Of a stretch of DNA of 64,000 nt, positions 1 to 64,000 are shown piece by piece. Every line of letters starts with the position of its first letter. Within the stretch, counting starts at the first letter, position 1. Under the pieces are notes generated by a model. That model worked only from the letters and a program-made list of their open reading frames with translations. It did not search any database and was not told the DNA's origin. The translations under genes were made by a program, and so were the position numbers. This DNA is from Mesoaciditoga lauensis cd-1655R = DSM 25116 (lineage in GTDB: Bacteria > Thermotogota > Thermotogae > Mesoaciditogales > Mesoaciditogaceae): positions 1 through 64,000 of the forward strand of contig NZ_JQJI01000009.1 in the NCBI RefSeq assembly GCF_000745455.1. Direction: 5' to 3'.

Positions 1-1
1 T

Positions 2-664
2 AACAACATGAATGAACCCGCGGATGAGATAACAGATGGAGATATTTCTGAGGTAGTTAGGAAATGCATGAAGACGAATGCGAATGAGAGATACCTCAAT
101 TGTTACGAATTGTTAGAAGAAAAAATTTTTCAAGATCCTCAAAGTATTTCTTTGCCACCCCCTTTCGCAAATTCTTTTCCAAATGAAGAATCACAGACTT
201 ATAAGAGCACAAAAATAGTAAATAGCTCAGCTATAGCAGCTTTTATATTTGGAATGATGGCTATTCTATTAGCACTTTTATCTCCTTTTCTTTTTTCATT
301 ACCTTTGACAGTGGAAATGGCTAAGAAAATTATAATTTATATAATCTTTTTGGGGATACTTCCAATGCTTATGATTATTTTCTTCATTTATTTAGTAAAA
401 AAAGGAGAAAATTATGCTGGAGATTTGATTATCATGTTTTTTCTATCTTTCCTTTTGCTCTTTATTGCACCATTTTTGAAGTTAATAATCATCTCATTGA
501 TCTTGCTTAGTGTACCAATTTTTTCATCTTTTTATAGCATAAAAGGTTTTTTGAAGTCACGCCTAATAGGCGGAAAAGGTAAAGTTTTTTCAATGATAGG
601 TTTTTTAGGAGGCGTAGTAGATACTCTTATATTTGTACTTCATTTTACCAACATTAAGTGGTGA
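2..664 (+). CDS. C-terminal part of a membrane-anchored Ser/Thr protein kinase-like protein (5' truncated by window edge)
   Basis: The reading frame is open to the window edge, so the gene starts upstream and 220 codons are visible. The first ~40 residues (ISEVVRKCMKTNANERYLNC) resemble the last helix of a eukaryotic-type protein kinase domain, subdomain XI, where an Arg in a 'kC...n.ReRy' context is usual. A short hydrophilic linker follows, then about four to five hydrophobic segments (roughly residues 75-100, 110-135, 140-185 and 195-215). This suggests a cytoplasmic kinase domain tethered by a multi-pass membrane region. The catalytic motifs lie outside the window, so activity cannot be judged. 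The kinase assignment rests on one short segment and is moderate. Confidence 0.55.
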   Translation, partial: NNMNEPADEITDGDISEVVRKCMKTNANERYLNCYELLEEKIFQDPQSISLPPPFANSFPNEESQTYKSTKIVNSSAIAAFIFGMMAILLALLSPFLFSLPLTVEMAKKIIIYIIFLGILPMLMIIFFIYLVKKGENYAGDLIIMFFLSFLLLFIAPFLKLIIISLILLSVPIFSSFYSIKGFLKSRLIGGKGKVFSMIGFLGGVVDTLIFVLHFTNIKW

Positions 665-909
665 TGTGTGCATGTTATGCTATGAATTAAAAGCATTCAA
701 TCAAGTACAAATCTCTTTACAAAAAAGGAAATGGGGAGGATAAATTTAAATCACAAATCACCGTTACATATTCGCTTGAATATATTTCCGCATCGTCATT
801 ATAAAAAGGCAGTTAGGTTAAAAAGTTGTTGATTCATGATCTTGCGGTATTATCCAAATTATCAAAAATTAGTTGCCGCTTTTTGAACTTTGAATTTTCG
901 AACATTCTC
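665..909. other. AT-rich intergenic stretch, nothing recognised
   Basis: This lies between the kinase-like gene and the promoter of the cobalamin riboswitch. I found no convincing ORF, repeat or terminator hairpin here. Confidence 0.5.
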
Positions 910-938
910 TTGAAAAAAAGATAAGAGCGTGGTAGAAT
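910..938 (+). promoter_or_regulatory. sigma70-type promoter of the btu operon
   Basis: The -35 box TTGAAA (910-915) is followed by a 17 bp spacer and the -10 box TAGAAT (933-938). The predicted start, near 945, coincides with the first paired base of the cobalamin riboswitch at 946. Confidence 0.7.
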
Positions 939-945
939 AATTTTG

Positions 946-1098
946 GAAACAGGTACGAGAAGTTTAAAAGGGAAGACCGGTGAAAATCCGGCGCGGTCCC
1001 GCCACTGTAATCGGGGACGACATCTGCACGATGCCACTGGGAAAACCGGGAAGGCGTGGATGGAGGAAGAACCGAGAGCCAGGAGACCTGCCTGTTTC
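946..1098 (+). ncRNA. Cobalamin (adenosylcobalamin) riboswitch
   Basis: This is a classic cobalamin riboswitch aptamer. The closing stem is perfect: GAAACAGG (946-953) pairs with CCTGTTTC (1091-1098). The conserved core GGTCCCGCCACTGTAA lies near 995-1010, GATGCCACTGG near 1030-1040, and the B12 box AGCCAGGAGACCTGCC near 1078-1092. It lies directly upstream of btuFCD. A terminator follows at 1151-1180, so ligand binding is expected to switch transcription of the importer off. A 67-residue ORF across this region is a by-product of the RNA. Confidence 0.96.
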
Positions 1099-1150
1099 TA
1101 GATACCCTCCCACTCGGAGAAAGTGTGTGGTATGGTTAAAAAGGGAAACC

Positions 1151-1180
1151 AGCCGACTTCAAAGTCGGCTTTTATTTTTT
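1151..1180 (+). terminator. Riboswitch-controlled intrinsic terminator
   Basis: An 8 bp stem AGCCGACT/AGTCGGCT (1151-1158 with 1163-1170) and a four-base loop are followed by a T-rich run to about 1181. It sits between the cobalamin aptamer and the btuF Shine-Dalgarno. A second hairpin (about 1102-1133, ATACC with GGTAT) lies between aptamer and terminator and may take part in the switch. Confidence 0.85.
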
Positions 1181-1198
1181 TAAAAGGAGGTTTTTGCC

Positions 1199-2089
1199 GT
1201 GAAGAAATATCTATCATTTGTCTTGGTGCTTACTTTAACGTTCACATTGCTCTTTGCCGTGCAATACCCGCTAACATTGGTGGATGATGCTGGCCATGCT
1301 GTCACTTTTGAAAATGCGCCTCAACGTGTTATAAGTGCAGCACCTTCCATAACGGATTTTTTACTTGAGCTCGGTTATTCCAAGAACATCGTGGGAGTCA
1401 CAAAATATGATTCTTACACAAAAGCCACGAATATTGGTCTTATGTACCCATTGAACATGGAGAAGATTCTTTACTTAAAGCCGGACGTGGTCTTCATGTT
1501 TGGTGGATTCCAACTTTCGCAGTACCAACGCCTTTCAAAAATAGGCGTGAAAGCATTCGTTTTAAATGCAAACAATCTCGATGGAGTGTACAGAGATTTG
1601 ATGGATGTGGCAACCATCATGGGAGACCCCCAGAAAGGCCAAAAGCTTGTTTCTTCTTTGGAAGAAAAGGTCTTAAAGATCTCAAAAGCGGCTTACAACA
1701 TTCCCATAGACAAAAGACCAAAAGTTTTTTACGGCACGCCAGGTAAACAGATATGGACTGCCGGAATGGGCTCTTTTTTAAACGAGGTCATATCATTGGC
1801 TGGAGGAGTTAACGTTACAGGTAATTACGCAGGCCCGAATGGATGGCTGCCCGTAAGTCCAGAGTTTGTTGTCGCTCAAAATCCAGATGTCATTTTGGTT
1901 CCTTACTTTGCTCCTAATGGACAGAAAGCAGCTGTTAAAGCGTTTGAAAGCTATCCGGCGTTTAAAAATCTCAAAGCGGTTAAAGAAGGACATGTTTACG
2001 CCATAGATGGAAATGTCGCATCGCAGCCTAACACAAAACTTGTGGGGCTGTTGGAAGAACTTTACAACATTTTCAGCAAGTTATGGTGA
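1199..2089 (+). CDS. btuF: Cobalamin ABC transporter substrate-binding protein (BtuF family)
   Basis: This is a periplasmic-binding-type protein of 296 residues that captures cobalamin or a precursor and delivers it to BtuC. The GTG start at 1199 lies 8 nt after AAGGAGG (1184-1190). Residues 1-20 form a signal peptide with no lipobox Cys. The mature part begins with the typical 'PLTLVDDAGHAVTFENAPQR' opening, and 'RVISAAPSITDFLLELG' and 'KPDVVFMFGG' are hallmarks of the BtuF/FhuD fold (PF01497). The stop overlaps the btuC start (ATGGTGA), which implies translational coupling. The upstream cobalamin riboswitch makes cobalamin the likely ligand rather than ferric siderophore, although the fold is shared. 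Confidence 0.88.
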   Translation: MKKYLSFVLVLTLTFTLLFAVQYPLTLVDDAGHAVTFENAPQRVISAAPSITDFLLELGYSKNIVGVTKYDSYTKATNIGLMYPLNMEKILYLKPDVVFMFGGFQLSQYQRLSKIGVKAFVLNANNLDGVYRDLMDVATIMGDPQKGQKLVSSLEEKVLKISKAAYNIPIDKRPKVFYGTPGKQIWTAGMGSFLNEVISLAGGVNVTGNYAGPNGWLPVSPEFVVAQNPDVILVPYFAPNGQKAAVKAFESYPAFKNLKAVKEGHVYAIDGNVASQPNTKLVGLLEELYNIFSKLW

Positions 2090-3087
2090 AGTTCAAAGGG
2101 GGAAGGGTATTTCTTTTGACCCTTCCCGTTTTGGTGATATTCGTATTTTTGAATTTGGCATTTGGCTCTGTTTACATTCCCATCCCAGATATCTTTAAAA
2201 GCCTGGTGGGTATGAAAGTTTCCAACGTTCAAAATATCATCATAATGCAATTACGCCTCCCAAGAATTCTGCTTGGATTAGGCGTGGGTGCAGCATTAGC
2301 ATCGACCGGTAACGCTTTTCAAGCCATGATGAAAAATCCATTGGCCGACCCATACATCCTTGGAGTTTCATCTGGGGCAGCATTCGGTGCTATCCTCATA
2401 AACGTTTTAGCCCAAATGTACAATCCAAATTTGATATTTTACACATGGATATTCGCTTTTATATTCGGAATAACGGCAGCTGCAATAACTTACCTTGTGG
2501 CAAGAAAAAATGGCAAGTTACCGGTAACGGAACTGATTCTAAGTGGCGTAATGGTAAATCTTCTTTTCAGTGCGGGCGTTACCTTTCTCATCGTTTACGG
2601 TTGGAGAAACGTTCAGATGACATCTTTTTGGCTTTTGGGAAGTTTGGCAGGGAGTGGATGGAATTCCGTCTTGTTCGTTGGAATAGTTTCAACGGCAATT
2701 TCCACGTTTTTCACTTTGATCGGGAAATATCTTAATGCCATGACGGTTGGAGAAGAAGAAGCTATACACGTAGGTGTTAGGGTTGAAATGCTAAAATTAA
2801 CGGTTTTTGTCGTCGGAACATTTGCCACCGCTGTAGCGGTTTCTGCATCTGGTATCATAGGCTTCGTCGGGTTGATAATGCCGCATATGGCCAGGCGGCT
2901 ATTTGGCACAGATCACAGAATATCCATGCCTGCCAGTGCCGTTTTAGGAGGAGTTTTTTTGGTCGTATGTGATTCCATAGCGAGAACAGCCTTTACTCCT
3001 GCCGAAATGCCAATAGGAACGATCACAGCTTTGATCGGATCGCCGGTATTTATATACATCCTTAGGAGGCGAAAGGAAATTGTGTGA
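2083..3087 (+). CDS. btuC: Cobalamin ABC transporter permease (BtuC/FecCD family)
   Basis: This is a 334-residue multi-pass membrane protein of the FecCD/BtuC family, which forms the channel of the vitamin B12 importer as a homodimer. Family segments visible include 'RLPRILLGLGVGAALASTGN' near residue 62, 'NPLADPYILGVSSGAAFGA' near 93, and 'GFVGLIMPHMARRLFGTDHR', the loop that contacts the ATPase, near 260. The length is normal for the family. The ATG at 2083 overlaps the btuF stop, and the 3' end overlaps the btuD start. Confidence 0.92.
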   Translation: MVKFKGGRVFLLTLPVLVIFVFLNLAFGSVYIPIPDIFKSLVGMKVSNVQNIIIMQLRLPRILLGLGVGAALASTGNAFQAMMKNPLADPYILGVSSGAAFGAILINVLAQMYNPNLIFYTWIFAFIFGITAAAITYLVARKNGKLPVTELILSGVMVNLLFSAGVTFLIVYGWRNVQMTSFWLLGSLAGSGWNSVLFVGIVSTAISTFFTLIGKYLNAMTVGEEEAIHVGVRVEMLKLTVFVVGTFATAVAVSASGIIGFVGLIMPHMARRLFGTDHRISMPASAVLGGVFLVVCDSIARTAFTPAEMPIGTITALIGSPVFIYILRRRKEIV

Positions 3088-3931
3088 AATAGAAGTAAGA
3101 AATTTGGAGTATTCGTATTACGGAATGAATAAAAAAGCGTTGGATGGCGTAAACTTTTCCGTTTGCAAGGGGGAATTCGTGGGGATAATAGGCCCAAACG
3201 GTTCCGGAAAAACCACGCTGGTTAAAGCGTTAACATCCATTTTGCCTTATAAAGGTAGCGTGCGAATTAAGGGTAAAGAAGTAAGGGAATATTCAAAAAA
3301 GGAATTTGCTCGTATCGTTGGCGTAGCCTCCCAGGAGTTCATCCCGGCTTACGATATGAAAGCAAAAGAAATAGTGGAGATGGGTAGAATCCCTTACACA
3401 GGAATTTTGGGAAAGTTGTCTTTTGAAGATGAAAAAGTTGTTGAAGATGCTTTTAAAATATTGGAAATAGAAAACCTGATGAATAGAATGTTCTACTCGT
3501 TAAGCGGCGGAGAAAGGCAAATGGTGTATGCTGCAAAAGTATTTGCTCAGGATCCTGAGATATTAATTTTAGATGAGGCAAGCGCCCATCTGGATATAGG
3601 GCATGTTGAAACGTTGCTCAACAAGATATTGAAGACCTTTAAAAAGGGTGGTAGAACCGTCTTGGCGACTTTTCACGATATAAACCAGGCGATAATGTTT
3701 TCAGACAGATTGATAGTCATGAAAAACGGAAAGATATTCGCCCAAGGAGAACCTTCTGAGATTTTGACAGAAGAGCTCGTATACGAAGTATATGGAGCTT
3801 CTTGTTCGCTTGTTAGGCATCCAAAAAGTGGAAAGATCAGCGTGCTTATAGATTTGGAAGATGAACGAAATTCTTTTCGATCTCAAAATATCGAGAGCCT
3901 ATTTCAGAATTCTCAACAAGTTTTGAAATAA
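3080..3931 (+). CDS. btuD: Cobalamin ABC transporter ATP-binding protein (BtuD/FecE type)
   Basis: This is the ATPase subunit of 283 residues that powers BtuCF. Walker A is GPNGSGKTT (about residue 38), the signature is LSGGERQMV (about 140) and Walker B is ILILDEASAHLD (about 160). The H-loop His follows in 'ATFHDINQ'. The start is TTG at 3080, placed 10 nt after AGGAGG (3064-3069) and overlapping the btuC stop. The C-terminal ~30 residues after 'SVLIDLEDE' are poorly conserved-looking, and the last 86 bp overlap the convergent gene on the minus strand. An in-frame TTG start is less usual but is the only one compatible with the Shine-Dalgarno. Confidence 0.9.
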   Translation: MCEIEVRNLEYSYYGMNKKALDGVNFSVCKGEFVGIIGPNGSGKTTLVKALTSILPYKGSVRIKGKEVREYSKKEFARIVGVASQEFIPAYDMKAKEIVEMGRIPYTGILGKLSFEDEKVVEDAFKILEIENLMNRMFYSLSGGERQMVYAAKVFAQDPEILILDEASAHLDIGHVETLLNKILKTFKKGGRTVLATFHDINQAIMFSDRLIVMKNGKIFAQGEPSEILTEELVYEVYGASCSLVRHPKSGKISVLIDLEDERNSFRSQNIESLFQNSQQVLK

Positions 3932-4532
3932 CTTGCTGAACAGTTGAGTCTAACGCGAATGATTGAACTTTCACGGATACACCTTTTACGAAGTAAAGCG
4001 TCTTCTTTTTAACGTCCACTTCCAATATTTTCTTTCTAAACCACACTGGATAGGAAAGAATCGTGCCTATTTCTTTTACAATCATGGGGTTTATGATTCT
4101 ATCATTGTTGAGATTTAAAGAGTCTATGTCAAAAAAGATCGTGTATCCCGTTGCCTTATACAAAGCCGCTTTTGGTACTTCCAGAAGAAAATACCCATCT
4201 TTAGAAGCCAAAAAGTATTTTTCATTTGCATAAATTATGCAGACGATGCTTCTTTCTTTTATATCCAGTAACGCCCTTCCGTTCCCAACATAGTTAAGGG
4301 TATACGATTTTATGAAAGGATCGGATGGTATCGTTAATTTTGAAAGATGGACTCCGCCTATCGGCATAACTTTCAACTTCAAATAAGAGGGGTTTAAATA
4401 TTTCAACCCCTCAATCTGTAAGTTGTACACAATTGGATCGAAGTTCAAAGCTAAAACTTCTTTGACCACGAATAGAACTACGAAAAAACCTATTATTCCC
4501 ATTACAAAGCGTATTCGTGCCGCGAAGTCCAT
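3846..4532 (-). CDS. Membrane-anchored FtsQ/DivIB-like protein (tentative)
   Basis: This is a 228-residue protein with a short cytoplasmic N-terminus and one transmembrane segment (about residues 10-30), followed by an extracytoplasmic region. 'LNPSYLKLKVMPIGGVHLSKL' resembles the start of a POTRA domain, and 'LLDIKERSIVCIIYANEKYF' followed by 'LASKDGYFLLE' matches the layout of the FtsQ beta domain ('erP.a.i......lvd.dG.vl'). FtsQ/DivIB scaffolds the divisome. It begins 8 bp after gyrB and is probably cotranscribed. The identification rests on topology and weak motifs, so another single-pass envelope protein remains possible. Its 3' end overlaps btuD. Confidence 0.5.
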   Translation of the reverse strand: MDFAARIRFVMGIIGFFVVLFVVKEVLALNFDPIVYNLQIEGLKYLNPSYLKLKVMPIGGVHLSKLTIPSDPFIKSYTLNYVGNGRALLDIKERSIVCIIYANEKYFLASKDGYFLLEVPKAALYKATGYTIFFDIDSLNLNNDRIINPMIVKEIGTILSYPVWFRKKILEVDVKKKTLYFVKGVSVKVQSFALDSTVQQVISKLVENSEIGSRYFEIEKNFVHLPNL

Positions 4533-4540
4533 TTTAAACC

Positions 4541-6457
4541 TTACACGTCTATGTTCGTTGCGTTTAAAGCGTGTCTTGTTATGAAATCTCTCCTGCTTTC
4601 CACGTCGTTTCCCATCAGTATTCTAAACACGTCGCTTGCGTATTCAGCATCTTCTATCTCTATTTTCATCATCTTTCTCGTCTCTGGATTCATGGTTGTT
4701 TCCCACAGCTGTTCTGGGTTCATCTCACCGAGGCCTTTGTATCTTTGAACATCGAATTTCTGGTTTTTCGATTTGAGATCGTCAACGATCTCTCTCAGCT
4801 CTTCATCGCTGTACGCGTAAGCATGATTTTTACCAAACGTTATCTTGTAAAGCGGTGGAACGGCGGAATAAACCTTTCCCTCTTCCAAGAGAGGCCTCAT
4901 GTATCTGTAGAAAAGTGTCAACAGCAAAGTTCTTATATGAGCGCCATCCACATCGGCATCGGTCATTATCACTATTCTATCGTATCTCAATTTAGAGATA
5001 TCAAAGTCTTCACCGATGTTTGTTCCCAAAGCTACGATTATGTTGTTTATTTGCTCATTCTTGAGGAGCCTTTCCATGCTTGCCTTTTCCACATTCAATA
5101 TCTTACCTCTAAGTGGAAGAATGGCTTGAAGGTTTCTATCTCTTCCTTGTTTTGCAGAACCTCCTGCCGAGTCTCCCTCAACGATGAATATTTCCGAATT
5201 CTCTTTTCCGCTCATCGTGCAGTCAGCGAGCTTTCCAGGCAAGGACGTGTTTTCGAGCGCGCTCTTTCTTCTTACCAACTCACGAGCTTTTCTAGATGCT
5301 ATGCGAGCGGCCAACGCTTGAGATATCCTTTCAAGGATTCTCTTCAAATTCTTCTGATCCAATTCCAAAATTTCCGGCAATTTATCCTGCATTACGGAAT
5401 TCACAACATCTGTAACTTCTTCATTTCCAAGTTTTGCCTTCGTTTGGCCTTCAAATTGTGGTTCTGGAACTTTTACGCTTAAGACGGCGACAAGTCCCTC
5501 ACGCGTGTCGTTTCCTTTGAAATTTTCGGAATCTTTTTTCAAAATGCCAAGCCGCCTGGCAAAATCGTTCATGATTCTTGTTAGACTCCAATGAAAAGCT
5601 GTTACATGTGTTCCACCTTCAACGGTGTTTATGTTGTTAACGAAGGCCACAAGGTTTTCGTCATAGTTGTTTGTGTAAGTGAAAGCGCATTCAACTTCTA
5701 CGCCATCTTTTTTGCCGGTGAAATAAATTGGATTCTCAACGATAAGCTTGGAATTCTTGGAAAGATATTTGACAAACTCGATTATTCCACCTTCGTAGTG
5801 AAAGATTTTTCTATAGGGTTCCTCTTCTCTTGAATCAACGAATTCTATGGTAAGGTTTTTGTTCAAAAATGCGAGCTCCATCAAGCGGTGTTCTACTATT
5901 CTTCTATCGAACTCAATGGTTCTGAATATTTCGGAATCGGGCTTGAATATACTTTTCGTGCCACTGCCTTGTGCTTCACCTATGATTTTCACGGGTTCAA
6001 GTGGCACGCCCCGCTCGTACTTTTGGTAATAGATCTTTCCGTTTCTTTTTACGTAAACTTCCATCCATTCACTTAAAGCGTTGACAACGCTAGCGCCAAC
6101 ACCGTGAAGCCCTCCACTTACCTTATAGGTGTTTTGGGAAAATTTGGCACCAGCGTGCAAATCCGTCATGACGACTTCAAGTGCGCTTTTATGCTCTTCC
6201 GGATGTTCATCTACAGGAATTCCTCTTCCATTGTCTTCGATTATCACAACCGATCCAGGAGTTATCTCAACTTTTACCCAGTCACAAAAACCGGCAGTTG
6301 CTTCGTCAACACTGTTATCTACTATTTCGTTTATGAGATGATGTAACCCAGCTGAACCGGTCGAACCTATGTACATTCCTGGCCTTTTTCTAACCGCCTC
6401 AAGGCCACGCAAAATCCTAATGCTTCCCGCATTGTAGTTGTAATTGTTGTTTTCCAT
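4541..6457 (-). CDS. gyrB: DNA gyrase subunit B
   Basis: This is the 638-residue ATPase and Toprim subunit of DNA gyrase, which introduces negative supercoils with GyrA. The GHKL ATPase motifs are clear: 'LRGLEAVRKRPGMYIGSTG', 'EIVDNSVDEA', 'EDNGRGIPVD' and 'KVSGGLHGVGASVVNALS'. The Toprim motifs 'IFIVEGDSAGGSAKQGRDR' and 'MTDADVDGAHIRTLLLTLFY' and the C-terminal 'QRYKGLGEMNPEQLWETTM' follow. The length is typical of short gyrB proteins without the enterobacterial insertion. The ATG at 6457 is preceded by GAGGTGTGAG. It could in principle be ParE, but neighbourhood and length favour GyrB. Confidence 0.95.
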   Translation of the reverse strand: MENNNYNYNAGSIRILRGLEAVRKRPGMYIGSTGSAGLHHLINEIVDNSVDEATAGFCDWVKVEITPGSVVIIEDNGRGIPVDEHPEEHKSALEVVMTDLHAGAKFSQNTYKVSGGLHGVGASVVNALSEWMEVYVKRNGKIYYQKYERGVPLEPVKIIGEAQGSGTKSIFKPDSEIFRTIEFDRRIVEHRLMELAFLNKNLTIEFVDSREEEPYRKIFHYEGGIIEFVKYLSKNSKLIVENPIYFTGKKDGVEVECAFTYTNNYDENLVAFVNNINTVEGGTHVTAFHWSLTRIMNDFARRLGILKKDSENFKGNDTREGLVAVLSVKVPEPQFEGQTKAKLGNEEVTDVVNSVMQDKLPEILELDQKNLKRILERISQALAARIASRKARELVRRKSALENTSLPGKLADCTMSGKENSEIFIVEGDSAGGSAKQGRDRNLQAILPLRGKILNVEKASMERLLKNEQINNIIVALGTNIGEDFDISKLRYDRIVIMTDADVDGAHIRTLLLTLFYRYMRPLLEEGKVYSAVPPLYKITFGKNHAYAYSDEELREIVDDLKSKNQKFDVQRYKGLGEMNPEQLWETTMNPETRKMMKIEIEDAEYASDVFRILMGNDVESRRDFITRHALNATNIDV

Positions 6458-6468
6458 CTCACACCTCT

Positions 6469-6756
6469 TTATATCAATCTTTTTACCCTTATTTTTTTTA
6501 AATCTATGCCTTTTTCTTTTAACGTTCTTAAGAATTTTGGCGCTTCAAATCTCACTTCAGAAAGTACAAGTGAGTCTTTTGTCCATACTTCTAAAGTTTT
6601 GTCGTTTGAAATAGAAACGTACGTTTTTGACGCCAAAAAATCTCCTACCATCTCTTTCCAGATGGAGTTGATCTTCACCCTCTTTTCTAATTCTGAAAAA
6701 AAAGGATTCGTACTTGATAAAGTTTTGAAGACTTTATCTATTCTGCGTTCAGACAC
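6469..6756 (-). CDS. DUF721/DciA-like protein
   Basis: This is a 95-residue protein of the DUF721 family. The N-terminal half has the 'KVFKTLSSTNPFF' and 'INSIWKEMVGDFLASKTYVS' pattern, including the conserved Trp and the 'vG..la' motif, followed by 'LEVWTKDSLVLSEVRFEAPK' and 'IRVKRL'. DUF721 proteins include DciA, a loader of the replicative helicase DnaB, and the family often sits beside recF or gyrB. It lies 11 bp upstream of gyrB in the same direction. The GTG start has no clear Shine-Dalgarno. A TATAAT-like box only a few bases upstream would fit a leaderless mRNA, but that is speculative. Confidence 0.7.
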   Translation of the reverse strand: MSERRIDKVFKTLSSTNPFFSELEKRVKINSIWKEMVGDFLASKTYVSISNDKTLEVWTKDSLVLSEVRFEAPKFLRTLKEKGIDLKKIRVKRLI

Positions 6757-6775
6757 GTTTTATTATATCATAAAA

Positions 6776-6815
6776 AACCTCTCTTGAGTCTTAATTTATC
6801 CTCTCAAGAGAGGTT
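6776..6815 (-). terminator. Intrinsic terminator of the amino acid ABC operon
   Basis: A perfect 13 bp inverted repeat AACCTCTCTTGAG (6776-6788) with its complement at 6803-6815 is followed, read on the minus strand, by a short T run. It lies just downstream of the permease gene ending at 6860 and just upstream of the dciA-like gene. Confidence 0.8.
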
Positions 6816-6859
6816 AACGGAAGCATATCACGCATGGGATATTTACGCTCTAAGGAAGA

Positions 6860-7522
6860 TCAAACACCAGGTATTTTTACGCGTTTTTCGACCGCTGAGA
6901 AGGTCCATGTTATCGCAAATATAACAAGCAAATATAACAGCGCTACACCCAGGAAAACGTTCATAAATTCGAAATTCCTGCTTGCAAAGAATTCTCCTTG
7001 AGCGGTTAATTCAGGCACGCCAACCAAATAGGCAAGTGAAGTGTATTTTACGAGATACACGAATTCATTTGTCCAAGATGGCAACACCTTTCTTAAAGCC
7101 TGAGGCATTATTATCGTCCTTATGGCCTGCCATTTTGTCATTCCCAACGAAAGCGCCGCTTTCAATTGTCCTTTCTCAACGGATTGCAGCGCCCCCCTTA
7201 TGTATTCAGCTTGATAAGCACCACTGTTCAAAGAAAAACTTATGATGGAAGCCGCCAGTGGTGAAAGGTGAATTCCTATTTGGGGGAGAGAAAAATAAAG
7301 AATGAATAGTTGGACCAACAATGGGGTCCCTCTTATTATTTCAACATATGCGGTGGAAAGGCCATAGGCCAATTTCTTTCCATACACCCTTTCAATAGCT
7401 ATGAAAATTCCTATTATGAATCCAAAAACTATTGAAACGGAGGCCAACACCAATGTGAATTTCAATCCTCCAATGAGAAGAGGAAAGCCTTGAATGAATA
7501 CGCTTATGAAATGATTCATCAT
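6860..7522 (-). CDS. Polar amino acid ABC transporter permease (second permease)
   Basis: This is a 220-residue inner-membrane permease of the HisM/GlnP family. It has about five transmembrane segments and the EAA loop '[20 protein letters not shown]' continuing '[18 protein letters not shown]'. It is the last gene of a four-gene operon (binding protein, permease, ATPase, permease) and overlaps the ATPase gene by 4 bp. Two different permeases suggest a heterodimeric channel like HisQM. The substrate, probably a polar or charged amino acid, cannot be deduced from the permease. Confidence 0.9.
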
Positions 7523-8250
7523 TCTCTCCTGAATTTCGCGAGGAATTCGCGAGTTCTATCCTTTTCGGGGTGAAACAAAATCTTGTCAGGTGTTCCTTCC
7601 TCGATTATGTAACCATTTTCCATGAAGATTATCCTGTCGGCTATATCTCTTGCAAATGACATTTCATGTGTAACTATCAGCATCGTCATTCCCTCTTTGG
7701 CAAGATTACGCATAACTTCCAGAACTTCTCCAACCAACTCCGGATCAAGGGCAGATGTTGGTTCATCAAAAAGGATCAAATCCGGTTCCATTGCGAGCGC
7801 ACGCGCAATGCCCACTCTCTGCTTTTGTCCTCCAGAAAGTTCAGCTGGATAGGCGTCCATTCTGTCTTCAAGACCAACTTTTTTTAAGTTCTTTAAGGCT
7901 ATTTTTGTGGCCTTTTCCTTAGGGATCTTTTTGACTTTCCAAGGGCCTATTCGAACGTTGTCTAAAACGGTTAAATGGTTGAAAAGATTGAATTCTTGGA
8001 AAACCATACCTATCTTCTGTCTCATTTTCTCTATGTTCTTGGTTCTCACTATGCTCTCGCCATCCAACAATATGTCTCCTTCATCTGGAGGGGTGAGCAT
8101 GTTTATGCAGGCCAACATCGTCGATTTTCCAGTACCAGATGGCCCAATAACGACGACTGTTTCACTTTTATCCATGGAGAAAGATATGCCCTTCAAGATC
8201 TCTTTGTCGCCGTACCGTTTTTTCAAGTTTTTAACTTCAAGAAGCTTCAT
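7519..8250 (-). CDS. Polar amino acid ABC transporter ATP-binding protein (GlnQ/HisP family)
   Basis: This 243-residue ABC ATPase has Walker [10 protein letters not shown] (about residue 36), Q-loop '[17 protein letters not shown]', signature [15 protein letters not shown] (about 138) and Walker [17 protein letters not shown] (about 158), with the H-loop His in '[13 protein letters not shown]'. The '[11 protein letters not shown]' and '[14 protein letters not shown]' forms are typical of the polar amino acid uptake family. It overlaps both flanking permease genes by 4 bp and is therefore translationally coupled. Confidence 0.94.
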
Positions 8251-8918
8251 GCTCTTTCAACTCCCCTAACTTCATATCCCGGAATGGAGAATTTTTTCTC
8301 CACGCTGAATATGAATTTGTTTGTTCCAAAAGTTATGATGAAATATATGGCCGCACACATGGAATAAATAAGAAGAGGTTCATATGTGGTGGAAACTATG
8401 TAAGTGCCTTCTCTGAGAAGTTCCGTAACCCCCAAAGCGTAAGCGATGGAAGTGTCTTTTAAGACGATGGTGAATTCGTTGGTCAAGGGTGCAATGGAGA
8501 ACCTTAACGCTTGAGGGAATGTGATGTGGAAAAACGTTTGGACACCAGTCATCCCCAACGATTTGGCCGCAAGAACTTGTCCGCGAGAAACAGCCAGAAG
8601 AGCTCCCCTAAATATCTGTGATTGGTAAGCTGAGCTTCTTATTCCCAAAGAGATCACCGCTGCCACAAATGGATCAAATCTAATTCCTATTGTGGGAAAT
8701 CCGAAAAACACTATGAACATTATTACAAGAATTGGAATGCTCCGGATGATCCTTTCGTAAGCTGTGGCAGTTATCTTTAACCAGGTGTTTCCGTAAACTT
8801 CTGCCAAAGCGATGAATATCGCCACCGCTGTTGCAAGAAAAAGAGAGGTAACGGTTAGCTCAACCGTTACCAATGTACCTCTTAACAGTACTGTAGTGGA
8901 GTCTATTAGAAACTGCAT
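8247..8918 (-). CDS. Polar amino acid ABC transporter permease (first permease)
   Basis: This is a 223-residue permease of the HisQ/HisM family with five predicted membrane segments. Its EAA loop reads '[20 protein letters not shown]' continuing '[25 protein letters not shown]'. It starts 4 bp after the binding-protein gene and overlaps the ATPase gene by 4 bp. It differs clearly in sequence from the second permease at 6860-7522, consistent with two non-identical subunits. Confidence 0.9.
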
Positions 8919-8922
8919 GCCA

Positions 8923-9657
8923 TCACTTTCCGAAATATTTATCTATGAGTTTGGTCATCTCTCCAGAAGATTTAACCTTTTTCAAACCATCGTTTATCTT
9001 TGCCAACAATTCAGAATTGCCTTTCCTAACGGCTATACCGTAAGATTCTCCCGTTACGAGTGTGGCAACTATCTTGACAGGCTTCATTTCCGCAAATCTT
9101 TCTGCGACAGGGCTATCTAAAACGTTTGCATCAACGGAACCATTGAGCAAAGCCTGAAGAGAATAAATGAAGCTTTGATACCTTTTTACGTTGTTTTTAT
9201 TCAAGTATCCCGCTTTCACAAGATTATCGCTTACCCATAAATCTCCGGTTGTCCCTGTTTGAACACCTATCGTGTGATTACCACACAAAACGGTTACGTT
9301 GAAATTGGAATCTTTTTTCACTATGACATCCTGATTCGCGTACCAATAAGGATCAGAGAAATCGACTATCTTCTGCCTTTCATTCGTTATAGTCATACCT
9401 GCAATGGCTATATCGATAACCCCAGCCTTTAAGGCAGGTATAAGAGAATCAAATGACATATCTCTTATCTGAACTTTAAATCCCTCCACATTTGCGATGG
9501 CATTTATGAGTTCCATGTCAAAACCCACGTATTTCCCGTTTTGCACGTATTCAAATGGTGGAAAATCTGCGGAAGTTCCGACTATGTACGTAGCTGCCAT
9601 GCCCAGTGAAAGAGCCAAAACGGATATGATTACGAAAAGAAGAAAAATTTTTTTCAT
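8923..9657 (-). CDS. Polar amino acid ABC transporter substrate-binding protein
   Basis: This 244-residue solute-binding protein of family 3 (SBP_bac_3) has a cleavable signal peptide (about residues 1-22, ending LGMAA). The lobes show the ligand-contacting motifs 'TSADFPPFEYVQNGKYVGFD', 'MELINAIAN', 'AIAGMTITNERQKIVDFSDP' and 'YGIAVRKGNSELLAKINDGL'. It is the first gene of the operon, with AGGAGGGG upstream of the ATG at 9657. It binds an amino acid; an Arg in 'TNERQKIVDFS' normally holds the alpha-carboxylate. The exact ligand is unknown. Confidence 0.92.
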   Translation of the reverse strand: MKKIFLLFVIISVLALSLGMAATYIVGTSADFPPFEYVQNGKYVGFDMELINAIANVEGFKVQIRDMSFDSLIPALKAGVIDIAIAGMTITNERQKIVDFSDPYWYANQDVIVKKDSNFNVTVLCGNHTIGVQTGTTGDLWVSDNLVKAGYLNKNNVKRYQSFIYSLQALLNGSVDANVLDSPVAERFAEMKPVKIVATLVTGESYGIAVRKGNSELLAKINDGLKKVKSSGEMTKLIDKYFGK

Positions 9658-9687
9658 ATAAACCCCTCCTTTTTATATAGTTAACAA

Positions 9688-9718
9688 ATTATATCATATT
9701 TATTTTTGTTGAAATCAA
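9688..9718 (-). promoter_or_regulatory. Probable promoter of the amino acid ABC operon
   Basis: Read on the minus strand, TTGATT (9718-9713) and TATAAT (9693-9688) are separated by 19 bp, upstream of the binding-protein gene. The spacing is longer than ideal. Confidence 0.45.
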
Positions 9719-9802
9719 CACTTTTCAAACCATTGAAATGCGTTAAATTTATAAGCAAATGGTGAGCAGTAAGAAGTTATGATTATTTTTTACGCACAAT
9801 GA

Positions 9803-10161
9803 CTCATGCGCAAATGTTACAAAGTATTTCAAAAAGTGATTAAATCTCACTCTCGAAGTACTTGTCAGAACATATGAGTGTTCCATCTGGAAATTCACCA
9901 ATATGAGGTTGAGAGGCACAGGACGTGCCGATAAAGCGAAGCATTCACGGACGAGTGTCTGAGCGTGCCTCATATTTTGAATTGAAAGAAGGAAAGAAGA
10001 GCGAATCCGTTCTGACAGAACTTCGAAAAAATCACCTTCACCGCTTGGAAAGCGGGTTTTAAATCAAAAATGTTGTCAAATGTTGCTCACATGTTTGTTC
10101 TTATAGAAATTTTTGTAATGTCTTTTGTAATACCTTTCGTAATGTTCACGCACAATGTGAG
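9803..10161. repeat. TIR-bounded repeat element T1 with 8 bp flanking direct repeat
   Basis: This 359 bp non-coding element begins CTCATGCGCAAATGTTAC and ends with GTAATGTTCACGCACAATGTGAG, the imperfect inverse of the start. It is flanked by the perfect direct repeat CACAATGA (9795-9802 and 10162-10169), which looks like a target-site duplication. Inside lies a long nested hairpin with outer arms 9853-9871 and 10009-10026, two small hairpins at its tip, and a separate hairpin CCGCTTGGAAAGCGG after the right arm. Related copies are at 20510 (inverted) and 34609. It lies between the amino acid ABC operon and malE. Confidence 0.8.
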
Positions 10162-10252
10162 CACAATGAGTTGTGAATTTTAGCGCTTCATCTTTTAACG
10201 TTAAACATAAAATTAAAAAGCGTAAACAACGGAATTATTTCGCAAAGGGGAC

Positions 10253-10282
10253 TTGAAAAAAATGCAAAATCGGTGGTATTAT
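10253..10282 (+). promoter_or_regulatory. Probable promoter of the maltose-type ABC operon
   Basis: TTGAAA (10253-10258), an 18 bp spacer and TATTAT (10277-10282) lie about 47 bp upstream of the malE start. Confidence 0.55.
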
Positions 10283-10328
10283 ATTAAGCTGTAGTCCATC
10301 TTCATAAATTTTGAAAGGGGGAATTTTT

Positions 10329-11513
10329 GTGAAACGCACTTTGTTGTTGAGTATGGTGATCGCAGGATTGTTGGCTTTGAGTGTATTTGCTGCAACTCCG
10401 GGACAGCTTCTCATTTGGGCAGATTCCACTCGCGCTCCAATCCTGAAGCAATTGGGAAATGAGTTCAATTCGGTTTACGGAGTGCCAGTTAAGGTTGTCG
10501 AGATGAACTTCGGAGACATAAGAAGCAAGTTCGTAACGGCGGCATCGGCAGGTCAAGGTCCAGATATAATCGTCGGAGCAAACGATTGGGTAGGGGAATT
10601 GGCAGCAGATGGCTTGTTGACCCCTATAACTTTCTTGTCTCAAGATCAGCTAAAGGCTTTTGCACCTACCTCTCTTGATGCATTCTCCTACAATGGAAAG
10701 CTTTACGGTCTTCCATATGGAATAGACGTTCTTGCCTTGTTCTACAACAAAGATTATGTTACGGAAATACCAAAGACGGCCGATGAATTCTTTGAGATGG
10801 CAAAACAAATGACTGGTGGCGGCTTCTACGGTTTGGCATACGGAGTTTCTGGAAATCCATATTTCTCCGCTCCTTTTATTCAAGGATTTGGCGGATACAT
10901 ATTTGGAACCAAAGCAAATGGTGGCTTGGATCCAAACGATATAGGTCTTGCAAATGCAGGAGCAGTAAAAGGACTTGAATTTATAGTTAAGATGTTCACA
11001 GAAGGTCTTCTCCCCAAGGGAGAGGATTACAATACCATGATGAAACTCTTCGACTCTGGTAAAGCTGCCATGATGATAAACGGAGAATGGGCAGTGCCAC
11101 AGGTCCAACAAGCTGGCATAAACTTCGGAGTTGCTCCAATTCCTGGCGGAAAACCATTCGTTGGAGTGCAAGGTTTCATGATCAACTCGAAGTCTCCAAA
11201 CCAAATTCAAGTTATGGAATTCATGGCTAACTACATCGACACCGAAGAAACCATGTACAAACTCTGGCAAGCTGATCCAAGGATACCGGCAAGATACGAC
11301 GTTGCCCAAAAGGCGGAAGCAACCGCTCCATGGCTGAAAGGCTTTGTTGAAGCGTTGAGTAACACCACGCCAATGCCAAACATTCCTCAAATGGCATCCG
11401 TTTGGAATGCATGGACAAATGCTTTGAACCTTGCCATTAGCGGAAAAGAATCCGCTCAAGCTGCTTTGAACACGGCAGTTGAGCAGATAAAGGCGGCAAT
11501 AGCAAAGAAGTAA
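10329..11513 (+). CDS. malE: Maltose/maltooligosaccharide-type ABC transporter substrate-binding protein
   Basis: This 394-residue SBP_bac_1 family protein is the extracytoplasmic receptor of a CUT1 sugar importer. The GTG at 10329 is chosen over an upstream TTG because AAAGGGGGAA (10315-10322) has proper spacing to it, and the protein then opens directly with a signal peptide (MKRTLLLSMVIAGLLALSVFA). 'LLIWADSTRAPILKQLGNEF' and 'GPDIIVGANDWVGELAADGL' match MalE proteins of Thermotoga and enterobacteria, as do the later 'SGKAAMMINGEWAVPQ' and 'VQGFMINSKS'. The maltose/maltodextrin ligand is inferred from similarity and from the MalF/MalG-like partners. A strong hairpin separates it from malF. 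Confidence 0.85.
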   Translation: MKRTLLLSMVIAGLLALSVFAATPGQLLIWADSTRAPILKQLGNEFNSVYGVPVKVVEMNFGDIRSKFVTAASAGQGPDIIVGANDWVGELAADGLLTPITFLSQDQLKAFAPTSLDAFSYNGKLYGLPYGIDVLALFYNKDYVTEIPKTADEFFEMAKQMTGGGFYGLAYGVSGNPYFSAPFIQGFGGYIFGTKANGGLDPNDIGLANAGAVKGLEFIVKMFTEGLLPKGEDYNTMMKLFDSGKAAMMINGEWAVPQVQQAGINFGVAPIPGGKPFVGVQGFMINSKSPNQIQVMEFMANYIDTEETMYKLWQADPRIPARYDVAQKAEATAPWLKGFVEALSNTTPMPNIPQMASVWNAWTNALNLAISGKESAQAALNTAVEQIKAAIAKK

Positions 11514-11527
11514 TTTAAGATGATAGT

Positions 11528-11557
11528 ATGAGGCGGGGAAACCCCGCCTCATTTTTT
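11528..11557 (+). terminator. Strong intercistronic hairpin/attenuator between malE and malF
   Basis: The 11 bp perfect stem ATGAGGCGGGG (11528-11538) pairs with 11542-11552 across an AAA loop and is followed by a run of T. It is a textbook intrinsic terminator shape inside the operon. It probably lets malE be expressed well above the permeases. Confidence 0.82.
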
Positions 11558-11569
11558 GGAGGGATGATT

Positions 11570-13279
11570 TTGTCTTTTAAGCAAATCGTCATTTGGTTGT
11601 CGGTAACTCTTATTGATGCCATTCTGGCATGGTCGATAGTGGTTTTGACTTCGAATGGTTCTTATGGATTAGCTGTAATAGTTGCGCTTTTGCTCATCTT
11701 CATCGACTACGCGCTTATAAATCCAAAGGGTTATCCTTTTTTGTACATGATACCTGCACTCATATTCATGATGATATTAACGGTTTACCCCATATACTAC
11801 ACATTTCAAATCGCGTTTGAGAACTACATGACAGGATATATGTGGAGTCGCCAGGAAGTAATAGATACCCTTTTGAACACCATTATCATAAAGCCAAACC
11901 CACAATATTTCGATTATTCCGTTTATACCCTTTACAAAGGATATGTCCCAACGGAGAAATTCGTTCTTCTATTAAAAGGTGAGGACGGAAGGCTCTATGT
12001 TGCCCAAATGCCAAAGAAGAGCGGGCAAAGATATATAAGCCGATTTGAAATGCTCACAGATGGAAGCGTAACTATAGATGGAGTGAAATATTCGATCGTT
12101 AGATCCGTTAAAGACCCTTCAAAGGTAATATCAATTTCTTCACAAGAAGGTGTTTACAGTTATTTTTACAATCCTTCAGATCGAGATACTTTTCCGAATT
12201 TGAAGTTTTTCAACATGCATTATTCTTCTATTCTCAGCAATACCGAATTCATAAATCCACAAGCGGGAACGCTTTTCTTCACAAACAAGTACGGATTTGC
12301 GAAACTTGTAACAGCCAAATATGAATATACCCTTTCGAATATGCCCGTTTTGGAAAACGGCAAAAACGTGGAAAGAACCGTGCTTATAAATACCATTACC
12401 GGTTTGCCGGTAATTGAAAAAGATTACGCATTTTGGGACGTAGATCCTCATACTGGAAAAAGAACGAAAATAATGGGTTATTATGGTTACTCAGGGCTTA
12501 AAAACTTCAAAGATCTTTTGACCAACAAGCAAATCATGTCCCCATTTTTGTCAGTTTTCATTTGGACCTTCGAATGGGCCGCTTTAAGCGTGTTTTTTAC
12601 TTTCAGCGTTGGTTTGTTCTTGGCAATCGTGCTTAACAACAGAAAAATGAGATTCAGAACGATTTACAGAACTCTTCTTATAATTCCGTGGGCCATTCCT
12701 GCTTTCATATCCATAATAATGTTCAGGGTTGGGTTCTTCAACGTGAGTTTTGGAATTATAAACAAAATATTCTTAGAACAATGGCTCCATCTAGGTCCAA
12801 TAGACTGGTTTGGGAACGCTTTTTGGGCAAAAGTAGCTTTGCTTATGGTAAACACATGGTTGGGATTTCCCTATATGATGGTTATATCTTTGGGGGCTCT
12901 CCAATCCATTCCAAACGAGTTGTACGAAGCTGCATCCATTGATGGTGCCTCAAAGTGGTATGCGTTTCGAAAGATAACTTTTCCGTTGCTCATGATTCCA
13001 CTTGCGCCGTTGCTTGTCGCATCGTTCGCATTTAATTTCAACAACTTCAACGTCATCTACCTTTTGACAGCCGGTGGGCCACCAATACCAAACTCTATAA
13101 CGCCAGCTGGCCAAACAGATATACTTTTGAGTTACACTTACAACCTTGCTTTTGGAGGCGCGTCAGGAAGAAATTACGGCTTGGCAGCTGCGATTTCAAT
13201 CTTGATATTCGTCATAATCGCAACGATAAGTGCAGTCAACTTCAAGCTCTCCGGTTCTTTTGAAGAGGTGAATAAATGA
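11570..13279 (+). CDS. malF: Maltose-type ABC transporter permease (MalF family)
   Basis: This is a multi-pass permease of about 569 residues. The Shine-Dalgarno GGAGGG (11558-11563) touches the ATG at 11564 but is well spaced for the TTG at 11570, so TTG is preferred. The most upstream start would lie in the terminator hairpin. After three N-terminal membrane segments there is a large extracytoplasmic insertion (roughly residues 85-320), as in enterobacterial MalF. The transport core then follows, with the EAA loop 'EAASIDGASKWYAFRKITFP'. It overlaps malG by 4 bp. No ATPase gene is linked. Confidence 0.85.
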   Translation: MSFKQIVIWLSVTLIDAILAWSIVVLTSNGSYGLAVIVALLLIFIDYALINPKGYPFLYMIPALIFMMILTVYPIYYTFQIAFENYMTGYMWSRQEVIDTLLNTIIIKPNPQYFDYSVYTLYKGYVPTEKFVLLLKGEDGRLYVAQMPKKSGQRYISRFEMLTDGSVTIDGVKYSIVRSVKDPSKVISISSQEGVYSYFYNPSDRDTFPNLKFFNMHYSSILSNTEFINPQAGTLFFTNKYGFAKLVTAKYEYTLSNMPVLENGKNVERTVLINTITGLPVIEKDYAFWDVDPHTGKRTKIMGYYGYSGLKNFKDLLTNKQIMSPFLSVFIWTFEWAALSVFFTFSVGLFLAIVLNNRKMRFRTIYRTLLIIPWAIPAFISIIMFRVGFFNVSFGIINKIFLEQWLHLGPIDWFGNAFWAKVALLMVNTWLGFPYMMVISLGALQSIPNELYEAASIDGASKWYAFRKITFPLLMIPLAPLLVASFAFNFNNFNVIYLLTAGGPPIPNSITPAGQTDILLSYTYNLAFGGASGRNYGLAAAISILIFVIIATISAVNFKLSGSFEEVNK

Positions 13280-16074
13280 TGAAAGTCCATCCTATAAGAC
13301 ACGTGGTAATATGGATAGTCATAGCCATAGTGTTGTTTCCTGTGCTCTGGATATTCACGACATCCATCAGAAGAGACAACGCATATATAAGTTCTTCATT
13401 GTTCTCCAGTCAAACAACATGGCAAAATTACATCGATTTGATCGTGGAACCGAAAAACGTTCCCGCTTTGTATAACGAGATTTCGAACATATACAGTCTT
13501 GGCGATCCATATGACAAGATGAGTAAAAAAGAAGTGCTGGGAAAGCTAAATTCAGATTTTGAAGCTTACCAAAATTATTTCAACAAGACGTTGAAAATGT
13601 CATCTTCAATATACGAAGATGCCAAATGGATAAATACCAATGTTTTACCACAAGCGAAATCCGTTGCACTTGACAACGTTAAAAAATATGGAAAGCAAGA
13701 TATTGAATACCTTTCTAGCCTTGCTTCGTATCTTTCAAAAGGATATTCATCTTTGGACAAAGAGTACAAACTCGCAGGGATGTACAAACTTTTGCAGCAG
13801 CTTCAAAATGCTCCTGATGAACAGGCTTTAAAAGTTGTAAGTGTTTATTTTCCACAGCTTCAAGAAGAATGGAAGAAGTATTCCAATTCATCCAGAGAAG
13901 CCGCTGAAAAGATCAAGAACGTTCCATCGACTGTTTCGGCACTTCTGAAAAAAGATAACGTGGAAGGACAATCAGCGCAGGATTTGATAGATGCTTATCA
14001 AGAAACTTATGATATGATGAAAAGCGGAACTTTCTCATATGCGAAATGGTTTGCACCTATATACCTCAGAAAGATAAACATGGACACCATAAAACTCTCT
14101 CAAAAGATGAGAACTCCGGAAAAAGATGAACTCTTGAAGATAAAAACGGAGGTTTTCTCCCTTGTGCAAGGTTTAAGAAATTCAAGAGCTTCCTATGATA
14201 AGGCGCTCAGCGATGCTTTAAGTACCACAAAAAATGCGTATACAGCACTTGTTGAAAAACTTCAAGCTTCGTTGGACGAACTCAGTTCTTCTTATTCTGA
14301 AAAGATGTCAGCTCTTGATTCGCTGAAAAATGAAATTGACAAAAATTCTCTCGCTTTGACAAAGGATGCTTCACAGATAGAATTGTTTTCTACGAACATA
14401 GTACCAACCTCAATGGCGCTTGGCGAATTCGTTTCCGTGATAAAAAGCGTCTCGAATTCATCTCAAACTCAACAAGGAACTGGAAATGGCACTTTTTACG
14501 ATTTTTCATCGTACATAGATCTCACTCAAAAATGGCTCGATTCCGTTCCTAAAGGGAAGGAATTTTCCGAAGTAAAAGAAAAAGTTGAAGACATTTTAAA
14601 AGCGCTCAGCTATCTTCAATCGAAAAACGCATTCTTGCTTGCAAATGCGGATTTGGATGCTATATCAAACGTCAAATCTTCACTTCCGTTTGTCATGATA
14701 AAACTCAAAGCAGCGTTGAAGATGTCTTTACCCGTTTTGGAAAATTATTCTTCAACGCAAGCGCAAATATCGCAGGATTACGCCAAGTTTCAAAAGATAA
14801 ATCAAGAGACGAATAGTTTATCGCAACAGATGGCTTCATTGCGTGCGAAAGTTAACGCCATCAATTCGAAAATATTGACCTCTCAACTCTATTATTCAAC
14901 CAAAATATTTGATGAAAAAGCTAAGAAATTGTTCGATTCCATAAATTCTTTCGAGAGCGCCCAGGCATTTTTAAGCGATCTTAGCGATTTTTACGCCCAG
15001 CTTGAAAACACAGGTTTAAGCGTCCCAGCGATTCCATCTTATTCAAGATATGAAGAATTTTTCAACATCAAAAAGCTTATGGAAACCTCATCGCTTGCCA
15101 TAGAAACGTCAAAAGCCATTAATCAATTGGTGTCTCAGTATTCTTCTTACATAAAGGACTTAAAAAAACGAAGCGCTTCTTACATAGAAGTTAACATGTT
15201 GGGATTTCCGTTGGTTATAAAAGAGTTGGCCAGCATCAGCGCTTTATACCAAAAAGTTTACGTTTCAAAGATAGGACCTTCTCTTGGAATAATTTCAAGG
15301 CGTAGTCATGATCTTTCAAGCTTGACTTATCTTTCGAAAGCCAGAGGAAAGCTTAACGACATGAACGATAGCGCTTATTACTTAACACAATACTGGAAGG
15401 TAAAATACGTCCCACCATTTATGAGATGGCTTTTAAACAGCATAATAGTGGCTGGAACTGCAGCTGTCATCACCGTCTTTTTGTCGGCATTTATGGCTTA
15501 TCCATTTTCGAGATTCCGATTTGTTGGAAGAAAGTACGGTTTGATAGGTTTATTACTTGTTCAGATGTTCCCAACCATGATGGCAATGGTAGCACTTTAT
15601 CTCTTGTTGAATTTCATAGGGAAATTCTTCCCACCGCTAGGCCTGAACACTCTGGGAGGGTTAACATTCTTGTACATAGGCGGGGGAATAGCATTTAACG
15701 CATGGTTGATAAAGGGATTTTTTGATGCAATACCAAAAGAGCTTGAAGAAGCGGCCATGGTCGATGGAGCCACAAGATTTCAGACTTTCTGGAGAGTTGT
15801 TCTGCCGCTTTCCACGCCGGTTTTGGCGGTTACCACCATTTTGGGATTCGTTGGAAACTACGGGGACTACATATTGGCATCTATCGTGTTGACGGGTATA
15901 AAGCACTACACCTATGCTGTGGGATTGCAAACGTTCTCAACCAGTCAATATTCAACCAATTGGGGTTTAATGACAGCTGCCGCTTTGATAGGGATGGTTC
16001 CTATCTTAGCCATATTCTTAGGCCTACAAAGATTCATCGTTGGAGGTCTAACACAAGGATCGGTGAAAGGATGA
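13276..16074 (+). CDS. malG: Maltose-type ABC transporter permease (MalG family) with giant extracytoplasmic insertion
   Basis: At 932 residues this is about three times the length of enterobacterial MalG. After the first membrane segment (about residues 8-30) comes about 670 residues of mostly helical, coiled-coil-like sequence rich in Ser, Lys, Glu and Leu. The normal permease core then resumes near residue 705 with 'FMRWLLNSIIVAGTAAVITV' and the EAA loop 'EEAAMVDGATRFQTFWRVVL'. The C-terminus 'RFIVGGLTQGSVKG' is canonical. Long MalG proteins are known in Thermotoga, so this is a lineage trait rather than a fusion artefact. The inserted domain lies outside the membrane by topology, and its role is not known to me. 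ATGATG at 13276 offers two adjacent starts. Confidence 0.88.
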   Translation: MMKVHPIRHVVIWIVIAIVLFPVLWIFTTSIRRDNAYISSSLFSSQTTWQNYIDLIVEPKNVPALYNEISNIYSLGDPYDKMSKKEVLGKLNSDFEAYQNYFNKTLKMSSSIYEDAKWINTNVLPQAKSVALDNVKKYGKQDIEYLSSLASYLSKGYSSLDKEYKLAGMYKLLQQLQNAPDEQALKVVSVYFPQLQEEWKKYSNSSREAAEKIKNVPSTVSALLKKDNVEGQSAQDLIDAYQETYDMMKSGTFSYAKWFAPIYLRKINMDTIKLSQKMRTPEKDELLKIKTEVFSLVQGLRNSRASYDKALSDALSTTKNAYTALVEKLQASLDELSSSYSEKMSALDSLKNEIDKNSLALTKDASQIELFSTNIVPTSMALGEFVSVIKSVSNSSQTQQGTGNGTFYDFSSYIDLTQKWLDSVPKGKEFSEVKEKVEDILKALSYLQSKNAFLLANADLDAISNVKSSLPFVMIKLKAALKMSLPVLENYSSTQAQISQDYAKFQKINQETNSLSQQMASLRAKVNAINSKILTSQLYYSTKIFDEKAKKLFDSINSFESAQAFLSDLSDFYAQLENTGLSVPAIPSYSRYEEFFNIKKLMETSSLAIETSKAINQLVSQYSSYIKDLKKRSASYIEVNMLGFPLVIKELASISALYQKVYVSKIGPSLGIISRRSHDLSSLTYLSKARGKLNDMNDSAYYLTQYWKVKYVPPFMRWLLNSIIVAGTAAVITVFLSAFMAYPFSRFRFVGRKYGLIGLLLVQMFPTMMAMVALYLLLNFIGKFFPPLGLNTLGGLTFLYIGGGIAFNAWLIKGFFDAIPKELEEAAMVDGATRFQTFWRVVLPLSTPVLAVTTILGFVGNYGDYILASIVLTGIKHYTYAVGLQTFSTSQYSTNWGLMTAAALIGMVPILAIFLGLQRFIVGGLTQGSVKG

Positions 16075-17246
16075 AGATCGATTATTCTAATTCATTGATA
16101 AATCTCATAAATTCCATCACGGCCAAATTCGGCCTCATCCCAAGGCATGAGACTCTCGATGTAAACATCCTTGGAAAGAAATTCGAGCAAGCCGAGAGGG
16201 TTGTATTGCTCCTTGTTGATGCCTTGGGGTATGAGTCAGCCTTAAAGATTTTTGAAGAAAATGAAGAGCTAAATGTTTTTGGTCGTCCACACAAGTTAAG
16301 TACTGTTTTCCCTTCAACGACCGTTGCCGCGCTCACCACCGTGGCGACGGCCGCCCTTCCAATAGAACATGGTATGTTGGGATACGTCCTTTATCTTAAA
16401 GAATACGGAACTTTGGCAAACATGATTGAATTCACTCCTTTGGGAATGCCAAGGGATTCTCTTGTATCACGTGGAGCAAATCCATCCACATTTTTGGAAA
16501 TTCCGACGGTCTATGAGGATTTAAAAAACTACGGAGCCAATCCATTGGTGATCACGGCAAATTCCTTTAAGGAAAGTGGGCTTTCTAAAACATTGAACCA
16601 CAATGCGGCCGTGCAAGGGTATATAACCAAAACGGACATGATGACGAGGATAAGAAAAGCCGTGGAATCTCAAAAATACAGTTACATATACGCTTATTGG
16701 CCTATGGTCGACGCCATGGGGCATGTGTATGGCCCGGATTCTGAGGAATACATCCAAGAAGCAAAAGACACGCTTTTGAATTTCAAGAGGAACGTTTTTG
16801 AGAGGTTGAGCGATGCTCTAAGAGAAAAAACATCGTTTATAATTGTTGCAGATCACGGACAAATGAAGGCAAATTGGAAAAATGATTGGATCATATCTCC
16901 TTACGATGAATTTGCTGAGACTTTGGAAATGCTCCCCGCCGGTGAGCCAAGAATGATGTATCTCTACACCAAGGATTTTGAAAGAACCATGAAGGCTGGT
17001 CTGGACTTTTTTAAAGGAAATGTTGATTTTTATCCTTCCAAAATGGCTGTAGAAGAGGGTATGTTTGGCGACGTGAATGATCTTTCCCTTTCTAAGAACG
17101 CACTCAACAGGATTGGGGATCTTTTGGCAATTCCAAAGGGTGATCATTCATTTACCATAAAGTATCTTGGAAACGAAAGGCATCTTAAAGGCAAACATGG
17201 TGGATTTTCAAAAGCAGAAATGGAAATACCACTTTTCTCATTTTGA
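16071..17246 (+). CDS. Alkaline phosphatase-superfamily protein (nucleotide pyrophosphatase/phosphodiesterase-like)
   Basis: This 391-residue protein begins at the ATG overlapping the malG stop (ATGA); a longer in-frame extension would lie inside malG. 'RVVLLLVDALGYESALKIFE' carries the first metal-binding Asp. 'STVFPSTTVAALTTVATAAL' contains the likely Thr nucleophile, 'PIEHGMLGYV' follows, and 'IIVADHGQMKANW' is the second metal motif (DHG). A later 'GKHGGFSKAEMEIPLF' matches the final His/metal segment of the type I phosphodiesterase family. There is no signal peptide, so it acts in the cytoplasm. The substrate is unknown. Its coupling to the sugar importer suggests, but does not show, a role in phosphorylated sugar or nucleotide-sugar turnover. 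Confidence 0.75.
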   Translation: MKIDYSNSLINLINSITAKFGLIPRHETLDVNILGKKFEQAERVVLLLVDALGYESALKIFEENEELNVFGRPHKLSTVFPSTTVAALTTVATAALPIEHGMLGYVLYLKEYGTLANMIEFTPLGMPRDSLVSRGANPSTFLEIPTVYEDLKNYGANPLVITANSFKESGLSKTLNHNAAVQGYITKTDMMTRIRKAVESQKYSYIYAYWPMVDAMGHVYGPDSEEYIQEAKDTLLNFKRNVFERLSDALREKTSFIIVADHGQMKANWKNDWIISPYDEFAETLEMLPAGEPRMMYLYTKDFERTMKAGLDFFKGNVDFYPSKMAVEEGMFGDVNDLSLSKNALNRIGDLLAIPKGDHSFTIKYLGNERHLKGKHGGFSKAEMEIPLFSF

Positions 17247-17907
17247 GGAACAAGGAGGAATCGACATAGAAGAGCAAAGCAAAATCGGAGAGTTCTACAG
17301 AAGGGATCTCTTTTTATCCGTGAACGTATTGTGGCTTATAATTGCCGTATTCGTACCCCTGGTGTTGTATTACGTTATGTTCAAAATGGCGTTGGCAGTT
17401 GACAAACACACATCTCATAAGAAAGAAATATATCTTTTTCTTTTTTCAAAAAAAGAAATGCCTTCTGAGGTTAAAGAGAGTTTGGAATCATTTCCCACCA
17501 ACGCGCTTACTTATTATTGGCTTTTTCTTGCGTCAGGCATATTCGTTTTTTTCAGCGATCTCTACTACCCGATAAACATAGCGAATTTATTCATTCCCAC
17601 GCCTACCTTGATAAGTTTAATAGTTAACTTTTTCTTTCTTGTAATGCTGAGTGATGTGATTTCAAAAAGACTCTATGTCCATCAGGAATGGGAAAAAGAG
17701 ATAGAGATGCATTTGTTGTACGAGAGAGAGAACATTTTGTTTTTCAAAAAGAGAAGCGGACTTGGCTTTATGCTCTTGTCATTTTTAACCATTGGAATTT
17801 ACGTGTATATATATCTTTTTCTCGTTAATAAAGAATACGTGAACCATATCATCTACGATTACAAAAACATTCAAAAAGCGATCAGACAGCGGAATGATGG
17901 AATATGA
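17197..17907 (+). CDS. Predicted four-helix membrane protein of unknown function
   Basis: I do not recognise this family with confidence. From the ATG at 17197 it has 236 residues, with hydrophobic segments near VLWLIIAVFVPLVLYYVMFK, ALTYYWLFLASGIFVFF, LISLIVNFFFLVMLS and LGFMLLSFLTIGIYVYIYLF. The C-terminal 'TIGIYVYIYLFLVNKEYVNH' is reminiscent of DUF4234-type proteins. The start is uncertain. The ATG at 17197 overlaps the upstream gene by 50 bp and has a weak ribosome site, whereas a perfect AAGGAGG at 17252-17258 is followed by ATA (17266) and no standard start codon. It overlaps acpS by 4 bp. Confidence 0.6.
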   Translation: MVDFQKQKWKYHFSHFEEQGGIDIEEQSKIGEFYRRDLFLSVNVLWLIIAVFVPLVLYYVMFKMALAVDKHTSHKKEIYLFLFSKKEMPSEVKESLESFPTNALTYYWLFLASGIFVFFSDLYYPINIANLFIPTPTLISLIVNFFFLVMLSDVISKRLYVHQEWEKEIEMHLLYERENILFFKKRSGLGFMLLSFLTIGIYVYIYLFLVNKEYVNHIIYDYKNIQKAIRQRNDGI

Positions 17908-18266
17908 TAGTAGGTGTTGGAATAGATATAGTGGACATTTCAAGAGTTACTGAAAAGCTGGCAGAAAGAATACTTTCTCCCAAAGAACATGAAATATGGA
18001 CAAAAAGGAAAGGCAACGAGTTTTTGGCTGGGCGATTTGCCCTAAAGGAGGCTTTTTTTAAAGCCGTAGGAATTGGAATAAGAAAATACAGGTTGAAAGA
18101 TATATCTTTTCTTCCTGACGAATTTGGAAAGCCTCACATCGAAGAAAATGAAACCGTGAAAAAAATTCGAGAAAAGCATGAATTTGAAATCGTTCACGCC
18201 TCCTTGTCTCATGATAAAGGAACGGCGGTAGCGGTGATAATACTTGAAAGGAGGGAATTTAAGTGA
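17904..18266 (+). CDS. acpS: Holo-[acyl-carrier-protein] synthase
   Basis: This 120-residue enzyme transfers the 4'-phosphopantetheine arm of CoA to apo-ACP, activating fatty acid synthesis. 'MIVGVGIDIVDISRV' carries the Mg-binding Asp, 'LAGRFALKEAFFKAVGIGIR' the catalytic Glu/Lys motif (KEAFFKA), and 'HASLSHDKGTAVAVIILE' the C-terminal motif. The length is standard. It overlaps the preceding membrane-protein gene (ATGA) and the following TPR gene by 4 bp. Confidence 0.95.
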   Translation: MIVGVGIDIVDISRVTEKLAERILSPKEHEIWTKRKGNEFLAGRFALKEAFFKAVGIGIRKYRLKDISFLPDEFGKPHIEENETVKKIREKHEFEIVHASLSHDKGTAVAVIILERREFK

Positions 18267-18988
18267 AGAAAAGCGTATTTTTTGTTTTGATCGACATCTT
18301 TTCTCTCTTTGCAATTATGGCATTTGCAAACAGTGCAAATGAGATGAAAATTTTCTACGAAGCAAGAGCATCGCAAAATGCTACTCAAATGTTTAATCTA
18401 ATTCAAACGCTGAAAAATTCGCCTTCTCTTGAAAATGACGCAACGTCGTTGAAAATACTGGCAGATGCGTGTGTTGAGTATGGATTATGGGGTGCCAAAG
18501 ACGATGAAAAAGCAAAGTACTTTGACGATGGAATAAAATACGCGGATATGGCAATAAAGCTTCGCCCAAAAGACGCGTACATCTATTTCATAAAAGGTGC
18601 TGCCATAGGTAGGCTTGCCCAATACAAAGGAATAATACAAAGTTTGTTCATGTTAAGAGATTTCGATCATGCCGTCAACAAAGCCATAGAATTGGATCCG
18701 AAACTTTACAGAGCTTATGTAGCGCTGGCCATGAGATATAGAGACACACCATGGCCGTTTGCAAATTTTGGAAGATCTGAAGAACTGTTTTTAAAAGCGA
18801 TAGAACTCGATCCCAATTACGTTTACGCATATTATGAACTTGCCCAGTTGTATGTAAAGTGGGGCAAGAAAGACAAAGCAAGAGAAATTTTCGTCAAGAT
18901 GAGTAAGATGACGCCTGAAAAAGAATTTTACGCCCAGGAATTGGAAGATATCAAGTTGGCGAAAAAATGGCTTGAGGAGAACAAGTGA
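18263..18988 (+). CDS. Exported TPR-repeat protein
   Basis: This 241-residue protein starts at GTG (18263) behind AAAGGAGGG. Residues 1-23 form a signal peptide, so it acts outside the cytoplasmic membrane. The body is helical, with degenerate tetratricopeptide repeats: 'YADMAIKLRPKDAYIYFIKG', 'AVNKAIELDPKLYRAYVALA', and 'EELFLKAIELDPNYVYAYYE' continuing 'LAQLYVKWGKKDKAREIF'. TPR domains usually mediate protein-protein contacts. It ends the long operon that begins with malE. A terminator for the opposing gene lies within its last codons. Confidence 0.75.
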   Translation: MKKSVFFVLIDIFSLFAIMAFANSANEMKIFYEARASQNATQMFNLIQTLKNSPSLENDATSLKILADACVEYGLWGAKDDEKAKYFDDGIKYADMAIKLRPKDAYIYFIKGAAIGRLAQYKGIIQSLFMLRDFDHAVNKAIELDPKLYRAYVALAMRYRDTPWPFANFGRSEELFLKAIELDPNYVYAYYELAQLYVKWGKKDKAREIFVKMSKMTPEKEFYAQELEDIKLAKKWLEENK

Positions 18989-19001
18989 TTTCCTCAAGCC
19001 A
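18968..19001 (-). terminator. Intrinsic terminator of the aminotransferase gene
   Basis: The 11 bp stem TGGCTTGAGGA (18968-18978) pairs with 18991-19001. On the minus strand it is followed by TTTTTT, as expected for termination of the gene ending at 19023. It overlaps the 3' end of the TPR gene, and on the plus strand the same stem may also act, though only three T follow. Confidence 0.75.
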
Positions 19002-19022
19002 TTTGCACCATCTTTTGAAGAT

Positions 19023-20363
19023 TTAGTCGTTAAGGGCTTCTTGTATTGCTTCTTCTAAAACATCCAGCCCTTCGTTAAGCTGCTCGTCGGTCATGACGAG
19101 CGTGTTCAAAAATCTTATAACGTTGTGGTACACACCGGCCCTTATGAATATCGCACCTTTTCTCACAGCTCGTTGTAGTATTTCGGAAACCAACTCTTCG
19201 TTCGGCTCTTTTGTTTTTCTATCTTTTACGAATTCATATCCAATCATGGCGCCCAATCCACGCACATCGCCTATCACATCATATTTTTCTTGAAGTTTCT
19301 TTCCTCTTTCCATGATTATCTCACCGATATGATTCGCCTTTTCAAACAAGTTGTTTTCCTCTATGAAGTCCAAAACCGCATTTCCAGCCGCGCATGCTAT
19401 TGGGTTGCCTATGAATGTTCCGCCTATCGATGAATCATCTGGAGAATCCATTATTTCAGCTTTTCCAACTACACCTGAAAGTGGTAAACCACCCGCAATG
19501 GATTTTGCAAATGTTATCAAATCCGGTTCAATTCCGAAGTGTTCTATGGCAAACATTTTACCTGTCCTACCAATGCCAGCTTGGATTTCGTCATCTATGA
19601 GGAGTATACCTTTTTCATCACAAAGTTCTCTCAATTTCTTCATGTACTTAGCTCGGGGAACGTTGAATCCTCCTTCGCCTTGAAGCGGTTCTATTACTAT
19701 AGCACCAACATCATCTGCTGAAACTTGATAATCAAAAGCTTTTTCAAGGGCTGTAAAGCATTCCAAGTTACAACTGTCTGGTTCTTTATAGAAAGGACAT
19801 CTATAACAATTTGGATAAGGTACCCTGTAAACGTCGGGTGCAAAAGGAGCAAATTTTGATTTGTAAGGTTCCGGCTTTGAAGTCATCGTCATCGTCAGCA
19901 TAGTTCTGCCATGGAATGCACCTTCATAAACGATGATGGCTTTCTTTCCAGTATATGCCTTTGCTATTTTTACCGCATTTTCAACTGCCTCAGCCCCAGC
20001 GTTGAAGAAAACGGTTTTCTTTGGATCGTCTCCAGGAGCAAGCTTGTTAATTCTTTCGGCAAGTTTTATGAGGCTTTCGTATGGAAAAACCGAAAAATCC
20101 GTGTGTGTGAACCTTTCAACTTGTTCTTTAACGGCTTCAACCACTTTGTCGTTGGCGTGTCCAACGTTCAAAACCCCAAGCCCTCCTGAAAAGTCAAGAA
20201 AAGTGTTTCCGTCGATGTCTGTTATCAATGCACCTTTGGCATGATCGATAATAGCTGGGACATAGACAGATAATGGCTTTGCCACATTGTTGTCTAGCTT
20301 TTTCAACCATTCTTTAGATTTTGGGCCTGGCAAATCCGTTTTGATGTTTATGAATTTTCTCAC
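19023..20363 (-). CDS. Class III PLP-dependent aminotransferase (4-aminobutyrate/ornithine aminotransferase family)
   Basis: This 446-residue enzyme of fold type I uses pyridoxal phosphate. The GTG at 20363 is chosen because a perfect AAAGGAGGG lies just upstream of it; a start nine codons earlier would place that site inside the gene. Family motifs are 'NTFLDFSGGLGVLNVGHAND', 'VFFNAGAEAVENAVKIAKAY', 'EPLQGEGGFNVPRAKYMKKL', 'LLIDDEIQAGIGRTGKMFA' and 'DLITFAKSIAGGLPLSGVVG', which contains the Schiff-base Lys. A Cys-rich insertion 'PNCYRCPFYKEPDSCNLEC' resembles that of archaeal GABA/amino acid aminotransferases and racemases. The exact substrate is open. It is monocistronic. Confidence 0.85.
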   Translation of the reverse strand: MRKFINIKTDLPGPKSKEWLKKLDNNVAKPLSVYVPAIIDHAKGALITDIDGNTFLDFSGGLGVLNVGHANDKVVEAVKEQVERFTHTDFSVFPYESLIKLAERINKLAPGDDPKKTVFFNAGAEAVENAVKIAKAYTGKKAIIVYEGAFHGRTMLTMTMTSKPEPYKSKFAPFAPDVYRVPYPNCYRCPFYKEPDSCNLECFTALEKAFDYQVSADDVGAIVIEPLQGEGGFNVPRAKYMKKLRELCDEKGILLIDDEIQAGIGRTGKMFAIEHFGIEPDLITFAKSIAGGLPLSGVVGKAEIMDSPDDSSIGGTFIGNPIACAAGNAVLDFIEENNLFEKANHIGEIIMERGKKLQEKYDVIGDVRGLGAMIGYEFVKDRKTKEPNEELVSEILQRAVRKGAIFIRAGVYHNVIRFLNTLVMTDEQLNEGLDVLEEAIQEALND

Positions 20364-20463
20364 TGACGCTCCCTCCTTTGTTATAGACACTTAACTGAAG
20401 TATATCACACCTTTTAATATGTGAAAAGAATTAAACTTCTCACTTTTATAAATTTAAGAAATT

Positions 20464-20493
20464 AACTCATCCTGTGCATCGATGTTACGAAGC
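20464..20493. repeat. Isolated terminal-repeat-like sequence
   Basis: ACTCATCCTGTGC followed by GATGTTACGAAGCG matches the left terminus of the T-type elements. It lies 46 bp before element T2 and has no partner end nearby, so it is probably a remnant of another copy. Confidence 0.5.
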
Positions 20494-20509
20494 GTTATTG
20501 ATACCAAAC

Positions 20510-20869
20510 CTCATGTTGTGCGTGAACATTACGAAAAGTATTACAAGAGACATTACAAAAATTTTCTATGAAAACATATAAGTAGCATTTAACAACATTT
20601 TTTGATTTAAAACCCGCTTTCCAAGCGGTCAAAGCAATTTTTTCGAAGTCCCGTCAGAACGGATTCGCTCTTCTTTCCGTCTTCCTAATTCAAAATATGA
20701 GGCACGCTCAGACACTCATCCGTGAGTGCTTCGCTTTCTCGGCACGTCCTGTGCCTCTCAACCTCATATTTTGAATTCTCAGCCGGCGAGCTCATATGTT
20801 CTGACAAGTACTTCGAGGGTGAGGTTTAATCCCTTTTTGAAATGCTTTGTAACATTGACGCACGACGTG
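20510..20869. repeat. TIR-bounded repeat element T2 (inverted copy)
   Basis: This 360 bp element starts CTCATGTTGTGCGTGAAC and ends with AACATTGACGCACGACGTG. The interior is the reverse complement of T1 and T3, with the nested hairpin (arms 20643-20660 and 20798-20816), the tip hairpins and the GC-rich hairpin around 20612-20627. The right terminus lacks the final TGAG and runs straight into half of another repeat type (20867-20970), so that end appears rearranged. Confidence 0.75.
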
Positions 20870-20970
20870 CCGAGAAAGCGAATCTAACAGGATGTTTGTA
20901 TGCAGCGTGCTCTGTTATGAACATCTTGTATGGGTATACGTCTGAATCAGTTTTGACAAAACTTCAAAAA
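20867..20970. repeat. Half copy of the B-type hairpin repeat
   Basis: This is the reverse complement of 48028-48128, with near identity through the AACA/TGTT hairpin, the ACAAGATG-type arm and the outer arm TTTTGACAAAACTTCAA. The other half is absent; the break falls exactly in the GGCAC hairpin at the tip. Confidence 0.75.
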
Positions 20971-21088
20971 ATTCCTTTTCTTTCAAAGGAATCAAGAGCG
21001 ATTTGGAGAAAAAGGTAGAAAAAAGCAGGATTTTTTGAATTATTCCCTTTGAACGCCTTAAACCGCTTTTAATAACTCGTGATGGCAT

Positions 21089-21117
21089 TTGACAAACAAT
21101 GTAAATACATCTATTAT
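21089..21117 (+). promoter_or_regulatory. Promoter of the murQ operon
   Basis: A consensus -35 TTGACA (21089-21094), a 17 bp spacer and -10 TATTAT (21112-21117). A palindromic operator candidate begins 12 bp downstream. Confidence 0.75.
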
Positions 21118-21128
21118 AATTAAGTATA

Positions 21129-21142
21129 CTTGTACATACAAG
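21129..21142. promoter_or_regulatory. Palindromic operator candidate (GntR-like) at murQ
   Basis: CTTGTACATACAAG is a perfect 6+2+6 palindrome lying just past the predicted transcription start. It fits the general GT(N)AC form of GntR operators. A GntR/HutC regulator is encoded at the end of this locus (27949-28689). A near-identical palindrome occurs at 61875-61886 ahead of etfB. Confidence 0.55.
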
Positions 21143-21164
21143 ATATCAAATGGTGGTGAAAAGC

Positions 21165-22067
21165 TTGAAAAAATCGGAGAAAATCGAAAATCTTGAAACT
21201 GAAACGCCAAACTCTAAATCGGCAAATATAGACATCATGAGCCCTCTAGAAATAGCCAAGTTGATGAATGAAGAGGACAAAACGGTTGCATATGCTGTTG
21301 AGAAAGCCCTTTCTTCCATAGCACAGCTCTCAGAAGAAATAGCAAAGGCCATTCAAAATGGAGGCAAATGTTTTTATATTGGTGCTGGCACATCCGGACG
21401 TTTGGCTGTCATTGACGCGGCTGAAACCGTCCCAACATTCAATTTGCCTTATGGGACTTTTACCGCCATACTGGCTGGCGGAGCCGAAGCTATGACAAAA
21501 GCCGTTGAAGAGATTGAAGATGATGAAGAAGCTGGAATTAATGAAATGAAAGAACATGGTATTTCACCAAAAGATGTGGTCGTAGGAGTTTCGGCCAGTG
21601 GGCGAACGCCTTATGTAATAGGTGCTTTGAGAGAAGCAAAAGCAAGAGGTGCCTTAACGGGATGTGTAACCAACGTTAAAGACGCAAAGATGTCACCGTT
21701 AGTTGACATTGCCATAGAAGCGGTAACAGGGCCTGAGGTGATAACTGGATCAACAAGGCTTAAGGCTGGCACTGCTCAGAAAATGGTGCTAAACATGTTA
21801 AGCACGATTTCCATGGTAAGGTTAGGAAAAGTTTATAAAAATCTTATGGTAGATGTTACTCCTATAAATGAGAAATTAGTAGATAGGGCTATAAGAATAA
21901 TAGTGAGTGCTACTGGAATTTCACACTCAAAAGCTTCTGAACTATTGAAGAAATCAAACATGAGGCCAAAAGTGGCAATTGTTATGGCTTTGACCGGCAA
22001 AAACTCAAAAGAAGCGGAAGAACTTTTAGCACTACATAACGGAAGGATAAGAAGCGTTTTAACGTGA
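21165..22067 (+). CDS. murQ: N-acetylmuramic acid 6-phosphate etherase
   Basis: MurQ cleaves the D-lactyl ether of MurNAc-6-phosphate to give GlcNAc-6-phosphate and lactate, in cell-wall sugar recycling. 'NLETETPNSKSANIDIMSPL', 'YIGAGTSGRLAVIDAAETVP' (the SIS phosphosugar site), 'VVGVSASGRTPYVIGALREA' and 'ITGSTRLKAGTAQKMVLNML' are diagnostic. The TTG at 21165 is preferred because GGTGGTGA (21152-21159) lies 5 nt upstream; the ATG at 21150 would overlap that site. It gives 300 residues, the family norm. It heads a cluster with a sugar importer and NamZ. Confidence 0.94.
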   Translation: MKKSEKIENLETETPNSKSANIDIMSPLEIAKLMNEEDKTVAYAVEKALSSIAQLSEEIAKAIQNGGKCFYIGAGTSGRLAVIDAAETVPTFNLPYGTFTAILAGGAEAMTKAVEEIEDDEEAGINEMKEHGISPKDVVVGVSASGRTPYVIGALREAKARGALTGCVTNVKDAKMSPLVDIAIEAVTGPEVITGSTRLKAGTAQKMVLNMLSTISMVRLGKVYKNLMVDVTPINEKLVDRAIRIIVSATGISHSKASELLKKSNMRPKVAIVMALTGKNSKEAEELLALHNGRIRSVLT

Positions 22068-22078
22068 AATTCCAATAA

Positions 22079-22095
22079 TGGTGGATGCTCCACCA
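22079..22095 (+). other. Small intercistronic hairpin between murQ and the sugar-binding protein gene
   Basis: TGGTGGA (22079-22085) pairs with TCCACCA (22089-22095) across a TGC loop. There is no clear T run, so it is more likely an mRNA-processing or stability element than a terminator. Confidence 0.4.
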
Positions 22096-22121
22096 ATTAA
22101 TAAAATAAGGAGGGGATTTAA

Positions 22122-23369
22122 GTGCGTAAGGTAATATTTTTCTCTGCCCTAGTGGCTTTGTTGATCGCCACCATGATGGCATCAACAACTGTGCAAATTT
22201 GGTCATGGCGCTCGCAAGATGCTCCTGTATGGAAAGAAGTGCAGAAGGAAATGAATGCTCAAGGAATAGACGTTAAGATCGATTTTCGTTCTTTCCTTCC
22301 AACTGAGTACGATTCGAAAGTTCAAATAGCACTTCAAGGTGGAAAAGGTCCAGACATCATTTACTCAAGGAGGCTTCCCGGCCAAAGAACCCAAGCTTTA
22401 ATAGATGCCGGCTTGCTTATTCCAATTGACGACAAAGTATCTCTTTCCCATTTCAACACCAGTGTTTTGAATTTCATAAAGGCTTCTAATGGGAAACATT
22501 ACGGGGTTCCGTTCGCCGTTCAAGTTGTTGGAATCTTCTACAACAAGGACATATACAAAAAATACGGGCTTAAAGTGCCAAAAACGTGGAGCGAACTTGT
22601 TAAAAATGCGGAAATTTTGAAGAAAAACGGTGTTACTCCTTTCTTCGTTCCTGGCAAAGCCGGATGGGCGCTTGCCATGCAACACGCAATGACTGGTGTG
22701 AGTGTTTTGGGACCATGCTGGATAAAGAACCTCTTAGATGGACAAACCAATTTCCTTGATCCGGCTTGGGTACATCTGAACAAGTTGCTCAACGATCTGA
22801 AGCCTTATTATCAGAAAGGTTTCATGGCGAACACGACGGATGATCTCAGTGCTGCATTCGCATTTGGTCAAGCTGCCATGGTGTTCTATGGAGTTTGGGG
22901 ATATGGGCAATGGAAAGAGCTGAATCCAAACATTAACGTGGGATACTTTATGGTTCCACCAGATTGTGAATACGCGCAGCCATGGGCATATGTTTTCATG
23001 GATGGTAGCCTTGCTCTTACATCCAATTCCAAACACGAAGATATGGCGGTAAAGGTACTTCAATTTGCTGCGACGCCAAGGTTTGGAACGATCTTCGCAA
23101 AAGAAACCCTTAACATCCCAGCCGTTAAAGGCGCGACGATGCCAAATGTACCGCTTCTTCAAGAAGTTCTTAAAGTTGCAGAAAAGCATGCCTCTCCTTA
23201 CGTTTATTGGGTTGGATCGGTGTTGACTTCCCGTTCTCCTTCTCTTTACACCGATGTTTTGAGCCCTGGAATGCAAGCAATGTATGCCGGGAAGATCACG
23301 CCTGAAGAATTTGCAAAGATGGCACAAGACAAGATATCTCAATGGTATAAACCGCTGATGAAAAAGTAA
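22122..23369 (+). CDS. CUT1-family sugar ABC transporter substrate-binding protein
   Basis: This 415-residue SBP_bac_1 protein starts at GTG (22122) behind AAGGAGGGG. Residues 1-22 form a signal peptide. The fold is recognisable from 'TVQIWSWRSQDAPVWKEVQK', 'VQIALQGGKGPDIIYSRR', 'GKHYGVPFAVQVVGIFYNKD' and 'AFAFGQAAMVFYGVWGYGQW'. It should deliver a sugar to the two permeases that follow. Placed directly after murQ and before a NamZ homologue, the likely ligand is a peptidoglycan-derived amino sugar such as MurNAc or GlcNAc-MurNAc. This is inferred from context only. Confidence 0.82.
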   Translation: MRKVIFFSALVALLIATMMASTTVQIWSWRSQDAPVWKEVQKEMNAQGIDVKIDFRSFLPTEYDSKVQIALQGGKGPDIIYSRRLPGQRTQALIDAGLLIPIDDKVSLSHFNTSVLNFIKASNGKHYGVPFAVQVVGIFYNKDIYKKYGLKVPKTWSELVKNAEILKKNGVTPFFVPGKAGWALAMQHAMTGVSVLGPCWIKNLLDGQTNFLDPAWVHLNKLLNDLKPYYQKGFMANTTDDLSAAFAFGQAAMVFYGVWGYGQWKELNPNINVGYFMVPPDCEYAQPWAYVFMDGSLALTSNSKHEDMAVKVLQFAATPRFGTIFAKETLNIPAVKGATMPNVPLLQEVLKVAEKHASPYVYWVGSVLTSRSPSLYTDVLSPGMQAMYAGKITPEEFAKMAQDKISQWYKPLMKK

Positions 23370-23384
23370 AAATACTTGATTTCA

Positions 23385-23414
23385 AAACAGGCATGACGCA
23401 TGTCATGCCTGTTT
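23385..23414 (+). other. Intercistronic hairpin after the sugar-binding protein gene
   Basis: AAACAGGCATGAC (23385-23397) pairs perfectly with 23402-23414 around a GCAT loop. The T run is short (TTT). The position parallels the hairpin behind malE, so it probably raises the ratio of binding protein to permease. Confidence 0.7.
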
Positions 23415-23431
23415 AAGAAAGGGGAATATTT

Positions 23432-24334
23432 GTGAGCATAAAAAAGAAATACATTCTTCTTTTTGTTCTACCTGCTTTGACTCTTTACGTCACATTTGTG
23501 ATATATCCATTTATATACAGCTTCATCTTGAGCTTTTACAGATGGCCTGGAGCAGGAGCACGCACGTTTGTGGGATTGCAAAATTTCAAAGACGTGCTTT
23601 TCGGGAGCTTTGGAAGCGAATTCAGAAACGCATTTTTGCACAACATTTATTATTTTATCTTGGTTACGATTTTAGAATTAGGACTAGGATTTTTACTCGC
23701 CATCTTTTTGGTCTCCATAGTGAAAGGAAAGCGCTTTTTCCAAATGATGGTGTACTTGCCTAATATTATATCCATGATCCTTGTAGGGTTTATATGGTCC
23801 ATGATGCTCAATCCCCAAATTGGATTGGTTAACCAGGTTCTCACTCATATAGGATTAGGAGTGTTGGCGCGACCGTGGTTAGGTGATCCTAATCTTGCAT
23901 TGAACACCGTTATAGCTGTCAACGTGTGGAGAAATTTAGGCTTTTACGTTTTAGTGTTTACCGCTTCACTATTGGACATCCCGCGTGAGCTGCTGGAAGC
24001 TGCTTACATAGATGGAGCTTCTAATTTTAAAGTGATAACCAAGATACTTTTTCCTTTAACTTTACCCACTTTCCAAACTTTGTCTATTTTGCTTTTCATA
24101 TGGACGTTTAACGTTTTTGATATCGTTTACGCTTTGGAAGGTGCACAAGCTGGCCCATTTAGAAGTACGGATGTGTTGGGAACGTTATTCTATCGAACAG
24201 CCTTTGGTGGATTGGGAAGCAGTCGGGCGGACTTTGGATTGGGTGCAGCCGTAGCTGTTCTGATATTTGTGGTGGTAATGCCACTTTCATTGGTCTACGC
24301 CTACATAGTTGATAGGAGGAGCCGTAATGCTTAA
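23432..24334 (+). CDS. CUT1-family sugar ABC transporter permease (MalF/UgpA-like)
   Basis: This 300-residue permease with six membrane segments starts at GTG (23432) behind AAAGGGG. The conserved N-terminal 'LFVLPALTLYVTFVIYPFIY', the 'LLEAAYIDGASNFKVITKIL' EAA loop and 'FPLTLPTFQTLSILLFIWTF' are typical of UgpA/MalF relatives of normal length, without the large insertion of the malF at 11570. It overlaps the next permease by 8 bp. Confidence 0.9.
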   Translation: MSIKKKYILLFVLPALTLYVTFVIYPFIYSFILSFYRWPGAGARTFVGLQNFKDVLFGSFGSEFRNAFLHNIYYFILVTILELGLGFLLAIFLVSIVKGKRFFQMMVYLPNIISMILVGFIWSMMLNPQIGLVNQVLTHIGLGVLARPWLGDPNLALNTVIAVNVWRNLGFYVLVFTASLLDIPRELLEAAYIDGASNFKVITKILFPLTLPTFQTLSILLFIWTFNVFDIVYALEGAQAGPFRSTDVLGTLFYRTAFGGLGSSRADFGLGAAVAVLIFVVVMPLSLVYAYIVDRRSRNA

Positions 24335-25154
24335 GGTTGGAAAATTGGGGAAATGGGCAATTTACACCATCTTAACGATATACGTTGTTCTCATAGCGAC
24401 TCCGTTTGCCATGATATTTATAAACTCTTTTAAGAGCTTGAGGGGAATATTTTTAAGTCCTTTTTCATTGCCTTCAAGTTTTAACATCCAAAATTACGTT
24501 GAAGCATGGAGAAGTGCAAATTTGTTCAACGCTTATATAAACAGTTTTTTGATCTCTACGCTCTCCGTGGGGGGAATTCTTATTTTGTCTTCAATGCTAG
24601 CTTATGTGATATCGCGTTACGAATTTCCGTTTAGAAGAACTATTTACCTCTTTATAATAGTTGGATTGGCACTTCCGGCCCGTCTTGCAATCATCCCAAT
24701 TTACGTGATGCTTGACAATTTCAACCTCTTAGATACCAGAACAGGATTGATCGTAGTTTACATTGCGACTGGCATATCTTTTGCGACTTTTTTGATGAAG
24801 AGATTCATGGACGGTATTCCAAAAGAAATAGAAGAATCGGCAAGAATAGATGGGGCAAGCCCCTGGACCATATTCCTCAAAATAGCACTTCCTCTGACAA
24901 GACCTGCCATGATAGTTGTTGGACTTGTGAATTTCGTTGGGATATGGAACGATTTCTTCTTCCCTTTAATCATAATAAATAGCAGAAACAAAGAAACCGT
25001 TCCACTTGCGATATCCATATTCTTTGGGGAATTCTCAAATAAATGGCAACTCATTTCAGCAGCGTTGAGTTTGTCCGTTTTACCAATAATGATAATATTC
25101 TTCTTGCTTTCTAGATATTTCATAGCAGGTATGACAGAAGGAGCGATAAAGTGA
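24327..25154 (+). CDS. CUT1-family sugar ABC transporter permease (MalG/UgpE-like)
   Basis: This is a 275-residue permease. The ATG at 24327 is chosen over an upstream TTG because AGGAGGA (24315-24321) precedes it. It has six membrane segments, the 'FMDGIPKEIEESARIDGASP' EAA loop and the C-terminal 'RYFIAGMTEGAIK', which is characteristic of MalG-type subunits. It pairs with the upstream permease. No ATP-binding subunit is encoded nearby, so a shared MsmX/MalK-type ATPase elsewhere is expected. Confidence 0.9.
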   Translation: MLKVGKLGKWAIYTILTIYVVLIATPFAMIFINSFKSLRGIFLSPFSLPSSFNIQNYVEAWRSANLFNAYINSFLISTLSVGGILILSSMLAYVISRYEFPFRRTIYLFIIVGLALPARLAIIPIYVMLDNFNLLDTRTGLIVVYIATGISFATFLMKRFMDGIPKEIEESARIDGASPWTIFLKIALPLTRPAMIVVGLVNFVGIWNDFFFPLIIINSRNKETVPLAISIFFGEFSNKWQLISAALSLSVLPIMIIFFLLSRYFIAGMTEGAIK

Positions 25155-26092
25155 TCAAAGATGATCTAAAGGTTTTCGTTTTTTTTCTTCAAGTTGCTGG
25201 AATTTCCGAAGAAAATATAAGAACTTACGTTGAGGAGTTCAAAAAGTTCGATGGAGCGATGGAAGAGTTTTCGCGAGAGAAATTGGTTGAAGAATGCGAA
25301 ACCCTGTTTTTAAAGAGAATACTGATAAGGTTTTCGAAAGTTTACGATGATCCTGAATTGAGAAGGAAAATCAGTGTTGCTCTTGATAAAGGTTTTCCTA
25401 AAAATGTAAAAGGAGATCTTCACATTCATACAAATTGGAGCGATGGCACTTATCCTTTGGAATTTTATGTGAGGAAAGCGGAAGAACTGGGTTATAAATA
25501 CCTTGCTATAACCGATCATTCCCTTGTAAACAAGGGAACGGTTCAGATGGATGCTCAAAAATTTCTGAAGCAGTTGAAGTCCATAGAGGAAGTCCAAAAA
25601 AGTACCCCCGTGAAGATCATAAAAGGGGTAGAAATGGATATAAATGAAAATGGAAAACTTGACTATTCGGCAGAGGTCATGGAGAAAGCCGATTTCATTC
25701 TCGGAGCTGTTCACTTTGACTATGGAAAAGGTAAAGAAAAGGCGCTGGAACTTTTAAAGATCTTGCTTGAAAACGAGTATGTGAAAGTGATAGCCCATCC
25801 TCTAAACAAAATAGGGAAAGACCTTTTCGGTTCTCACTTAGATGAAATCGTAGAAATTGCTAAAAGAAACAAAAAGGCTTTTGAGATAAGCTTGGTTCCA
25901 GATAGAATGCGTGAAAGTGAGTTTCTGGTTGAAAATCTTAAAGACAAAAGCGTTAAGCTTTCTTTAGGAACCGATAGTCATAGCGTAAAGCAGATGGAAT
26001 TGATGTCTGTCGCGAGCTTATGGTTGGACAGATTGAATGGCAATTTGATTGCGAATTTTTATGATGATCCTTTGGCATTTTTAAAATCCTGA
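25151..26092 (+). CDS. PHP-domain metal-dependent phosphoesterase
   Basis: This 313-residue protein starts at GTG (25151), overlapping the permease stop. The N-terminal ~90 residues are helical and charged. The PHP domain follows with metal ligands in 'GDLHIHTNWSDGTYPLEFYV', 'YLAITDHS', 'GVEMDINENGKLDY' and 'ILGAVHFDYG', then 'VIAHPLNKIG' and 'LSLGTDSHS'. It resembles the PHP part of PolX and of histidinol-phosphatase-like enzymes, but no polymerase domain is present. It is probably a phosphatase or phosphodiesterase. Its operon position suggests a sugar-phosphate substrate, which is untested. Confidence 0.8.
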   Translation: MIKDDLKVFVFFLQVAGISEENIRTYVEEFKKFDGAMEEFSREKLVEECETLFLKRILIRFSKVYDDPELRRKISVALDKGFPKNVKGDLHIHTNWSDGTYPLEFYVRKAEELGYKYLAITDHSLVNKGTVQMDAQKFLKQLKSIEEVQKSTPVKIIKGVEMDINENGKLDYSAEVMEKADFILGAVHFDYGKGKEKALELLKILLENEYVKVIAHPLNKIGKDLFGSHLDEIVEIAKRNKKAFEISLVPDRMRESEFLVENLKDKSVKLSLGTDSHSVKQMELMSVASLWLDRLNGNLIANFYDDPLAFLKS

Positions 26093-26124
26093 ATTAGAAT
26101 TGGCAATTGGGGGCTTGTTGATAA

Positions 26125-27282
26125 ATGAAAGTAGAATTGGGAATAGATAGCTTTTTAAAAAACGCCGATAGATTAAAAGGAAAGAGAATAGCTCTTTTAA
26201 CCAACGCGAGTGGCGTGAATTCCACGTTGGAATCTGATGTAGATCTTTTAATTGAAAAAGGATTGAATATCGTAAAAATGTTTGGACCGGAACATGGCAT
26301 ATGGGGCGCCGTGGAAGACGGCAAGAGCGTTTCACACGGTGTTGATCCGGTCCATCATATTCCTGTTTTTTCCCTTTACGGCGAAACCAACCGCCCAACA
26401 GATGAGATGCTGAAGGATGTGGACGTTGTAATTTACGATATTCAAGATGTGGGTTTAAGGTTTTACACTTACATTTACACGTTGGCTTACATGATGGAAG
26501 AGTGTGGAAAGAGGGAAATAAAGGTTATAGTATTGGATAGGCCAAACCCTTTATCTGGCAAAGTGGAAGGTCCTATAATCGAAAGTGGGATGGAATCGTT
26601 TGTCGGTGGATATGGATTGGCTTTAAGATATGGACTTACAGTCGGAGAGCTGAGTGTTTATTTTAACGAACGTTACAACATGAAAGTCGATCTTGAAATC
26701 GTTAAATTGCAAGGTTGGCAACGTTGGATGTATTTTGGTGATACAGGCTTGCTTTGGAGCACCCCTTCTCCGAATTTACCATCCCTTGAGCATACGGTAC
26801 TTTATACTGGAATGTGCCTTTTGGAAGGAGTTAACGTTTCGGTCGGAAGAGGAACTGTACATCCATTTAAATTCGTTGGAGCGCCCTGGATTGATTCTAA
26901 AAAATTGAAAAAGGAAATGGAAAATATTCCTCACATGGGAATTGCCTTTAGAGAAAGAGATTTTATCCCTCTTACTTCAAAGTACAAAGGTGAGTTGTGC
27001 CATGGTATAGAATTCTTCGTTTTAGACAAAAGGGAAGTAAACTCATTAAGTTTAACACTTTACCTTATCTCACTTGTTAAAAAATTGCATCCACAAAAAT
27101 TTGAATGGGACATTTCTTATCACAATGCGAAGGGAAGATATCACTTTGATCTCTTAATTGGAAGTGAAAAATACAGGGCACTTATAGATGAGGGAAAAGA
27201 TGTAAAAGATATTTCGAATATGTGGGAAGAAGAACTAAACGAGTTCAGAAAAATTTCGAAAGATTTTTATCTTTACTCCTAA
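26125..27282 (+). CDS. namZ: NamZ-like exo-beta-N-acetylmuramidase (DUF1343)
   Basis: This 385-residue DUF1343 protein belongs to the family of Bacillus NamZ, which releases MurNAc from the non-reducing end of peptidoglycan fragments. Family motifs include 'RIALLTNASGVNSTLESDVD', 'KMFGPEHGIWGAVEDGKSV', 'SLYGETNRPTDEMLKDVDVV', 'DIQDVGLRFYTYIYTLAYMM' and 'VLDRPNPLSG'. No signal peptide is visible, so it is probably cytoplasmic and acts on imported muropeptide sugars, unlike secreted Bacillus NamZ. The final codon and stop lie inside the terminal inverted repeat of the following repeat element (from 27276). Confidence 0.85.
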   Translation: MKVELGIDSFLKNADRLKGKRIALLTNASGVNSTLESDVDLLIEKGLNIVKMFGPEHGIWGAVEDGKSVSHGVDPVHHIPVFSLYGETNRPTDEMLKDVDVVIYDIQDVGLRFYTYIYTLAYMMEECGKREIKVIVLDRPNPLSGKVEGPIIESGMESFVGGYGLALRYGLTVGELSVYFNERYNMKVDLEIVKLQGWQRWMYFGDTGLLWSTPSPNLPSLEHTVLYTGMCLLEGVNVSVGRGTVHPFKFVGAPWIDSKKLKKEMENIPHMGIAFRERDFIPLTSKYKGELCHGIEFFVLDKREVNSLSLTLYLISLVKKLHPQKFEWDISYHNAKGRYHFDLLIGSEKYRALIDEGKDVKDISNMWEEELNEFRKISKDFYLYS

Positions 27283-27916
27283 CGTGCGTGATTTTAATTG
27301 GTGAAGAAAGGTGATCATTGAAAATATTTATTGAAACACTTGTCAGCACGGATTCACTCTTTTATCCATCTTACGGCTCAAAAAACGAGGCACGCTCAGA
27401 CACTCGTCCGTGAGTGCTTCGCTTTTTCAACACATCCATGTGTTTCCCAACCTCGTTTTTAGAGTCTTCAGATGGAGAGTTCATAAGTGCCGGAAAGTGT
27501 CTCGATAAAAGAGAAGAGGGAAGAAAAGACTCTGTTATTTCGCATCTTGTATGGCGTCTTCATATGTTTTGACAGAAACTTCAAAAAAGGAGAGAGAAAG
27601 AGAGAAGCATGATTAATTCGAAACACTTGTCAGCACGAATTCACTCTTTTATCCATCTTGCGACTCAAAAAACGAGGCACGCTCAGACACTCGTCCGTGA
27701 GTGCTTCGCTTTCTCAACACATCCGTGTGTTTCCCAACCTCGTTTTATGAGTCTTCAGATGGAGAGTTCATAAGTGCCGGCAAGTGTTTCGAAAAAAAGG
27801 AGAGAAGAAAAAACTTTTGTTGGAAATGAACATATCTTATGACTTTTTACTATTTACGGCTCACTATTCACTTCTTATTCTCTGATTAATTTCTTAAACT
27901 TGGTGCACGTTAAGAG
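27276..27916. repeat. Composite TIR-bounded repeat region (two F-type hairpins and half a B-type)
   Basis: The left terminus CTCCTAACGTGCGTGATTTT (27276-27295) is mirrored at the right by TTCTTAAACTTGG followed by GCACGTTAAGAG, ending at 27916. Inside are F-type hairpin F1 (27331-27505), a half B-type repeat (27529-27588) and F-type hairpin F2 (27617-27793). F2 outer arms TTCGAAACACTTGTCAGCAC (27617-27636) and 27774-27793 pair at 18 of 20 positions. The segment 27529-27793 is nearly the same as 48143-48410, so the pieces moved or recombined as a unit. The region lies between namZ and the GntR gene and contains no convincing ORF. Confidence 0.75.
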
Positions 27917-27948
27917 TGAAATCATAAGTATCATGGGAGATGAGCAGA

Positions 27949-28689
27949 ATGGAAATAGATAAGAACAGTCCTATTCCTATTTATCATCAACTATACGAAA
28001 TATTGAGAGCAAAGATAAAAGACGGTGTGTTCAAAGTAGGAGAATACCTTCCTCCAGAAAACAAGCTTGCCCAAACTTATAGAGTTAGCAGGCTAACCGT
28101 CAGGCAAGCGTTAGCTGAATTGGTAGAGGAAGGATTGATAAAAAAAAGGAGAGGAAAGGGGACACTAGTCATCCATCCCAAAAACGTTGAAAACCTTATG
28201 GAGCTCCGCGGCTTTACGGATGATGCAAAAAATGCAGGATACACTCCGACTTCTGTTGTTCTTGAAAATAAGTTGGTAGATGTCCCTTCTGTAGCGGCAG
28301 AAAAGCTGAATCTTCAAATTGGTTCAAAAGTTATCCTCTTAAAAAGACTAAGACTGCTTAATGGGAGTCCATACGCCATTGAATGGGCTTACATCAATCT
28401 CGCGTTGGATACAAGAATATTGAACATATTGGAAATGGATATGTCGAAATTGTCACTGTATAACTTTTTCAGAAACACCCTTGGAATCAAGATAAAATAT
28501 GCGGATGAAACTTTAGAAGTTACGCGAGCTGATAAAGAAAATGCCGATTTTTTGAATATAAAGGTCGGGGATTGTGTCGTTTTAAGAAAAAGATTCACAT
28601 ACACGCAAGAAGGAAAATGCATAGAATACGTTCAATCTCTTTACAGGGGCGATAGGTACAAATTCAACATACGTCTAAGTGGACATTAA
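27949..28689 (+). CDS. GntR/HutC-family transcriptional regulator
   Basis: This 246-residue regulator has an N-terminal winged helix ('IPIYHQLYEILRAKIKDGVF', 'LPPENKLAQTYRVSRLTVRQ', 'ALAELVEEGLIKKRRGKGTL') and a C-terminal UTRA ligand domain ('KRLRLLNGSPYAIEWAYINL', 'VVLRKRFTYTQEGKCIEYVQ'). The ATG at 27949 is chosen because GGGAG (27935-27939) lies 9 nt upstream; an ATG at 27940 touches it. UTRA domains often bind phosphorylated amino sugars, which fits control of the murQ-namZ locus. The palindrome at 21129-21142 is its candidate operator. It is separated from that operon by repeats. Confidence 0.88.
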   Translation: MEIDKNSPIPIYHQLYEILRAKIKDGVFKVGEYLPPENKLAQTYRVSRLTVRQALAELVEEGLIKKRRGKGTLVIHPKNVENLMELRGFTDDAKNAGYTPTSVVLENKLVDVPSVAAEKLNLQIGSKVILLKRLRLLNGSPYAIEWAYINLALDTRILNILEMDMSKLSLYNFFRNTLGIKIKYADETLEVTRADKENADFLNIKVGDCVVLRKRFTYTQEGKCIEYVQSLYRGDRYKFNIRLSGH

Positions 28690-28730
28690 GTCCTTTGCAT
28701 TTTTGCTTTTAAGGTTTTAACTCATCTTGC

Positions 28731-28825
28731 GCGTGAACATTACAAAAAATGTTGTAAAAGCTCTCTATGAGAACATGCAAGTAACATTTGAATATAGCGC
28801 TTTGTAGTCTGGCGTACACAATGAG
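28731..28825. repeat. Short TIR-bounded repeat (T-like, 95 bp)
   Basis: It begins CTCATCTTGCGCGTGAACAT and ends GGCGTACACAATGAG, the same termini as T1-T4, with a minimal AT-rich interior and no large hairpin. It lies downstream of the GntR gene. The flanks share no clear direct repeat. Confidence 0.6.
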
Positions 28826-28843
28826 TGTTAAAGATTAAAAATG

Positions 28844-28876
28844 AAAAAAGAAGTGGAATATTCCACTTCTTTTTTA
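28844..28876. terminator. Bidirectional intrinsic terminator
   Basis: The perfect 20 bp palindrome GAAGTGGAATATTCCACTTC (28850-28869) is flanked by A6 and T6. It can terminate the regulator gene on the plus strand and the pheS-iaaA operon on the minus strand. Confidence 0.85.
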
Positions 28877-28891
28877 TTTTCTGCTTACAAA

Positions 28892-29812
28892 TTACCTCAT
28901 CGCAACTTTTATTTCGCTCATTCCTTCTTTGAAATAAGCGTGCGGCATGTCTGGTGTGTTATGGGCCATTCCAACCTCTCCATGCCTATCGACTATTATT
29001 ATTCCCGCTTCCGTTCCCACCGTGTTATCTAAGTAATTCAAAACTGCTTCAGCGGCATGTGGGGCATCCAAACCCATTCTAAGGAAATCCGCCGCAACTT
29101 TTGTTATGAGAACTCTCATCATTCCTTCTCCAAGGCCGGTGGAAGAAGCAGCTCCAAATGGGGTGGCATACGTTCCAGCACCTGGAATAGGCGTATCCCC
29201 AACCCTTCCCAAAAGCTTCAAGAAAACTCCTCCCGTGGATGTTGCCGCTGCGCATTCACCATGCGAATCGACTGCGACTGCACCAACCGTTCCGTGAAGG
29301 AATTCGGGATGTTCTTGGAAAAGCTTTCTCAATTTTGGCCAGTCTTTATAGTCGCCATTTATGAACTGTTTTCTGTACTTTTCCCATTGTTCTTTGCGTT
29401 TTTGTGTGATTGGATCGTGATATTCAAATCCCATAAGCTTCGCAAAATCGTTTGCACCGTTTCCAGCCAAAAGCACATGATCCGTTTTTTCCATAACCTT
29501 TTTTGCCAGGCTTATGGGGTGTCGTATGTTCTTTACACCCGCGACTGCTCCAAAGTCCAAATTTGGACCATAGGCTACTGCTGCATCCATTTCCACTTCT
29601 CCATCGAAGGTTAGGACTGATCCGGTTCCCGCGTTGAAAAGTGGATCGTCTTCCAAAACGTTCACGGCGGCTTCCACCGCATCTAAGGCTCTTCCACCTT
29701 CTCTGAGAACTTTTAAGCCCGCTTCCACCGCATTTTTCATACCTTTTTCCACTTCTTGTGGGTCTTTTTCTTTTACTTTTCCAGCACCACCATGAATTAT
29801 TATGGCGTACAT
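28892..29812 (-). CDS. iaaA: Isoaspartyl peptidase/L-asparaginase (type 2, Ntn hydrolase)
   Basis: This 306-residue N-terminal-nucleophile hydrolase cleaves beta-aspartyl dipeptides and L-asparagine after self-processing. The nucleophile is Thr175 in 'LHGTVGAVAVDSHGECAAAT', preceded by the usual autocleavage Gly, and 'STGGVFLKLLGRVGDTPIPG' is the substrate-binding loop. The N-terminal 'MYAIIIHGGAGKVKEKDPQE' and 'DPLFNAGTGSVLTFDGEVEM' also match the family. There is no signal peptide, so it is cytosolic. It is the last gene of the pheST operon and ends at a strong terminator. Confidence 0.92.
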   Translation of the reverse strand: MYAIIIHGGAGKVKEKDPQEVEKGMKNAVEAGLKVLREGGRALDAVEAAVNVLEDDPLFNAGTGSVLTFDGEVEMDAAVAYGPNLDFGAVAGVKNIRHPISLAKKVMEKTDHVLLAGNGANDFAKLMGFEYHDPITQKRKEQWEKYRKQFINGDYKDWPKLRKLFQEHPEFLHGTVGAVAVDSHGECAAATSTGGVFLKLLGRVGDTPIPGAGTYATPFGAASSTGLGEGMMRVLITKVAADFLRMGLDAPHAAEAVLNYLDNTVGTEAGIIIVDRHGEVGMAHNTPDMPHAYFKEGMSEIKVAMR

Positions 29813-29835
29813 TCTGTGCTCCCTCCTTCTAAAGT

Positions 29836-30276
29836 TCAGCTTTTTTTCTTTTTCATACTTCTTTCTAAGGCTATATCATCCATGATCTTCTGTTCTTCCC
29901 GCGTGGCCTCAAGATCATGGGAGTTCTTTTGCAACTCTTTCAATTTCTCCAACGCTTTTTGTTCATGATAGAGTTTTGTATATCTTTGACGTAATTCATC
30001 TAACTGATTTTCCAGGGACACCAATTCACTTATCTTTTCTTTTCTTTCATGGTAAAGGGATTGAATGTAATTCATCCACTCAAGAATGAATTTTACCCCT
30101 TGAAGGCCCTCATCCATTCTTTTCTGAGCTTTTGAAATCTTTTCGGTTATGTTTTCTATTTCCTCTTTCAACCTCTCAATTTGAGTGTTTAATTTTGACA
30201 TTTCCAGCTTCAACAACTCAATGGATGAGTTTTTTATGTCAAGTAACTTTTGAAGGCTGAATTTGAACTTTTTCAT
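29836..30276 (-). CDS. FliJ-like coiled-coil protein
   Basis: This 146-residue protein is almost entirely coiled coil. The N-terminal 'KKFKFSLQKLLDIKNSSIEL' and the C-terminal 'EQKIMDDIALERSMKKKKS' match FliJ, the flagellar export chaperone-escort protein that sits in the flagellar type III ATPase. The length is right for FliJ. No other flagellar gene is in the window, so the assignment rests on layout and end motifs. A generic coiled-coil protein is the alternative. It lies between the inositol-phosphatase-like gene and iaaA with gaps of about 22 bp. Confidence 0.6.
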   Translation of the reverse strand: MKKFKFSLQKLLDIKNSSIELLKLEMSKLNTQIERLKEEIENITEKISKAQKRMDEGLQGVKFILEWMNYIQSLYHERKEKISELVSLENQLDELRQRYTKLYHEQKALEKLKELQKNSHDLEATREEQKIMDDIALERSMKKKKS

Positions 30277-30297
30277 CTTTGCCCTCTTTTTCTTAAC

Positions 30298-31092
30298 TTA
30301 TGCTTCTTTCAACACCTTCAACATCTGGGAAAGTAAAGTAGGGGAAGTGGCTAAAATGCTTTTCGAGTATATCGTGAAGTTTTCGGATAATAAATCCATA
30401 ACGATGCCCCCACTTTCTTCAACTATCAAGGCCCCTGCTGCCATATCCCAGGGTTTGAGTTCGTACTCCCAAAATCCATCTATCCTCCCGGCCGCAACGT
30501 AGCATAGATCTAAGACTGCACTTCCAAATATTCTTAGGGCCCTTACCTTGCCAAAAAACGCTTCGTAATCTTTTAGCACTTTATCTCTCATGTGAACAGC
30601 ACTATATTGATATCCCGTGTTAACAACAGCATCTTCCAGATTTTTTGTGTCGCTTACAGAAATGCGCTTTCCATTCAAAAAAGCGCCTTCTCCCTTTATA
30701 GCCTCAAATAGTTCGTCCATGAAAGGATCGTAAACAACACCTGCTATTGGTTTCGTTTTGTAAGTTATGGCTATGGAAACACATGAGTGAGGGACCTTTT
30801 TGGAAAAATTCGTGGTTCCGTCTATGGGATCCACAACCCACATGTAATTATCGGGAGTTGCTTTTTCGTCTATACCGGTCTCTTCTCCAAAGACAACATC
30901 ATTCGGAAAGGCCAACGAAACGCGTTCTTTCAATCTTCTTTCCACTTCCACGTCTACATTCGTGACTATATCGTAAAAGCCGCTTTTCGTTTTTGTCCAT
31001 TTCAAACTTTTCACATTTTCCTTGATGATATTTCCAAGTTCGTAGGCTAAACCCTTTGCAAATTCGAATCTTAACAACACTTCTTTGTCCAT
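30298..31092 (-). CDS. Inositol monophosphatase family protein (IMPase/FBPase)
   Basis: This is a 264-residue Mg-dependent sugar-phosphate phosphatase. Metal ligands appear in 'FGEETGIDE', 'WVVDPIDGTTNFSKKVPHSC' (the DPIDGTTNF signature) and 'GFWEYELKPWDMAAGALIVE' (WDMAAG). Thermophile homologues hydrolyse inositol-1-phosphate and fructose-1,6-bisphosphate, and which is physiological here is not shown. It starts 4 bp after pheT and is probably cotranscribed. Confidence 0.88.
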   Translation of the reverse strand: MDKEVLLRFEFAKGLAYELGNIIKENVKSLKWTKTKSGFYDIVTNVDVEVERRLKERVSLAFPNDVVFGEETGIDEKATPDNYMWVVDPIDGTTNFSKKVPHSCVSIAITYKTKPIAGVVYDPFMDELFEAIKGEGAFLNGKRISVSDTKNLEDAVVNTGYQYSAVHMRDKVLKDYEAFFGKVRALRIFGSAVLDLCYVAAGRIDGFWEYELKPWDMAAGALIVEESGGIVMDLLSENFTIYSKSILATSPTLLSQMLKVLKEA

Positions 31093-31096
31093 GAGA

Positions 31097-33457
31097 TCAG
31101 ACCTTCCTAACCGTTATGCCATCCATGCCATCGAGTTTTTCTATAAGAGAATTGAACGCTTCGTTGATTTCGGTATCCGAAAGTGTTCTATCCATAGCAC
31201 CGTATGTTATGGTTATGGTTAAACTGTAAACGGTTTTCGGTATGTTCTTTCCTCTGTAAAGATCGGAAACTCTTACATCTGTTACGTATTGAGAGGAAGA
31301 CTTAGCGATTTTCAAGATCTCTTGAGCCTTCACTTTTCCCTTTTCCACGAACATGGAAAGATCTTTGAAGGACGAAGGATACTGGGAATACTTCTTGTAC
31401 TTGATGGGTTGTTTGTTTTCAAAAATGGATTCCAGATCTATTTCCGCGTAATGAATTGGAGATTTAACGTCCAAATAACGGGAAACCTCTTTTGAAATTT
31501 CTCCTATTCTACCTATGGACTTGCCATTTAAAAGTATTTCGGCGCTCCTCCCATTTTCAAAACCCATAATGTTCTTTTGAACAAAAGACGCGTCTACGTG
31601 AAAAACATCAAGGAAGGCTTGCAAATCGCCTTTCAAATTGAGTATCTCTGAGTTCCTCTTGTCAGTGTAATCGTCTTCGTTCAATCTTCCAGAAGAAATG
31701 AAAGCGATCATTTCTTTTTCTTCATCTTTTCCAAATATTCTTCCAATCTCAAACAGTCTCACAGATCTTTGTTGGTGTTTCAGGTTATAGGCACAAACGT
31801 TTAACAAACCAAACACCAGACTTGGACGCATTAAAGACATTTCTGGAGACAAAGCGTTTATGATCTTAGGGCTTTCCAGCTCTTCGTTGGTATAGAATTT
31901 CTCAACAATTTTGGGATCTACAAACGGATAAGTGATGGCCTCAAAGTATCCTAATCCAGTTGCTACCGATTTGGCCCTTGACTTGAAATTCCACCATTCG
32001 TTTTTCTTTGAGAATATGAATGGAAGTGAACGTGTTTGGGGCAAATTATCCAGACCATATATTCTAGCAAATTCTTCTATAAGATCAACGTCCTGGCTTA
32101 TATCTATCCTAAAAGTTGGAATTGTTACGTTCCATCCATTGCCTTCTCTGTCAGTTTCAAACCCTAGTCTTTTGAAACAATCTTCCACATCCTCAAAGTT
32201 GGTTGAGTACGCCACGTATGAATCCAATTTTCTCTTTGAAAGGTAAACCTCTTTTTCTTCCATCTTGTGAGGATAAAGGTCTTTGAACCCAACCACATGT
32301 CCCCTGGCAATAGATGTTATCAACTCCACAAGCCTTTTAGCCACCAATTCCGTGTCGTTTGCATCAACACCTCTTTCGAATCTAAAAGATGCATCCGTTG
32401 AGATGTTCAAATGCTTCGAGGCTTTTCTTACTCTTACGGGATCAAAAGTGGCTATTTCGAGAAGTACTCGCGTTGTAGAAGTAGAAACGCCACTTTCTTC
32501 TCCTCCTATAACGCCAGCTATAGCCAAAGGATTCTCTCCATCGGTTATCAAGATTTCTCCACCTTCAAATTCGTATTCTTTTGAATTGAGAGCAAGGAGC
32601 TTTTCGCCTTTCTTCGCGTCTCTTATCACGAGTTTGGAAGAAGGGATCTTATCGTAATCAAAAGCGTGTACTGGGTGCCCGAGTTCCATCATCACGTAAT
32701 TCGTGATATCAGCTATGTTGTTTATGGAACGCAATCCAACCGATGCCAATCTTTTTTTCAACCACAAAGGTGAGGACTCTACCGTTACGTCATCTATTCT
32801 CACGGCCATATATCTCCAACAACCATCGCTTTCTATTTCAACATCCACATCTTTATCTTTTTTGGTAGAAAAATCAAACGAAGGTTCTGGCATTTTGAGT
32901 GTTTTTTTCTCGACGACGGCCACTTCCCTTGCCAACCCAATATGGGAAAGGCAATCTGGCCTATTAGGTGTTATCTCGAGCTCAAATGTTGTTAAATCCA
33001 AGCCGAGAACTTCTTTGACATCTGCACCTATTTTCACTTCTTCTTCAAAGCGGAAGACGTGATCGGAATGAGATTCGATTCCCATTTCTTCCAAAGAGAA
33101 CATCATTCCGTCGGTTTTCACACCTCTTAATTCAGAAGAGTTGACTTTTTTCCCATCAGCGGTCGAAGCCTTTCCTGCGGGTCCAAAAGCCACCGCATCA
33201 CCGGGCTTTACAGTTAGGTCGGATGTTACCGTTGTGTATTCTTTATCGCCTGCATTTACCACGCAGATGTTAAGTTTGTCAGCGTTAGGATGTTTTTTTA
33301 CGTCCACCACCCGTGCGCACACAACGCCTTGTAATTTTTCAAAAGGTTTTTCAATTTCTTCCACTTCACTGCCCGACATGGTCAATTCGTCGGCAAGCTT
33401 TTCGATGTCATCGTTCGCATCTATATAATCTTTAAGCCATTGAACATTAAGTTTCAA
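31097..33457 (-). CDS. pheT: Phenylalanine-tRNA ligase beta subunit
   Basis: This 786-residue subunit of the alpha2-beta2 synthetase recognises tRNA(Phe) and edits Tyr-tRNA(Phe). The N-terminal EMAP-like tRNA-binding domain (about residues 40-150, 'VVDVKKHPNADKLNICVVNA') is followed by B3/B4 ('LEITPNRPDCLSHIGLAREV', 'IADITNYVMMELGHPVHAFD'), B5 and the catalytic-like core ('SLMRPSLVFGLLNVCAYNLK'). The C-terminal FDX-ACB anticodon-binding domain ('YSQYPSSFKDLSMFVEKGKV') ends the protein. The full length is normal. It lies 13 bp downstream of pheS. Confidence 0.96.
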   Translation of the reverse strand: MKLNVQWLKDYIDANDDIEKLADELTMSGSEVEEIEKPFEKLQGVVCARVVDVKKHPNADKLNICVVNAGDKEYTTVTSDLTVKPGDAVAFGPAGKASTADGKKVNSSELRGVKTDGMMFSLEEMGIESHSDHVFRFEEEVKIGADVKEVLGLDLTTFELEITPNRPDCLSHIGLAREVAVVEKKTLKMPEPSFDFSTKKDKDVDVEIESDGCWRYMAVRIDDVTVESSPLWLKKRLASVGLRSINNIADITNYVMMELGHPVHAFDYDKIPSSKLVIRDAKKGEKLLALNSKEYEFEGGEILITDGENPLAIAGVIGGEESGVSTSTTRVLLEIATFDPVRVRKASKHLNISTDASFRFERGVDANDTELVAKRLVELITSIARGHVVGFKDLYPHKMEEKEVYLSKRKLDSYVAYSTNFEDVEDCFKRLGFETDREGNGWNVTIPTFRIDISQDVDLIEEFARIYGLDNLPQTRSLPFIFSKKNEWWNFKSRAKSVATGLGYFEAITYPFVDPKIVEKFYTNEELESPKIINALSPEMSLMRPSLVFGLLNVCAYNLKHQQRSVRLFEIGRIFGKDEEKEMIAFISSGRLNEDDYTDKRNSEILNLKGDLQAFLDVFHVDASFVQKNIMGFENGRSAEILLNGKSIGRIGEISKEVSRYLDVKSPIHYAEIDLESIFENKQPIKYKKYSQYPSSFKDLSMFVEKGKVKAQEILKIAKSSSQYVTDVRVSDLYRGKNIPKTVYSLTITITYGAMDRTLSDTEINEAFNSLIEKLDGMDGITVRKV

Positions 33458-33470
33458 ATCAGATCACTCC

Positions 33471-34460
33471 TTAGAAGAGTTTTAAGAAGTTCAAAGAATT
33501 TCTTGGAAATTCTCGTATGTCGTCAACGCCGTACTTAAGCATGGCAAGTCTTTCTATTCCCATTCCAAAGGCAAAGCCTTGCCATTCATCTGGATTCAGA
33601 CCAACGTTTCTCAGAACGTTTGGGTGAACCATTCCAGCTCCTAACAATTCAAGCCAACCACTTTTCCCTTGAGGGAAAGAAACGTCAACTTCAACGCTTG
33701 GTTCCGTGAATGGAAAGTAATGAGGCCTGAATCTTACCTTTTTATCTTCGCCTAAAACAGATTTTATGACGTTTTCAAGGGTACCTTTTAAATCTGCTAT
33801 GGATATCTCTCTGTCTATGGCGAGGCCTTCTATTTGGAAAAATGCTGGCAAATGTGAAGCGTCGTAATCTTTTCTGTAAACCCTTCCAGGAGATATAACC
33901 CGCAAGGGAGGTTTTCTCGATTCCATAGTTCTTATCTGAACCGGTGAGGTGTGAGTTCTGAGTAGTTTGTTTTCGTCTATATAAAAAGTGTCGTGAAGAT
34001 CTCTGGCAGGATGCCATTCTGGCGTGTTAAGGGCTTCAAAGTTATAATAAGTGTTTTCTATTTCTGGCCCTTCAACTACTTCAAATCCCATCCTTTCAAA
34101 AACTTCTACACATTCTTGCAAAATTTGGGTTATAAGGTGCAATCGCCCAACGGCACGTTTTGCCCCAGGAATTGTGAGATCCACACTTCTTTCCAAAGCT
34201 TTACTCTTCGCTTGAAGGGCTTTAAATTCCTCTATCTTTGAAGACAAAATCGATTCCACTTCTTCTTTAACAAGATTAAGAGCTTTTCCAAACTCTGCCC
34301 TTTCTTGAGGTGGGATGTCTTTCATCTTTTTAAATTGCTCTTTTAAAAACCCTTTTTTCCCAAGAATAGAAATTCGTGCTTTTTCAACTTCTTCAAGGTT
34401 CTCAAGTTTTTCCAATTTTTCTTTTATCGAATCCATCAGCATATCGCGAATGTTCTTCAT
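33471..34460 (-). CDS. pheS: Phenylalanine-tRNA ligase alpha subunit
   Basis: This 329-residue class II synthetase subunit charges tRNA(Phe). It has an N-terminal coiled coil (about residues 1-85). Motif 2 falls around 'LLRTHTSPVQIRTMESRKPP' and 'RVYRKDYDASHLPAFFQIEG', and motif 3 is 'GFAFGMGIERLAMLKYGVDD'. 'GKSGWLELLGAGMVHPNVLR' is also diagnostic. The ATG at 34460 follows a GGGGGAA stretch. It heads the five-gene minus-strand operon pheS-pheT-IMPase-fliJ-like-iaaA. Confidence 0.96.
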   Translation of the reverse strand: MKNIRDMLMDSIKEKLEKLENLEEVEKARISILGKKGFLKEQFKKMKDIPPQERAEFGKALNLVKEEVESILSSKIEEFKALQAKSKALERSVDLTIPGAKRAVGRLHLITQILQECVEVFERMGFEVVEGPEIENTYYNFEALNTPEWHPARDLHDTFYIDENKLLRTHTSPVQIRTMESRKPPLRVISPGRVYRKDYDASHLPAFFQIEGLAIDREISIADLKGTLENVIKSVLGEDKKVRFRPHYFPFTEPSVEVDVSFPQGKSGWLELLGAGMVHPNVLRNVGLNPDEWQGFAFGMGIERLAMLKYGVDDIREFPRNSLNFLKLF

Positions 34461-34495
34461 AAAAAAATTCCCCCATTTTCATGGATTTATTGAAA

Positions 34496-34501
34496 ATTAT
34501 A
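34496..34501 (-). promoter_or_regulatory. Possible -10 box of the pheS operon
   Basis: TATAAT on the minus strand lies 36 bp upstream of the pheS start. No good -35 is present at 17-18 bp. The adjacent 11 bp palindrome ACGCTCAGCGT (34504-34514) could be an operator or chance. Confidence 0.35.
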
Positions 34502-34608
34502 ACACGCTCAGCGTAATTTGTTGGGCTTGGTTTAGTCAAAATCGAAAAAACATCCTTTAGAAGCAATCTTGTGCGCGAGTGTTAAGCGATTAACAATATT
34601 ATCAATAA

Positions 34609-34949
34609 CTCACATTGTGCGTCAATGTTACAAAGCATTTCAAAAAAGGATTAGTTCTCACCCTCGAAGTACTTGTCAGAACATATGAGCTCCCATCTGG
34701 AGATTCAAAATATGAGGTTGAGAGGCACAGGATGTGCCGAAAAAGCGAAGCACTCACGGACGAGTGTCTGAGCGTGCCTCATATTTTGAATTAGAAGACG
34801 GAAAGAAGAGCGAATCCGTTCTGACAGGACTTCGAAAAAATTGCCTTGACCGCTTGGAAAGCGGGTCCTAAATTGAAAAACGTCATATTTAAATGTTGCT
34901 CACATGTTTTCCTTGTAATGCCTTTCGTAATGTTTGTGCACAAGCTGAG
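34609..34949. repeat. TIR-bounded repeat element T3
   Basis: This 341 bp element runs from CTCACATTGTGCGTCAATG to ATGTTTGTGCACAAGCTGAG. The nested hairpin has outer arms 34664-34682 and 34818-34835 and perfect inner arms ATTCAAAATATGAGG (34703-34717) and 34777-34791. Tip hairpins are GGCACA-GGA-TGTGCC (34724-34738) and CACTC/GAGTG (34751-34766), and a further CCGCTT-GGA-AAGCGG hairpin lies near 34850. It has the same orientation as T1. No flanking direct repeat was found. It lies between the divergent pheS and purC transcription units. Confidence 0.78.
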
Positions 34950-35076
34950 TTTGTATACAAAGCAAAAATTATTATTTTCATGTATAACGTGAGCTTTAGA
35001 AAATTGTACGTAAAATGTATTTCATTTGAAACGATCCAAATGGTAGAATTTTTATGTGAAAAATTGAATATTCATA

Positions 35077-35145
35077 CCTTGTATAATCCTGGGAATATGG
35101 CTCAGGAGTCTCTACCAAGCAACCGTAAATTGCTTGACTACAAGG
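35077..35145 (+). ncRNA. Guanine-type purine riboswitch aptamer
   Basis: All landmarks of the purine riboswitch are present. P1 is CCTTGTA (35077-35083) with TACAAGG (35139-35145). The J1/2 ATAATCC and P2 CCTG/CAGG follow with loop GAATATGG, then J2/3 GTCTCTACC, P3 AAGCAA/TTGCTT with loop CCGTAAA, and J3/1 GACTA. The specificity base in GACTA is C, as in guanine/hypoxanthine-sensing members (adenine switches have GATTA). It controls the purC-led purine cluster. Confidence 0.95.
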
Positions 35146-35162
35146 GTGATTTGTGTTTATGG

Positions 35163-35190
35163 ATCACTCTTGTAGAGTGATTTTTTCTTT
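35163..35190 (+). terminator. Guanine-riboswitch terminator with mutually exclusive antiterminator
   Basis: ATCACTCT (35163-35170) pairs with AGAGTGAT (35174-35181) and is followed by a T-rich run. The 3' strand of P1 and its extension, TACAAGGGTGAT (35139-35150), can instead pair over 12 bp (one G-T) with ATCACTCTTGTA (35163-35174). Ligand-stabilised P1 therefore frees the terminator, which makes an OFF switch. Confidence 0.9.
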
Positions 35191-35205
35191 TTTGGAGGTG
35201 AGCAT

Positions 35206-35898
35206 ATGGAATTGCTCCGGAAGGGTAAAGTGAAGTCTGTTTATCTTCAAGATGATGCCAGCGTTATCATGGAGTTTCGAGATGATATCACTGCAGGAAA
35301 CGGTCAAAAGCATGACGTTCTTAGAGGTAAGGGAAAACTCCTCAACAGTATTAACGAAATTTTCTTCAAACTCCTTTCTTCAAATGAAATCCCCACGCAT
35401 TATCTTCAAAAGCTTTCGGAAACATCTTTTCAAGCAAGAAAATTGGATATCATTCCCCTCGAAGTTGTGGTTAGGAATTACACTGCCGGATCGTTTTGTA
35501 GAAGGTACGGTGTCGAAGAGAAGAAAAAAATAGGACCCGTTGTTGAATTCTTTTTGAAGGATGATCTGCTTTCAGATCCGCTCATATGTGATGACGTGAT
35601 AGAAGCATTGAGTATTGCAAATGCTGATGAAATAAGCAAAATGAAGAATGTTGCTTTGGAAGTGAACAAGGTTCTCAAAGATTTTTTGATGGATCGATCG
35701 GTAATCCTGGCGGATTTCAAAATAGAAATAGGTAGATACGGTGGAAAGTTAATGGTTGGTGATGAGATCACGCCAGACACGTGCAGATTTTGGGATGAAA
35801 ATACCATGAATTCTTTGGATAAAGATATTTACAGGAATTCAAACGATAAAGATCCTCTCGAAGGATATGAGGAGATCTTAAGGAGGATATCAAAATGA
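35206..35898 (+). CDS. purC: Phosphoribosylaminoimidazole-succinocarboxamide synthase
   Basis: This 230-residue SAICAR synthetase joins aspartate to CAIR with ATP in de novo purine synthesis. 'LLRKGKVKSVYLQDDASVIM', 'FRDDITAGNGQKHDVLRGKG', 'EVVVRNYTAGSFCRRYGVEE', 'LADFKIEIGRYGGKLMVGDE' and 'ITPDTCRFWDENT' are family motifs. The ATG at 35206 follows GGAGGTGA. It is the first gene after the guanine riboswitch and overlaps purS by 4 bp. Confidence 0.96.
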   Translation: MELLRKGKVKSVYLQDDASVIMEFRDDITAGNGQKHDVLRGKGKLLNSINEIFFKLLSSNEIPTHYLQKLSETSFQARKLDIIPLEVVVRNYTAGSFCRRYGVEEKKKIGPVVEFFLKDDLLSDPLICDDVIEALSIANADEISKMKNVALEVNKVLKDFLMDRSVILADFKIEIGRYGGKLMVGDEITPDTCRFWDENTMNSLDKDIYRNSNDKDPLEGYEEILRRISK

Positions 35899-36137
35899 AA
35901 TATAGATTTTTGGTTAAAACTAAAATTTCTCCAAAAGTTTTTGATCCCCAAGCTGCCACAGTTGAAAGATATCTTCAAAAGCATCTTTATCCTGTAAGCG
36001 AAGTAAGTATGGGAAAAACTTTCGAGTTCAATGTAGAAGCGCGTTCAAAAGAGGAAGCACTGCAAATCGTTGAAAATCTTTCCAGAGAAGTGTTGACCAA
36101 TCCAATTCTCGAAATTTACGAGGTAGAGGAAAAATGA
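35895..36137 (+). CDS. purS: Phosphoribosylformylglycinamidine synthase subunit PurS
   Basis: This 80-residue small subunit bridges PurL and PurQ in the three-part FGAM synthetase of bacteria with short PurL. 'KTKISPKVFDPQAATVERYL' and 'KTFEFNVEARSKEEALQIVE' are typical. It overlaps purC and purQ by 4 bp each. Its presence agrees with the separate purQ and short purL that follow. Confidence 0.95.
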   Translation: MKYRFLVKTKISPKVFDPQAATVERYLQKHLYPVSEVSMGKTFEFNVEARSKEEALQIVENLSREVLTNPILEIYEVEEK

Positions 36138-36796
36138 AGAAAGTAGCCGTTGTGGTCTTTGAAGGTACAAATTGTGAAAACGAAACTTTTCACGCTTTAG
36201 AGGCATGTGGATACGAGGCTAACTACGTTTGGTTTGATTCTTCATCCTCCTTAATGGAATATGACGCCGTTGTACTTCCCGGTGGCTTTTCATACGGTGA
36301 TTACTTAAGGCCTGGGGCTTTAGCCCGTTTTACCCCTGCAATGAAATCGGTGGAAAAATACGTTGAAAGGAATCGCGGTACGGTAATAGGCATATGTAAT
36401 GGTTTTCAAATATTGACCGAAGCAGGTCTTTTGCCTGGAGCTTTTATGAAAAATTCAAGCGGGAAATTTGTGTGCAAAATGGTGAATTTAAAAGTTGAAA
36501 GTGATGTTCTTCCCTTTGAATCTGTGAATTTATATGTGGCCCATGGAGACGGCAATTACGTTATAGGCAAGGATGAGTTCAAGAAATTAAAAAAAGAAAA
36601 CCGCATACTCTTCACTTACGAAGATAATCCAAATGGTTCTTTTAAAGATATAGCAGGTGTGATAAACAAAAACTTCAACGTTTTTGGAATGATGCCTCAT
36701 CCAGAACGATCGGCTTTTCCTTTTCACAAGAATAGAGATGGTTTGAAAGTTTTCAAAGCGCTTATTAGCGCGAGGAGGAATAAAAATGCTGGATGA
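36134..36796 (+). CDS. purQ: Phosphoribosylformylglycinamidine synthase glutaminase subunit PurQ
   Basis: This 220-residue class I glutamine amidotransferase supplies ammonia to PurL. The catalytic Cys lies in 'GTVIGICNGFQILTEAGLLP', and the His/Glu pair is in 'NVFGMMPHPERSAFP'. 'VLPGGFSYGDYLRPGALARF' is the usual oxyanion-loop region. It overlaps purS and purL. Confidence 0.96.
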   Translation: MKKVAVVVFEGTNCENETFHALEACGYEANYVWFDSSSSLMEYDAVVLPGGFSYGDYLRPGALARFTPAMKSVEKYVERNRGTVIGICNGFQILTEAGLLPGAFMKNSSGKFVCKMVNLKVESDVLPFESVNLYVAHGDGNYVIGKDEFKKLKKENRILFTYEDNPNGSFKDIAGVINKNFNVFGMMPHPERSAFPFHKNRDGLKVFKALISARRNKNAG

Positions 36797-38900
36797 AAAG
36801 ACGCTGAAGAAGTTTTCGCTTTCTCTCCAGGAATACAACCTCATCACAAAAACACTGAAAAGAGAACCAAATGAAACGGAATTTTACATCTTTTCGGCAA
36901 TGTGGTCAGAACACTGCGGATACAAACATTCCAAAAGATTGATAAAGGAGCATTTCAAACCTTCTGAAGAAAATGCAGGCATCGTTTGGATTGAAGATAT
37001 TGGAGTTGCATTCAAAGTTGAAAGCCATAATCATCCTTGCGCCGTAGAGCCTTTTCAGGGAGCGGCAACAGGTGTTGGTGGAATAATAAGAGACATCATA
37101 GCAATGGGGGCTCGTCCCGTTGCCACTTTGGATTCCCTTCACTTCGATAATCCTTCTTCCAATCTAATGGAATGTGTGATCGCCGGAATAAGTTCGTATG
37201 GAAATTCCATTGGTGTTCCAACAGTTGGAGGAGAAGTGCGATTTGAAAAGGTTTATGCTGCTAATCCTTTGGTGAATGTTATGGCAGTTGGAGTAGTTGA
37301 GAAGTCAAAGCTCAAAAGCGCAAAATCCTCTGAACAGGGAAGCGTGGTTATGATAGGCTCAAAAACGGGAAGAGACGGCCTTCATGGTGCATCCTTCGCT
37401 TCAAGGGAATTAGAAGGAAATGGAAAAGATAGACCATCTGTTCAAGTTGGGGATCCATTTGCAGAAAAACGTTTAATAGAAGCGACGTTGGAAATAAGAG
37501 AATTGAAATCCGTTTTGGCAATTCAGGACATGGGAGCCGCCGGAATTCTAAGTTCAACAACAGAAATGGCCGAACGAAGTGGAATGGGGTTAACGCTCTA
37601 CACGGATAAGGTTCCGCTGCGTGAAAAAGGAATGAGAGCATGGGAAATACTTTTGAGTGAGTCGCAGGAAAGAATGGCTTTCCTGGTAAAAAAAGGACAT
37701 GAAAACGAAATAGAAAAGATAGCCCAAAAATGGGAATTGGATTTTGCAATCATAGGGGAAACTACCGATTCAAATAAGCTTGAGGTTTATCACAATGGTG
37801 AAAAAATGGCGGATTTGCCGCTCCATTTGGTGACGAATGCTCCGGATCTTTCCAGAGAAATAGAAAAAGCTTATCCCGTTTCCAGTTCTAAAACTTCATG
37901 GAGTGGAAGTATAAGAAAAGAGCTAATGAAGCTACTTTCCCATCCAACACTTTCTTCGAAAAGGTACGTTTTTGAAAGATACGATCACACAGTAAGGGGG
38001 GGAACCATAAAAGTGCCAGGAAGCGACGCAGCCGTTGTGCACCTTGAAAATGAGAAAGCAATGGCTTTGTCCATTGATGCCAATGTTCGTTACACTTCCC
38101 TTAATCCCTTAGAAGGCACCAAGGCGCTGCTTTTTGAAAGTTGTGCCAACGTGATAGCTTCTGGCGGAAAGCCTTTGGGCGTTACAAATTGCTTGAACTT
38201 TGGTAACCCTGAAGAGGATGACGTTGCTGCCGATTTTTACGCTTGCATAAAAGGACTTGAAGAATCGTCAAAGCTTTTGGGAATACCCATAACGGGAGGA
38301 AACGTTTCGTTTTATAACGAATCGAAAAACGTATCGATACCTCCTTCACCAGTTGTTGGCGTGGTGGGTGTTGTGGAAGATTGGAAAAACATTCCGGCTT
38401 CTGGATTTGTTGGGCAGAATAACGTTATTTACCTTGTGGGAAAAGGAAACGTCCCAAGAAATTCCGCATCGTTCTACACTTATCACCTTTACGAGAAAAA
38501 AGATGTGAAGGAGGCCTTTCCAAAAGTTGATTGGCAATCGTGTAAAAATGTCCTTGAATCTGTCCATGATGCCATAAAAATGAAAATGTGCGAGGCTGTT
38601 CATGATGTCTCAGAGGGTGGCATCGCATTTGCGTGCGCTGAAATGGTGATAAACGGAAAATACGGTGCGAATGTAAGCTGTGATTTTCATCCTTTTGAAG
38701 AGTATCCGGGCCGTTTTATTGTGGAGATCAAAGAAGAGAATGTGGATGGTTTTGAAAAGCTTTTAAGGAAAAACGACGTTGAATTCGCAAAGATCGGAAC
38801 GGTTACTGGCGAAGATCTGGTTTATAACGGTGAACTTCTTTCTTTTGATGAGATTAGAAAAGCTTATGAAACTTATAAAGGTTTTGGTGAAGATGCATGA
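36786..38900 (+). CDS. purL: Phosphoribosylformylglycinamidine synthase subunit PurL (small type)
   Basis: This 704-residue ATP-dependent synthetase subunit converts FGAR to FGAM. 'FYIFSAMWSEHCGYKHSKR', 'FKVESHNHPCAVEPFQGAAT' continuing 'GVGGIIRDIIAMGARPVATL', and 'IQDMGAAGILSSTTEMAER' match the PurM-like fold repeats. Its length is that of PurL lacking the fused PurS and PurQ domains. It overlaps purQ by 11 bp and purF by 4 bp. Confidence 0.96.
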   Translation: MLDEKTLKKFSLSLQEYNLITKTLKREPNETEFYIFSAMWSEHCGYKHSKRLIKEHFKPSEENAGIVWIEDIGVAFKVESHNHPCAVEPFQGAATGVGGIIRDIIAMGARPVATLDSLHFDNPSSNLMECVIAGISSYGNSIGVPTVGGEVRFEKVYAANPLVNVMAVGVVEKSKLKSAKSSEQGSVVMIGSKTGRDGLHGASFASRELEGNGKDRPSVQVGDPFAEKRLIEATLEIRELKSVLAIQDMGAAGILSSTTEMAERSGMGLTLYTDKVPLREKGMRAWEILLSESQERMAFLVKKGHENEIEKIAQKWELDFAIIGETTDSNKLEVYHNGEKMADLPLHLVTNAPDLSREIEKAYPVSSSKTSWSGSIRKELMKLLSHPTLSSKRYVFERYDHTVRGGTIKVPGSDAAVVHLENEKAMALSIDANVRYTSLNPLEGTKALLFESCANVIASGGKPLGVTNCLNFGNPEEDDVAADFYACIKGLEESSKLLGIPITGGNVSFYNESKNVSIPPSPVVGVVGVVEDWKNIPASGFVGQNNVIYLVGKGNVPRNSASFYTYHLYEKKDVKEAFPKVDWQSCKNVLESVHDAIKMKMCEAVHDVSEGGIAFACAEMVINGKYGANVSCDFHPFEEYPGRFIVEIKEENVDGFEKLLRKNDVEFAKIGTVTGEDLVYNGELLSFDEIRKAYETYKGFGEDA

Positions 38901-40231
38901 GAGAAAAATGCGGAATATACGGTGGCATTTTTCCCAACATAGCTCCAGAATTAAAAAGAGGGCTTTTTTCTCTGCAACATCGCGGACAAGAATCATGTGG
39001 AGTTTCCGTTGAGGAAAATGGAATTTTAAAAACCGTTAAAGGCATGGGTTTAGTAAGAGATATTTTGACGGATAAAAGAATATCTTCACTCAAATCAGAC
39101 ATGGGTATCGGGCATGTAAGATATTCGACCGCGGGAACAAGTGAAACGATCAATGCCCAACCTCTTGAATTAACTTACAAGGGTTCTAAGGTTGCCCTAG
39201 CTCACAACGGGAACCTTGAAGATCAAGAAGAAATTTTGAGAGACATTGAAGATGCAGGTCAGATATTTCTCACAAATACGGACACGGAGGTTTTCTTCCA
39301 CAAACTGGTTCAACACTTTAAAACACCTCCTATAGAATGGGAACCAATCCAAATGGCAAAGGTGCTTTTTGAATTAAAAGGAGCTTTTTCGCTTCTCTTC
39401 CTTTTTGAAGATAAAGTTGTTGCCATTCGAGATCCGCTAGGATATAGACCTTTATGGATAAGAAAAGATGGAAATTCGGTTCTTTTTTCCAGTGAAGATT
39501 CGGCTTTTCCAGAAGGTGGTGAAGTTATGGAAATGGAGCCGGGATCGGTGGCCATGGCTAAAAAGAATGGATTTTTTTATCAGCGATTGGAAAAAAGAAA
39601 AGCCAGGCAATGTGTTTTTGAATATATATATTTTTCAAGGCCTGATTCAAATACATTCGGCAAAAGCGTTTACGAAGTGCGGCAAAAGCTGGGAGAAAAA
39701 TGTGCCGACGAAAATCCTGTTGAGGCTGATGTGGTTATTCCGGTCATGGATAGCGGCCTTTTGGCCGCCATTGGTTTCAGTAGAAGATCTGGAATACCTC
39801 TTGAACCCGCTTTGATAAGGAATCCATGGGTGGGAAGAACCTTCATAGAGCCTGTCGCTCGTTCAAATGCGGTTAAAATGAAGCTTTCTGTTGTTTCGAA
39901 AGTTTTAAAAGGGAAGAGAGTGGTTCTCGTGGACGATTCGATAGTGCGTGGTACAACTGCCAAAAGGATAGTGAATTTGATAAGAGATGCTGAACCCTCA
40001 GAAATACATTTCAGGGTTGCATCTCCTCCCGTTCTAAGCGAATGTTTCTGGGGCATAGACATAGCAAACAAAGACCATCTTATAGCGAGAAAGGGAATAG
40101 AAGAGACGAAAAAACATTTGAATGTGGACTCGTTATCGTATTTAAGTCTTGAAGGTATGTGTGAGGTACTTGGGGGATGCGAAAACTTTTGTTTCAAATG
40201 TTTTAAAGGGGATGTTTGGTGTGAACTATGA
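38897..40231 (+). CDS. purF: Amidophosphoribosyltransferase (iron-sulfur type)
   Basis: This 444-residue first enzyme of purine synthesis converts PRPP and glutamine to phosphoribosylamine. 'MREKCGIYGG' implies removal of four residues to expose the catalytic Cys5. 'GHVRYSTAGTSETINAQPLE' and 'VVLVDDSIVRGTTAKRIVNL' (the PRPP loop) follow. Cysteines in 'QCVFEYIYFSRPDS', 'ECFWGIDIAN' and 'CENFCFKCFKGD' align with the [4Fe-4S] ligands of the Bacillus enzyme, so an iron-sulfur cluster is likely. The type is normally feedback-inhibited by nucleotides. Confidence 0.95.
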   Translation: MREKCGIYGGIFPNIAPELKRGLFSLQHRGQESCGVSVEENGILKTVKGMGLVRDILTDKRISSLKSDMGIGHVRYSTAGTSETINAQPLELTYKGSKVALAHNGNLEDQEEILRDIEDAGQIFLTNTDTEVFFHKLVQHFKTPPIEWEPIQMAKVLFELKGAFSLLFLFEDKVVAIRDPLGYRPLWIRKDGNSVLFSSEDSAFPEGGEVMEMEPGSVAMAKKNGFFYQRLEKRKARQCVFEYIYFSRPDSNTFGKSVYEVRQKLGEKCADENPVEADVVIPVMDSGLLAAIGFSRRSGIPLEPALIRNPWVGRTFIEPVARSNAVKMKLSVVSKVLKGKRVVLVDDSIVRGTTAKRIVNLIRDAEPSEIHFRVASPPVLSECFWGIDIANKDHLIARKGIEETKKHLNVDSLSYLSLEGMCEVLGGCENFCFKCFKGDVWCEL

Positions 40232-41165
40232 AGAAAGTGGTGTGAGCATGTCAAGAGCGAATTCGCTTGTGGAGAGAATGAAGGAATTATTTGGAGGAAA
40301 CATAGGTCATTTTGCGGGGCAATACAAAATCGGTGATGTAACGTTGGTGGCTTCGGCAGATGGCATAGGAAGCAAATTGGAGTTGGAAATGAAACACCAA
40401 CACATGGATAGCGCAGCCCAAGATCTTGTTGCAATGAACGTTAACGATATCTTTTGTGAAGGTGCAAAACCGTTGTTTTTTCTTGATTACATTGGATGCA
40501 ATCGCATAGATGAAAAACTTTTGGAGTCTTTTTTTGTTTCTTTGAAAAATATTCTGAGTGAATTAAATTGTCAGCTTCTTGGAGGAGAAACTGCCGAAAT
40601 GCCAAGGCTCTATCCAAAAGGTAAGATGGAACTAATGGGATTTGTCGTGGGAAAGATATCGACACCTGATAGAGAGCCGCTAGGGAAACATAAGGTGAAA
40701 GATGGAGATATCATCATAGCTTTACCTTCAAATGGTCCGCATTCCAACGGCTTCACACTTATAAACCGCCTTATAGATGATGGTGCGCTTAAAACAAGCA
40801 GTGAGGTGCTTGAATCTTTGCTGACTCCGACCACAATATACGATTTTGAATTTGTGGATGGAATTCACGCTTGTGCTCATATTACAGGTGGAGGGCTTGT
40901 TGAAAACATCAAGAGGGTTATTCCTTCCCATTTATCCGCCGAAATCGAGATCGGAACAATTCCTGAGATATTCAGAAAAATTCAGAAAAGCGGAAATATT
41001 TCAGATGAAGAGATGGCTAAAACTTTCAACCTTGGAACGGGCTTTGTATTGATTGTGGAATCTTCAATGGCGGAAAACGTTATGAAGAAAATCGAAAAAT
41101 TCAACCCAAGAATAGCTGGGGAGGTAAAAAAAGATGAAAAAGGTGGCAGTGTTAGGCTCAGGTAG
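40221..41165 (+). CDS. purM: Phosphoribosylformylglycinamidine cyclo-ligase
   Basis: This is a 314-residue AIR synthetase. The GTG at 40221 is chosen because GGGG (40208-40211) lies 9 nt upstream and the protein then starts 'MNYEESGVSMSRANSLVERM', matching PurM N-termini; earlier in-frame starts lie within purF. 'LVASADGIGSKLELEMKHQH', 'DIFCEGAKPLFFLDYIGCNR', 'GGETAEMPRLYPKGKMELMG' and 'ALPSNGPHSNGFTLI' are family motifs. It overlaps purF by 11 bp and purN by 32 bp. Confidence 0.94.
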   Translation: MNYEESGVSMSRANSLVERMKELFGGNIGHFAGQYKIGDVTLVASADGIGSKLELEMKHQHMDSAAQDLVAMNVNDIFCEGAKPLFFLDYIGCNRIDEKLLESFFVSLKNILSELNCQLLGGETAEMPRLYPKGKMELMGFVVGKISTPDREPLGKHKVKDGDIIIALPSNGPHSNGFTLINRLIDDGALKTSSEVLESLLTPTTIYDFEFVDGIHACAHITGGGLVENIKRVIPSHLSAEIEIGTIPEIFRKIQKSGNISDEEMAKTFNLGTGFVLIVESSMAENVMKKIEKFNPRIAGEVKKDEKGGSVRLR

Positions 41166-41688
41166 AGGTACAAATTTTTTGGCCATCTTGAAAAGAGCAC
41201 GAGAGAAAAATTGGAATGTGGATTTTCTCGCCATATCCGATAAAGCATATTCCGGGTTTATAGAAAACGCACAAAAGGAGAATGTGAAATTCAAAGTTTT
41301 GCCCCAAAAGAGAGATCTTCTTAACGAAGAATTGCTTGAAATTCTGAAAGATTTTTCCCCGGATTTGATAGTTCTTGCGGGATACATGAGAATTCTTCCA
41401 AGCTTTGTTGTAAATGCGTTTAAAGGCAAAATGATAAATCTGCATCCTTCCCTTTTGCCTTCTTTCAAAGGGGCACACGCCATTCGCGACGCATACGAAT
41501 ATGGCGTCAAGTGGACAGGGATAACAATTCACTTTGTCACAGAAGAATTGGATGCAGGCCCAATAATCGCCCAGTTTCCCGTGATAGTTCGTGAAGAAGA
41601 TACTTTGGAAAGTTTGGAAAAGAGGATACACGATGTTGAACACAAATTTTACCCCCAGGTGATAGAAGAAGTTCTGAAAGTTTTTTAG
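41134..41688 (+). CDS. purN: Phosphoribosylglycinamide formyltransferase (10-formyl-THF-dependent)
   Basis: This 184-residue GAR transformylase has 'VAVLGSGRGTNFLAILKRAR', 'LIVLAGYMRILPSFVVNAFK', and the catalytic segment 'MINLHPSLLPSFKGAHAIRD' followed by 'TGITIHFVTEELDAGPIIAQ'. These contain the active-site Asn, His and Asp. It ends the first block of the purine cluster; a repeat element separates it from purH. Confidence 0.95.
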   Translation: MKKVAVLGSGRGTNFLAILKRAREKNWNVDFLAISDKAYSGFIENAQKENVKFKVLPQKRDLLNEELLEILKDFSPDLIVLAGYMRILPSFVVNAFKGKMINLHPSLLPSFKGAHAIRDAYEYGVKWTGITIHFVTEELDAGPIIAQFPVIVREEDTLESLEKRIHDVEHKFYPQVIEEVLKVF

Positions 41689-41718
41689 AATTCTTTTTAG
41701 AGTTCAGAGATTGTATAA

Positions 41719-41940
41719 CTCCTAACGTGTGTGAAAGTGGAAAGGCGGTCATTGAAAATATTTATCGAAACACATTCCAGAACGAATTCACTCTTTTACC
41801 CATCTTACGACTCAAAAAACGAGGCACGCTCAGACACTCATCCGTGAGTGCTTCGCTTTCTCAACACATCCGTGTGTTTCCCAACCTCGTTTTTATGAGT
41901 CTCCAGCTGGAGAGTTCATAAGTGCTGGCACGTGTTTCAA
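41719..41940. repeat. F-type hairpin repeat F3 with left terminal repeat
   Basis: The left terminus CTCCTAACGTGTGTGA (41719-41734) matches that at 27276. The hairpin has outer arms 41765-41783 and 41922-41940, inner arms GACTCAAAAAACGAGG and CCTCGTTTTTATGAGTC, and tip hairpins CACTCA-TCCG-TGAGTG and AACACA-TCCG-TGTGTT. No right terminal repeat was found. It sits between purN and purH. Confidence 0.75.
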
Positions 41941-41994
41941 AAAAAGGAAGAAAGGAAGAAACTCTGTTAGATTAGATTTTTCTGAATGTCGCAT

Positions 41995-42040
41995 TATCTC
42001 AATTGAGATACAGTGAGAGGTTATTCAAATCAATTTGAAT
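41995..42040. repeat. Two adjacent perfect palindromes upstream of purH
   Basis: TATCTCAATTGAGATA (41995-42010) and ATTCAAATCAATTTGAAT (42023-42040, 8+2+8) lie 40-85 bp before the purH start. They could be operators, RNA hairpins or remnants of the neighbouring repeat. Confidence 0.5.
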
Positions 42041-42080
42041 GAAACGGAATTTTGCATGTAAATTCAAGGAGGTGGAGGTT

Positions 42081-43526
42081 TTGAAAGCGCTTTTAAGCGT
42101 AAGCAACAAAAACGGACTTGAGAATTTTGCTTCTTCTTTGATCAAACTTGGATATGAACTGTACGCAACTTCTGGAACGTCTAAATACCTTTCTCAACAT
42201 GAAATAGAAGTTAAACCCCTTTCCATGATAACGGGCTTTTCTTCTATGGCAAGCGGAAGGGTGAAAACGTTGAATGAAAAGATCTTCGAGATGATTTTGA
42301 ATCCCAATAAGGAAACTGTAGACGTTTTCGATCTAATCGTTGTTAACCTTTATCCATTTATGGAATCTGTGAAAAATGGTGAAGATGAGATGGTTGAAAA
42401 CTTCGATATAGGTGGAGTGGCCCTTCTGAGAGCAGGGGCAAAAAATTTTGCCAGGGTAAGCGTTGTAAGTTCTCCGGACCAATACAAAGATTTTCTTGAT
42501 TCATATCCGTTGAACTTGCAAAAAAGAAAGTTGTACGCTGAAAAAGCTCTCGAAAGTGTGGTAAAGTACGATTCAAATATATTAACACATCTCTTTGAAC
42601 ATCCCTTTCAAGTGGTAGCAGAGGATATAAAAGAACTCCGCTACGGAGAAAATCCTCATCAGCATGCTTACATCGGAAAAACTGAAACTCCCTCGATTCT
42701 TGATAATTTGAATGTTTTAAAAGGAAAACTTTCCTATAACAACTATGTGGATCTCATCTCCATTTCAAGAATGGCATACAGACTTGGAGATAAAAGTGTT
42801 GTCATAGTGAAACACACAAATCCGTGTGGAGCATCAATATTTCATAACGATATGAAACAAACTTTCAAAAGAGCTCTTTCATCCGATCCGAAATCAGCCT
42901 ACGGTGGGGTTCTGTACGTTAACGCTTCGTTGGATGATGAATTAGCAATGGAGATAAAGCCTTACTTTTTCGATATGATAATGGCAAAAACGATAAGCGA
43001 AGGAGCGATGGAAATTTTGAAGAAGAAAAAGGCTTCCCTTGTGGAATTTTCACCCCTCTTTTCGAAAAGAGAGTGGAAAATTTTGGATGGGGTGGCGTTG
43101 ATTCAAGATTCAGACTTGGATGAACCGTTTGAAAGATTGGAATGTGTTACTTCCAGAAAAGCCTCGTCACAAGAGATGGGAGATGTGAATTTTGGCCTTG
43201 AACTCATAAGACATGTGAAATCGAATGCCGTAATACTTGTCAAAAATGGCATGCTGATAGGCCTTGGAGCCGGACAAGTGAGTAGGGTAGACGCGGTAAA
43301 AATAGCATTTGAAAAGGCAGAAGAGTTTGGACACGATGTGAAAAGTTCCGTCATGATTTCGGATGGGTTCTTCCCATTTTCCGATTCTGTGGAATACGGA
43401 ATAAAAAAAGGTGTAAAAGTTTTTGTGGAACCCGGCGGTTCGAAAAGAGATGCAGAGACAATACAAGCCTGTGAAAGATCGAAGACAACTTTGTTCTTTA
43501 CACACAAGAGGCTTTTTAAGCATTGA
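42081..43526 (+). CDS. purH: Bifunctional AICAR transformylase/IMP cyclohydrolase
   Basis: This 481-residue enzyme makes the last two steps to IMP. The TTG at 42081 lies 7 nt after AAGGAGGT (42066-42073) and gives the typical opening 'KALLSVSNKNGLENFASSLI'; the earlier ATG at 42039 is inside a palindrome and lacks a ribosome site. The cyclohydrolase half has 'ATSGTSKYLSQHEIEVKPLS' and 'GRVKTLNEKIFEMI'. The transformylase half has 'LRYGENPHQHAYIG' and 'VIVKHTNPCGASIF' with the catalytic Lys-His. It is somewhat shorter than the Escherichia enzyme but complete. Confidence 0.94.
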   Translation: MKALLSVSNKNGLENFASSLIKLGYELYATSGTSKYLSQHEIEVKPLSMITGFSSMASGRVKTLNEKIFEMILNPNKETVDVFDLIVVNLYPFMESVKNGEDEMVENFDIGGVALLRAGAKNFARVSVVSSPDQYKDFLDSYPLNLQKRKLYAEKALESVVKYDSNILTHLFEHPFQVVAEDIKELRYGENPHQHAYIGKTETPSILDNLNVLKGKLSYNNYVDLISISRMAYRLGDKSVVIVKHTNPCGASIFHNDMKQTFKRALSSDPKSAYGGVLYVNASLDDELAMEIKPYFFDMIMAKTISEGAMEILKKKKASLVEFSPLFSKREWKILDGVALIQDSDLDEPFERLECVTSRKASSQEMGDVNFGLELIRHVKSNAVILVKNGMLIGLGAGQVSRVDAVKIAFEKAEEFGHDVKSSVMISDGFFPFSDSVEYGIKKGVKVFVEPGGSKRDAETIQACERSKTTLFFTHKRLFKH

Positions 43527-43543
43527 AATGATGAGGTGAAAAA

Positions 43544-44769
43544 ATGAAAGTTTTAATTTATGGCAATGGCGCACGCGAACACGCGCTTGCCTGGAAATTA
43601 TCCAAAAGTGCGAAAATAGAAAATATTTTTGCCATTTCTCCAAATCCACTTATGGAAGAAATAACGGCAGCTGTGAATTTAAGTTCTTACAAGGAAATAG
43701 CGAATTTTTGTAAGAAAGAAAAGATTGACTTTGTCGTGATAGGGCCCGAAAAACCTTTAGCTGATGGATTTGTGAACATTCTCGATGAGTCCGGCATACA
43801 GGCGTTTGGCCCCTCTCAAGAATTTGCATGGCTGGAGTCTTCAAAATCTCTTTCAAAAGATTTCAACAGAAGAAATTCCATTCTTTGCGCCGATGCTTTG
43901 AACGTTGAAACAATGGGAGAGGCAAAAAAGCAGTTAAAACTTTTGAACCTCCTTACGTTTTAAAAGCCGATGGACTGGCAAGTGGAAAAGGAGTGGTGAT
44001 AGTTAACGATGCCGAAGAAGCGGTTGAAAAAGCCGAAGAAATGCTAAATGGGAAATTCGGTCAGGCATCAAAAAGGATTCTATTTGAGGAGTATTTAAAA
44101 GGTGAAGAACTTTCGGCGATATGCCTTTACGATGGAAACACGCTGTTACCCTTGGAATTTGCTCGAGATCACAAAAAGCTCTTAGAAGGCGAAAAAGGGC
44201 CAAACACAGGCGGTATGGGTGCTTACTCCCCTGTTAAAATGGATGGTGATATGGAAAACTCTGTTTTCAATTTGTTGAAAAATATAGAAAATGCCTTAAA
44301 AAGAGAAAATATTCGCTATCATGGCGTGCTGTACGTTGGAATGATTCTCACAAAAGACGGGGCCAAAGTTTTGGAGTACAACGTTCGTTTTGGCGATCCA
44401 GAGGCACAAGCTTTGATGGTAAGGCTTCAGAATGATCTTCAAGAACTTCTCACAGATGTTTTTAACGAAAGATTGGAAAAAGTCGAATTAAGATGGGGAG
44501 ATCCTTCCAACGTTTTGACAATTGCGTCAGAGGGGTACCCTTTTTCTCCCAAAAAAGATGTGGAGATAGGGAATTTTCACGAATTGGCAAAGGAATTGGG
44601 TGTGAACGTTTTCGGAGGAGCCATAAAGAAGAAAAATGGGAAGTATTTTTCTGATGGTGGAAGAGTTTTAAGCGTTGCTGCCGTAGGTGAAGATGCCCAT
44701 GAGAGAACACTTGCATTTGCAAAACGTCTGGATTTTCCTTCTAAAGTTTACAGGAAGGATGTGTTTTAA
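43544..44769 (+). CDS. purD: Phosphoribosylamine-glycine ligase, reading frame split by a -1 frameshift
   Basis: GAR synthetase is encoded in two overlapping frames. Frame one (43544-43963) gives 139 residues with 'VLIYGNGAREHALAWKLSKS' and 'FVVIGPEKPLADGFVNILDE' and stops early. The rest of the ATP-grasp enzyme continues in the -1 frame to 44769: 'TFEPPYVLKADGLASGKGVV', 'EGEKGPNTGGMGAYSPVKMD' and 'KVLEYNVRFGDPEAQALMVR'. The frames join at A_AAA_AAG (43924-43930), read in frame one as gcA AAA AAG. A -1 slip there yields an intact protein of 408 residues, a normal PurD length. Alternatives are a missing base in an A7 run (sequencing error) or a recent mutation. No loss of coding quality is seen downstream, which argues against a dead gene. 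Confidence 0.85.
43924..43930 (+). other. Candidate -1 ribosomal frameshift or transcript slippage site in purD
   Basis: The heptamer A_AAA_AAG is in the phase required for a -1 slip, as in dnaX of Escherichia. A GGGAG purine run (43915-43919) lies just upstream. A weak 7 bp stem TTAAAAC/GTTTTAA (43934-43940 with 43957-43963) begins 3 nt downstream and includes the frame-one stop. Confidence 0.5.
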
Positions 44770-45171
44770 ATGAGAGTTTCCATAGTTATGGGCTCGGAAA
44801 GCGACAGGGAATTTGTTGAAAGTGGAATAGAAGTTTTAAAGGAAGCAAAAGTGGAGTACGAGCTGAGCGTTTATTCTGCCCACAGAAACCTTCAAGGTTT
44901 GCTTACTTACTTGAAAAACATGCCACAAGACGTAAGGGTTATAATAGCGGTAGCTGGTCTTTCTGCGGCGTTACCGGGTATAGTGGCTTCACAAGTTGAT
45001 ATTCCTGTCATAGGAGTTCCAAGGGATGTTGGCCCGCTAAATGGAATAGATGCTCTCCTTTCGATGATACAGATGCCCAAGGGAATCCCTGTCGCGACTA
45101 TGGGAATAGGCAAGTCCGGCATGATAAATGCGGCAAGAATGGCTGTGAGAATTTTGGGGGTGATCAAATGA
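44770..45171 (+). CDS. purE: N5-carboxyaminoimidazole ribonucleotide mutase / AIR carboxylase
   Basis: This 133-residue PurE has 'VSIVMGSESDREFVESGIEV', 'ELSVYSAHRNLQGLLTYLKN', 'AVAGLSAALPGIVASQVDIP', 'VPRDVGPLNGIDALLSMIQM' and 'PKGIPVATMGIGKSGMINAA'. It ends at the last core helix and lacks the roughly 30-residue C-terminal extension of Escherichia PurE. SAHRN replaces the common SAHRTP. No purK lies in the window, so it may act as a CO2-using AIR carboxylase (class II) or purK may be elsewhere. It overlaps glnA by 4 bp. Confidence 0.9.
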   Translation: MRVSIVMGSESDREFVESGIEVLKEAKVEYELSVYSAHRNLQGLLTYLKNMPQDVRVIIAVAGLSAALPGIVASQVDIPVIGVPRDVGPLNGIDALLSMIQMPKGIPVATMGIGKSGMINAARMAVRILGVIK

Positions 45172-46484
45172 AAAAAGAGGAAATTTTGAAAGTGGTAAAG
45201 GAAAAGAATTTGAGGATTATAAGACTTCAATTCACGGATTTGAATGGAACTTTGAAACAAGTAAGCGTGCCAGTTTCGGAAATGGAAAGAGTTCTGAAAA
45301 ATGACATCATGTTCGATGGTTCCTCCATAGAGGGATTTGCCAGAATAGAAGAGTCAGACATGTATTTGAAACCTGATTTGGAAACTTTCACGCTTATTCC
45401 GTGGGAAAATTTTGAATCTGCCAGGATAATATGTGATGTGATGAACTCCGATGGCAGTGACTTCGAAGAATCGCCGAGATATATACTCAAAAAAGTTATA
45501 AGAGAAGCGCGAAAGATGGGGTTTGAAGCCTACGCCGGGCCGGAACCTGAATTCTTCTTGTTTGAAAATGAGAACTCTTTTCCTCAAAAGAATTCCCTGT
45601 TGGATGCCGGTAGTTATTTCGACATGTTGCCGTTGAGTAAGAGTGAATTGGCAAGAAGAGAAATGGTTCAAGCGCTTGAAGATATGAATTTCAAAGTCGA
45701 AGCAGCTCACCATGAAGTGGCACCATCACAACATGAAATAGATTTTCGATATGCCGACATCATGACAACGGCGGACAGGGTGCAGACTTTCAAACTTGTC
45801 GTGAAAACCATGGCCATAAAACACGGAATTCACGCTACCTTCATGCCAAAACCTATGGAAGGGATAAACGGTTCGGGTATGCACGTCCATGTAAGCCTTT
45901 TCAAAGATGGCAAAAACGCTTTTTACGATCCCAACGGTGAATATCAACTTAGCAAAACTTTCCTACATTTCGTGGCAGGATTGCTTAAACATGCGCGTTC
46001 AATAACCGCTTTCACAAATCCCACGGTTAACTCTTACAAAAGGCTGGTCCCCGGTTATGAAGCGCCAGTCAACGTTGCTTGGGCTGTTGGAAATAGAAGC
46101 GCATTGATAAGAATCCCTCAAGCACGAAAGAATTCAACAAGGCTTGAATACAGAAGCCCGGATCCATCTTGCAATTCTTATCTCGCATTTGCACTGATTT
46201 TGGCAGCTGGTTTAGATGGAATAAAAAATGAATTAATGCCCCCAAGACCTATAAACAAAAACATATTCAACATGACCTCTTCTCAAAAGAAAGTTAACAG
46301 GATAAAGGCCCTCCCTTCATCGTTGCAAGAGGCTTTAAATGAAGCGAAAAAAGATAAGCTCGTCGTTGAAACAGTAGGTCAAAGCGCCTTTAAAACGTTT
46401 TTGAGGATGAAAACGAAAGAATGGGAAGAATTTTCCTCTAGCGTTACCGATTGGGAAGTCAAAAAATACTTCGATGTGTTGTGA
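45168..46484 (+). CDS. glnA: Glutamine synthetase type I
   Basis: This 438-residue enzyme makes glutamine from glutamate, ammonia and ATP. 'DIMFDGSSIEGFARIEESDM', 'AYAGPEPEFFLFENE', 'EVAPSQHEIDFRYADIMTTA', 'NGSGMHVHVSLFKDGKNAFY' and 'NPTVNSYKRLVPGYEAPVNV' are the substrate and metal motifs. The length and compact C-terminus fit the GSI-alpha group, with no obvious adenylylation Tyr motif. Its place inside the purine operon supplies glutamine for PurF, PurQ/L and GuaA. It overlaps guaA by one base. Confidence 0.95.
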   Translation: MKKEEILKVVKEKNLRIIRLQFTDLNGTLKQVSVPVSEMERVLKNDIMFDGSSIEGFARIEESDMYLKPDLETFTLIPWENFESARIICDVMNSDGSDFEESPRYILKKVIREARKMGFEAYAGPEPEFFLFENENSFPQKNSLLDAGSYFDMLPLSKSELARREMVQALEDMNFKVEAAHHEVAPSQHEIDFRYADIMTTADRVQTFKLVVKTMAIKHGIHATFMPKPMEGINGSGMHVHVSLFKDGKNAFYDPNGEYQLSKTFLHFVAGLLKHARSITAFTNPTVNSYKRLVPGYEAPVNVAWAVGNRSALIRIPQARKNSTRLEYRSPDPSCNSYLAFALILAAGLDGIKNELMPPRPINKNIFNMTSSQKKVNRIKALPSSLQEALNEAKKDKLVVETVGQSAFKTFLRMKTKEWEEFSSSVTDWEVKKYFDVL

Positions 46485-47998
46485 TGAAGATGGACGAGAT
46501 ATTAATAGTCGATTACGGTTCGCAGTACACACGACTTCTTGCTCGAAGAATAAGGGAAATAGGCGTTTATTCAAGGGTGGAATCACCTAAAAACCCCACT
46601 TTAAATGAGAACACAAAAGGAATTATCTTATCAGGTGGACCACTAAGTGTTTACTCTCCAAGTGCGCTTGGGCTTCCCAAAAACATAAAGGATTCTTCAC
46701 TCCCGATGCTTGGAATATGTTACGGCATGCAGCTGTTAGTCCATGAATTGGGAGGTGAAGTGAGAAAAGGTGAAACCTTTGAATACGGTTTAACACGCGT
46801 GAATTTTTCGAGTGATCCTCTATTTTCAGGCGTGAAATCTCCCAACACGTGGATGAGTCACGGTGATTCCGTCGAAAAGCTTCCGCCAAATTTCGTCAAA
46901 ATAGCCGAGAGCGAAATGGGAGTGATCGCAGGGATACGTTCAAAAGATGGAAAGATATACGGATTGCAATTCCATCCGGAAGTTTCTCAAACCGTAGATG
47001 GAATGAAAATGATCGAAAATTTCGTTCTGAATCTTTGTGAAGCAAAACAAACATGGAAGATGGAAGATTATGCGCTTTTGAAGATCGAAGAGATAAAAGA
47101 GAAAGTCGGAAACTCAAAGGTCATAGCGGCAGTTTCCGGTGGAGTTGATTCAACCGTTGCCACCGTTTTAACAGCGAAAGCTGTTGGCAAAAATTTGAAA
47201 TGCGTTTTTGTCAATCATGGTTTGCTCCGGAAAGAAGATGAGGAAGTTCCCAACATACTTTTACAGCTTGGAATAGAGGTAAAAGTTGTGGATGCTTCAA
47301 AGAGATTCTTCGAAGAGCTAAAAGGCGTTACCGACCCGGAAAAAAAGAGAAAGATAATAGGGGAAACGTTCATAAGGGTTTTTGAAGAAGAGGCCAAAAA
47401 GATAGATGCGGACTTTCTCCTCCAGGGAACCATATATTCGGATGTTATCGAATCTGCCGCTGCTTCTGACACTTCATCCAAGATAAAAAGCCACCATAAC
47501 GTTGGAGGACTTCCGAAAGATATGAACTTAAAGCTTGTTGAACCTCTTAGAGAACTTTTCAAAGACGAAGTGAGAGAGCTTGGAAAAGTACTTCAAATTC
47601 CCGAAAGAATTTTGAACAGGCATCCATTTCCCGGACCTGGCCTTGCAATACGTATTATAGGAGAAGTTGATCCTGAACGAGCGGAAATTTTAAAGAAGGT
47701 GGATGAGATATACACCTCCATATTAAAAGAGAGCGGGGAATATGACAAGATATGGCAGGCCTTTTCAGTGCTATTGCCAATAAGAAGCGTGGGGGTAAAA
47801 GGCGATCAAAGGGCATACGGTTACGTTGTTGCCTTGAGAGCGGTTGATAGTTTTGAAGGAATGACCGCTTCGTGGCACGAAATGCCTAATGCCCTTTTGA
47901 GAAAGATATCCTCAACCATTACAGATAAAGTGCCAAGCGTGGGAAGGGTGGTCTATGATGTATCGGATAAACCCCCTGCCACGATAGAGTGGGAATGA
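46484..47998 (+). CDS. guaA: GMP synthase (glutamine-hydrolysing)
   Basis: This 504-residue enzyme aminates XMP to GMP. The ATG at 46484 overlaps the glnA stop; earlier starts lie inside glnA. The N-terminal glutaminase has 'PMLGICYGMQLLVHELGGEV' and 'GLQFHPEVSQTVDGM'. The PP-loop ATPase has 'VIAAVSGGVDSTVATVLTAK', and the C-terminal dimerisation domain has 'HPFPGPGLAIRIIGEVDPER' and 'SVGVKGDQRAYGYVVALRAV'. It ends the second purine block before repeats B and F4. Confidence 0.96.
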   Translation: MKMDEILIVDYGSQYTRLLARRIREIGVYSRVESPKNPTLNENTKGIILSGGPLSVYSPSALGLPKNIKDSSLPMLGICYGMQLLVHELGGEVRKGETFEYGLTRVNFSSDPLFSGVKSPNTWMSHGDSVEKLPPNFVKIAESEMGVIAGIRSKDGKIYGLQFHPEVSQTVDGMKMIENFVLNLCEAKQTWKMEDYALLKIEEIKEKVGNSKVIAAVSGGVDSTVATVLTAKAVGKNLKCVFVNHGLLRKEDEEVPNILLQLGIEVKVVDASKRFFEELKGVTDPEKKRKIIGETFIRVFEEEAKKIDADFLLQGTIYSDVIESAAASDTSSKIKSHHNVGGLPKDMNLKLVEPLRELFKDEVRELGKVLQIPERILNRHPFPGPGLAIRIIGEVDPERAEILKKVDEIYTSILKESGEYDKIWQAFSVLLPIRSVGVKGDQRAYGYVVALRAVDSFEGMTASWHEMPNALLRKISSTITDKVPSVGRVVYDVSDKPPATIEWE

Positions 47999-48027
47999 TG
48001 GAAAGGTGATCATTGAAAAAGAATTTT

Positions 48028-48198
48028 TTGAAGTTTTGTCAAAACTGATTCAGACGTATATCCATACAAGATGCTCATAACAGAGCACGCTGCATACAAA
48101 CGTCCTGTTAGATTCGCTTTCTCGGCACATCCTGTGCCTCCAACTCTGTTATTTCGCATCTTGTACGGCGTCTTCATATGTTTTGACAGAAACTTCAA
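48028..48198. repeat. B-type hairpin repeat (complete copy)
   Basis: Outer arms TTGAAGTTTTGTCAAAAC (48028-48045) and 48180-48198 pair. Further arms ACAAGATGC/GCATCTTGT (48066-48074, 48156-48164) and AACAGAG/CTCTGTT (48079-48085, 48144-48150) lead to a tip with GGCACA-TCC-TGTGCC (48124-48138) and a short AACG/TGTT hairpin. The plan is that of the E and F repeats with largely different sequence. Half copies are at 20867 and 27529. Confidence 0.75.
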
Positions 48199-48235
48199 AA
48201 AAAGGAGAGAGAAAGGCAGAGAAAAGCATAATTAA

Positions 48236-48461
48236 TCCGAAACCCAGTCAGCACGATTCACTCTTTTATCCATCTTACGACTCAAAAAACGAGGCACGCT
48301 CAGACACTCATCCGTGAGTGCTTCGCTTTCTCAACACATCCGTGTGTTTCCCAACCTCGTTTTTATGAGTCTTCAGATGGCGAGTTCATAAGTGCAGGCA
48401 AGTGTTTCGAGAAAGTGAAAAAGCAGAAGTTGATCGATTTCTTAAATTAACGTACGTTAGG
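48236..48461. repeat. F-type hairpin repeat F4 with right terminal repeat
   Basis: The hairpin has arms 48236-48254 and 48392-48410 and the same two UCCG-loop hairpins at its tip. The right terminus TAACGTACGTTAGGAA (48448-48463) is the inverse of the left terminus at 27276, so the 12 bp palindrome TAACGTACGTTA here is probably an element end rather than a guaB operator. It lies between guaA and guaB. Confidence 0.72.
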
Positions 48462-48484
48462 AATGAAAAACCATAAAAAGGTAA

Positions 48485-49948
<1,464 letters not shown>

Positions 49949-49950
49949 AG

Positions 49951-51234
49951 ATGATAGAAAGATATACTCCGCAAATCATGAAAGAGCTATGGTCTCAATC
50001 GGCCAAATATTCAAGATGGCTAAAAGTTGAATTGGCCGTCATTCAAGCTTATGAAGAAAAAGGAATCATACCGTCTGGCACTTTTGTCAAAGTGAAAGAA
50101 AATGCCCATTTGGATGTGGGTGAAATAGAAGAAGTTGAAAAAGATGTAAATCATGACGTGATAGCCTTTATAAAAGTGGCAACGTCCAGAATGGGGGATG
50201 AAGCGCGTTACTTTCATTATGGTATGACATCTTCGGATGTAGTTGACACGGCTCTTTCAATGGCGATAGTTGAAGCAACAGACAAGATAATGGGAAAGTT
50301 AAAAAGAGTCATGAAAGTTACATTTGAATTGGCGAATAAATACAAAAACCTGCCAACGGTTGGAAGAACTCATGGTGTTCATGCTGAAATAACATCCTTT
50401 GGATTGAAAGTGCTGAATTGGTATGCGGAAATGGAAAGGGCACTTCAAAGACTTGAAAGAGAAAGAGAAAAAATGGCCGTGGGAAAGATCTCTGGAGCGG
50501 TCGGGAACTACGCCAACATCTCTCCTGAAACAGAAGCCCTTGCGTGCGAAAAACTTGGCTTGAAGCCGTGCAAAATATCCACGCAGGTGATCCCCAGAGA
50601 TCTTCACGCCGAATACGTGAGCATGTTGGCTGTGGTAGCCGGCGGTATAGAAAGGGTGGCAACTGAGATAAGGCATCTTCAAAAGACAGAAGTTAGAGAA
50701 GTGGAAGAGCCCTTTTCATCAAAGCAAAGAGGTTCAAGCGCCATGCCTCACAAAAAAAACCCAGTTCTTTGCGAACGTCTTTGTGGAATTGCAAGGATGA
50801 TACGAAGCTATTCCGTTGCGGCACTTGAAGATGTTTCGCTTTGGCATGAAAGAGATATATCTCATTCGTCCGTTGAAAGGGTCATCATACCGGATACCAC
50901 AACGTTAATTTACTACGCGCTTGATAAATTGGAATACATAATAGGGAACTTGAAGGTAAATGAGAACAGGATAAGGGGAAATATATCTGTCACAAAGGGG
51001 CTGGTTTTCTCACAACGTGTTCTGCTCAAACTCGTGGAAAATGGGATGAGCCGCGAAGATGCTTATCTCTTGGTTCAAAAGGCTTCAATGAAAGTTTGGC
51101 AAGGAGAATCTCACGACCTTTTGAGCGCTTTGAAAGAGGAACTTCCAAACGTGGAACTGGAAAGTGCCTTTGATGAAGAATATTATCTGAAACATGTGGA
51201 TGATATATTCAAAAGATTTGAGGTGAACGTATGA
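49951..51234 (+). CDS. purB: Adenylosuccinate lyase
   Basis: This 427-residue enzyme cleaves SAICAR and adenylosuccinate, releasing fumarate. The ATG at 49951 is 5 nt after GGAGGT, which overlaps the end of guaB. 'MTSSDVVDTALSMAI', 'PTVGRTHGVHAEITSFGLKV' and the signature 'QRGSSAMPHKKNPVLCERLC' with the catalytic Ser loop are clear. It overlaps purA by 4 bp. Confidence 0.96.
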   Translation: MIERYTPQIMKELWSQSAKYSRWLKVELAVIQAYEEKGIIPSGTFVKVKENAHLDVGEIEEVEKDVNHDVIAFIKVATSRMGDEARYFHYGMTSSDVVDTALSMAIVEATDKIMGKLKRVMKVTFELANKYKNLPTVGRTHGVHAEITSFGLKVLNWYAEMERALQRLEREREKMAVGKISGAVGNYANISPETEALACEKLGLKPCKISTQVIPRDLHAEYVSMLAVVAGGIERVATEIRHLQKTEVREVEEPFSSKQRGSSAMPHKKNPVLCERLCGIARMIRSYSVAALEDVSLWHERDISHSSVERVIIPDTTTLIYYALDKLEYIIGNLKVNENRIRGNISVTKGLVFSQRVLLKLVENGMSREDAYLLVQKASMKVWQGESHDLLSALKEELPNVELESAFDEEYYLKHVDDIFKRFEVNV

Positions 51235-52412
51235 AAAGTGTCGTTATAGGTCTTCAATGGGGAGACGAAGGAAAGGGAAAGATCGTTCAGCATCTTTCGA
51301 AAATGCACGAATGGGTTGTGAGATTTTCAGGTGGTCCAAATGCCGGTCATACCATTTATTACGATGAAAAGAAATTCGTTCACCATTTGATTCCATCCGG
51401 CAGTGGAAAAAACAAACTTTTCATAGCGCGGGGCACGTTGGTGGATTTGGAAGTATTGAGAGCTGAAATAGATTCCATGGCTTCCATCTTTGAAAACATA
51501 ACGCAAAATATTTACATTTCACCCTGGTGCAGGGTTATAACGCCCGTTGAAAAAGAGTTAGATGCTAAATACGAAGAAATGAAAGGAAGCATGGCGGTCG
51601 GTACAACAAAAAAAGGAATAGGGCCAACAGTTGCAAACGATGCGCATAGAATAGGGATAAGGATTTTCGATCTATTTGATGAAAAGCGGGCAAAAGAAAA
51701 GGTTGAAATGCTGGTTTCATTGTACAAATCTGTAATAGATTTGAACGCGAATGAGATATTCGAAGGCCTTATGAAAAATTTTGAAAGCGTGAAAAAATTC
51801 GTTCGAGAAGTTACCCCAACTGGGAATGTGCTTTTTGAATCTACACAAGCGATCATGTTAGATCCCATGTACGGAACGTATCCATACGTCACTTCAACGC
51901 CGTGCCTCCCTCAAGCCGCCTTGTATTACAGCGGATTTGAAAAAGGCAAGTTGGAAACTTACGGCGTTTTCAAAGCGTACGCCACCCGGGTGGGAAGTGG
52001 ACCATTCCCAACGGAAATTTTTGGTGAAGAAGCAGAAAAGTTGAGAAAAGCTGGTAACGAATTCGGATCGACAACTGGTAGACCAAGAAGATGCGGATGG
52101 ATAGATTTGCCACTTTTAAAGTACGCTTGTGACATTGCGGATGTTGACCATCTGATAATGACAAAGGCAGATGTTTTAAACGGTTTTGAAAAGATAGGGA
52201 TATGTGAAAAGTACGAAAACGACCTTGTCCCTTATGATTTGGAAAATTCTAAGGCAAAAGTAAGGTACGTAGATGGATGGAAGGATCTATCTGACAAGGC
52301 ATTTGAAGAGTTTATCGATATCATAGAAAAAAACGTTGGAAGAAAAATAGAGTACGTTTCTTTCGGACCGGCAGAAGAAGATATTCAACGAATGAATAGA
52401 AAAGGTTTTTGA
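51231..52412 (+). CDS. purA: Adenylosuccinate synthetase
   Basis: This 393-residue enzyme converts IMP and aspartate to adenylosuccinate with GTP. 'VVIGLQWGDEGKGKIVQHLS' is the GTP-binding P-loop with the catalytic Asp, 'RFSGGPNAGHTIYYDEKKFV' carries the catalytic His, and 'GTYPYVTSTPCLPQAA', 'RVGSGPFPTEIFGEEAEKLR' and 'GSTTGRPRRCGWIDLPLLKY' follow. The length is a little under the usual 430. It ends the cluster and is followed by a terminator. Confidence 0.96.
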   Translation: MKSVVIGLQWGDEGKGKIVQHLSKMHEWVVRFSGGPNAGHTIYYDEKKFVHHLIPSGSGKNKLFIARGTLVDLEVLRAEIDSMASIFENITQNIYISPWCRVITPVEKELDAKYEEMKGSMAVGTTKKGIGPTVANDAHRIGIRIFDLFDEKRAKEKVEMLVSLYKSVIDLNANEIFEGLMKNFESVKKFVREVTPTGNVLFESTQAIMLDPMYGTYPYVTSTPCLPQAALYYSGFEKGKLETYGVFKAYATRVGSGPFPTEIFGEEAEKLRKAGNEFGSTTGRPRRCGWIDLPLLKYACDIADVDHLIMTKADVLNGFEKIGICEKYENDLVPYDLENSKAKVRYVDGWKDLSDKAFEEFIDIIEKNVGRKIEYVSFGPAEEDIQRMNRKGF

Positions 52413-52422
52413 ATGAGTTTCT

Positions 52423-52454
52423 AAATTCCATGTTTGCGTAACATGGAATTTTTT
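52423..52454 (+). terminator. Intrinsic terminator after purA
   Basis: AAATTCCATGTT (52423-52434) pairs perfectly with 52440-52451 around a five-base loop and runs into six T. Confidence 0.88.
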
Positions 52455-52586
52455 ATGTAGCATAAATCTTCATATTTTTCTACTTCTTTGAAAAAATAAC
52501 TTTGCGGATATACATGTTCTTCGTTAAAATTTGAAGAACTGAAAAAAATTTTTAATAGCTTGTATGGGATATTATATACCAGCAGA

Positions 52587-52882
52587 CTCAACCTGTGCGT
52601 CAATGTTACGAGAAATGTAAAGTGAACATTACGGATATTTGAAATGACTGTTTGAAAGCGAATTTGTAAGCTTGTAGAGCGTATATTTTAAAATCAGCCA
52701 CATTCAGGTTAAAATACATCAATCGAAAACCGATCAATGGTCAAAGATAAAATCCGTGAGAAAAAATTTCGAGTTCCCTAATTTGAGATTCAAAATGCCT
52801 AAAACTATGCCTGTTTTCAGCACGTAATATTTCTCGTAATATTTCTCCTAACATATTTCGTAATCTCCGCGCACAAGATGAG
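52587..52882. repeat. TIR-bounded repeat element T4 with 7 bp flanking direct repeat
   Basis: This 296 bp element runs from CTCAACCTGTGCGTCAATG to TCTCCGCGCACAAGATGAG. Subterminal inverted motifs include GTTACGAGAAA at the left and several CGTAATATTTCTC copies at the right. It is flanked by CAGCAGA on both sides (52580-52586 and 52883-52889), a probable target duplication. The interior differs from T1-T3 and lacks the large hairpin. I see no ORF in it. Confidence 0.78.
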
Positions 52883-52911
52883 CAGCAGAATTAATAATAT
52901 TCCATGATTTC

Positions 52912-52940
52912 TTGACTTTTTAAACTCATAGTGCTAAAAT
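52912..52940 (+). promoter_or_regulatory. Probable promoter of the lipoprotein cluster
   Basis: TTGACT (52912-52917), a 17 bp spacer and TAAAAT (52935-52940) lie about 150 bp upstream of the first gene. A small AAAAGG/CCTTTT hairpin with a T run (52949-52970) lies in the leader and might attenuate transcription. Confidence 0.5.
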
Positions 52941-53093
52941 TTTTAAACAAAAGGGGGGTAATCCTTTTTTTATTCATTGTTTTGCATTCGTTAACTTCGA
53001 AATAAAGGAAGACGCGTATTCTTCTACTTCGTAATCCCACATAATTTTCTTCTCAACTCTTACCTTCAATCTTTCAAAAGGGGGATTTCAATC

Positions 53094-54110
53094 ATGAAAA
53101 GATATCGTTTTTTAGTGTTAGCAATGAGTTTATCATTGTTAGTGATAGCATTGGTGTTGTCTGGATGTTTTCTACAAAAAACGTCATATAGTGTATCTGG
53201 ATATGTAAAAGATGGCAGTGGTAATCCTATAAGTGGGGTGAAGATAACATTCAGCAGAGGGTATTCATCTGTGATGACAGATTTGCAAGGTTATTGGATG
53301 AAAAAGGGATTGAAAGATCAAATAACTGTAACTCCATCAAGAAGCGGATGGATGTTTACTCCAGCTACTATAACCGTAAGTAGCACAAAAATGGACGTTA
53401 ATTTCACAGGTGAGCTGAAAAGTTGTATCTACAACCATCTCCTTCTTGTATATCCCAATACAGATGTAACTTATTATGAAAACGGAGTTCAGAAAACTTT
53501 TGAGGGTAGCATGAGTGAAGATTTAAAAAACACAGTGATAAAGGCTTTTAAGAATCTCCCAAATCTAATTTTAGACGGATCGGCTAGTGTAGTTCATTCC
53601 ACTTACAAAATTGTGGTGATATCCACTCCAATAGAAAAAATAGATAAATTAGGAGATTATTATTGGGTAAGCCCTCAAGATATTAAAACAGATCTTTCTT
53701 TATACGCTCCTGAAGGGAAATATGATTCTGTTCATGTAATTTGGTACAGTGGGCCTTTAAAAACGTACTTTGGATTAGGGGGAGTATTCATAAACAAGGG
53801 AAAGACTACATTTTCCAGCATTATAGCGGGTCAAGCATGGTGGTGGACAGATGCTGGGGGAAAATTGGGAGAAGTTTTTTTGCATGAATGGTTGCATGGT
53901 GTGTGTAGATTCTACAAAGAAAAAGGCTATCCAATGCCTGTTGGTGATGCGGATGGGGCAGATGAACATGGATACACATGGTCTAGGACAGATGGATGGA
54001 TGTCATACTACAGAGACTTAATGCGGGGAAAAGTTTGGGAGCCTACACTTTCGGAATATACTGGTATAACAAAAGAAGCATGGCTGAGTGGAACACCAAA
54101 TAATCAATAA
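53094..54110 (+). CDS. Lipoprotein with carboxypeptidase-regulatory-like domain and HEXXH metallopeptidase motif
   Basis: This 338-residue protein has a lipoprotein signal with lipobox LSGC (Cys25). Residues about 32-108 form a beta-sandwich-like domain ('YSVSGYVKDGSGNPISGVKI') of the carboxypeptidase-regulatory/Big type. Residues 110-338 form a separate domain containing 'EVFLHEWLHGVCRFYKEKGY', in which His264-Glu-Trp-Leu-His268 is an HEXXH zinc motif. A third ligand may come from 'GDADGADEHGYTW'. It is probably a surface zinc metallopeptidase of a family I do not recognise. The N-terminal domain is shared with the large protein at 54639. Confidence 0.65.
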   Translation: MKRYRFLVLAMSLSLLVIALVLSGCFLQKTSYSVSGYVKDGSGNPISGVKITFSRGYSSVMTDLQGYWMKKGLKDQITVTPSRSGWMFTPATITVSSTKMDVNFTGELKSCIYNHLLLVYPNTDVTYYENGVQKTFEGSMSEDLKNTVIKAFKNLPNLILDGSASVVHSTYKIVVISTPIEKIDKLGDYYWVSPQDIKTDLSLYAPEGKYDSVHVIWYSGPLKTYFGLGGVFINKGKTTFSSIIAGQAWWWTDAGGKLGEVFLHEWLHGVCRFYKEKGYPMPVGDADGADEHGYTWSRTDGWMSYYRDLMRGKVWEPTLSEYTGITKEAWLSGTPNNQ

Positions 54111-54146
54111 ATGTTGGGAAAATTCAAAAGGATAGGAGGGATCGAA

Positions 54147-54605
54147 GTGAAGAAATTACTCGTTTTTGCGTTGGTATTGGCAGTTTTGGCTGTAGTAATG
54201 TTTGGAGAAATTTCAATTGGTGGAGGAGTTGCAAGAGAAATTGGTGGATTAAACAGAACGATGCTTGAGGGACGTGTGACGTTCGGAAACTCAATTTCTA
54301 GTGACATAGTAGCTCAATTTTTTATGGGAAATTCTGCCTCCCAGTTGCAATTTTATACGTATATAAATTGGGAAGCTATCATCTCATATTTCCAAATATA
54401 CGTTGGATTCAGCCCAAATTGGTTTATCTCTTCAGATGGATTTTCATCGGAAGCGCTGCTAACAAATGGTTACGCTCATCTCGGAATAGGATTTGAATGC
54501 AAATTTATGAGAATGTATGGAGAAATAGTTGAACCTATAGTTTACATTCCACTTTCATTTGGAATGGTTCCAACAGCAGATGTAGGCATTCAATATCGTT
54601 TTTAA
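54147..54605 (+). CDS. Small exported protein, possible beta-barrel or surface protein
   Basis: This 152-residue protein starts at GTG (54147) behind AGGAGGG; the ATG at 54111 is in frame but has no ribosome site. A signal peptide (about 1-20, ending VVMFG) precedes a Gly-rich and aromatic-rich body with alternating pattern ('SISSDIVAQFFMGNSASQLQ', 'LGIGFECKFMRMYGEIVE') and a terminal 'DVGIQYRF' ending in Phe. This is reminiscent of outer-membrane barrels. I do not recognise the family. It sits between two lipoprotein genes and is probably cotranscribed. Confidence 0.6.
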   Translation: MKKLLVFALVLAVLAVVMFGEISIGGGVAREIGGLNRTMLEGRVTFGNSISSDIVAQFFMGNSASQLQFYTYINWEAIISYFQIYVGFSPNWFISSDGFSSEALLTNGYAHLGIGFECKFMRMYGEIVEPIVYIPLSFGMVPTADVGIQYRF

Positions 54606-54638
54606 GGACATTTTAATTAAAGATTGGGAGTGATGATG

Positions 54639-57600
54639 ATGAAAAAAAAGATATTTCTCCTTTATTTTATGATCATGATGATCATTTTAGCTCTTGCGTT
54701 AAGTGGGTGTATATTTACGTCGAATCATGCAAATATAATAACTCCACAGTACGTCTCTTTCATGAAAATAGCTAAAGAGAATGTGGTTAGAATTAGCTGG
54801 AAAGATCATCTTCCGGTAGGATATAATATACGCATTTTAGCCAAAACAAGTAATGAAAACACATTTTCAACATTGAAAACACTTTCTTACGATTCAACAA
54901 TGGCAACGATGATGATAGAGCCCAACGTGAAGTACGATGTAATTGTACAAGCTTTTATTGGAAGTAAAGAATTCAACAGTGTTCCTGCTGAGTTTATGTT
55001 TGCACAGAATCCTTTAACAGACGTGAAATTTTCATGTGATAATCATAATTATTATTTCCCAAAGGAATACTTCAACAAAAATGTTGAAATCACGTTTTCT
55101 AGTATTCAATCAACTCAAACTGCTTCTTATAAGGCCTTACGCATCACGATAGAAAATATTGCATCGCCTACAAATGTTTCTACATCGTCGCTTTCAAATA
55201 TAGAGAACACTACAGTAAGCACAACAGCGTATAATTTGGTTTACAAGATCTTCACTGATTCACTCGCGACGAATGATAATTCACCAGCACGAATTAATGT
55301 TAATACAGAAGTCTCACTGACTGCTGTAGTGGGAATGTACTACGTTCCTCCTTATTATACTATTCCTATACTAAAACGCTTCCATTTTTACAATACGACA
55401 AACGGTATTCCAATAATACCTTTCAGATTCAACAAAAGTAACGGGAACAAAAATTTCTTCCTGGTAGATCTTTTGTGGCTTCTTAGAGAGCACGTCGTAG
55501 AGTCTAATATGGTTTCTTTCTGGAGGAAAATTATATTTACAATAAGCGTTCCCGTGAAACTTCAATCTCACGTTGAAATAGAAAAATCTTCTCATTTTTC
55601 TTCAACAGCTGAAAATGCACTTGTGTTTATCCATGGCCTTTCAAATGAAAATGATTGGAACAATAATTCTACGTGGAGTCATTTTATGAATGAGATAAAT
55701 TCAAAAGCGGAAGAATTCAAGAATTTCAATATATACTACGTTGATTATGATACTCAATCAGAAAGCATTCGGCAATTCGCTTCTCAACTGGTAGAAGATT
55801 TCAATCACACATTTTCAAGATACAAGAACGTATATGTAGTGGCTCATAGCATGGGAGGTATGTTGGCCAGAGCATTACTTAACAACTCTTCGTTAAGCCA
55901 AGAAGTGTATGACAAAATAAAAGCGGTGATAACTCTCGATTCACCTTTGAATGGCTCTCCTTTTGCTTCCATAATTTGGACAGCTTCATCCAATATAAGT
56001 GTTCCATGGTTTGATAGATGGTATCATATAAATACAAATTGGTTGGATTTGCTTGCGCTAAGGAAGATTCTTTCATTGAACAATAAAACCTCTGATGAAG
56101 AAGTGATAGATGAAACTCCAGGAATAGTTAAGGCAGTTTTAGATATTTTGAACAGGAATCCACTTTTAATTGCATCTATGTTTTTAGATGATTATAACGA
56201 TATACAAATAACACCATTTCCTGGATTTCTTTCACTTCAATATGCGAATAAAGGTTATTTAGAAAACCTTCACTCCATTTCAGCGGATGTCGAATATGCG
56301 ACGAACGACAAAACTAGTTTTCCGGATGACAAATCATTGGAAAAATTAATCTGCGTCAATTCAACATTTGACACCCTTGATTCAGACACAGTGAAGGATA
56401 AAGGTCTTTATATTCTTATGAAATTAATGACCAAAATGGGAACGAAAATTGGCTATTCTTCTTCTGACCCAAATGTTTTAAACGATGGTATGGTCCCCCT
56501 ATGGAGCCAAAGTCTCGAAGGTTGCATGGAGACGAAATCCTTTTCGAATCTGAATTTGAATCATGAACAGATAACCACTAACTCAGAAGTTATAGAATGG
56601 GTATTAAACAAAATTTTGAGTCTAAATACATTGAAATATTACTCAATATCTGGATATGTCAAAGACACATCTGGTAATCCAGTGAGTGGGGTAATGATTT
56701 CATTCAGTGGAGGATATTCTTCAGTTACTACAGATCCTAACGGTCATTGGTCAAAAAATGGATTAAGTGGAAGTGTAGTTGTAACACCATCCAAGAGTGG
56801 ATGGACATTCACACCACCTAGCACAATCGTGACGAGTGCAAGAAGTGATGTTGATTTCATAGGAGTAAAAAACAATGTTGTAAACTTCCCGGATCCCAAT
56901 CTAGAAGCGTTAATAAGAAAAGCTATAAACAAACCAACGGGGCCTATATGCGAGTCCGATCTTTTACAGATAACATCCTTGAAATACGATTGGCCTGATA
57001 GTGATAAGAAAATATCCAATCTTGAAGGAATACAATACTGTATTAACCTTACCGATCTCGAATTAGAGGGAAATTCCATATTTGATATATCTCCATTGGC
57101 GAGTTTGACAAAATTAGCAATTTTAGATCTTCATTATAATCAAATCAGTGATATAACGCCCTTGCAAAACCTTACAAATCTCCAATGGCTTGCCATTGCG
57201 TATAATAACATCAATAGCATAACACCTTTAAAGAATTTGATCAATCTGAAGCACTTGGACTTCTCCTATAATGAAATCAGTGATATAACACCTATGCGAA
57301 ATCTAACAAATATAACAGAGCTTCATATAGGGGGGAATCCTATACCAGCGAGTAATTGGTCATTCATAAAGACATGGACGTGGCTTCAGGGATTAGGGAT
57401 AACAGCTATGAATCTGACAAACTCAGATATAACATTTTTATCCAATTTCGCTAATTTGCGATATCTTTATCTTTTCAATAACAAAATCATTGACGTGACG
57501 CCACTTCAAAATCTTATAAATCTTAAATTGTTACACCTTTGGAATAACCAAATCAGCGACATAACACCTTTGCAAAACCTTACAAATCTTCAGGAGTTGT

Positions 57601-58517
57601 ATCTTGGTAACAATCAAATTAGCGACATAACGCCGTTACAAAATCTTACAAATCTTCAGGGGTTATATCTTGATAGTAATCAAATAAGTAACGTGGCACC
57701 TCTTCAAGATCTGACAGGCCTTCAATATTTGAATCTCTGGAACAATCAAATCAGCGACATAGCGCCGTTGCAGAATCTGACAAACCTTCAATGGTTAGCC
57801 TTTGCATATAATAAAGTCAATAACATAGCGTCTTTGGAAAGTTTAAACAATCTGAAGTATTTAGATTTTTCTTACAATCAGATTGATGATATAACACCTA
57901 TACGAAATCTAACCAGCATAACAGAACTTCACATGGGAGGAAATCCAATACCAAAGAGCAATTGGTCATTTATAAAAACATGGACATGGCTTCAAGGATT
58001 TGGAATTGCCGCTATGAATCTCACGAATTCCGACATAACATTTTTGTCCAATTTCACGCATCTCCAACGCTTATGGCTTTATACAAATAAGATCAGTGAT
58101 ATAACGCCGTTGCAAAATCTTACAAATCTTCAGATGTTAAATCTTTCTCACAATCAAATCAGCGACATAACGCCGTTGCAAAATCTTACAAATCTTCAGG
58201 AGTTATATCTTAACAACAATCAAATCAGCGACATAACGCCGTTAGTAAATAATTCAGGTCTTGACAATGGTGATTATTTAGACATACGTTACAACCTTTT
58301 GGATTTAACGCCAGGTTCGATTGACATGAACAACATAAACACTTTAATAAACAGAGGAGTAAAAGTTGATTATCAACCACAAAACAGCTCTTATTCATCT
58401 GTTAAAGCGTACAAAAAGGCAGTCAGTGGTTACAAGTCTATCATGATGTCTCCTCCGTATTCTTTTCCAAAAATGAGAGATGAGCACATAATGCCTTTTG
58501 TGAAAAATGAAAAATGA
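54639..58517 (+). CDS. Giant lipoprotein: lipase-like alpha/beta hydrolase + carboxypeptidase-regulatory-like domain + internalin-type LRRs
   Basis: This protein has about 1292 residues. The start is one of three tandem ATGs behind GGGAGTGA; 54639 has the best spacing. The lipobox LSGC has Cys24. An N-terminal region of ~300 residues (possibly fibronectin-like near 40-110) precedes an alpha/beta hydrolase with 'ALVFIHGLSNENDW' (about 326), nucleophile Ser404 in 'VYVVAHSMGGMLARALL', and 'DGMVPLWSQ' plus 'LNHEQI' as likely Asp and His sites. A beta domain (about 668-744) shared with the protein at 53094 follows. Then come about 18-20 leucine-rich repeats of 22 residues ('NLTNLQELYLGNNQISDITP'). 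It should be a surface esterase with a binding array. Confidence 0.78.
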   Translation: MKKKIFLLYFMIMMIILALALSGCIFTSNHANIITPQYVSFMKIAKENVVRISWKDHLPVGYNIRILAKTSNENTFSTLKTLSYDSTMATMMIEPNVKYDVIVQAFIGSKEFNSVPAEFMFAQNPLTDVKFSCDNHNYYFPKEYFNKNVEITFSSIQSTQTASYKALRITIENIASPTNVSTSSLSNIENTTVSTTAYNLVYKIFTDSLATNDNSPARINVNTEVSLTAVVGMYYVPPYYTIPILKRFHFYNTTNGIPIIPFRFNKSNGNKNFFLVDLLWLLREHVVESNMVSFWRKIIFTISVPVKLQSHVEIEKSSHFSSTAENALVFIHGLSNENDWNNNSTWSHFMNEINSKAEEFKNFNIYYVDYDTQSESIRQFASQLVEDFNHTFSRYKNVYVVAHSMGGMLARALLNNSSLSQEVYDKIKAVITLDSPLNGSPFASIIWTASSNISVPWFDRWYHINTNWLDLLALRKILSLNNKTSDEEVIDETPGIVKAVLDILNRNPLLIASMFLDDYNDIQITPFPGFLSLQYANKGYLENLHSISADVEYATNDKTSFPDDKSLEKLICVNSTFDTLDSDTVKDKGLYILMKLMTKMGTKIGYSSSDPNVLNDGMVPLWSQSLEGCMETKSFSNLNLNHEQITTNSEVIEWVLNKILSLNTLKYYSISGYVKDTSGNPVSGVMISFSGGYSSVTTDPNGHWSKNGLSGSVVVTPSKSGWTFTPPSTIVTSARSDVDFIGVKNNVVNFPDPNLEALIRKAINKPTGPICESDLLQITSLKYDWPDSDKKISNLEGIQYCINLTDLELEGNSIFDISPLASLTKLAILDLHYNQISDITPLQNLTNLQWLAIAYNNINSITPLKNLINLKHLDFSYNEISDITPMRNLTNITELHIGGNPIPASNWSFIKTWTWLQGLGITAMNLTNSDITFLSNFANLRYLYLFNNKIIDVTPLQNLINLKLLHLWNNQISDITPLQNLTNLQELYLGNNQISDITPLQNLTNLQGLYLDSNQISNVAPLQDLTGLQYLNLWNNQISDIAPLQNLTNLQWLAFAYNKVNNIASLESLNNLKYLDFSYNQIDDITPIRNLTSITELHMGGNPIPKSNWSFIKTWTWLQGFGIAAMNLTNSDITFLSNFTHLQRLWLYTNKISDITPLQNLTNLQMLNLSHNQISDITPLQNLTNLQELYLNNNQISDITPLVNNSGLDNGDYLDIRYNLLDLTPGSIDMNNINTLINRGVKVDYQPQNSSYSSVKAYKKAVSGYKSIMMSPPYSFPKMRDEHIMPFVKNEK
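57183..58095 (+). repeat. Internal duplication in the LRR array
   Basis: A block of about 300 bp from 57183 recurs about 606 bp later (from 57789), including the non-LRR insert 'GGNPIPASNWSFIKTWTWLQ' (57330-57395) and 'GGNPIPKSNWSFIKTWTWLQ' (57936-58001). Single 66 bp LRR units around it are nearly identical at DNA level, for instance CAAATCAGCGACATAAC repeated near 57549, 58156 and 58219. Confidence 0.85.
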
Positions 58518-58573
58518 TTAAGAAATGAGTCTCTCTCAAATTTGGTAAAGACCCAGTTTAATGATTTAACACG

Positions 58574-58599
58574 AAAAAGCCCTGCATTACGCAGGGCTT
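58574..58599 (-). terminator. Intrinsic terminator of the etf-glcD operon
   Basis: AAGCCCTGC (58577-58585) pairs with GCAGGGCTT (58591-58599). On the minus strand the stem is followed by TTTTTC, just beyond the glcD stop at 58621. Confidence 0.82.
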
Positions 58600-58620
58600 A
58601 AAAAACAGGTGATACAGCTC

Positions 58621-60036
58621 TTAAAACAACTTTCCAGGATTCATGATCCCGTTTGGATCAAAGAAGGCCTTTAGTCCTTTCATGATTTCATACTGCTTTG
58701 TCTTCGTTTCTTTGAGAAGTTCCTTTTTCAAAAATCCTATTCCGTGTTCACCACTAACCGCTCCACCAAGCTTTGCGGCTTCCATGGCGATCTTGGATAA
58801 GATTTCTTCTGAAAGCGCTTTCCATTCATTCAGTTCCATTTCTTTTGGCTTCATGGGAGCGGGGTGAAGGTTTCCATCCGCCGCGTGGCCAGCCACGGGT
58901 ATTTGCACTTTGTACTCCCTGGATATTTTTGAAATGTAATCCATTATCTTTGGAATCTCAGAAGTCGGTAACACAACGTCTCCAGTTGGTGTGTGGGGTT
59001 CAAAGGCCTTTATTCCTTCAAGCCAATTCCTTCTCATTCGCCATATCTTTTCCGAATTTGTTCTGTTGTCTGCGATAAATACATCCATTGCCCCTCCATC
59101 TATGAGAGCTTTTCCTGCCTTTTCGTAAACGCTTTCAAGTTCTTCCTTATCGGGACCTTCGTATTGGATTATCAGGTAGGAACCAGCTTTTTCTTGAAAA
59201 GGAAGTGTGATGTTGTTGTATTTTGAACCCAAAATCACCGACGTGTCATCTATGAATTCCACCGCACTTGGTAGCATTCTGCTTTCTGTTATCAGAGGGC
59301 CAACGTTTGAAATTGCTGTGTAAATGTCTTTGAAAGGAGCCAACAAATCCACCGTTTTTCCTGGAAGCGGTATAAGATTTAGGAATATCTTGGTGAAGAT
59401 GCCAAGAGTTCCTTCCGAACCAACAAGAAGCCTTGTTATGTCGTAACCGCTTGAATCTTTTCTTCGTTTCCCACCGAATTGCACGATCTCTCCATTTGGC
59501 AGAACGGCCTCAATTCCAAGAACATGATGTGCGGTGTTTCCGTACTTTATAACTTTGCTACCGCCCGCATTTGTGGCAACGTTTCCTCCAACAAAACTCG
59601 TTTCCACACTCATCGGATACCCAGCGTAGTACAATCCATCTTCCGCCACTCTTCGGCAAAGATCGTTCGTTACAACTCCTGGTTCTGCAACCGCTACAAG
59701 GTTGGTTTTATCTATTTCCAAAATCGCATTCATTTTTTCCATCGAAATAACTATCCCACCATAAATTGGAACAGCTGCGCCTGCCAATCCACTACCAGCG
59801 CCGCGTGGGGTTATTGGGATTCTTTCTTGATTCGCGAATTTCAATATTTTGGAGATCTGCTCCGCATTTTCGGGCTTTACCACCACATCTGGCATATGGG
59901 CGTAGTAATCCCCTCCGCTCTCATCTCGCGAATAGTTGTCAAGAGCTTCGCGATCTTCATAGATGACGCCATTTTCTCCAACTATTTTTCTGAGCTCCTT
60001 GACCATCCCAGGAGTTATTTTTCCAAATTCACTCAT
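58621..60036 (-). CDS. FAD-linked 2-hydroxyacid dehydrogenase (GlcD/D-lactate dehydrogenase family)
   Basis: This 471-residue flavoprotein belongs to the FAD_binding_4/GlcD family, which oxidises D-lactate or glycolate. The ATG at 60036 is chosen since GGGTGAGG lies just before it and the gene then overlaps etfA by 8 bp. The FAD domain has 'VVKPENAEQISKILKFANQE', 'ITPRGAGSGLAGAAVPIYGG' and 'YPMSVETSFVGGNVATNAGG'. The C-terminal domain has 'VAGHAADGNLHPAPM' and 'GGAVSGEHGIGFLKKELLKE'. Linked to etfB-etfA, it most likely is the dehydrogenase of an Etf-coupled lactate dehydrogenase. Lactate is also released by MurQ. Confidence 0.87.
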   Translation of the reverse strand: MSEFGKITPGMVKELRKIVGENGVIYEDREALDNYSRDESGGDYYAHMPDVVVKPENAEQISKILKFANQERIPITPRGAGSGLAGAAVPIYGGIVISMEKMNAILEIDKTNLVAVAEPGVVTNDLCRRVAEDGLYYAGYPMSVETSFVGGNVATNAGGSKVIKYGNTAHHVLGIEAVLPNGEIVQFGGKRRKDSSGYDITRLLVGSEGTLGIFTKIFLNLIPLPGKTVDLLAPFKDIYTAISNVGPLITESRMLPSAVEFIDDTSVILGSKYNNITLPFQEKAGSYLIIQYEGPDKEELESVYEKAGKALIDGGAMDVFIADNRTNSEKIWRMRRNWLEGIKAFEPHTPTGDVVLPTSEIPKIMDYISKISREYKVQIPVAGHAADGNLHPAPMKPKEMELNEWKALSEEILSKIAMEAAKLGGAVSGEHGIGFLKKELLKETKTKQYEIMKGLKAFFDPNGIMNPGKLF

Positions 60037-61045
60037 TTTCCTCACCCTTATGACCAATTTTCTTCAACAGTGCTGGCAATATTTCTAAGGCATCTCCCAC
60101 AACACCAAAATCCGCCACTTTGAAAATGGGGGCATCCGGATCTTTGTTGACGGCCACAACTATTTCAGATGAAGACATCCCTGCAATATGTTGAACTGCC
60201 CCGGAGATACCGAGAGCCATATAAAAATGTGGACTGACGGTTTTCCCAGAAAGACCTATTTGGTGAGAATAAGGAATCCATCCCATATCCACGGCTGGTC
60301 GAGAAGCTCCAACTGATCCATCAAGAACTTTGGCGAGATCGTAAAGCATTTTGAAATTCTTTTCATCTTTCATGCCCTTTCCACCAGCAATTATCACATC
60401 CGCTTCTTGGATTGGCGAATCTGAGCTTTCGTCTTTTTCAAAGGAAATCCATTTGTACCTGGATTTGTAAATTTCTTGAGGGTATTCTTTTGAAATGACA
60501 TTTCCGCTCTTTGAACTATCTCTTTCAAGTGGCTTTTTGGATTTTGGCCTTACCGTTGCCATCTGAGGTCGATGTTTGGGGGTTTTTATCGTGGCCATGA
60601 CATTTCCGCCGATGGCAGGTCTTGTTTGAAGCAAAATTCTTTCGTTCAGATCCACATCCAATTCCGTACAATCTGCCGTCAATCCAGTTCCAAGTTTTGC
60701 CGCCAGTACAGGCATTAGGGTTCTTCCATACGTGGTAGCAGAAGCTATTAATATTTCTGGCTTATACTCATTTACAAGAGATTCGCATATTCTGGCATGA
60801 ACATCTGGCAAAAAGTGTTCTAAGTTAGGATCGTCAACAACGTAAACTTCATCTGCACCGTATTCGAAAAGGCTTTGCACCTTTCCCTTGATGTCTCTTC
60901 CCAAAACAACGCTGCAAAGCTTTACTCCCAGTTTCTCTGAAAGTTTCTTCCCCCATGCCAGCAGCTCGTATGATACGGAACTTATCTCACCATTTCTTAC
61001 TTCACCTAACGTCCACACGTTTTTATAATCTTCAATAGCCATCAT
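60029..61045 (-). CDS. etfA: Electron transfer flavoprotein alpha subunit
   Basis: This 338-residue subunit carries FAD and passes electrons between its partner dehydrogenase and an acceptor. The C-terminal FAD domain is diagnostic: 'GASRPAVDMGWIPYSHQIGL', 'SGKTVSPHFYMALGISGAVQ', 'HIAGMSSSEIVVAVNKDPDA' and 'PIFKVADFGVVGDALEILPA'. The N-terminal domain pairs with EtfB. There is no N-terminal ferredoxin-like Cys cluster. It overlaps etfB by 4 bp and glcD by 8 bp. Confidence 0.94.
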   Translation of the reverse strand: MMAIEDYKNVWTLGEVRNGEISSVSYELLAWGKKLSEKLGVKLCSVVLGRDIKGKVQSLFEYGADEVYVVDDPNLEHFLPDVHARICESLVNEYKPEILIASATTYGRTLMPVLAAKLGTGLTADCTELDVDLNERILLQTRPAIGGNVMATIKTPKHRPQMATVRPKSKKPLERDSSKSGNVISKEYPQEIYKSRYKWISFEKDESSDSPIQEADVIIAGGKGMKDEKNFKMLYDLAKVLDGSVGASRPAVDMGWIPYSHQIGLSGKTVSPHFYMALGISGAVQHIAGMSSSEIVVAVNKDPDAPIFKVADFGVVGDALEILPALLKKIGHKGEENE

Positions 61046-61833
61046 AGAACTCCCCTCGATTTCATGAATTTCACGATCTCATCTGCGGCAAGTTCAGCGT
61101 TCTTCGCCTTTATCACTGTCCCGGCTCTTGAAAGTTTTGGATAGAAAACCTTCACAACCCTTGTTGGGGAACCTGAAAGGCCTATTTTATCTAATGGGGC
61201 ATCGATATCGGTTGAAGTCAAAACCGGAATTGGCGAATCCTTGGCTTTGATCTTTCCGGAAAGATTTGGGATTCGAGGTTCGTTTATTTCTTTGACCACG
61301 CTTAGGAGAACGGGTAGTTCCACTTCTACAGTTTCTTCACCACCTTCTATAGCGCGACGAACTCTGATTATTCCGTTTCCAACTTTTTCAATTTTGCTCA
61401 CATATGTGACTATGGGGATATCAAGTTGAGTTGCAACTGATGGACCAACCTGTCCCGTTTCCCCATCTGTGGCACGCTCTCCCGAAAAGATTATGTCAAA
61501 GTCTCCCAAATGTCGTATTGTAGCAGAAAGCGTGTAGGCTGTTGACAAAGTATCAGCTCCGGCGAACTTTCTATCCGATACGAGATAACCTTCATCGCAT
61601 CCCATCGATATCGCTTCTTTTATCGCATCGATCGCTTGTGGGGGTCCCATGGATATGACCGTTACGTGTACATCTTCAAACTCTTCCTTCAAGCGGATTG
61701 CCTCTTCAACCGCGTACATGTCAAGGGGGTTCATCTCGGCATCGGTTGCGCTTCTTATCATTGTGCCTGTTTCTTCGTCCATTTTCACATTGTCAGACGC
61801 CGGCACCTGTTTCACTAAAACCGCTATTTTCAT
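61042..61833 (-). CDS. etfB: Electron transfer flavoprotein beta subunit
   Basis: This 263-residue subunit has 'MKIAVLVKQVPASDNVKMDE', 'MNPLDMYAVEEAIRLKEEFE', 'VTVISMGPPQAIDAIKEAIS' and 'FSGERATDGETGQVGPSVAT', the nucleotide-binding loop (DGETGQV) that in bifurcating Etfs holds the second FAD. This makes a bifurcating or confurcating type possible. It is the first gene of the etfB-etfA-glcD operon, behind a promoter with a palindromic operator. Confidence 0.94.
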   Translation of the reverse strand: MKIAVLVKQVPASDNVKMDEETGTMIRSATDAEMNPLDMYAVEEAIRLKEEFEDVHVTVISMGPPQAIDAIKEAISMGCDEGYLVSDRKFAGADTLSTAYTLSATIRHLGDFDIIFSGERATDGETGQVGPSVATQLDIPIVTYVSKIEKVGNGIIRVRRAIEGGEETVEVELPVLLSVVKEINEPRIPNLSGKIKAKDSPIPVLTSTDIDAPLDKIGLSGSPTRVVKVFYPKLSRAGTVIKAKNAELAADEIVKFMKSRGVL

Positions 61834-61858
61834 GCGATCACCCTTTCGAAAGCGTTAC

Positions 61859-61873
61859 ATAACATTATGTTAT
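61859..61873. promoter_or_regulatory. Palindrome upstream of etfB
   Basis: ATAACATTATGTTAT (7+1+7) lies 26-40 bp before the etfB start, next to the second palindrome at 61875. It is a possible operator. Confidence 0.4.
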
Positions 61874-61874
61874 A

Positions 61875-61886
61875 TTGTACGTACAA
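61875..61886. promoter_or_regulatory. GntR-like operator candidate at the etf operon
   Basis: TTGTACGTACAA is a perfect palindrome sharing the half site TTGTA with the murQ operator at 21129-21142. It begins 8 bp downstream of the -10 box of the etf promoter, a position similar to that at murQ. Confidence 0.5.
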
Positions 61887-61894
61887 GTATCTTA

Positions 61895-61923
61895 ATTATA
61901 TACAAATCTGGCAAAAAGATCAA
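61895..61923 (-). promoter_or_regulatory. Promoter of the etfB-etfA-glcD operon
   Basis: On the minus strand, TTGATC (61923-61918), a 17 bp spacer and TATAAT (61900-61895) lie between the rhamnulokinase stop and etfB. The etf operon therefore has its own promoter. Confidence 0.65.
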
Positions 61924-61929
61924 TCGATT

Positions 61930-63345
61930 TTATTCAAGATTTTGAGGGTGATACGTCTTAAATTCAAAAGAATTTTGTACACATTCTCTACCTTCTTCAA
62001 TATTAAAAAAATCTTTTTCTGCTATCATCTGAGAAAGGATGTTTCCTACAGATGCGGCTTCAGTTGGACCTGTTATCACGGGGAGTTTTGTGATATTTGA
62101 TATCATTTGGCATAGTAATTTATTTTTTGTTCCTCCCCCAACCATGTGAATACCTTCGAACTTCTTTCCTGTAATTGAAGCGAGTTCGTCAACCGTTCGT
62201 TTTACACCGTATGAAATAGACTCTAAAAGCAATCTTACAATTTCTCCTCTGGTGCTTGGAATGGTTTTCTTCTTTGTCTTTTGGCATAAACTCACCACAG
62301 CTTTTGGCATATCTGGAGGATTTGTAAGAGATGGATCATTAACATCTATGATGTACTTGAGAGATTTAGATTTCTCTGCCATTTTTTCTAAATCAGCATA
62401 TGATAAAGTTGGCTCTTTTTCTCTCCAAGTTTTGAGGCATTGTTGGATAGTCCACAACCCCGTAATATTCTTGAGCAATCTGAATCCGCCACCGATACAA
62501 CCCTCATTTGTGAAATTAAGTTCCATTACTTTATGATTCGAAATAGGTTTGTCATTTTCAACTCCGACAAGAAACCAAGTTCCCGTGCTTATAAAAACCC
62601 ATTTGTTGTTCTTAAGAGGAATGCCAGCAACTGCTGAAGCAGTATCGTGCATAGCAACATTAATCACATCTAAGTTTGCATCTACTACATCTTTTCGAAG
62701 CTTTCCAAGAACGGTACTTGATTTTGAAATATTTAGAAATATCCCTTTTGGTAAATCAAGAGCACTTATGATTTCTTTTGACCAGTTTCTCTTGTTAGGG
62801 TTATAAAGTTGCGTTGTTGTGGCAATTGTGAACTCACAGGATTTTTTATTTGTAAGGAAGTATGTAAAAAGATTTGGCATCATAAGCAAGTAATTGGCTT
62901 TTTCAAGGATATGTGGTTTCTTTTCTTTTAATGCCATAAGTTGATAAAGTGTGTTAAATTTATGAAAGTGTGTAAGTGTTAGCTGAAAAATTTTTTCTTT
63001 CGGCATAAGGTCAAAAACTTTTTCCATAATATCATTGGTTATAAAATCTCGGTAGTGATATGGCATTTCTACTAACTTTCCCTTTTGATCAATAAGTCCG
63101 AAATCTGCTCCCCATGTATCAACTCCAATCGAGGTAAGTTCACTTTCTCTACTGAGGGCTGTCTTTATTGCATTTATAACTTTAGCTAACAAATCATCTA
63201 CATTCCATTTTAAATGCCCTTTTACAACGATAGGTACATTTTCGAATCGTTGAACTTCCTTAAGATAAAGTTTTTTTCCGTCATATTTTCCAAGAAACGC
63301 TTTTCCTCCAGATGCTCCTATATCAATTGAGAGAAAGCTTTTCAC
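61930..63345 (-). CDS. rhaB: Rhamnulokinase-like FGGY carbohydrate kinase
   Basis: This 471-residue sugar kinase has the FGGY phosphate motif near the N-terminus ('FLSIDIGASGGKAFLGKYDG'). 'GVDTWGADFGLIDQKGKLVE' continues 'MPYHYRD' (the RhaB-type substrate loop), and 'VAMHDTASAVAGIPLKNNKW' and 'GIHMVGGGTKNKLLCQMISN' follow. These match RhaB, which phosphorylates L-rhamnulose. Related FGGY kinases for other deoxy sugars are possible. It is preceded by a DeoR-type regulator in the same direction, 27 bp upstream, suggesting a rhamnose/fucose-type catabolic operon continuing beyond the window. Confidence 0.83.
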   Translation of the reverse strand: MKSFLSIDIGASGGKAFLGKYDGKKLYLKEVQRFENVPIVVKGHLKWNVDDLLAKVINAIKTALSRESELTSIGVDTWGADFGLIDQKGKLVEMPYHYRDFITNDIMEKVFDLMPKEKIFQLTLTHFHKFNTLYQLMALKEKKPHILEKANYLLMMPNLFTYFLTNKKSCEFTIATTTQLYNPNKRNWSKEIISALDLPKGIFLNISKSSTVLGKLRKDVVDANLDVINVAMHDTASAVAGIPLKNNKWVFISTGTWFLVGVENDKPISNHKVMELNFTNEGCIGGGFRLLKNITGLWTIQQCLKTWREKEPTLSYADLEKMAEKSKSLKYIIDVNDPSLTNPPDMPKAVVSLCQKTKKKTIPSTRGEIVRLLLESISYGVKRTVDELASITGKKFEGIHMVGGGTKNKLLCQMISNITKLPVITGPTEAASVGNILSQMIAEKDFFNIEEGRECVQNSFEFKTYHPQNLE

Positions 63346-63372
63346 TTTTTTATCATCTCCTACTGATTTTCT

Positions 63373-64000
63373 TTATTCACTACTTTTAAACAATTGAATG
63401 TGTTTTGGCAATTCTTTTGTGATTTTTTCATGCACAGAATTATTTGTTATGACTACATCTATATCATCAGTTGAAACTGCCATAAAAGCGGAGCGTTTGA
63501 AGAATTTCGAATCATCCACAAGTAAGTAAACTTTGTTGGAATTCTTTGCCATTGTTCTTTTAATTATGCCTATAGACGGACTTATTTCAAAAGTTCCCTT
63601 TGATGGCATAAAAGCTCGACAAGATATGAAAGCCTTTTCAGCGTTTAAATGTTTCACCATTTCTTCAGCGTCCATTCCTATAGAGGAGATATTATCAATT
63701 CTGACAGTTCCTCCTATCAATGTGATTGTACATGTTGGATTCTCAAGCAATTCCAAAGCAGACATAAGACTGTTAGTAACCATATGAATATCGTTCCGTT
63801 TTTCTTTGCAAAGTCTGACCAACTCGAAAGCAGTAGAACTTGAATCGATAAATATAGTATCCCCGTTATTCACAAACTGGAGTGCTGTTTTGGCAATAGA
63901 TATTTTTTGTCTGGAATGAATCATTCTTCTTTCGGTAAAACGGGATTCAAGGATGTTGGAATCAATTTTTTTCACACCACCATAAACTTTTTGAACCAGC
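63373..64000 (-). CDS. DeoR-family transcriptional regulator, ligand-binding part (5' truncated by window edge)
   Basis: The frame is open to the window edge, with 208 codons visible. 'LVQKVYGGVKKIDS' at the edge corresponds to the linker after the DeoR winged helix ('v..vhGGa'), so the DNA-binding domain lies outside. The visible DeoR C-terminal domain has 'NNGDTIFIDSSSTAFELVRL', 'IHMVTNSLMSALELLENPTC', 'TITLIGGTVR' and 'KVYLLVDDSKFFKRSAFMAV', the sugar-phosphate-binding fold. An internal GTG at 63975 is not the true start. It probably regulates the rhaB operon. Confidence 0.85.
   Translation of the reverse strand, partial: LVQKVYGGVKKIDSNILESRFTERRMIHSRQKISIAKTALQFVNNGDTIFIDSSSTAFELVRLCKEKRNDIHMVTNSLMSALELLENPTCTITLIGGTVRIDNISSIGMDAEEMVKHLNAEKAFISCRAFMPSKGTFEISPSIGIIKRTMAKNSNKVYLLVDDSKFFKRSAFMAVSTDDIDVVITNNSVHEKITKELPKHIQLFKSSE

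Follow-up and report, generated by a model that had tools for sequence, protein, structure and literature searches.

Correia, RUP and Nezha elements are bacterial MITEs, and they share with the element described here, T1, a short, non-coding sequence bounded by terminal inverted repeats (TIRs) and present in high copy. To our knowledge, no conserved RNA belonging to a named Rfam family is carried by any MITE of this kind. ISs of the IS4/IS701 group and their MITEs are likewise similar to our elements in having a DDE transposase, TIRs and internally deleted derivatives, while the IS701 duplication is 4 bp, unlike the 7 bp of the T1 family.

The TwoAYGGAY RNA (Rfam RF01731), described from the human gut, gamma-Proteobacteria and Clostridiales (PMC2864571), shares with the T1 interior an outer stem, a three-way junction, two hairpins with AYGGAY loops and tandem GA motifs. 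TwoAYGGAY RNAs were proposed to bind the global regulator CsrA via paired GGA hairpins, in what was termed a testable hypothesis, and the CsrA-sequestering RNAs known then were dedicated sRNA genes of Gammaproteobacteria (PMC4333381). RNAs of the CsrB/RsmZ type resemble the T1 interior in presenting paired GGA motifs in hairpin loops, and the two would work in the same way if CsrA binds. In contrast to TwoAYGGAY as described, the RNAs reported here occur in Thermotogota, where they number many per genome and lie within transposable elements. In addition, one hairpin often has the 5-nt loop AGGAY, and the core contains a conserved GAGAAAGCGAA linker. Unlike CsrB/RsmZ-type RNAs, they are dispersed transposon cargo and are candidate CsrA binders. 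What is new is the combination of a named structured-RNA family with more than one kind of MITE carrying and multiplying it. In the library searched, we found no paper tying CsrA sponges to transposable elements and no Thermotogae MITE paper covering such elements.

T1, its copies and its parent transposon

T1 lies in the window, the whole 64-kb stretch of DNA analyzed, and is bounded where the sequence-only reading had placed it, with the perfect 8-bp flanking repeat that it had noted (Table 1); this duplication is one base longer than the family's typical 7 bp. The termini are imperfect inverses, as that reading had stated, and the left one, CTCATG-CGC-AAATGTTAC, carries a short deletion compared to the family consensus CTCACATTGTGCGTCAATGTTAC. 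Its caution that the repeat resembles the terminus was fair, since the left flank of T1, ACGCACAATGA, looks like an element terminus. We also found that the two similar copies it had pointed to, at 20510 (inverted) and 34609, are real and that the interior lacks a long ORF. Its "large nested hairpin" was right insofar as the interior is folded (the family consensus folds as a multibranch structure of about -130 kcal/mol) but missed that the interior is a conserved structured-RNA module.

Table 1. Features of T1 and related sequences in the window
Feature	Coordinates	Strand	Basis
Left target-site duplication, CACAATGA	9795..9802	+	read in sequence
Element T1 (MITE), 359 bp	9803..10161	+	copies, termini, duplications
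Left TIR, short deletion relative to consensus	9803..9824	+	consensus comparison
TwoAYGGAY-like structured-RNA core, enclosed by outer helix P1	9853..10026	+	R1 match 9868-10012, 151 bits, E 1.8e-34
Hairpin H1, GGCAC-AGGAC-GTGCC, loop GGA 9921-9923	9915..9929	+	structure alignment
Hairpin H2, tandem GA/GA, loop ACGGAC, GGA 9949-9951	9936..9964	+	structure alignment
Terminator-like hairpin followed by GTTTTAAATC, just 3' of core	10041..10055	+	consensus match only
Right TIR, CTCACATTGTGCGTGAACATTAC	10139..10161	-	terminal consensus matches
Right target-site duplication, CACAATGA	10162..10169	+	read in sequence
T1-type copy (core 20657-20801)	20510..20871	-	similarity, core model match
Type II core copy, in tandem with 27602..27803	27317..27513	-	core model match
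Type II core copy	27602..27803	-	core model match
T1-type copy (core 34679-34821)	34609..34949	+	similarity, core model match
Type II core copy	41750..41953	-	core model match
Insert with type II core (48251-48395) and type III core (48042-48183)	47999..48468	-	missing at orthologous intergenic site in G003 and G004
Internally deleted parent IS copy, C-terminal transposase codons 52714-52824, CAGCAGA on both sides	52587..52882	+	ends and codons compared

GyrB places the heat-loving host of T1 in Mesoaciditoga or a close relative (Thermotogota), with 93% to Mesoaciditoga sp. S142_12. The genome that carries T1 (2.17 Mb in 65 contigs) contains at least 40 near full-length copies that are 85-90% identical, rather than the lack of further copies that would have spoken against a mobile element. 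The terminal consensus CTCANNNTGTGCGTSAAYRTTAC had 239 genome matches with up to three mismatches, compared to 0 for a reversed-pattern control. Aligning 30 copies end to end gave a 361-bp consensus, to which copies are on average 93% identical, and flush exact duplications were present in 19 of 31 copies (14 of 7 bp, three of 6 bp and one of 8 bp, plus T1 with 8 bp). The T1 family is far beyond chance. A search of phage and plasmid collections gave no match.

Empty alleles, a check proposed in the sequence-only reading, were found in relatives (G001, G003 and G004) at the orthologous sites of copies other than T1, and nothing in the relatives marked the T1 region as ancestral, the other outcome that would have spoken against insertion. 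Neither G001 nor G003 has the T1-type copy G000:C10:14105-14466 in its orthologous intergenic region; orthology in G001 picks up again at the duplication, although the sequence to the left of the insertion has itself diverged. The guaA-guaB spacer (gene names are our reading of the flanking sequence) measures 470 bp and holds two cores in the window, compared to only about 15-25 bp in G003 and G004. At T1's own site synteny is broken, with its two neighboring genes lying apart in G001, G003 and G004, and a comparison of the gyrB flank found no synteny across the site.

Sequence comparisons identify the parent type of T1 as a DDE transposon of the IS4/IS701 group, with CTCANNNTGTGCGT termini of about 25 bp and target duplications of 7 bp. 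DDE transposase genes inside T1-kind termini are present in related genomes, and the search for an IS with matching ends that had been suggested found transposase codons between such ends both in these transposons and in the window remnant at 52587-52882, which is flanked by a perfect 7-bp duplication and whose codons show 62% identity over 37 residues. At the 3' end of T1, 24 of 26 positions agree with a transposon copy in G003, and at its 5' end 21 of 26 agree with the remnant in the window. The transposases carry Pfam DDE_Tnp_1 (PF01609) over its cut-off, whereas their best NCBIfam matches, the IS4 and IS701 models, all fall below equivalog cut-offs (at best 132 bits versus 250 for IS4_4 and 113 versus 170 for IS701_3). 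The closest parent subfamily is represented by a damaged copy, P0001 of G001; agreement between its right end, CTCACCCTGTGCGTGAACATTACGAAATATGTTACAAGAAATATTACG, and the 3' end of T1 continues past the terminal repeat. A complete relative in G011 is 1366 bp long, has a frame of 415 aa and is flanked by the duplication TTAACTA. No intact copy of the closest subfamily was found in the assembly of T1's own genome. Five contigs of this genome (C9, C17, C26, C29 and C36) end inside a second, multi-copy IS subfamily, and breaks in the assembly may therefore conceal intact copies. At L124, L125, L126, L127 and L128, five contig ends of this genome fall within about 45 bp of one another inside copies of one IS with right end CTCACGTTGTGCGTGGATGTTAAGTAATTAACCCC, so that a multi-copy IS interrupts the assembly.

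The mobility signature and the matching IS ends are established by computation. Copy number, shared termini, 7-bp duplications, empty orthologous sites and a transposon with matching ends together support the MITE-like, non-autonomous element proposed in the sequence-only reading: T1 is short, has no ORF, is bounded by inverted repeats, belongs to a family with many duplicated-site copies and empty sites (at other copies) and ends like an autonomous transposon, as expected of a MITE derived from a DDE transposon. A transposase encoded elsewhere would bind the T1 termini and move the element. We set aside an IS200/IS605-type (HEARO/omega-RNA) origin, since the elements have TIRs and duplications and their partner is a DDE transposase.

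A conserved structured-RNA core related to TwoAYGGAY

The interior of T1 is a conserved structured-RNA module of about 175 nt, and this core (T1 positions 55-229) recurs in copies with other flanks. Across 46 diverse sequences, the structure of 62 pairs has 95.3% of cells paired, compared to 28-43% when partners are slid, and covariation is 0.213 versus 0.127 when shuffled. Two-sided changes occur at 22 of the 62 pairs in this set and are spread over all seven helices, but they mostly track two core types and so may represent few events. G-U cells number 109 (one constant pair left out) versus 38 A-C cells, an excess that fits folding of the named strand as RNA. The H1 loops read CAC-ACGGAU-GUG or CAC-AGGAY-GUG and the H2 loops CUC-AYGGAY-GAG, with one G006 copy having GAAC-AGGAC-GUUC, a new stem in which GGA is kept; GGA is retained in both hairpin loops although the stems change. 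Tandem GA/GA pairs are found in the outer stem as well as in H2. Within T1 copies, divergence from the consensus is 4.5% in the core, 3.2% in the junction, 9.5% in the adjacent 3' region and 10.6% in the 5' terminus, so that the core diverges about half as much as adjacent element sequence, in a set of copies whose selection by similarity favors conserved cores. Two terminator-like sites, by consensus match only, were found in the region versus 0.4 expected, and no strong promoter was seen at the T1 5' end.

At the gathering threshold, an Rfam search over the whole window returned cobalamin and purine riboswitches only. These lie at 934-1109 and 35059-35160, respectively, with the T1-type copy at 34609-34949 some 110 bp upstream of the purine riboswitch. 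The best Rfam match of the cores on the correct strand is TwoAYGGAY, with 25.4 bits for a window copy, 32.3 for L119 and 29.2 for L033, all below the cut-off of 43; most core copies score below it (25-32 bits where reported), and T1's own core gave no TwoAYGGAY match in Rfam. One copy, G000:C12:6945-7116, exceeds the cut-off with 46.6 bits, but this copy, a near-perfect palindrome, scores for microRNA hairpin families as well, which indicates that long hairpins inflate scores. The pair of AYGGAY-loop hairpins around the junction is present, with H1 of T1, AGGAC, one base short.

We found that R1, a covariance model made from the cores described here, matches 11 of 103 Thermotogota genomes, some of them from two other families, with several copies in most. 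In the distant families the stems are unrelated, while NGGAY is kept in nearly all apical loops, and the TwoAYGGAY scores of two distant Thermotogota sites found by R1, 52.2 and 50.6 bits, exceed the cut-off. The conserved structure and the TwoAYGGAY link are computational observations, as the mobility signature is.

Core types and their carriers

The window holds eight strong cores. Type I cores reside in T1 elements, and type II cores, which have different stems, reside in elements with CTCC- or CTCA-type ends. Of 44 sampled cores, 21 have CTC[AC]NNN[ACT]GTGCGT-type termini on both sides and 17 on one side; these counts are approximate, since the background of the relaxed pattern is high (198 matches versus 90 in shuffled sequence). 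The 332-kb sample, which includes the window, was picked for copies and is biased.

Several further arrangements were seen. Type I cores also lie in a separate MITE type whose ends are GTTCTC...TGTGTGGATAA (L085:18459-18735, L084:17779-18087 and L092:18731-18999), and one such element has an apparent 8-bp duplication, GTTAAATT. Type III cores have other stems and the same GGCACAGGATGTGCCGAGAAAGCGAA motif (window 48042-48183, minus strand, and 20822-20953, plus strand, partial). Some G008 and G004 cores carry an extra hairpin module with CGACCAAAGCG at the three-way junction (L042:100-375 and L049:1370-1640). Four chimeric cores combine a type I outer helix with type II inner stems (L018:3136-3334, L091:7613-7815, L111:1028-1231 and L003:3100-3304), which suggests recombination between copies. 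At L141:1496-1678, the core has turned into a nearly perfect long palindrome in which the other arm's complement replaces the tandem GA region, an apparent template-switch repair.

A candidate CsrA-binding role and its alternatives

The genome of T1 encodes CsrA (G000:C64:5203-5358, PF02599, E 3.2e-21), and the cores have the paired GGA hairpin loops typical of CsrA-sequestering RNAs. Against a CsrA-related role, CsrA was not found in G008, a core-bearing genome, although this genome is 87% complete. Within the same family, G002 and G005 have neither cores nor CsrA, and G007 has CsrA without cores.

The complementarity could in principle arise at the DNA level: the core would be only a palindrome, with template switching or gene conversion among the many copies keeping its arms matched, its RNA functionless and its hairpin tolerated or aiding transposition. 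In one core copy, conversion has left the right arm perfectly complementary to the left one, some cores are chimeras that combine type I outer stems with type II inner ones, and arm homogenization can create compensatory changes without selection on RNA. However, the most conserved positions include the unpaired GGA loops, the tandem GA and the GAGAAAGCGAA linker, the excess of G-U over A-C is not what arm homogenization would yield, and distant families keep the loops on unrelated stems and score as TwoAYGGAY. Since these unpaired motifs are conserved and distant homologs exist, arm homogenization is unlikely to be the whole explanation, and we consider the palindrome account improbable. A core acting as a transcription terminator or insulator that makes intergenic insertions harmless would fit the terminator-like hairpin at 10041-10055 with its T-rich tail and the T-rich or A-rich tracts beside many cores, but the three-way junction, conserved GGA loops and tandem GA would be superfluous for termination; we regard this as quite improbable as the main function, although a terminator role and an RNA role could be compatible. 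Assignment to REP/BIME or another class of extragenic palindromes is hardly tenable: the module is intergenic, repeated and palindromic, but it is far longer, has TIRs, target duplications and a three-way-junction structure, and the transposase inside such ends is of the DDE type rather than the REP-associated Y1 type.

The RNA might instead be an older resident sRNA family that MITEs captured several times, hitch-hiking passively with no selected role in the elements. The occurrence of cores in tandem and in elements whose termini fall into at least two unrelated kinds would be explained in this way, as would the several copies in other Thermotogota families. On the other hand, even within T1 copies the core changes about half as fast as the element sequence beside it, and repeated capture by different MITEs itself needs explanation, so that passive capture seems to us rather unlikely while still deserving some weight.

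Taken as a whole, the locus is probably best explained as an IS4/IS701-group MITE carrying a TwoAYGGAY-type RNA, for which a CsrA binder is the likeliest identity. The plus strand of T1 would be transcribed, ending perhaps at the terminator-like hairpin, and the outer helix with its tandem GA/GA would lead into the three-way junction and present the two A(Y)GGAY-loop hairpins. CsrA dimers could then be bound through the paired GGA hairpins, and the transcribed element would titrate or locally recruit CsrA, perhaps to the benefit of the element or the host. We put forward this CsrA-binding role as the likeliest function of the RNA, with somewhat less than even confidence.

Through transposition, many copies of a candidate regulatory RNA have become scattered over one genome. 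A more tentative extension is a mobile regulatory-RNA network, in which several kinds of transposable element multiply a CsrA-binding RNA, element load sets free CsrA, and CsrA may in turn control or tolerate the elements. If the RNA does bind CsrA, transposition would have dispersed a sponge RNA for this regulator, and the TwoAYGGAY hypothesis (PMC4333381) would extend to a new phylum with dozens of natural variants. Binding would also allow a direct test of whether a functional RNA cargo drives the spread and persistence of MITEs.
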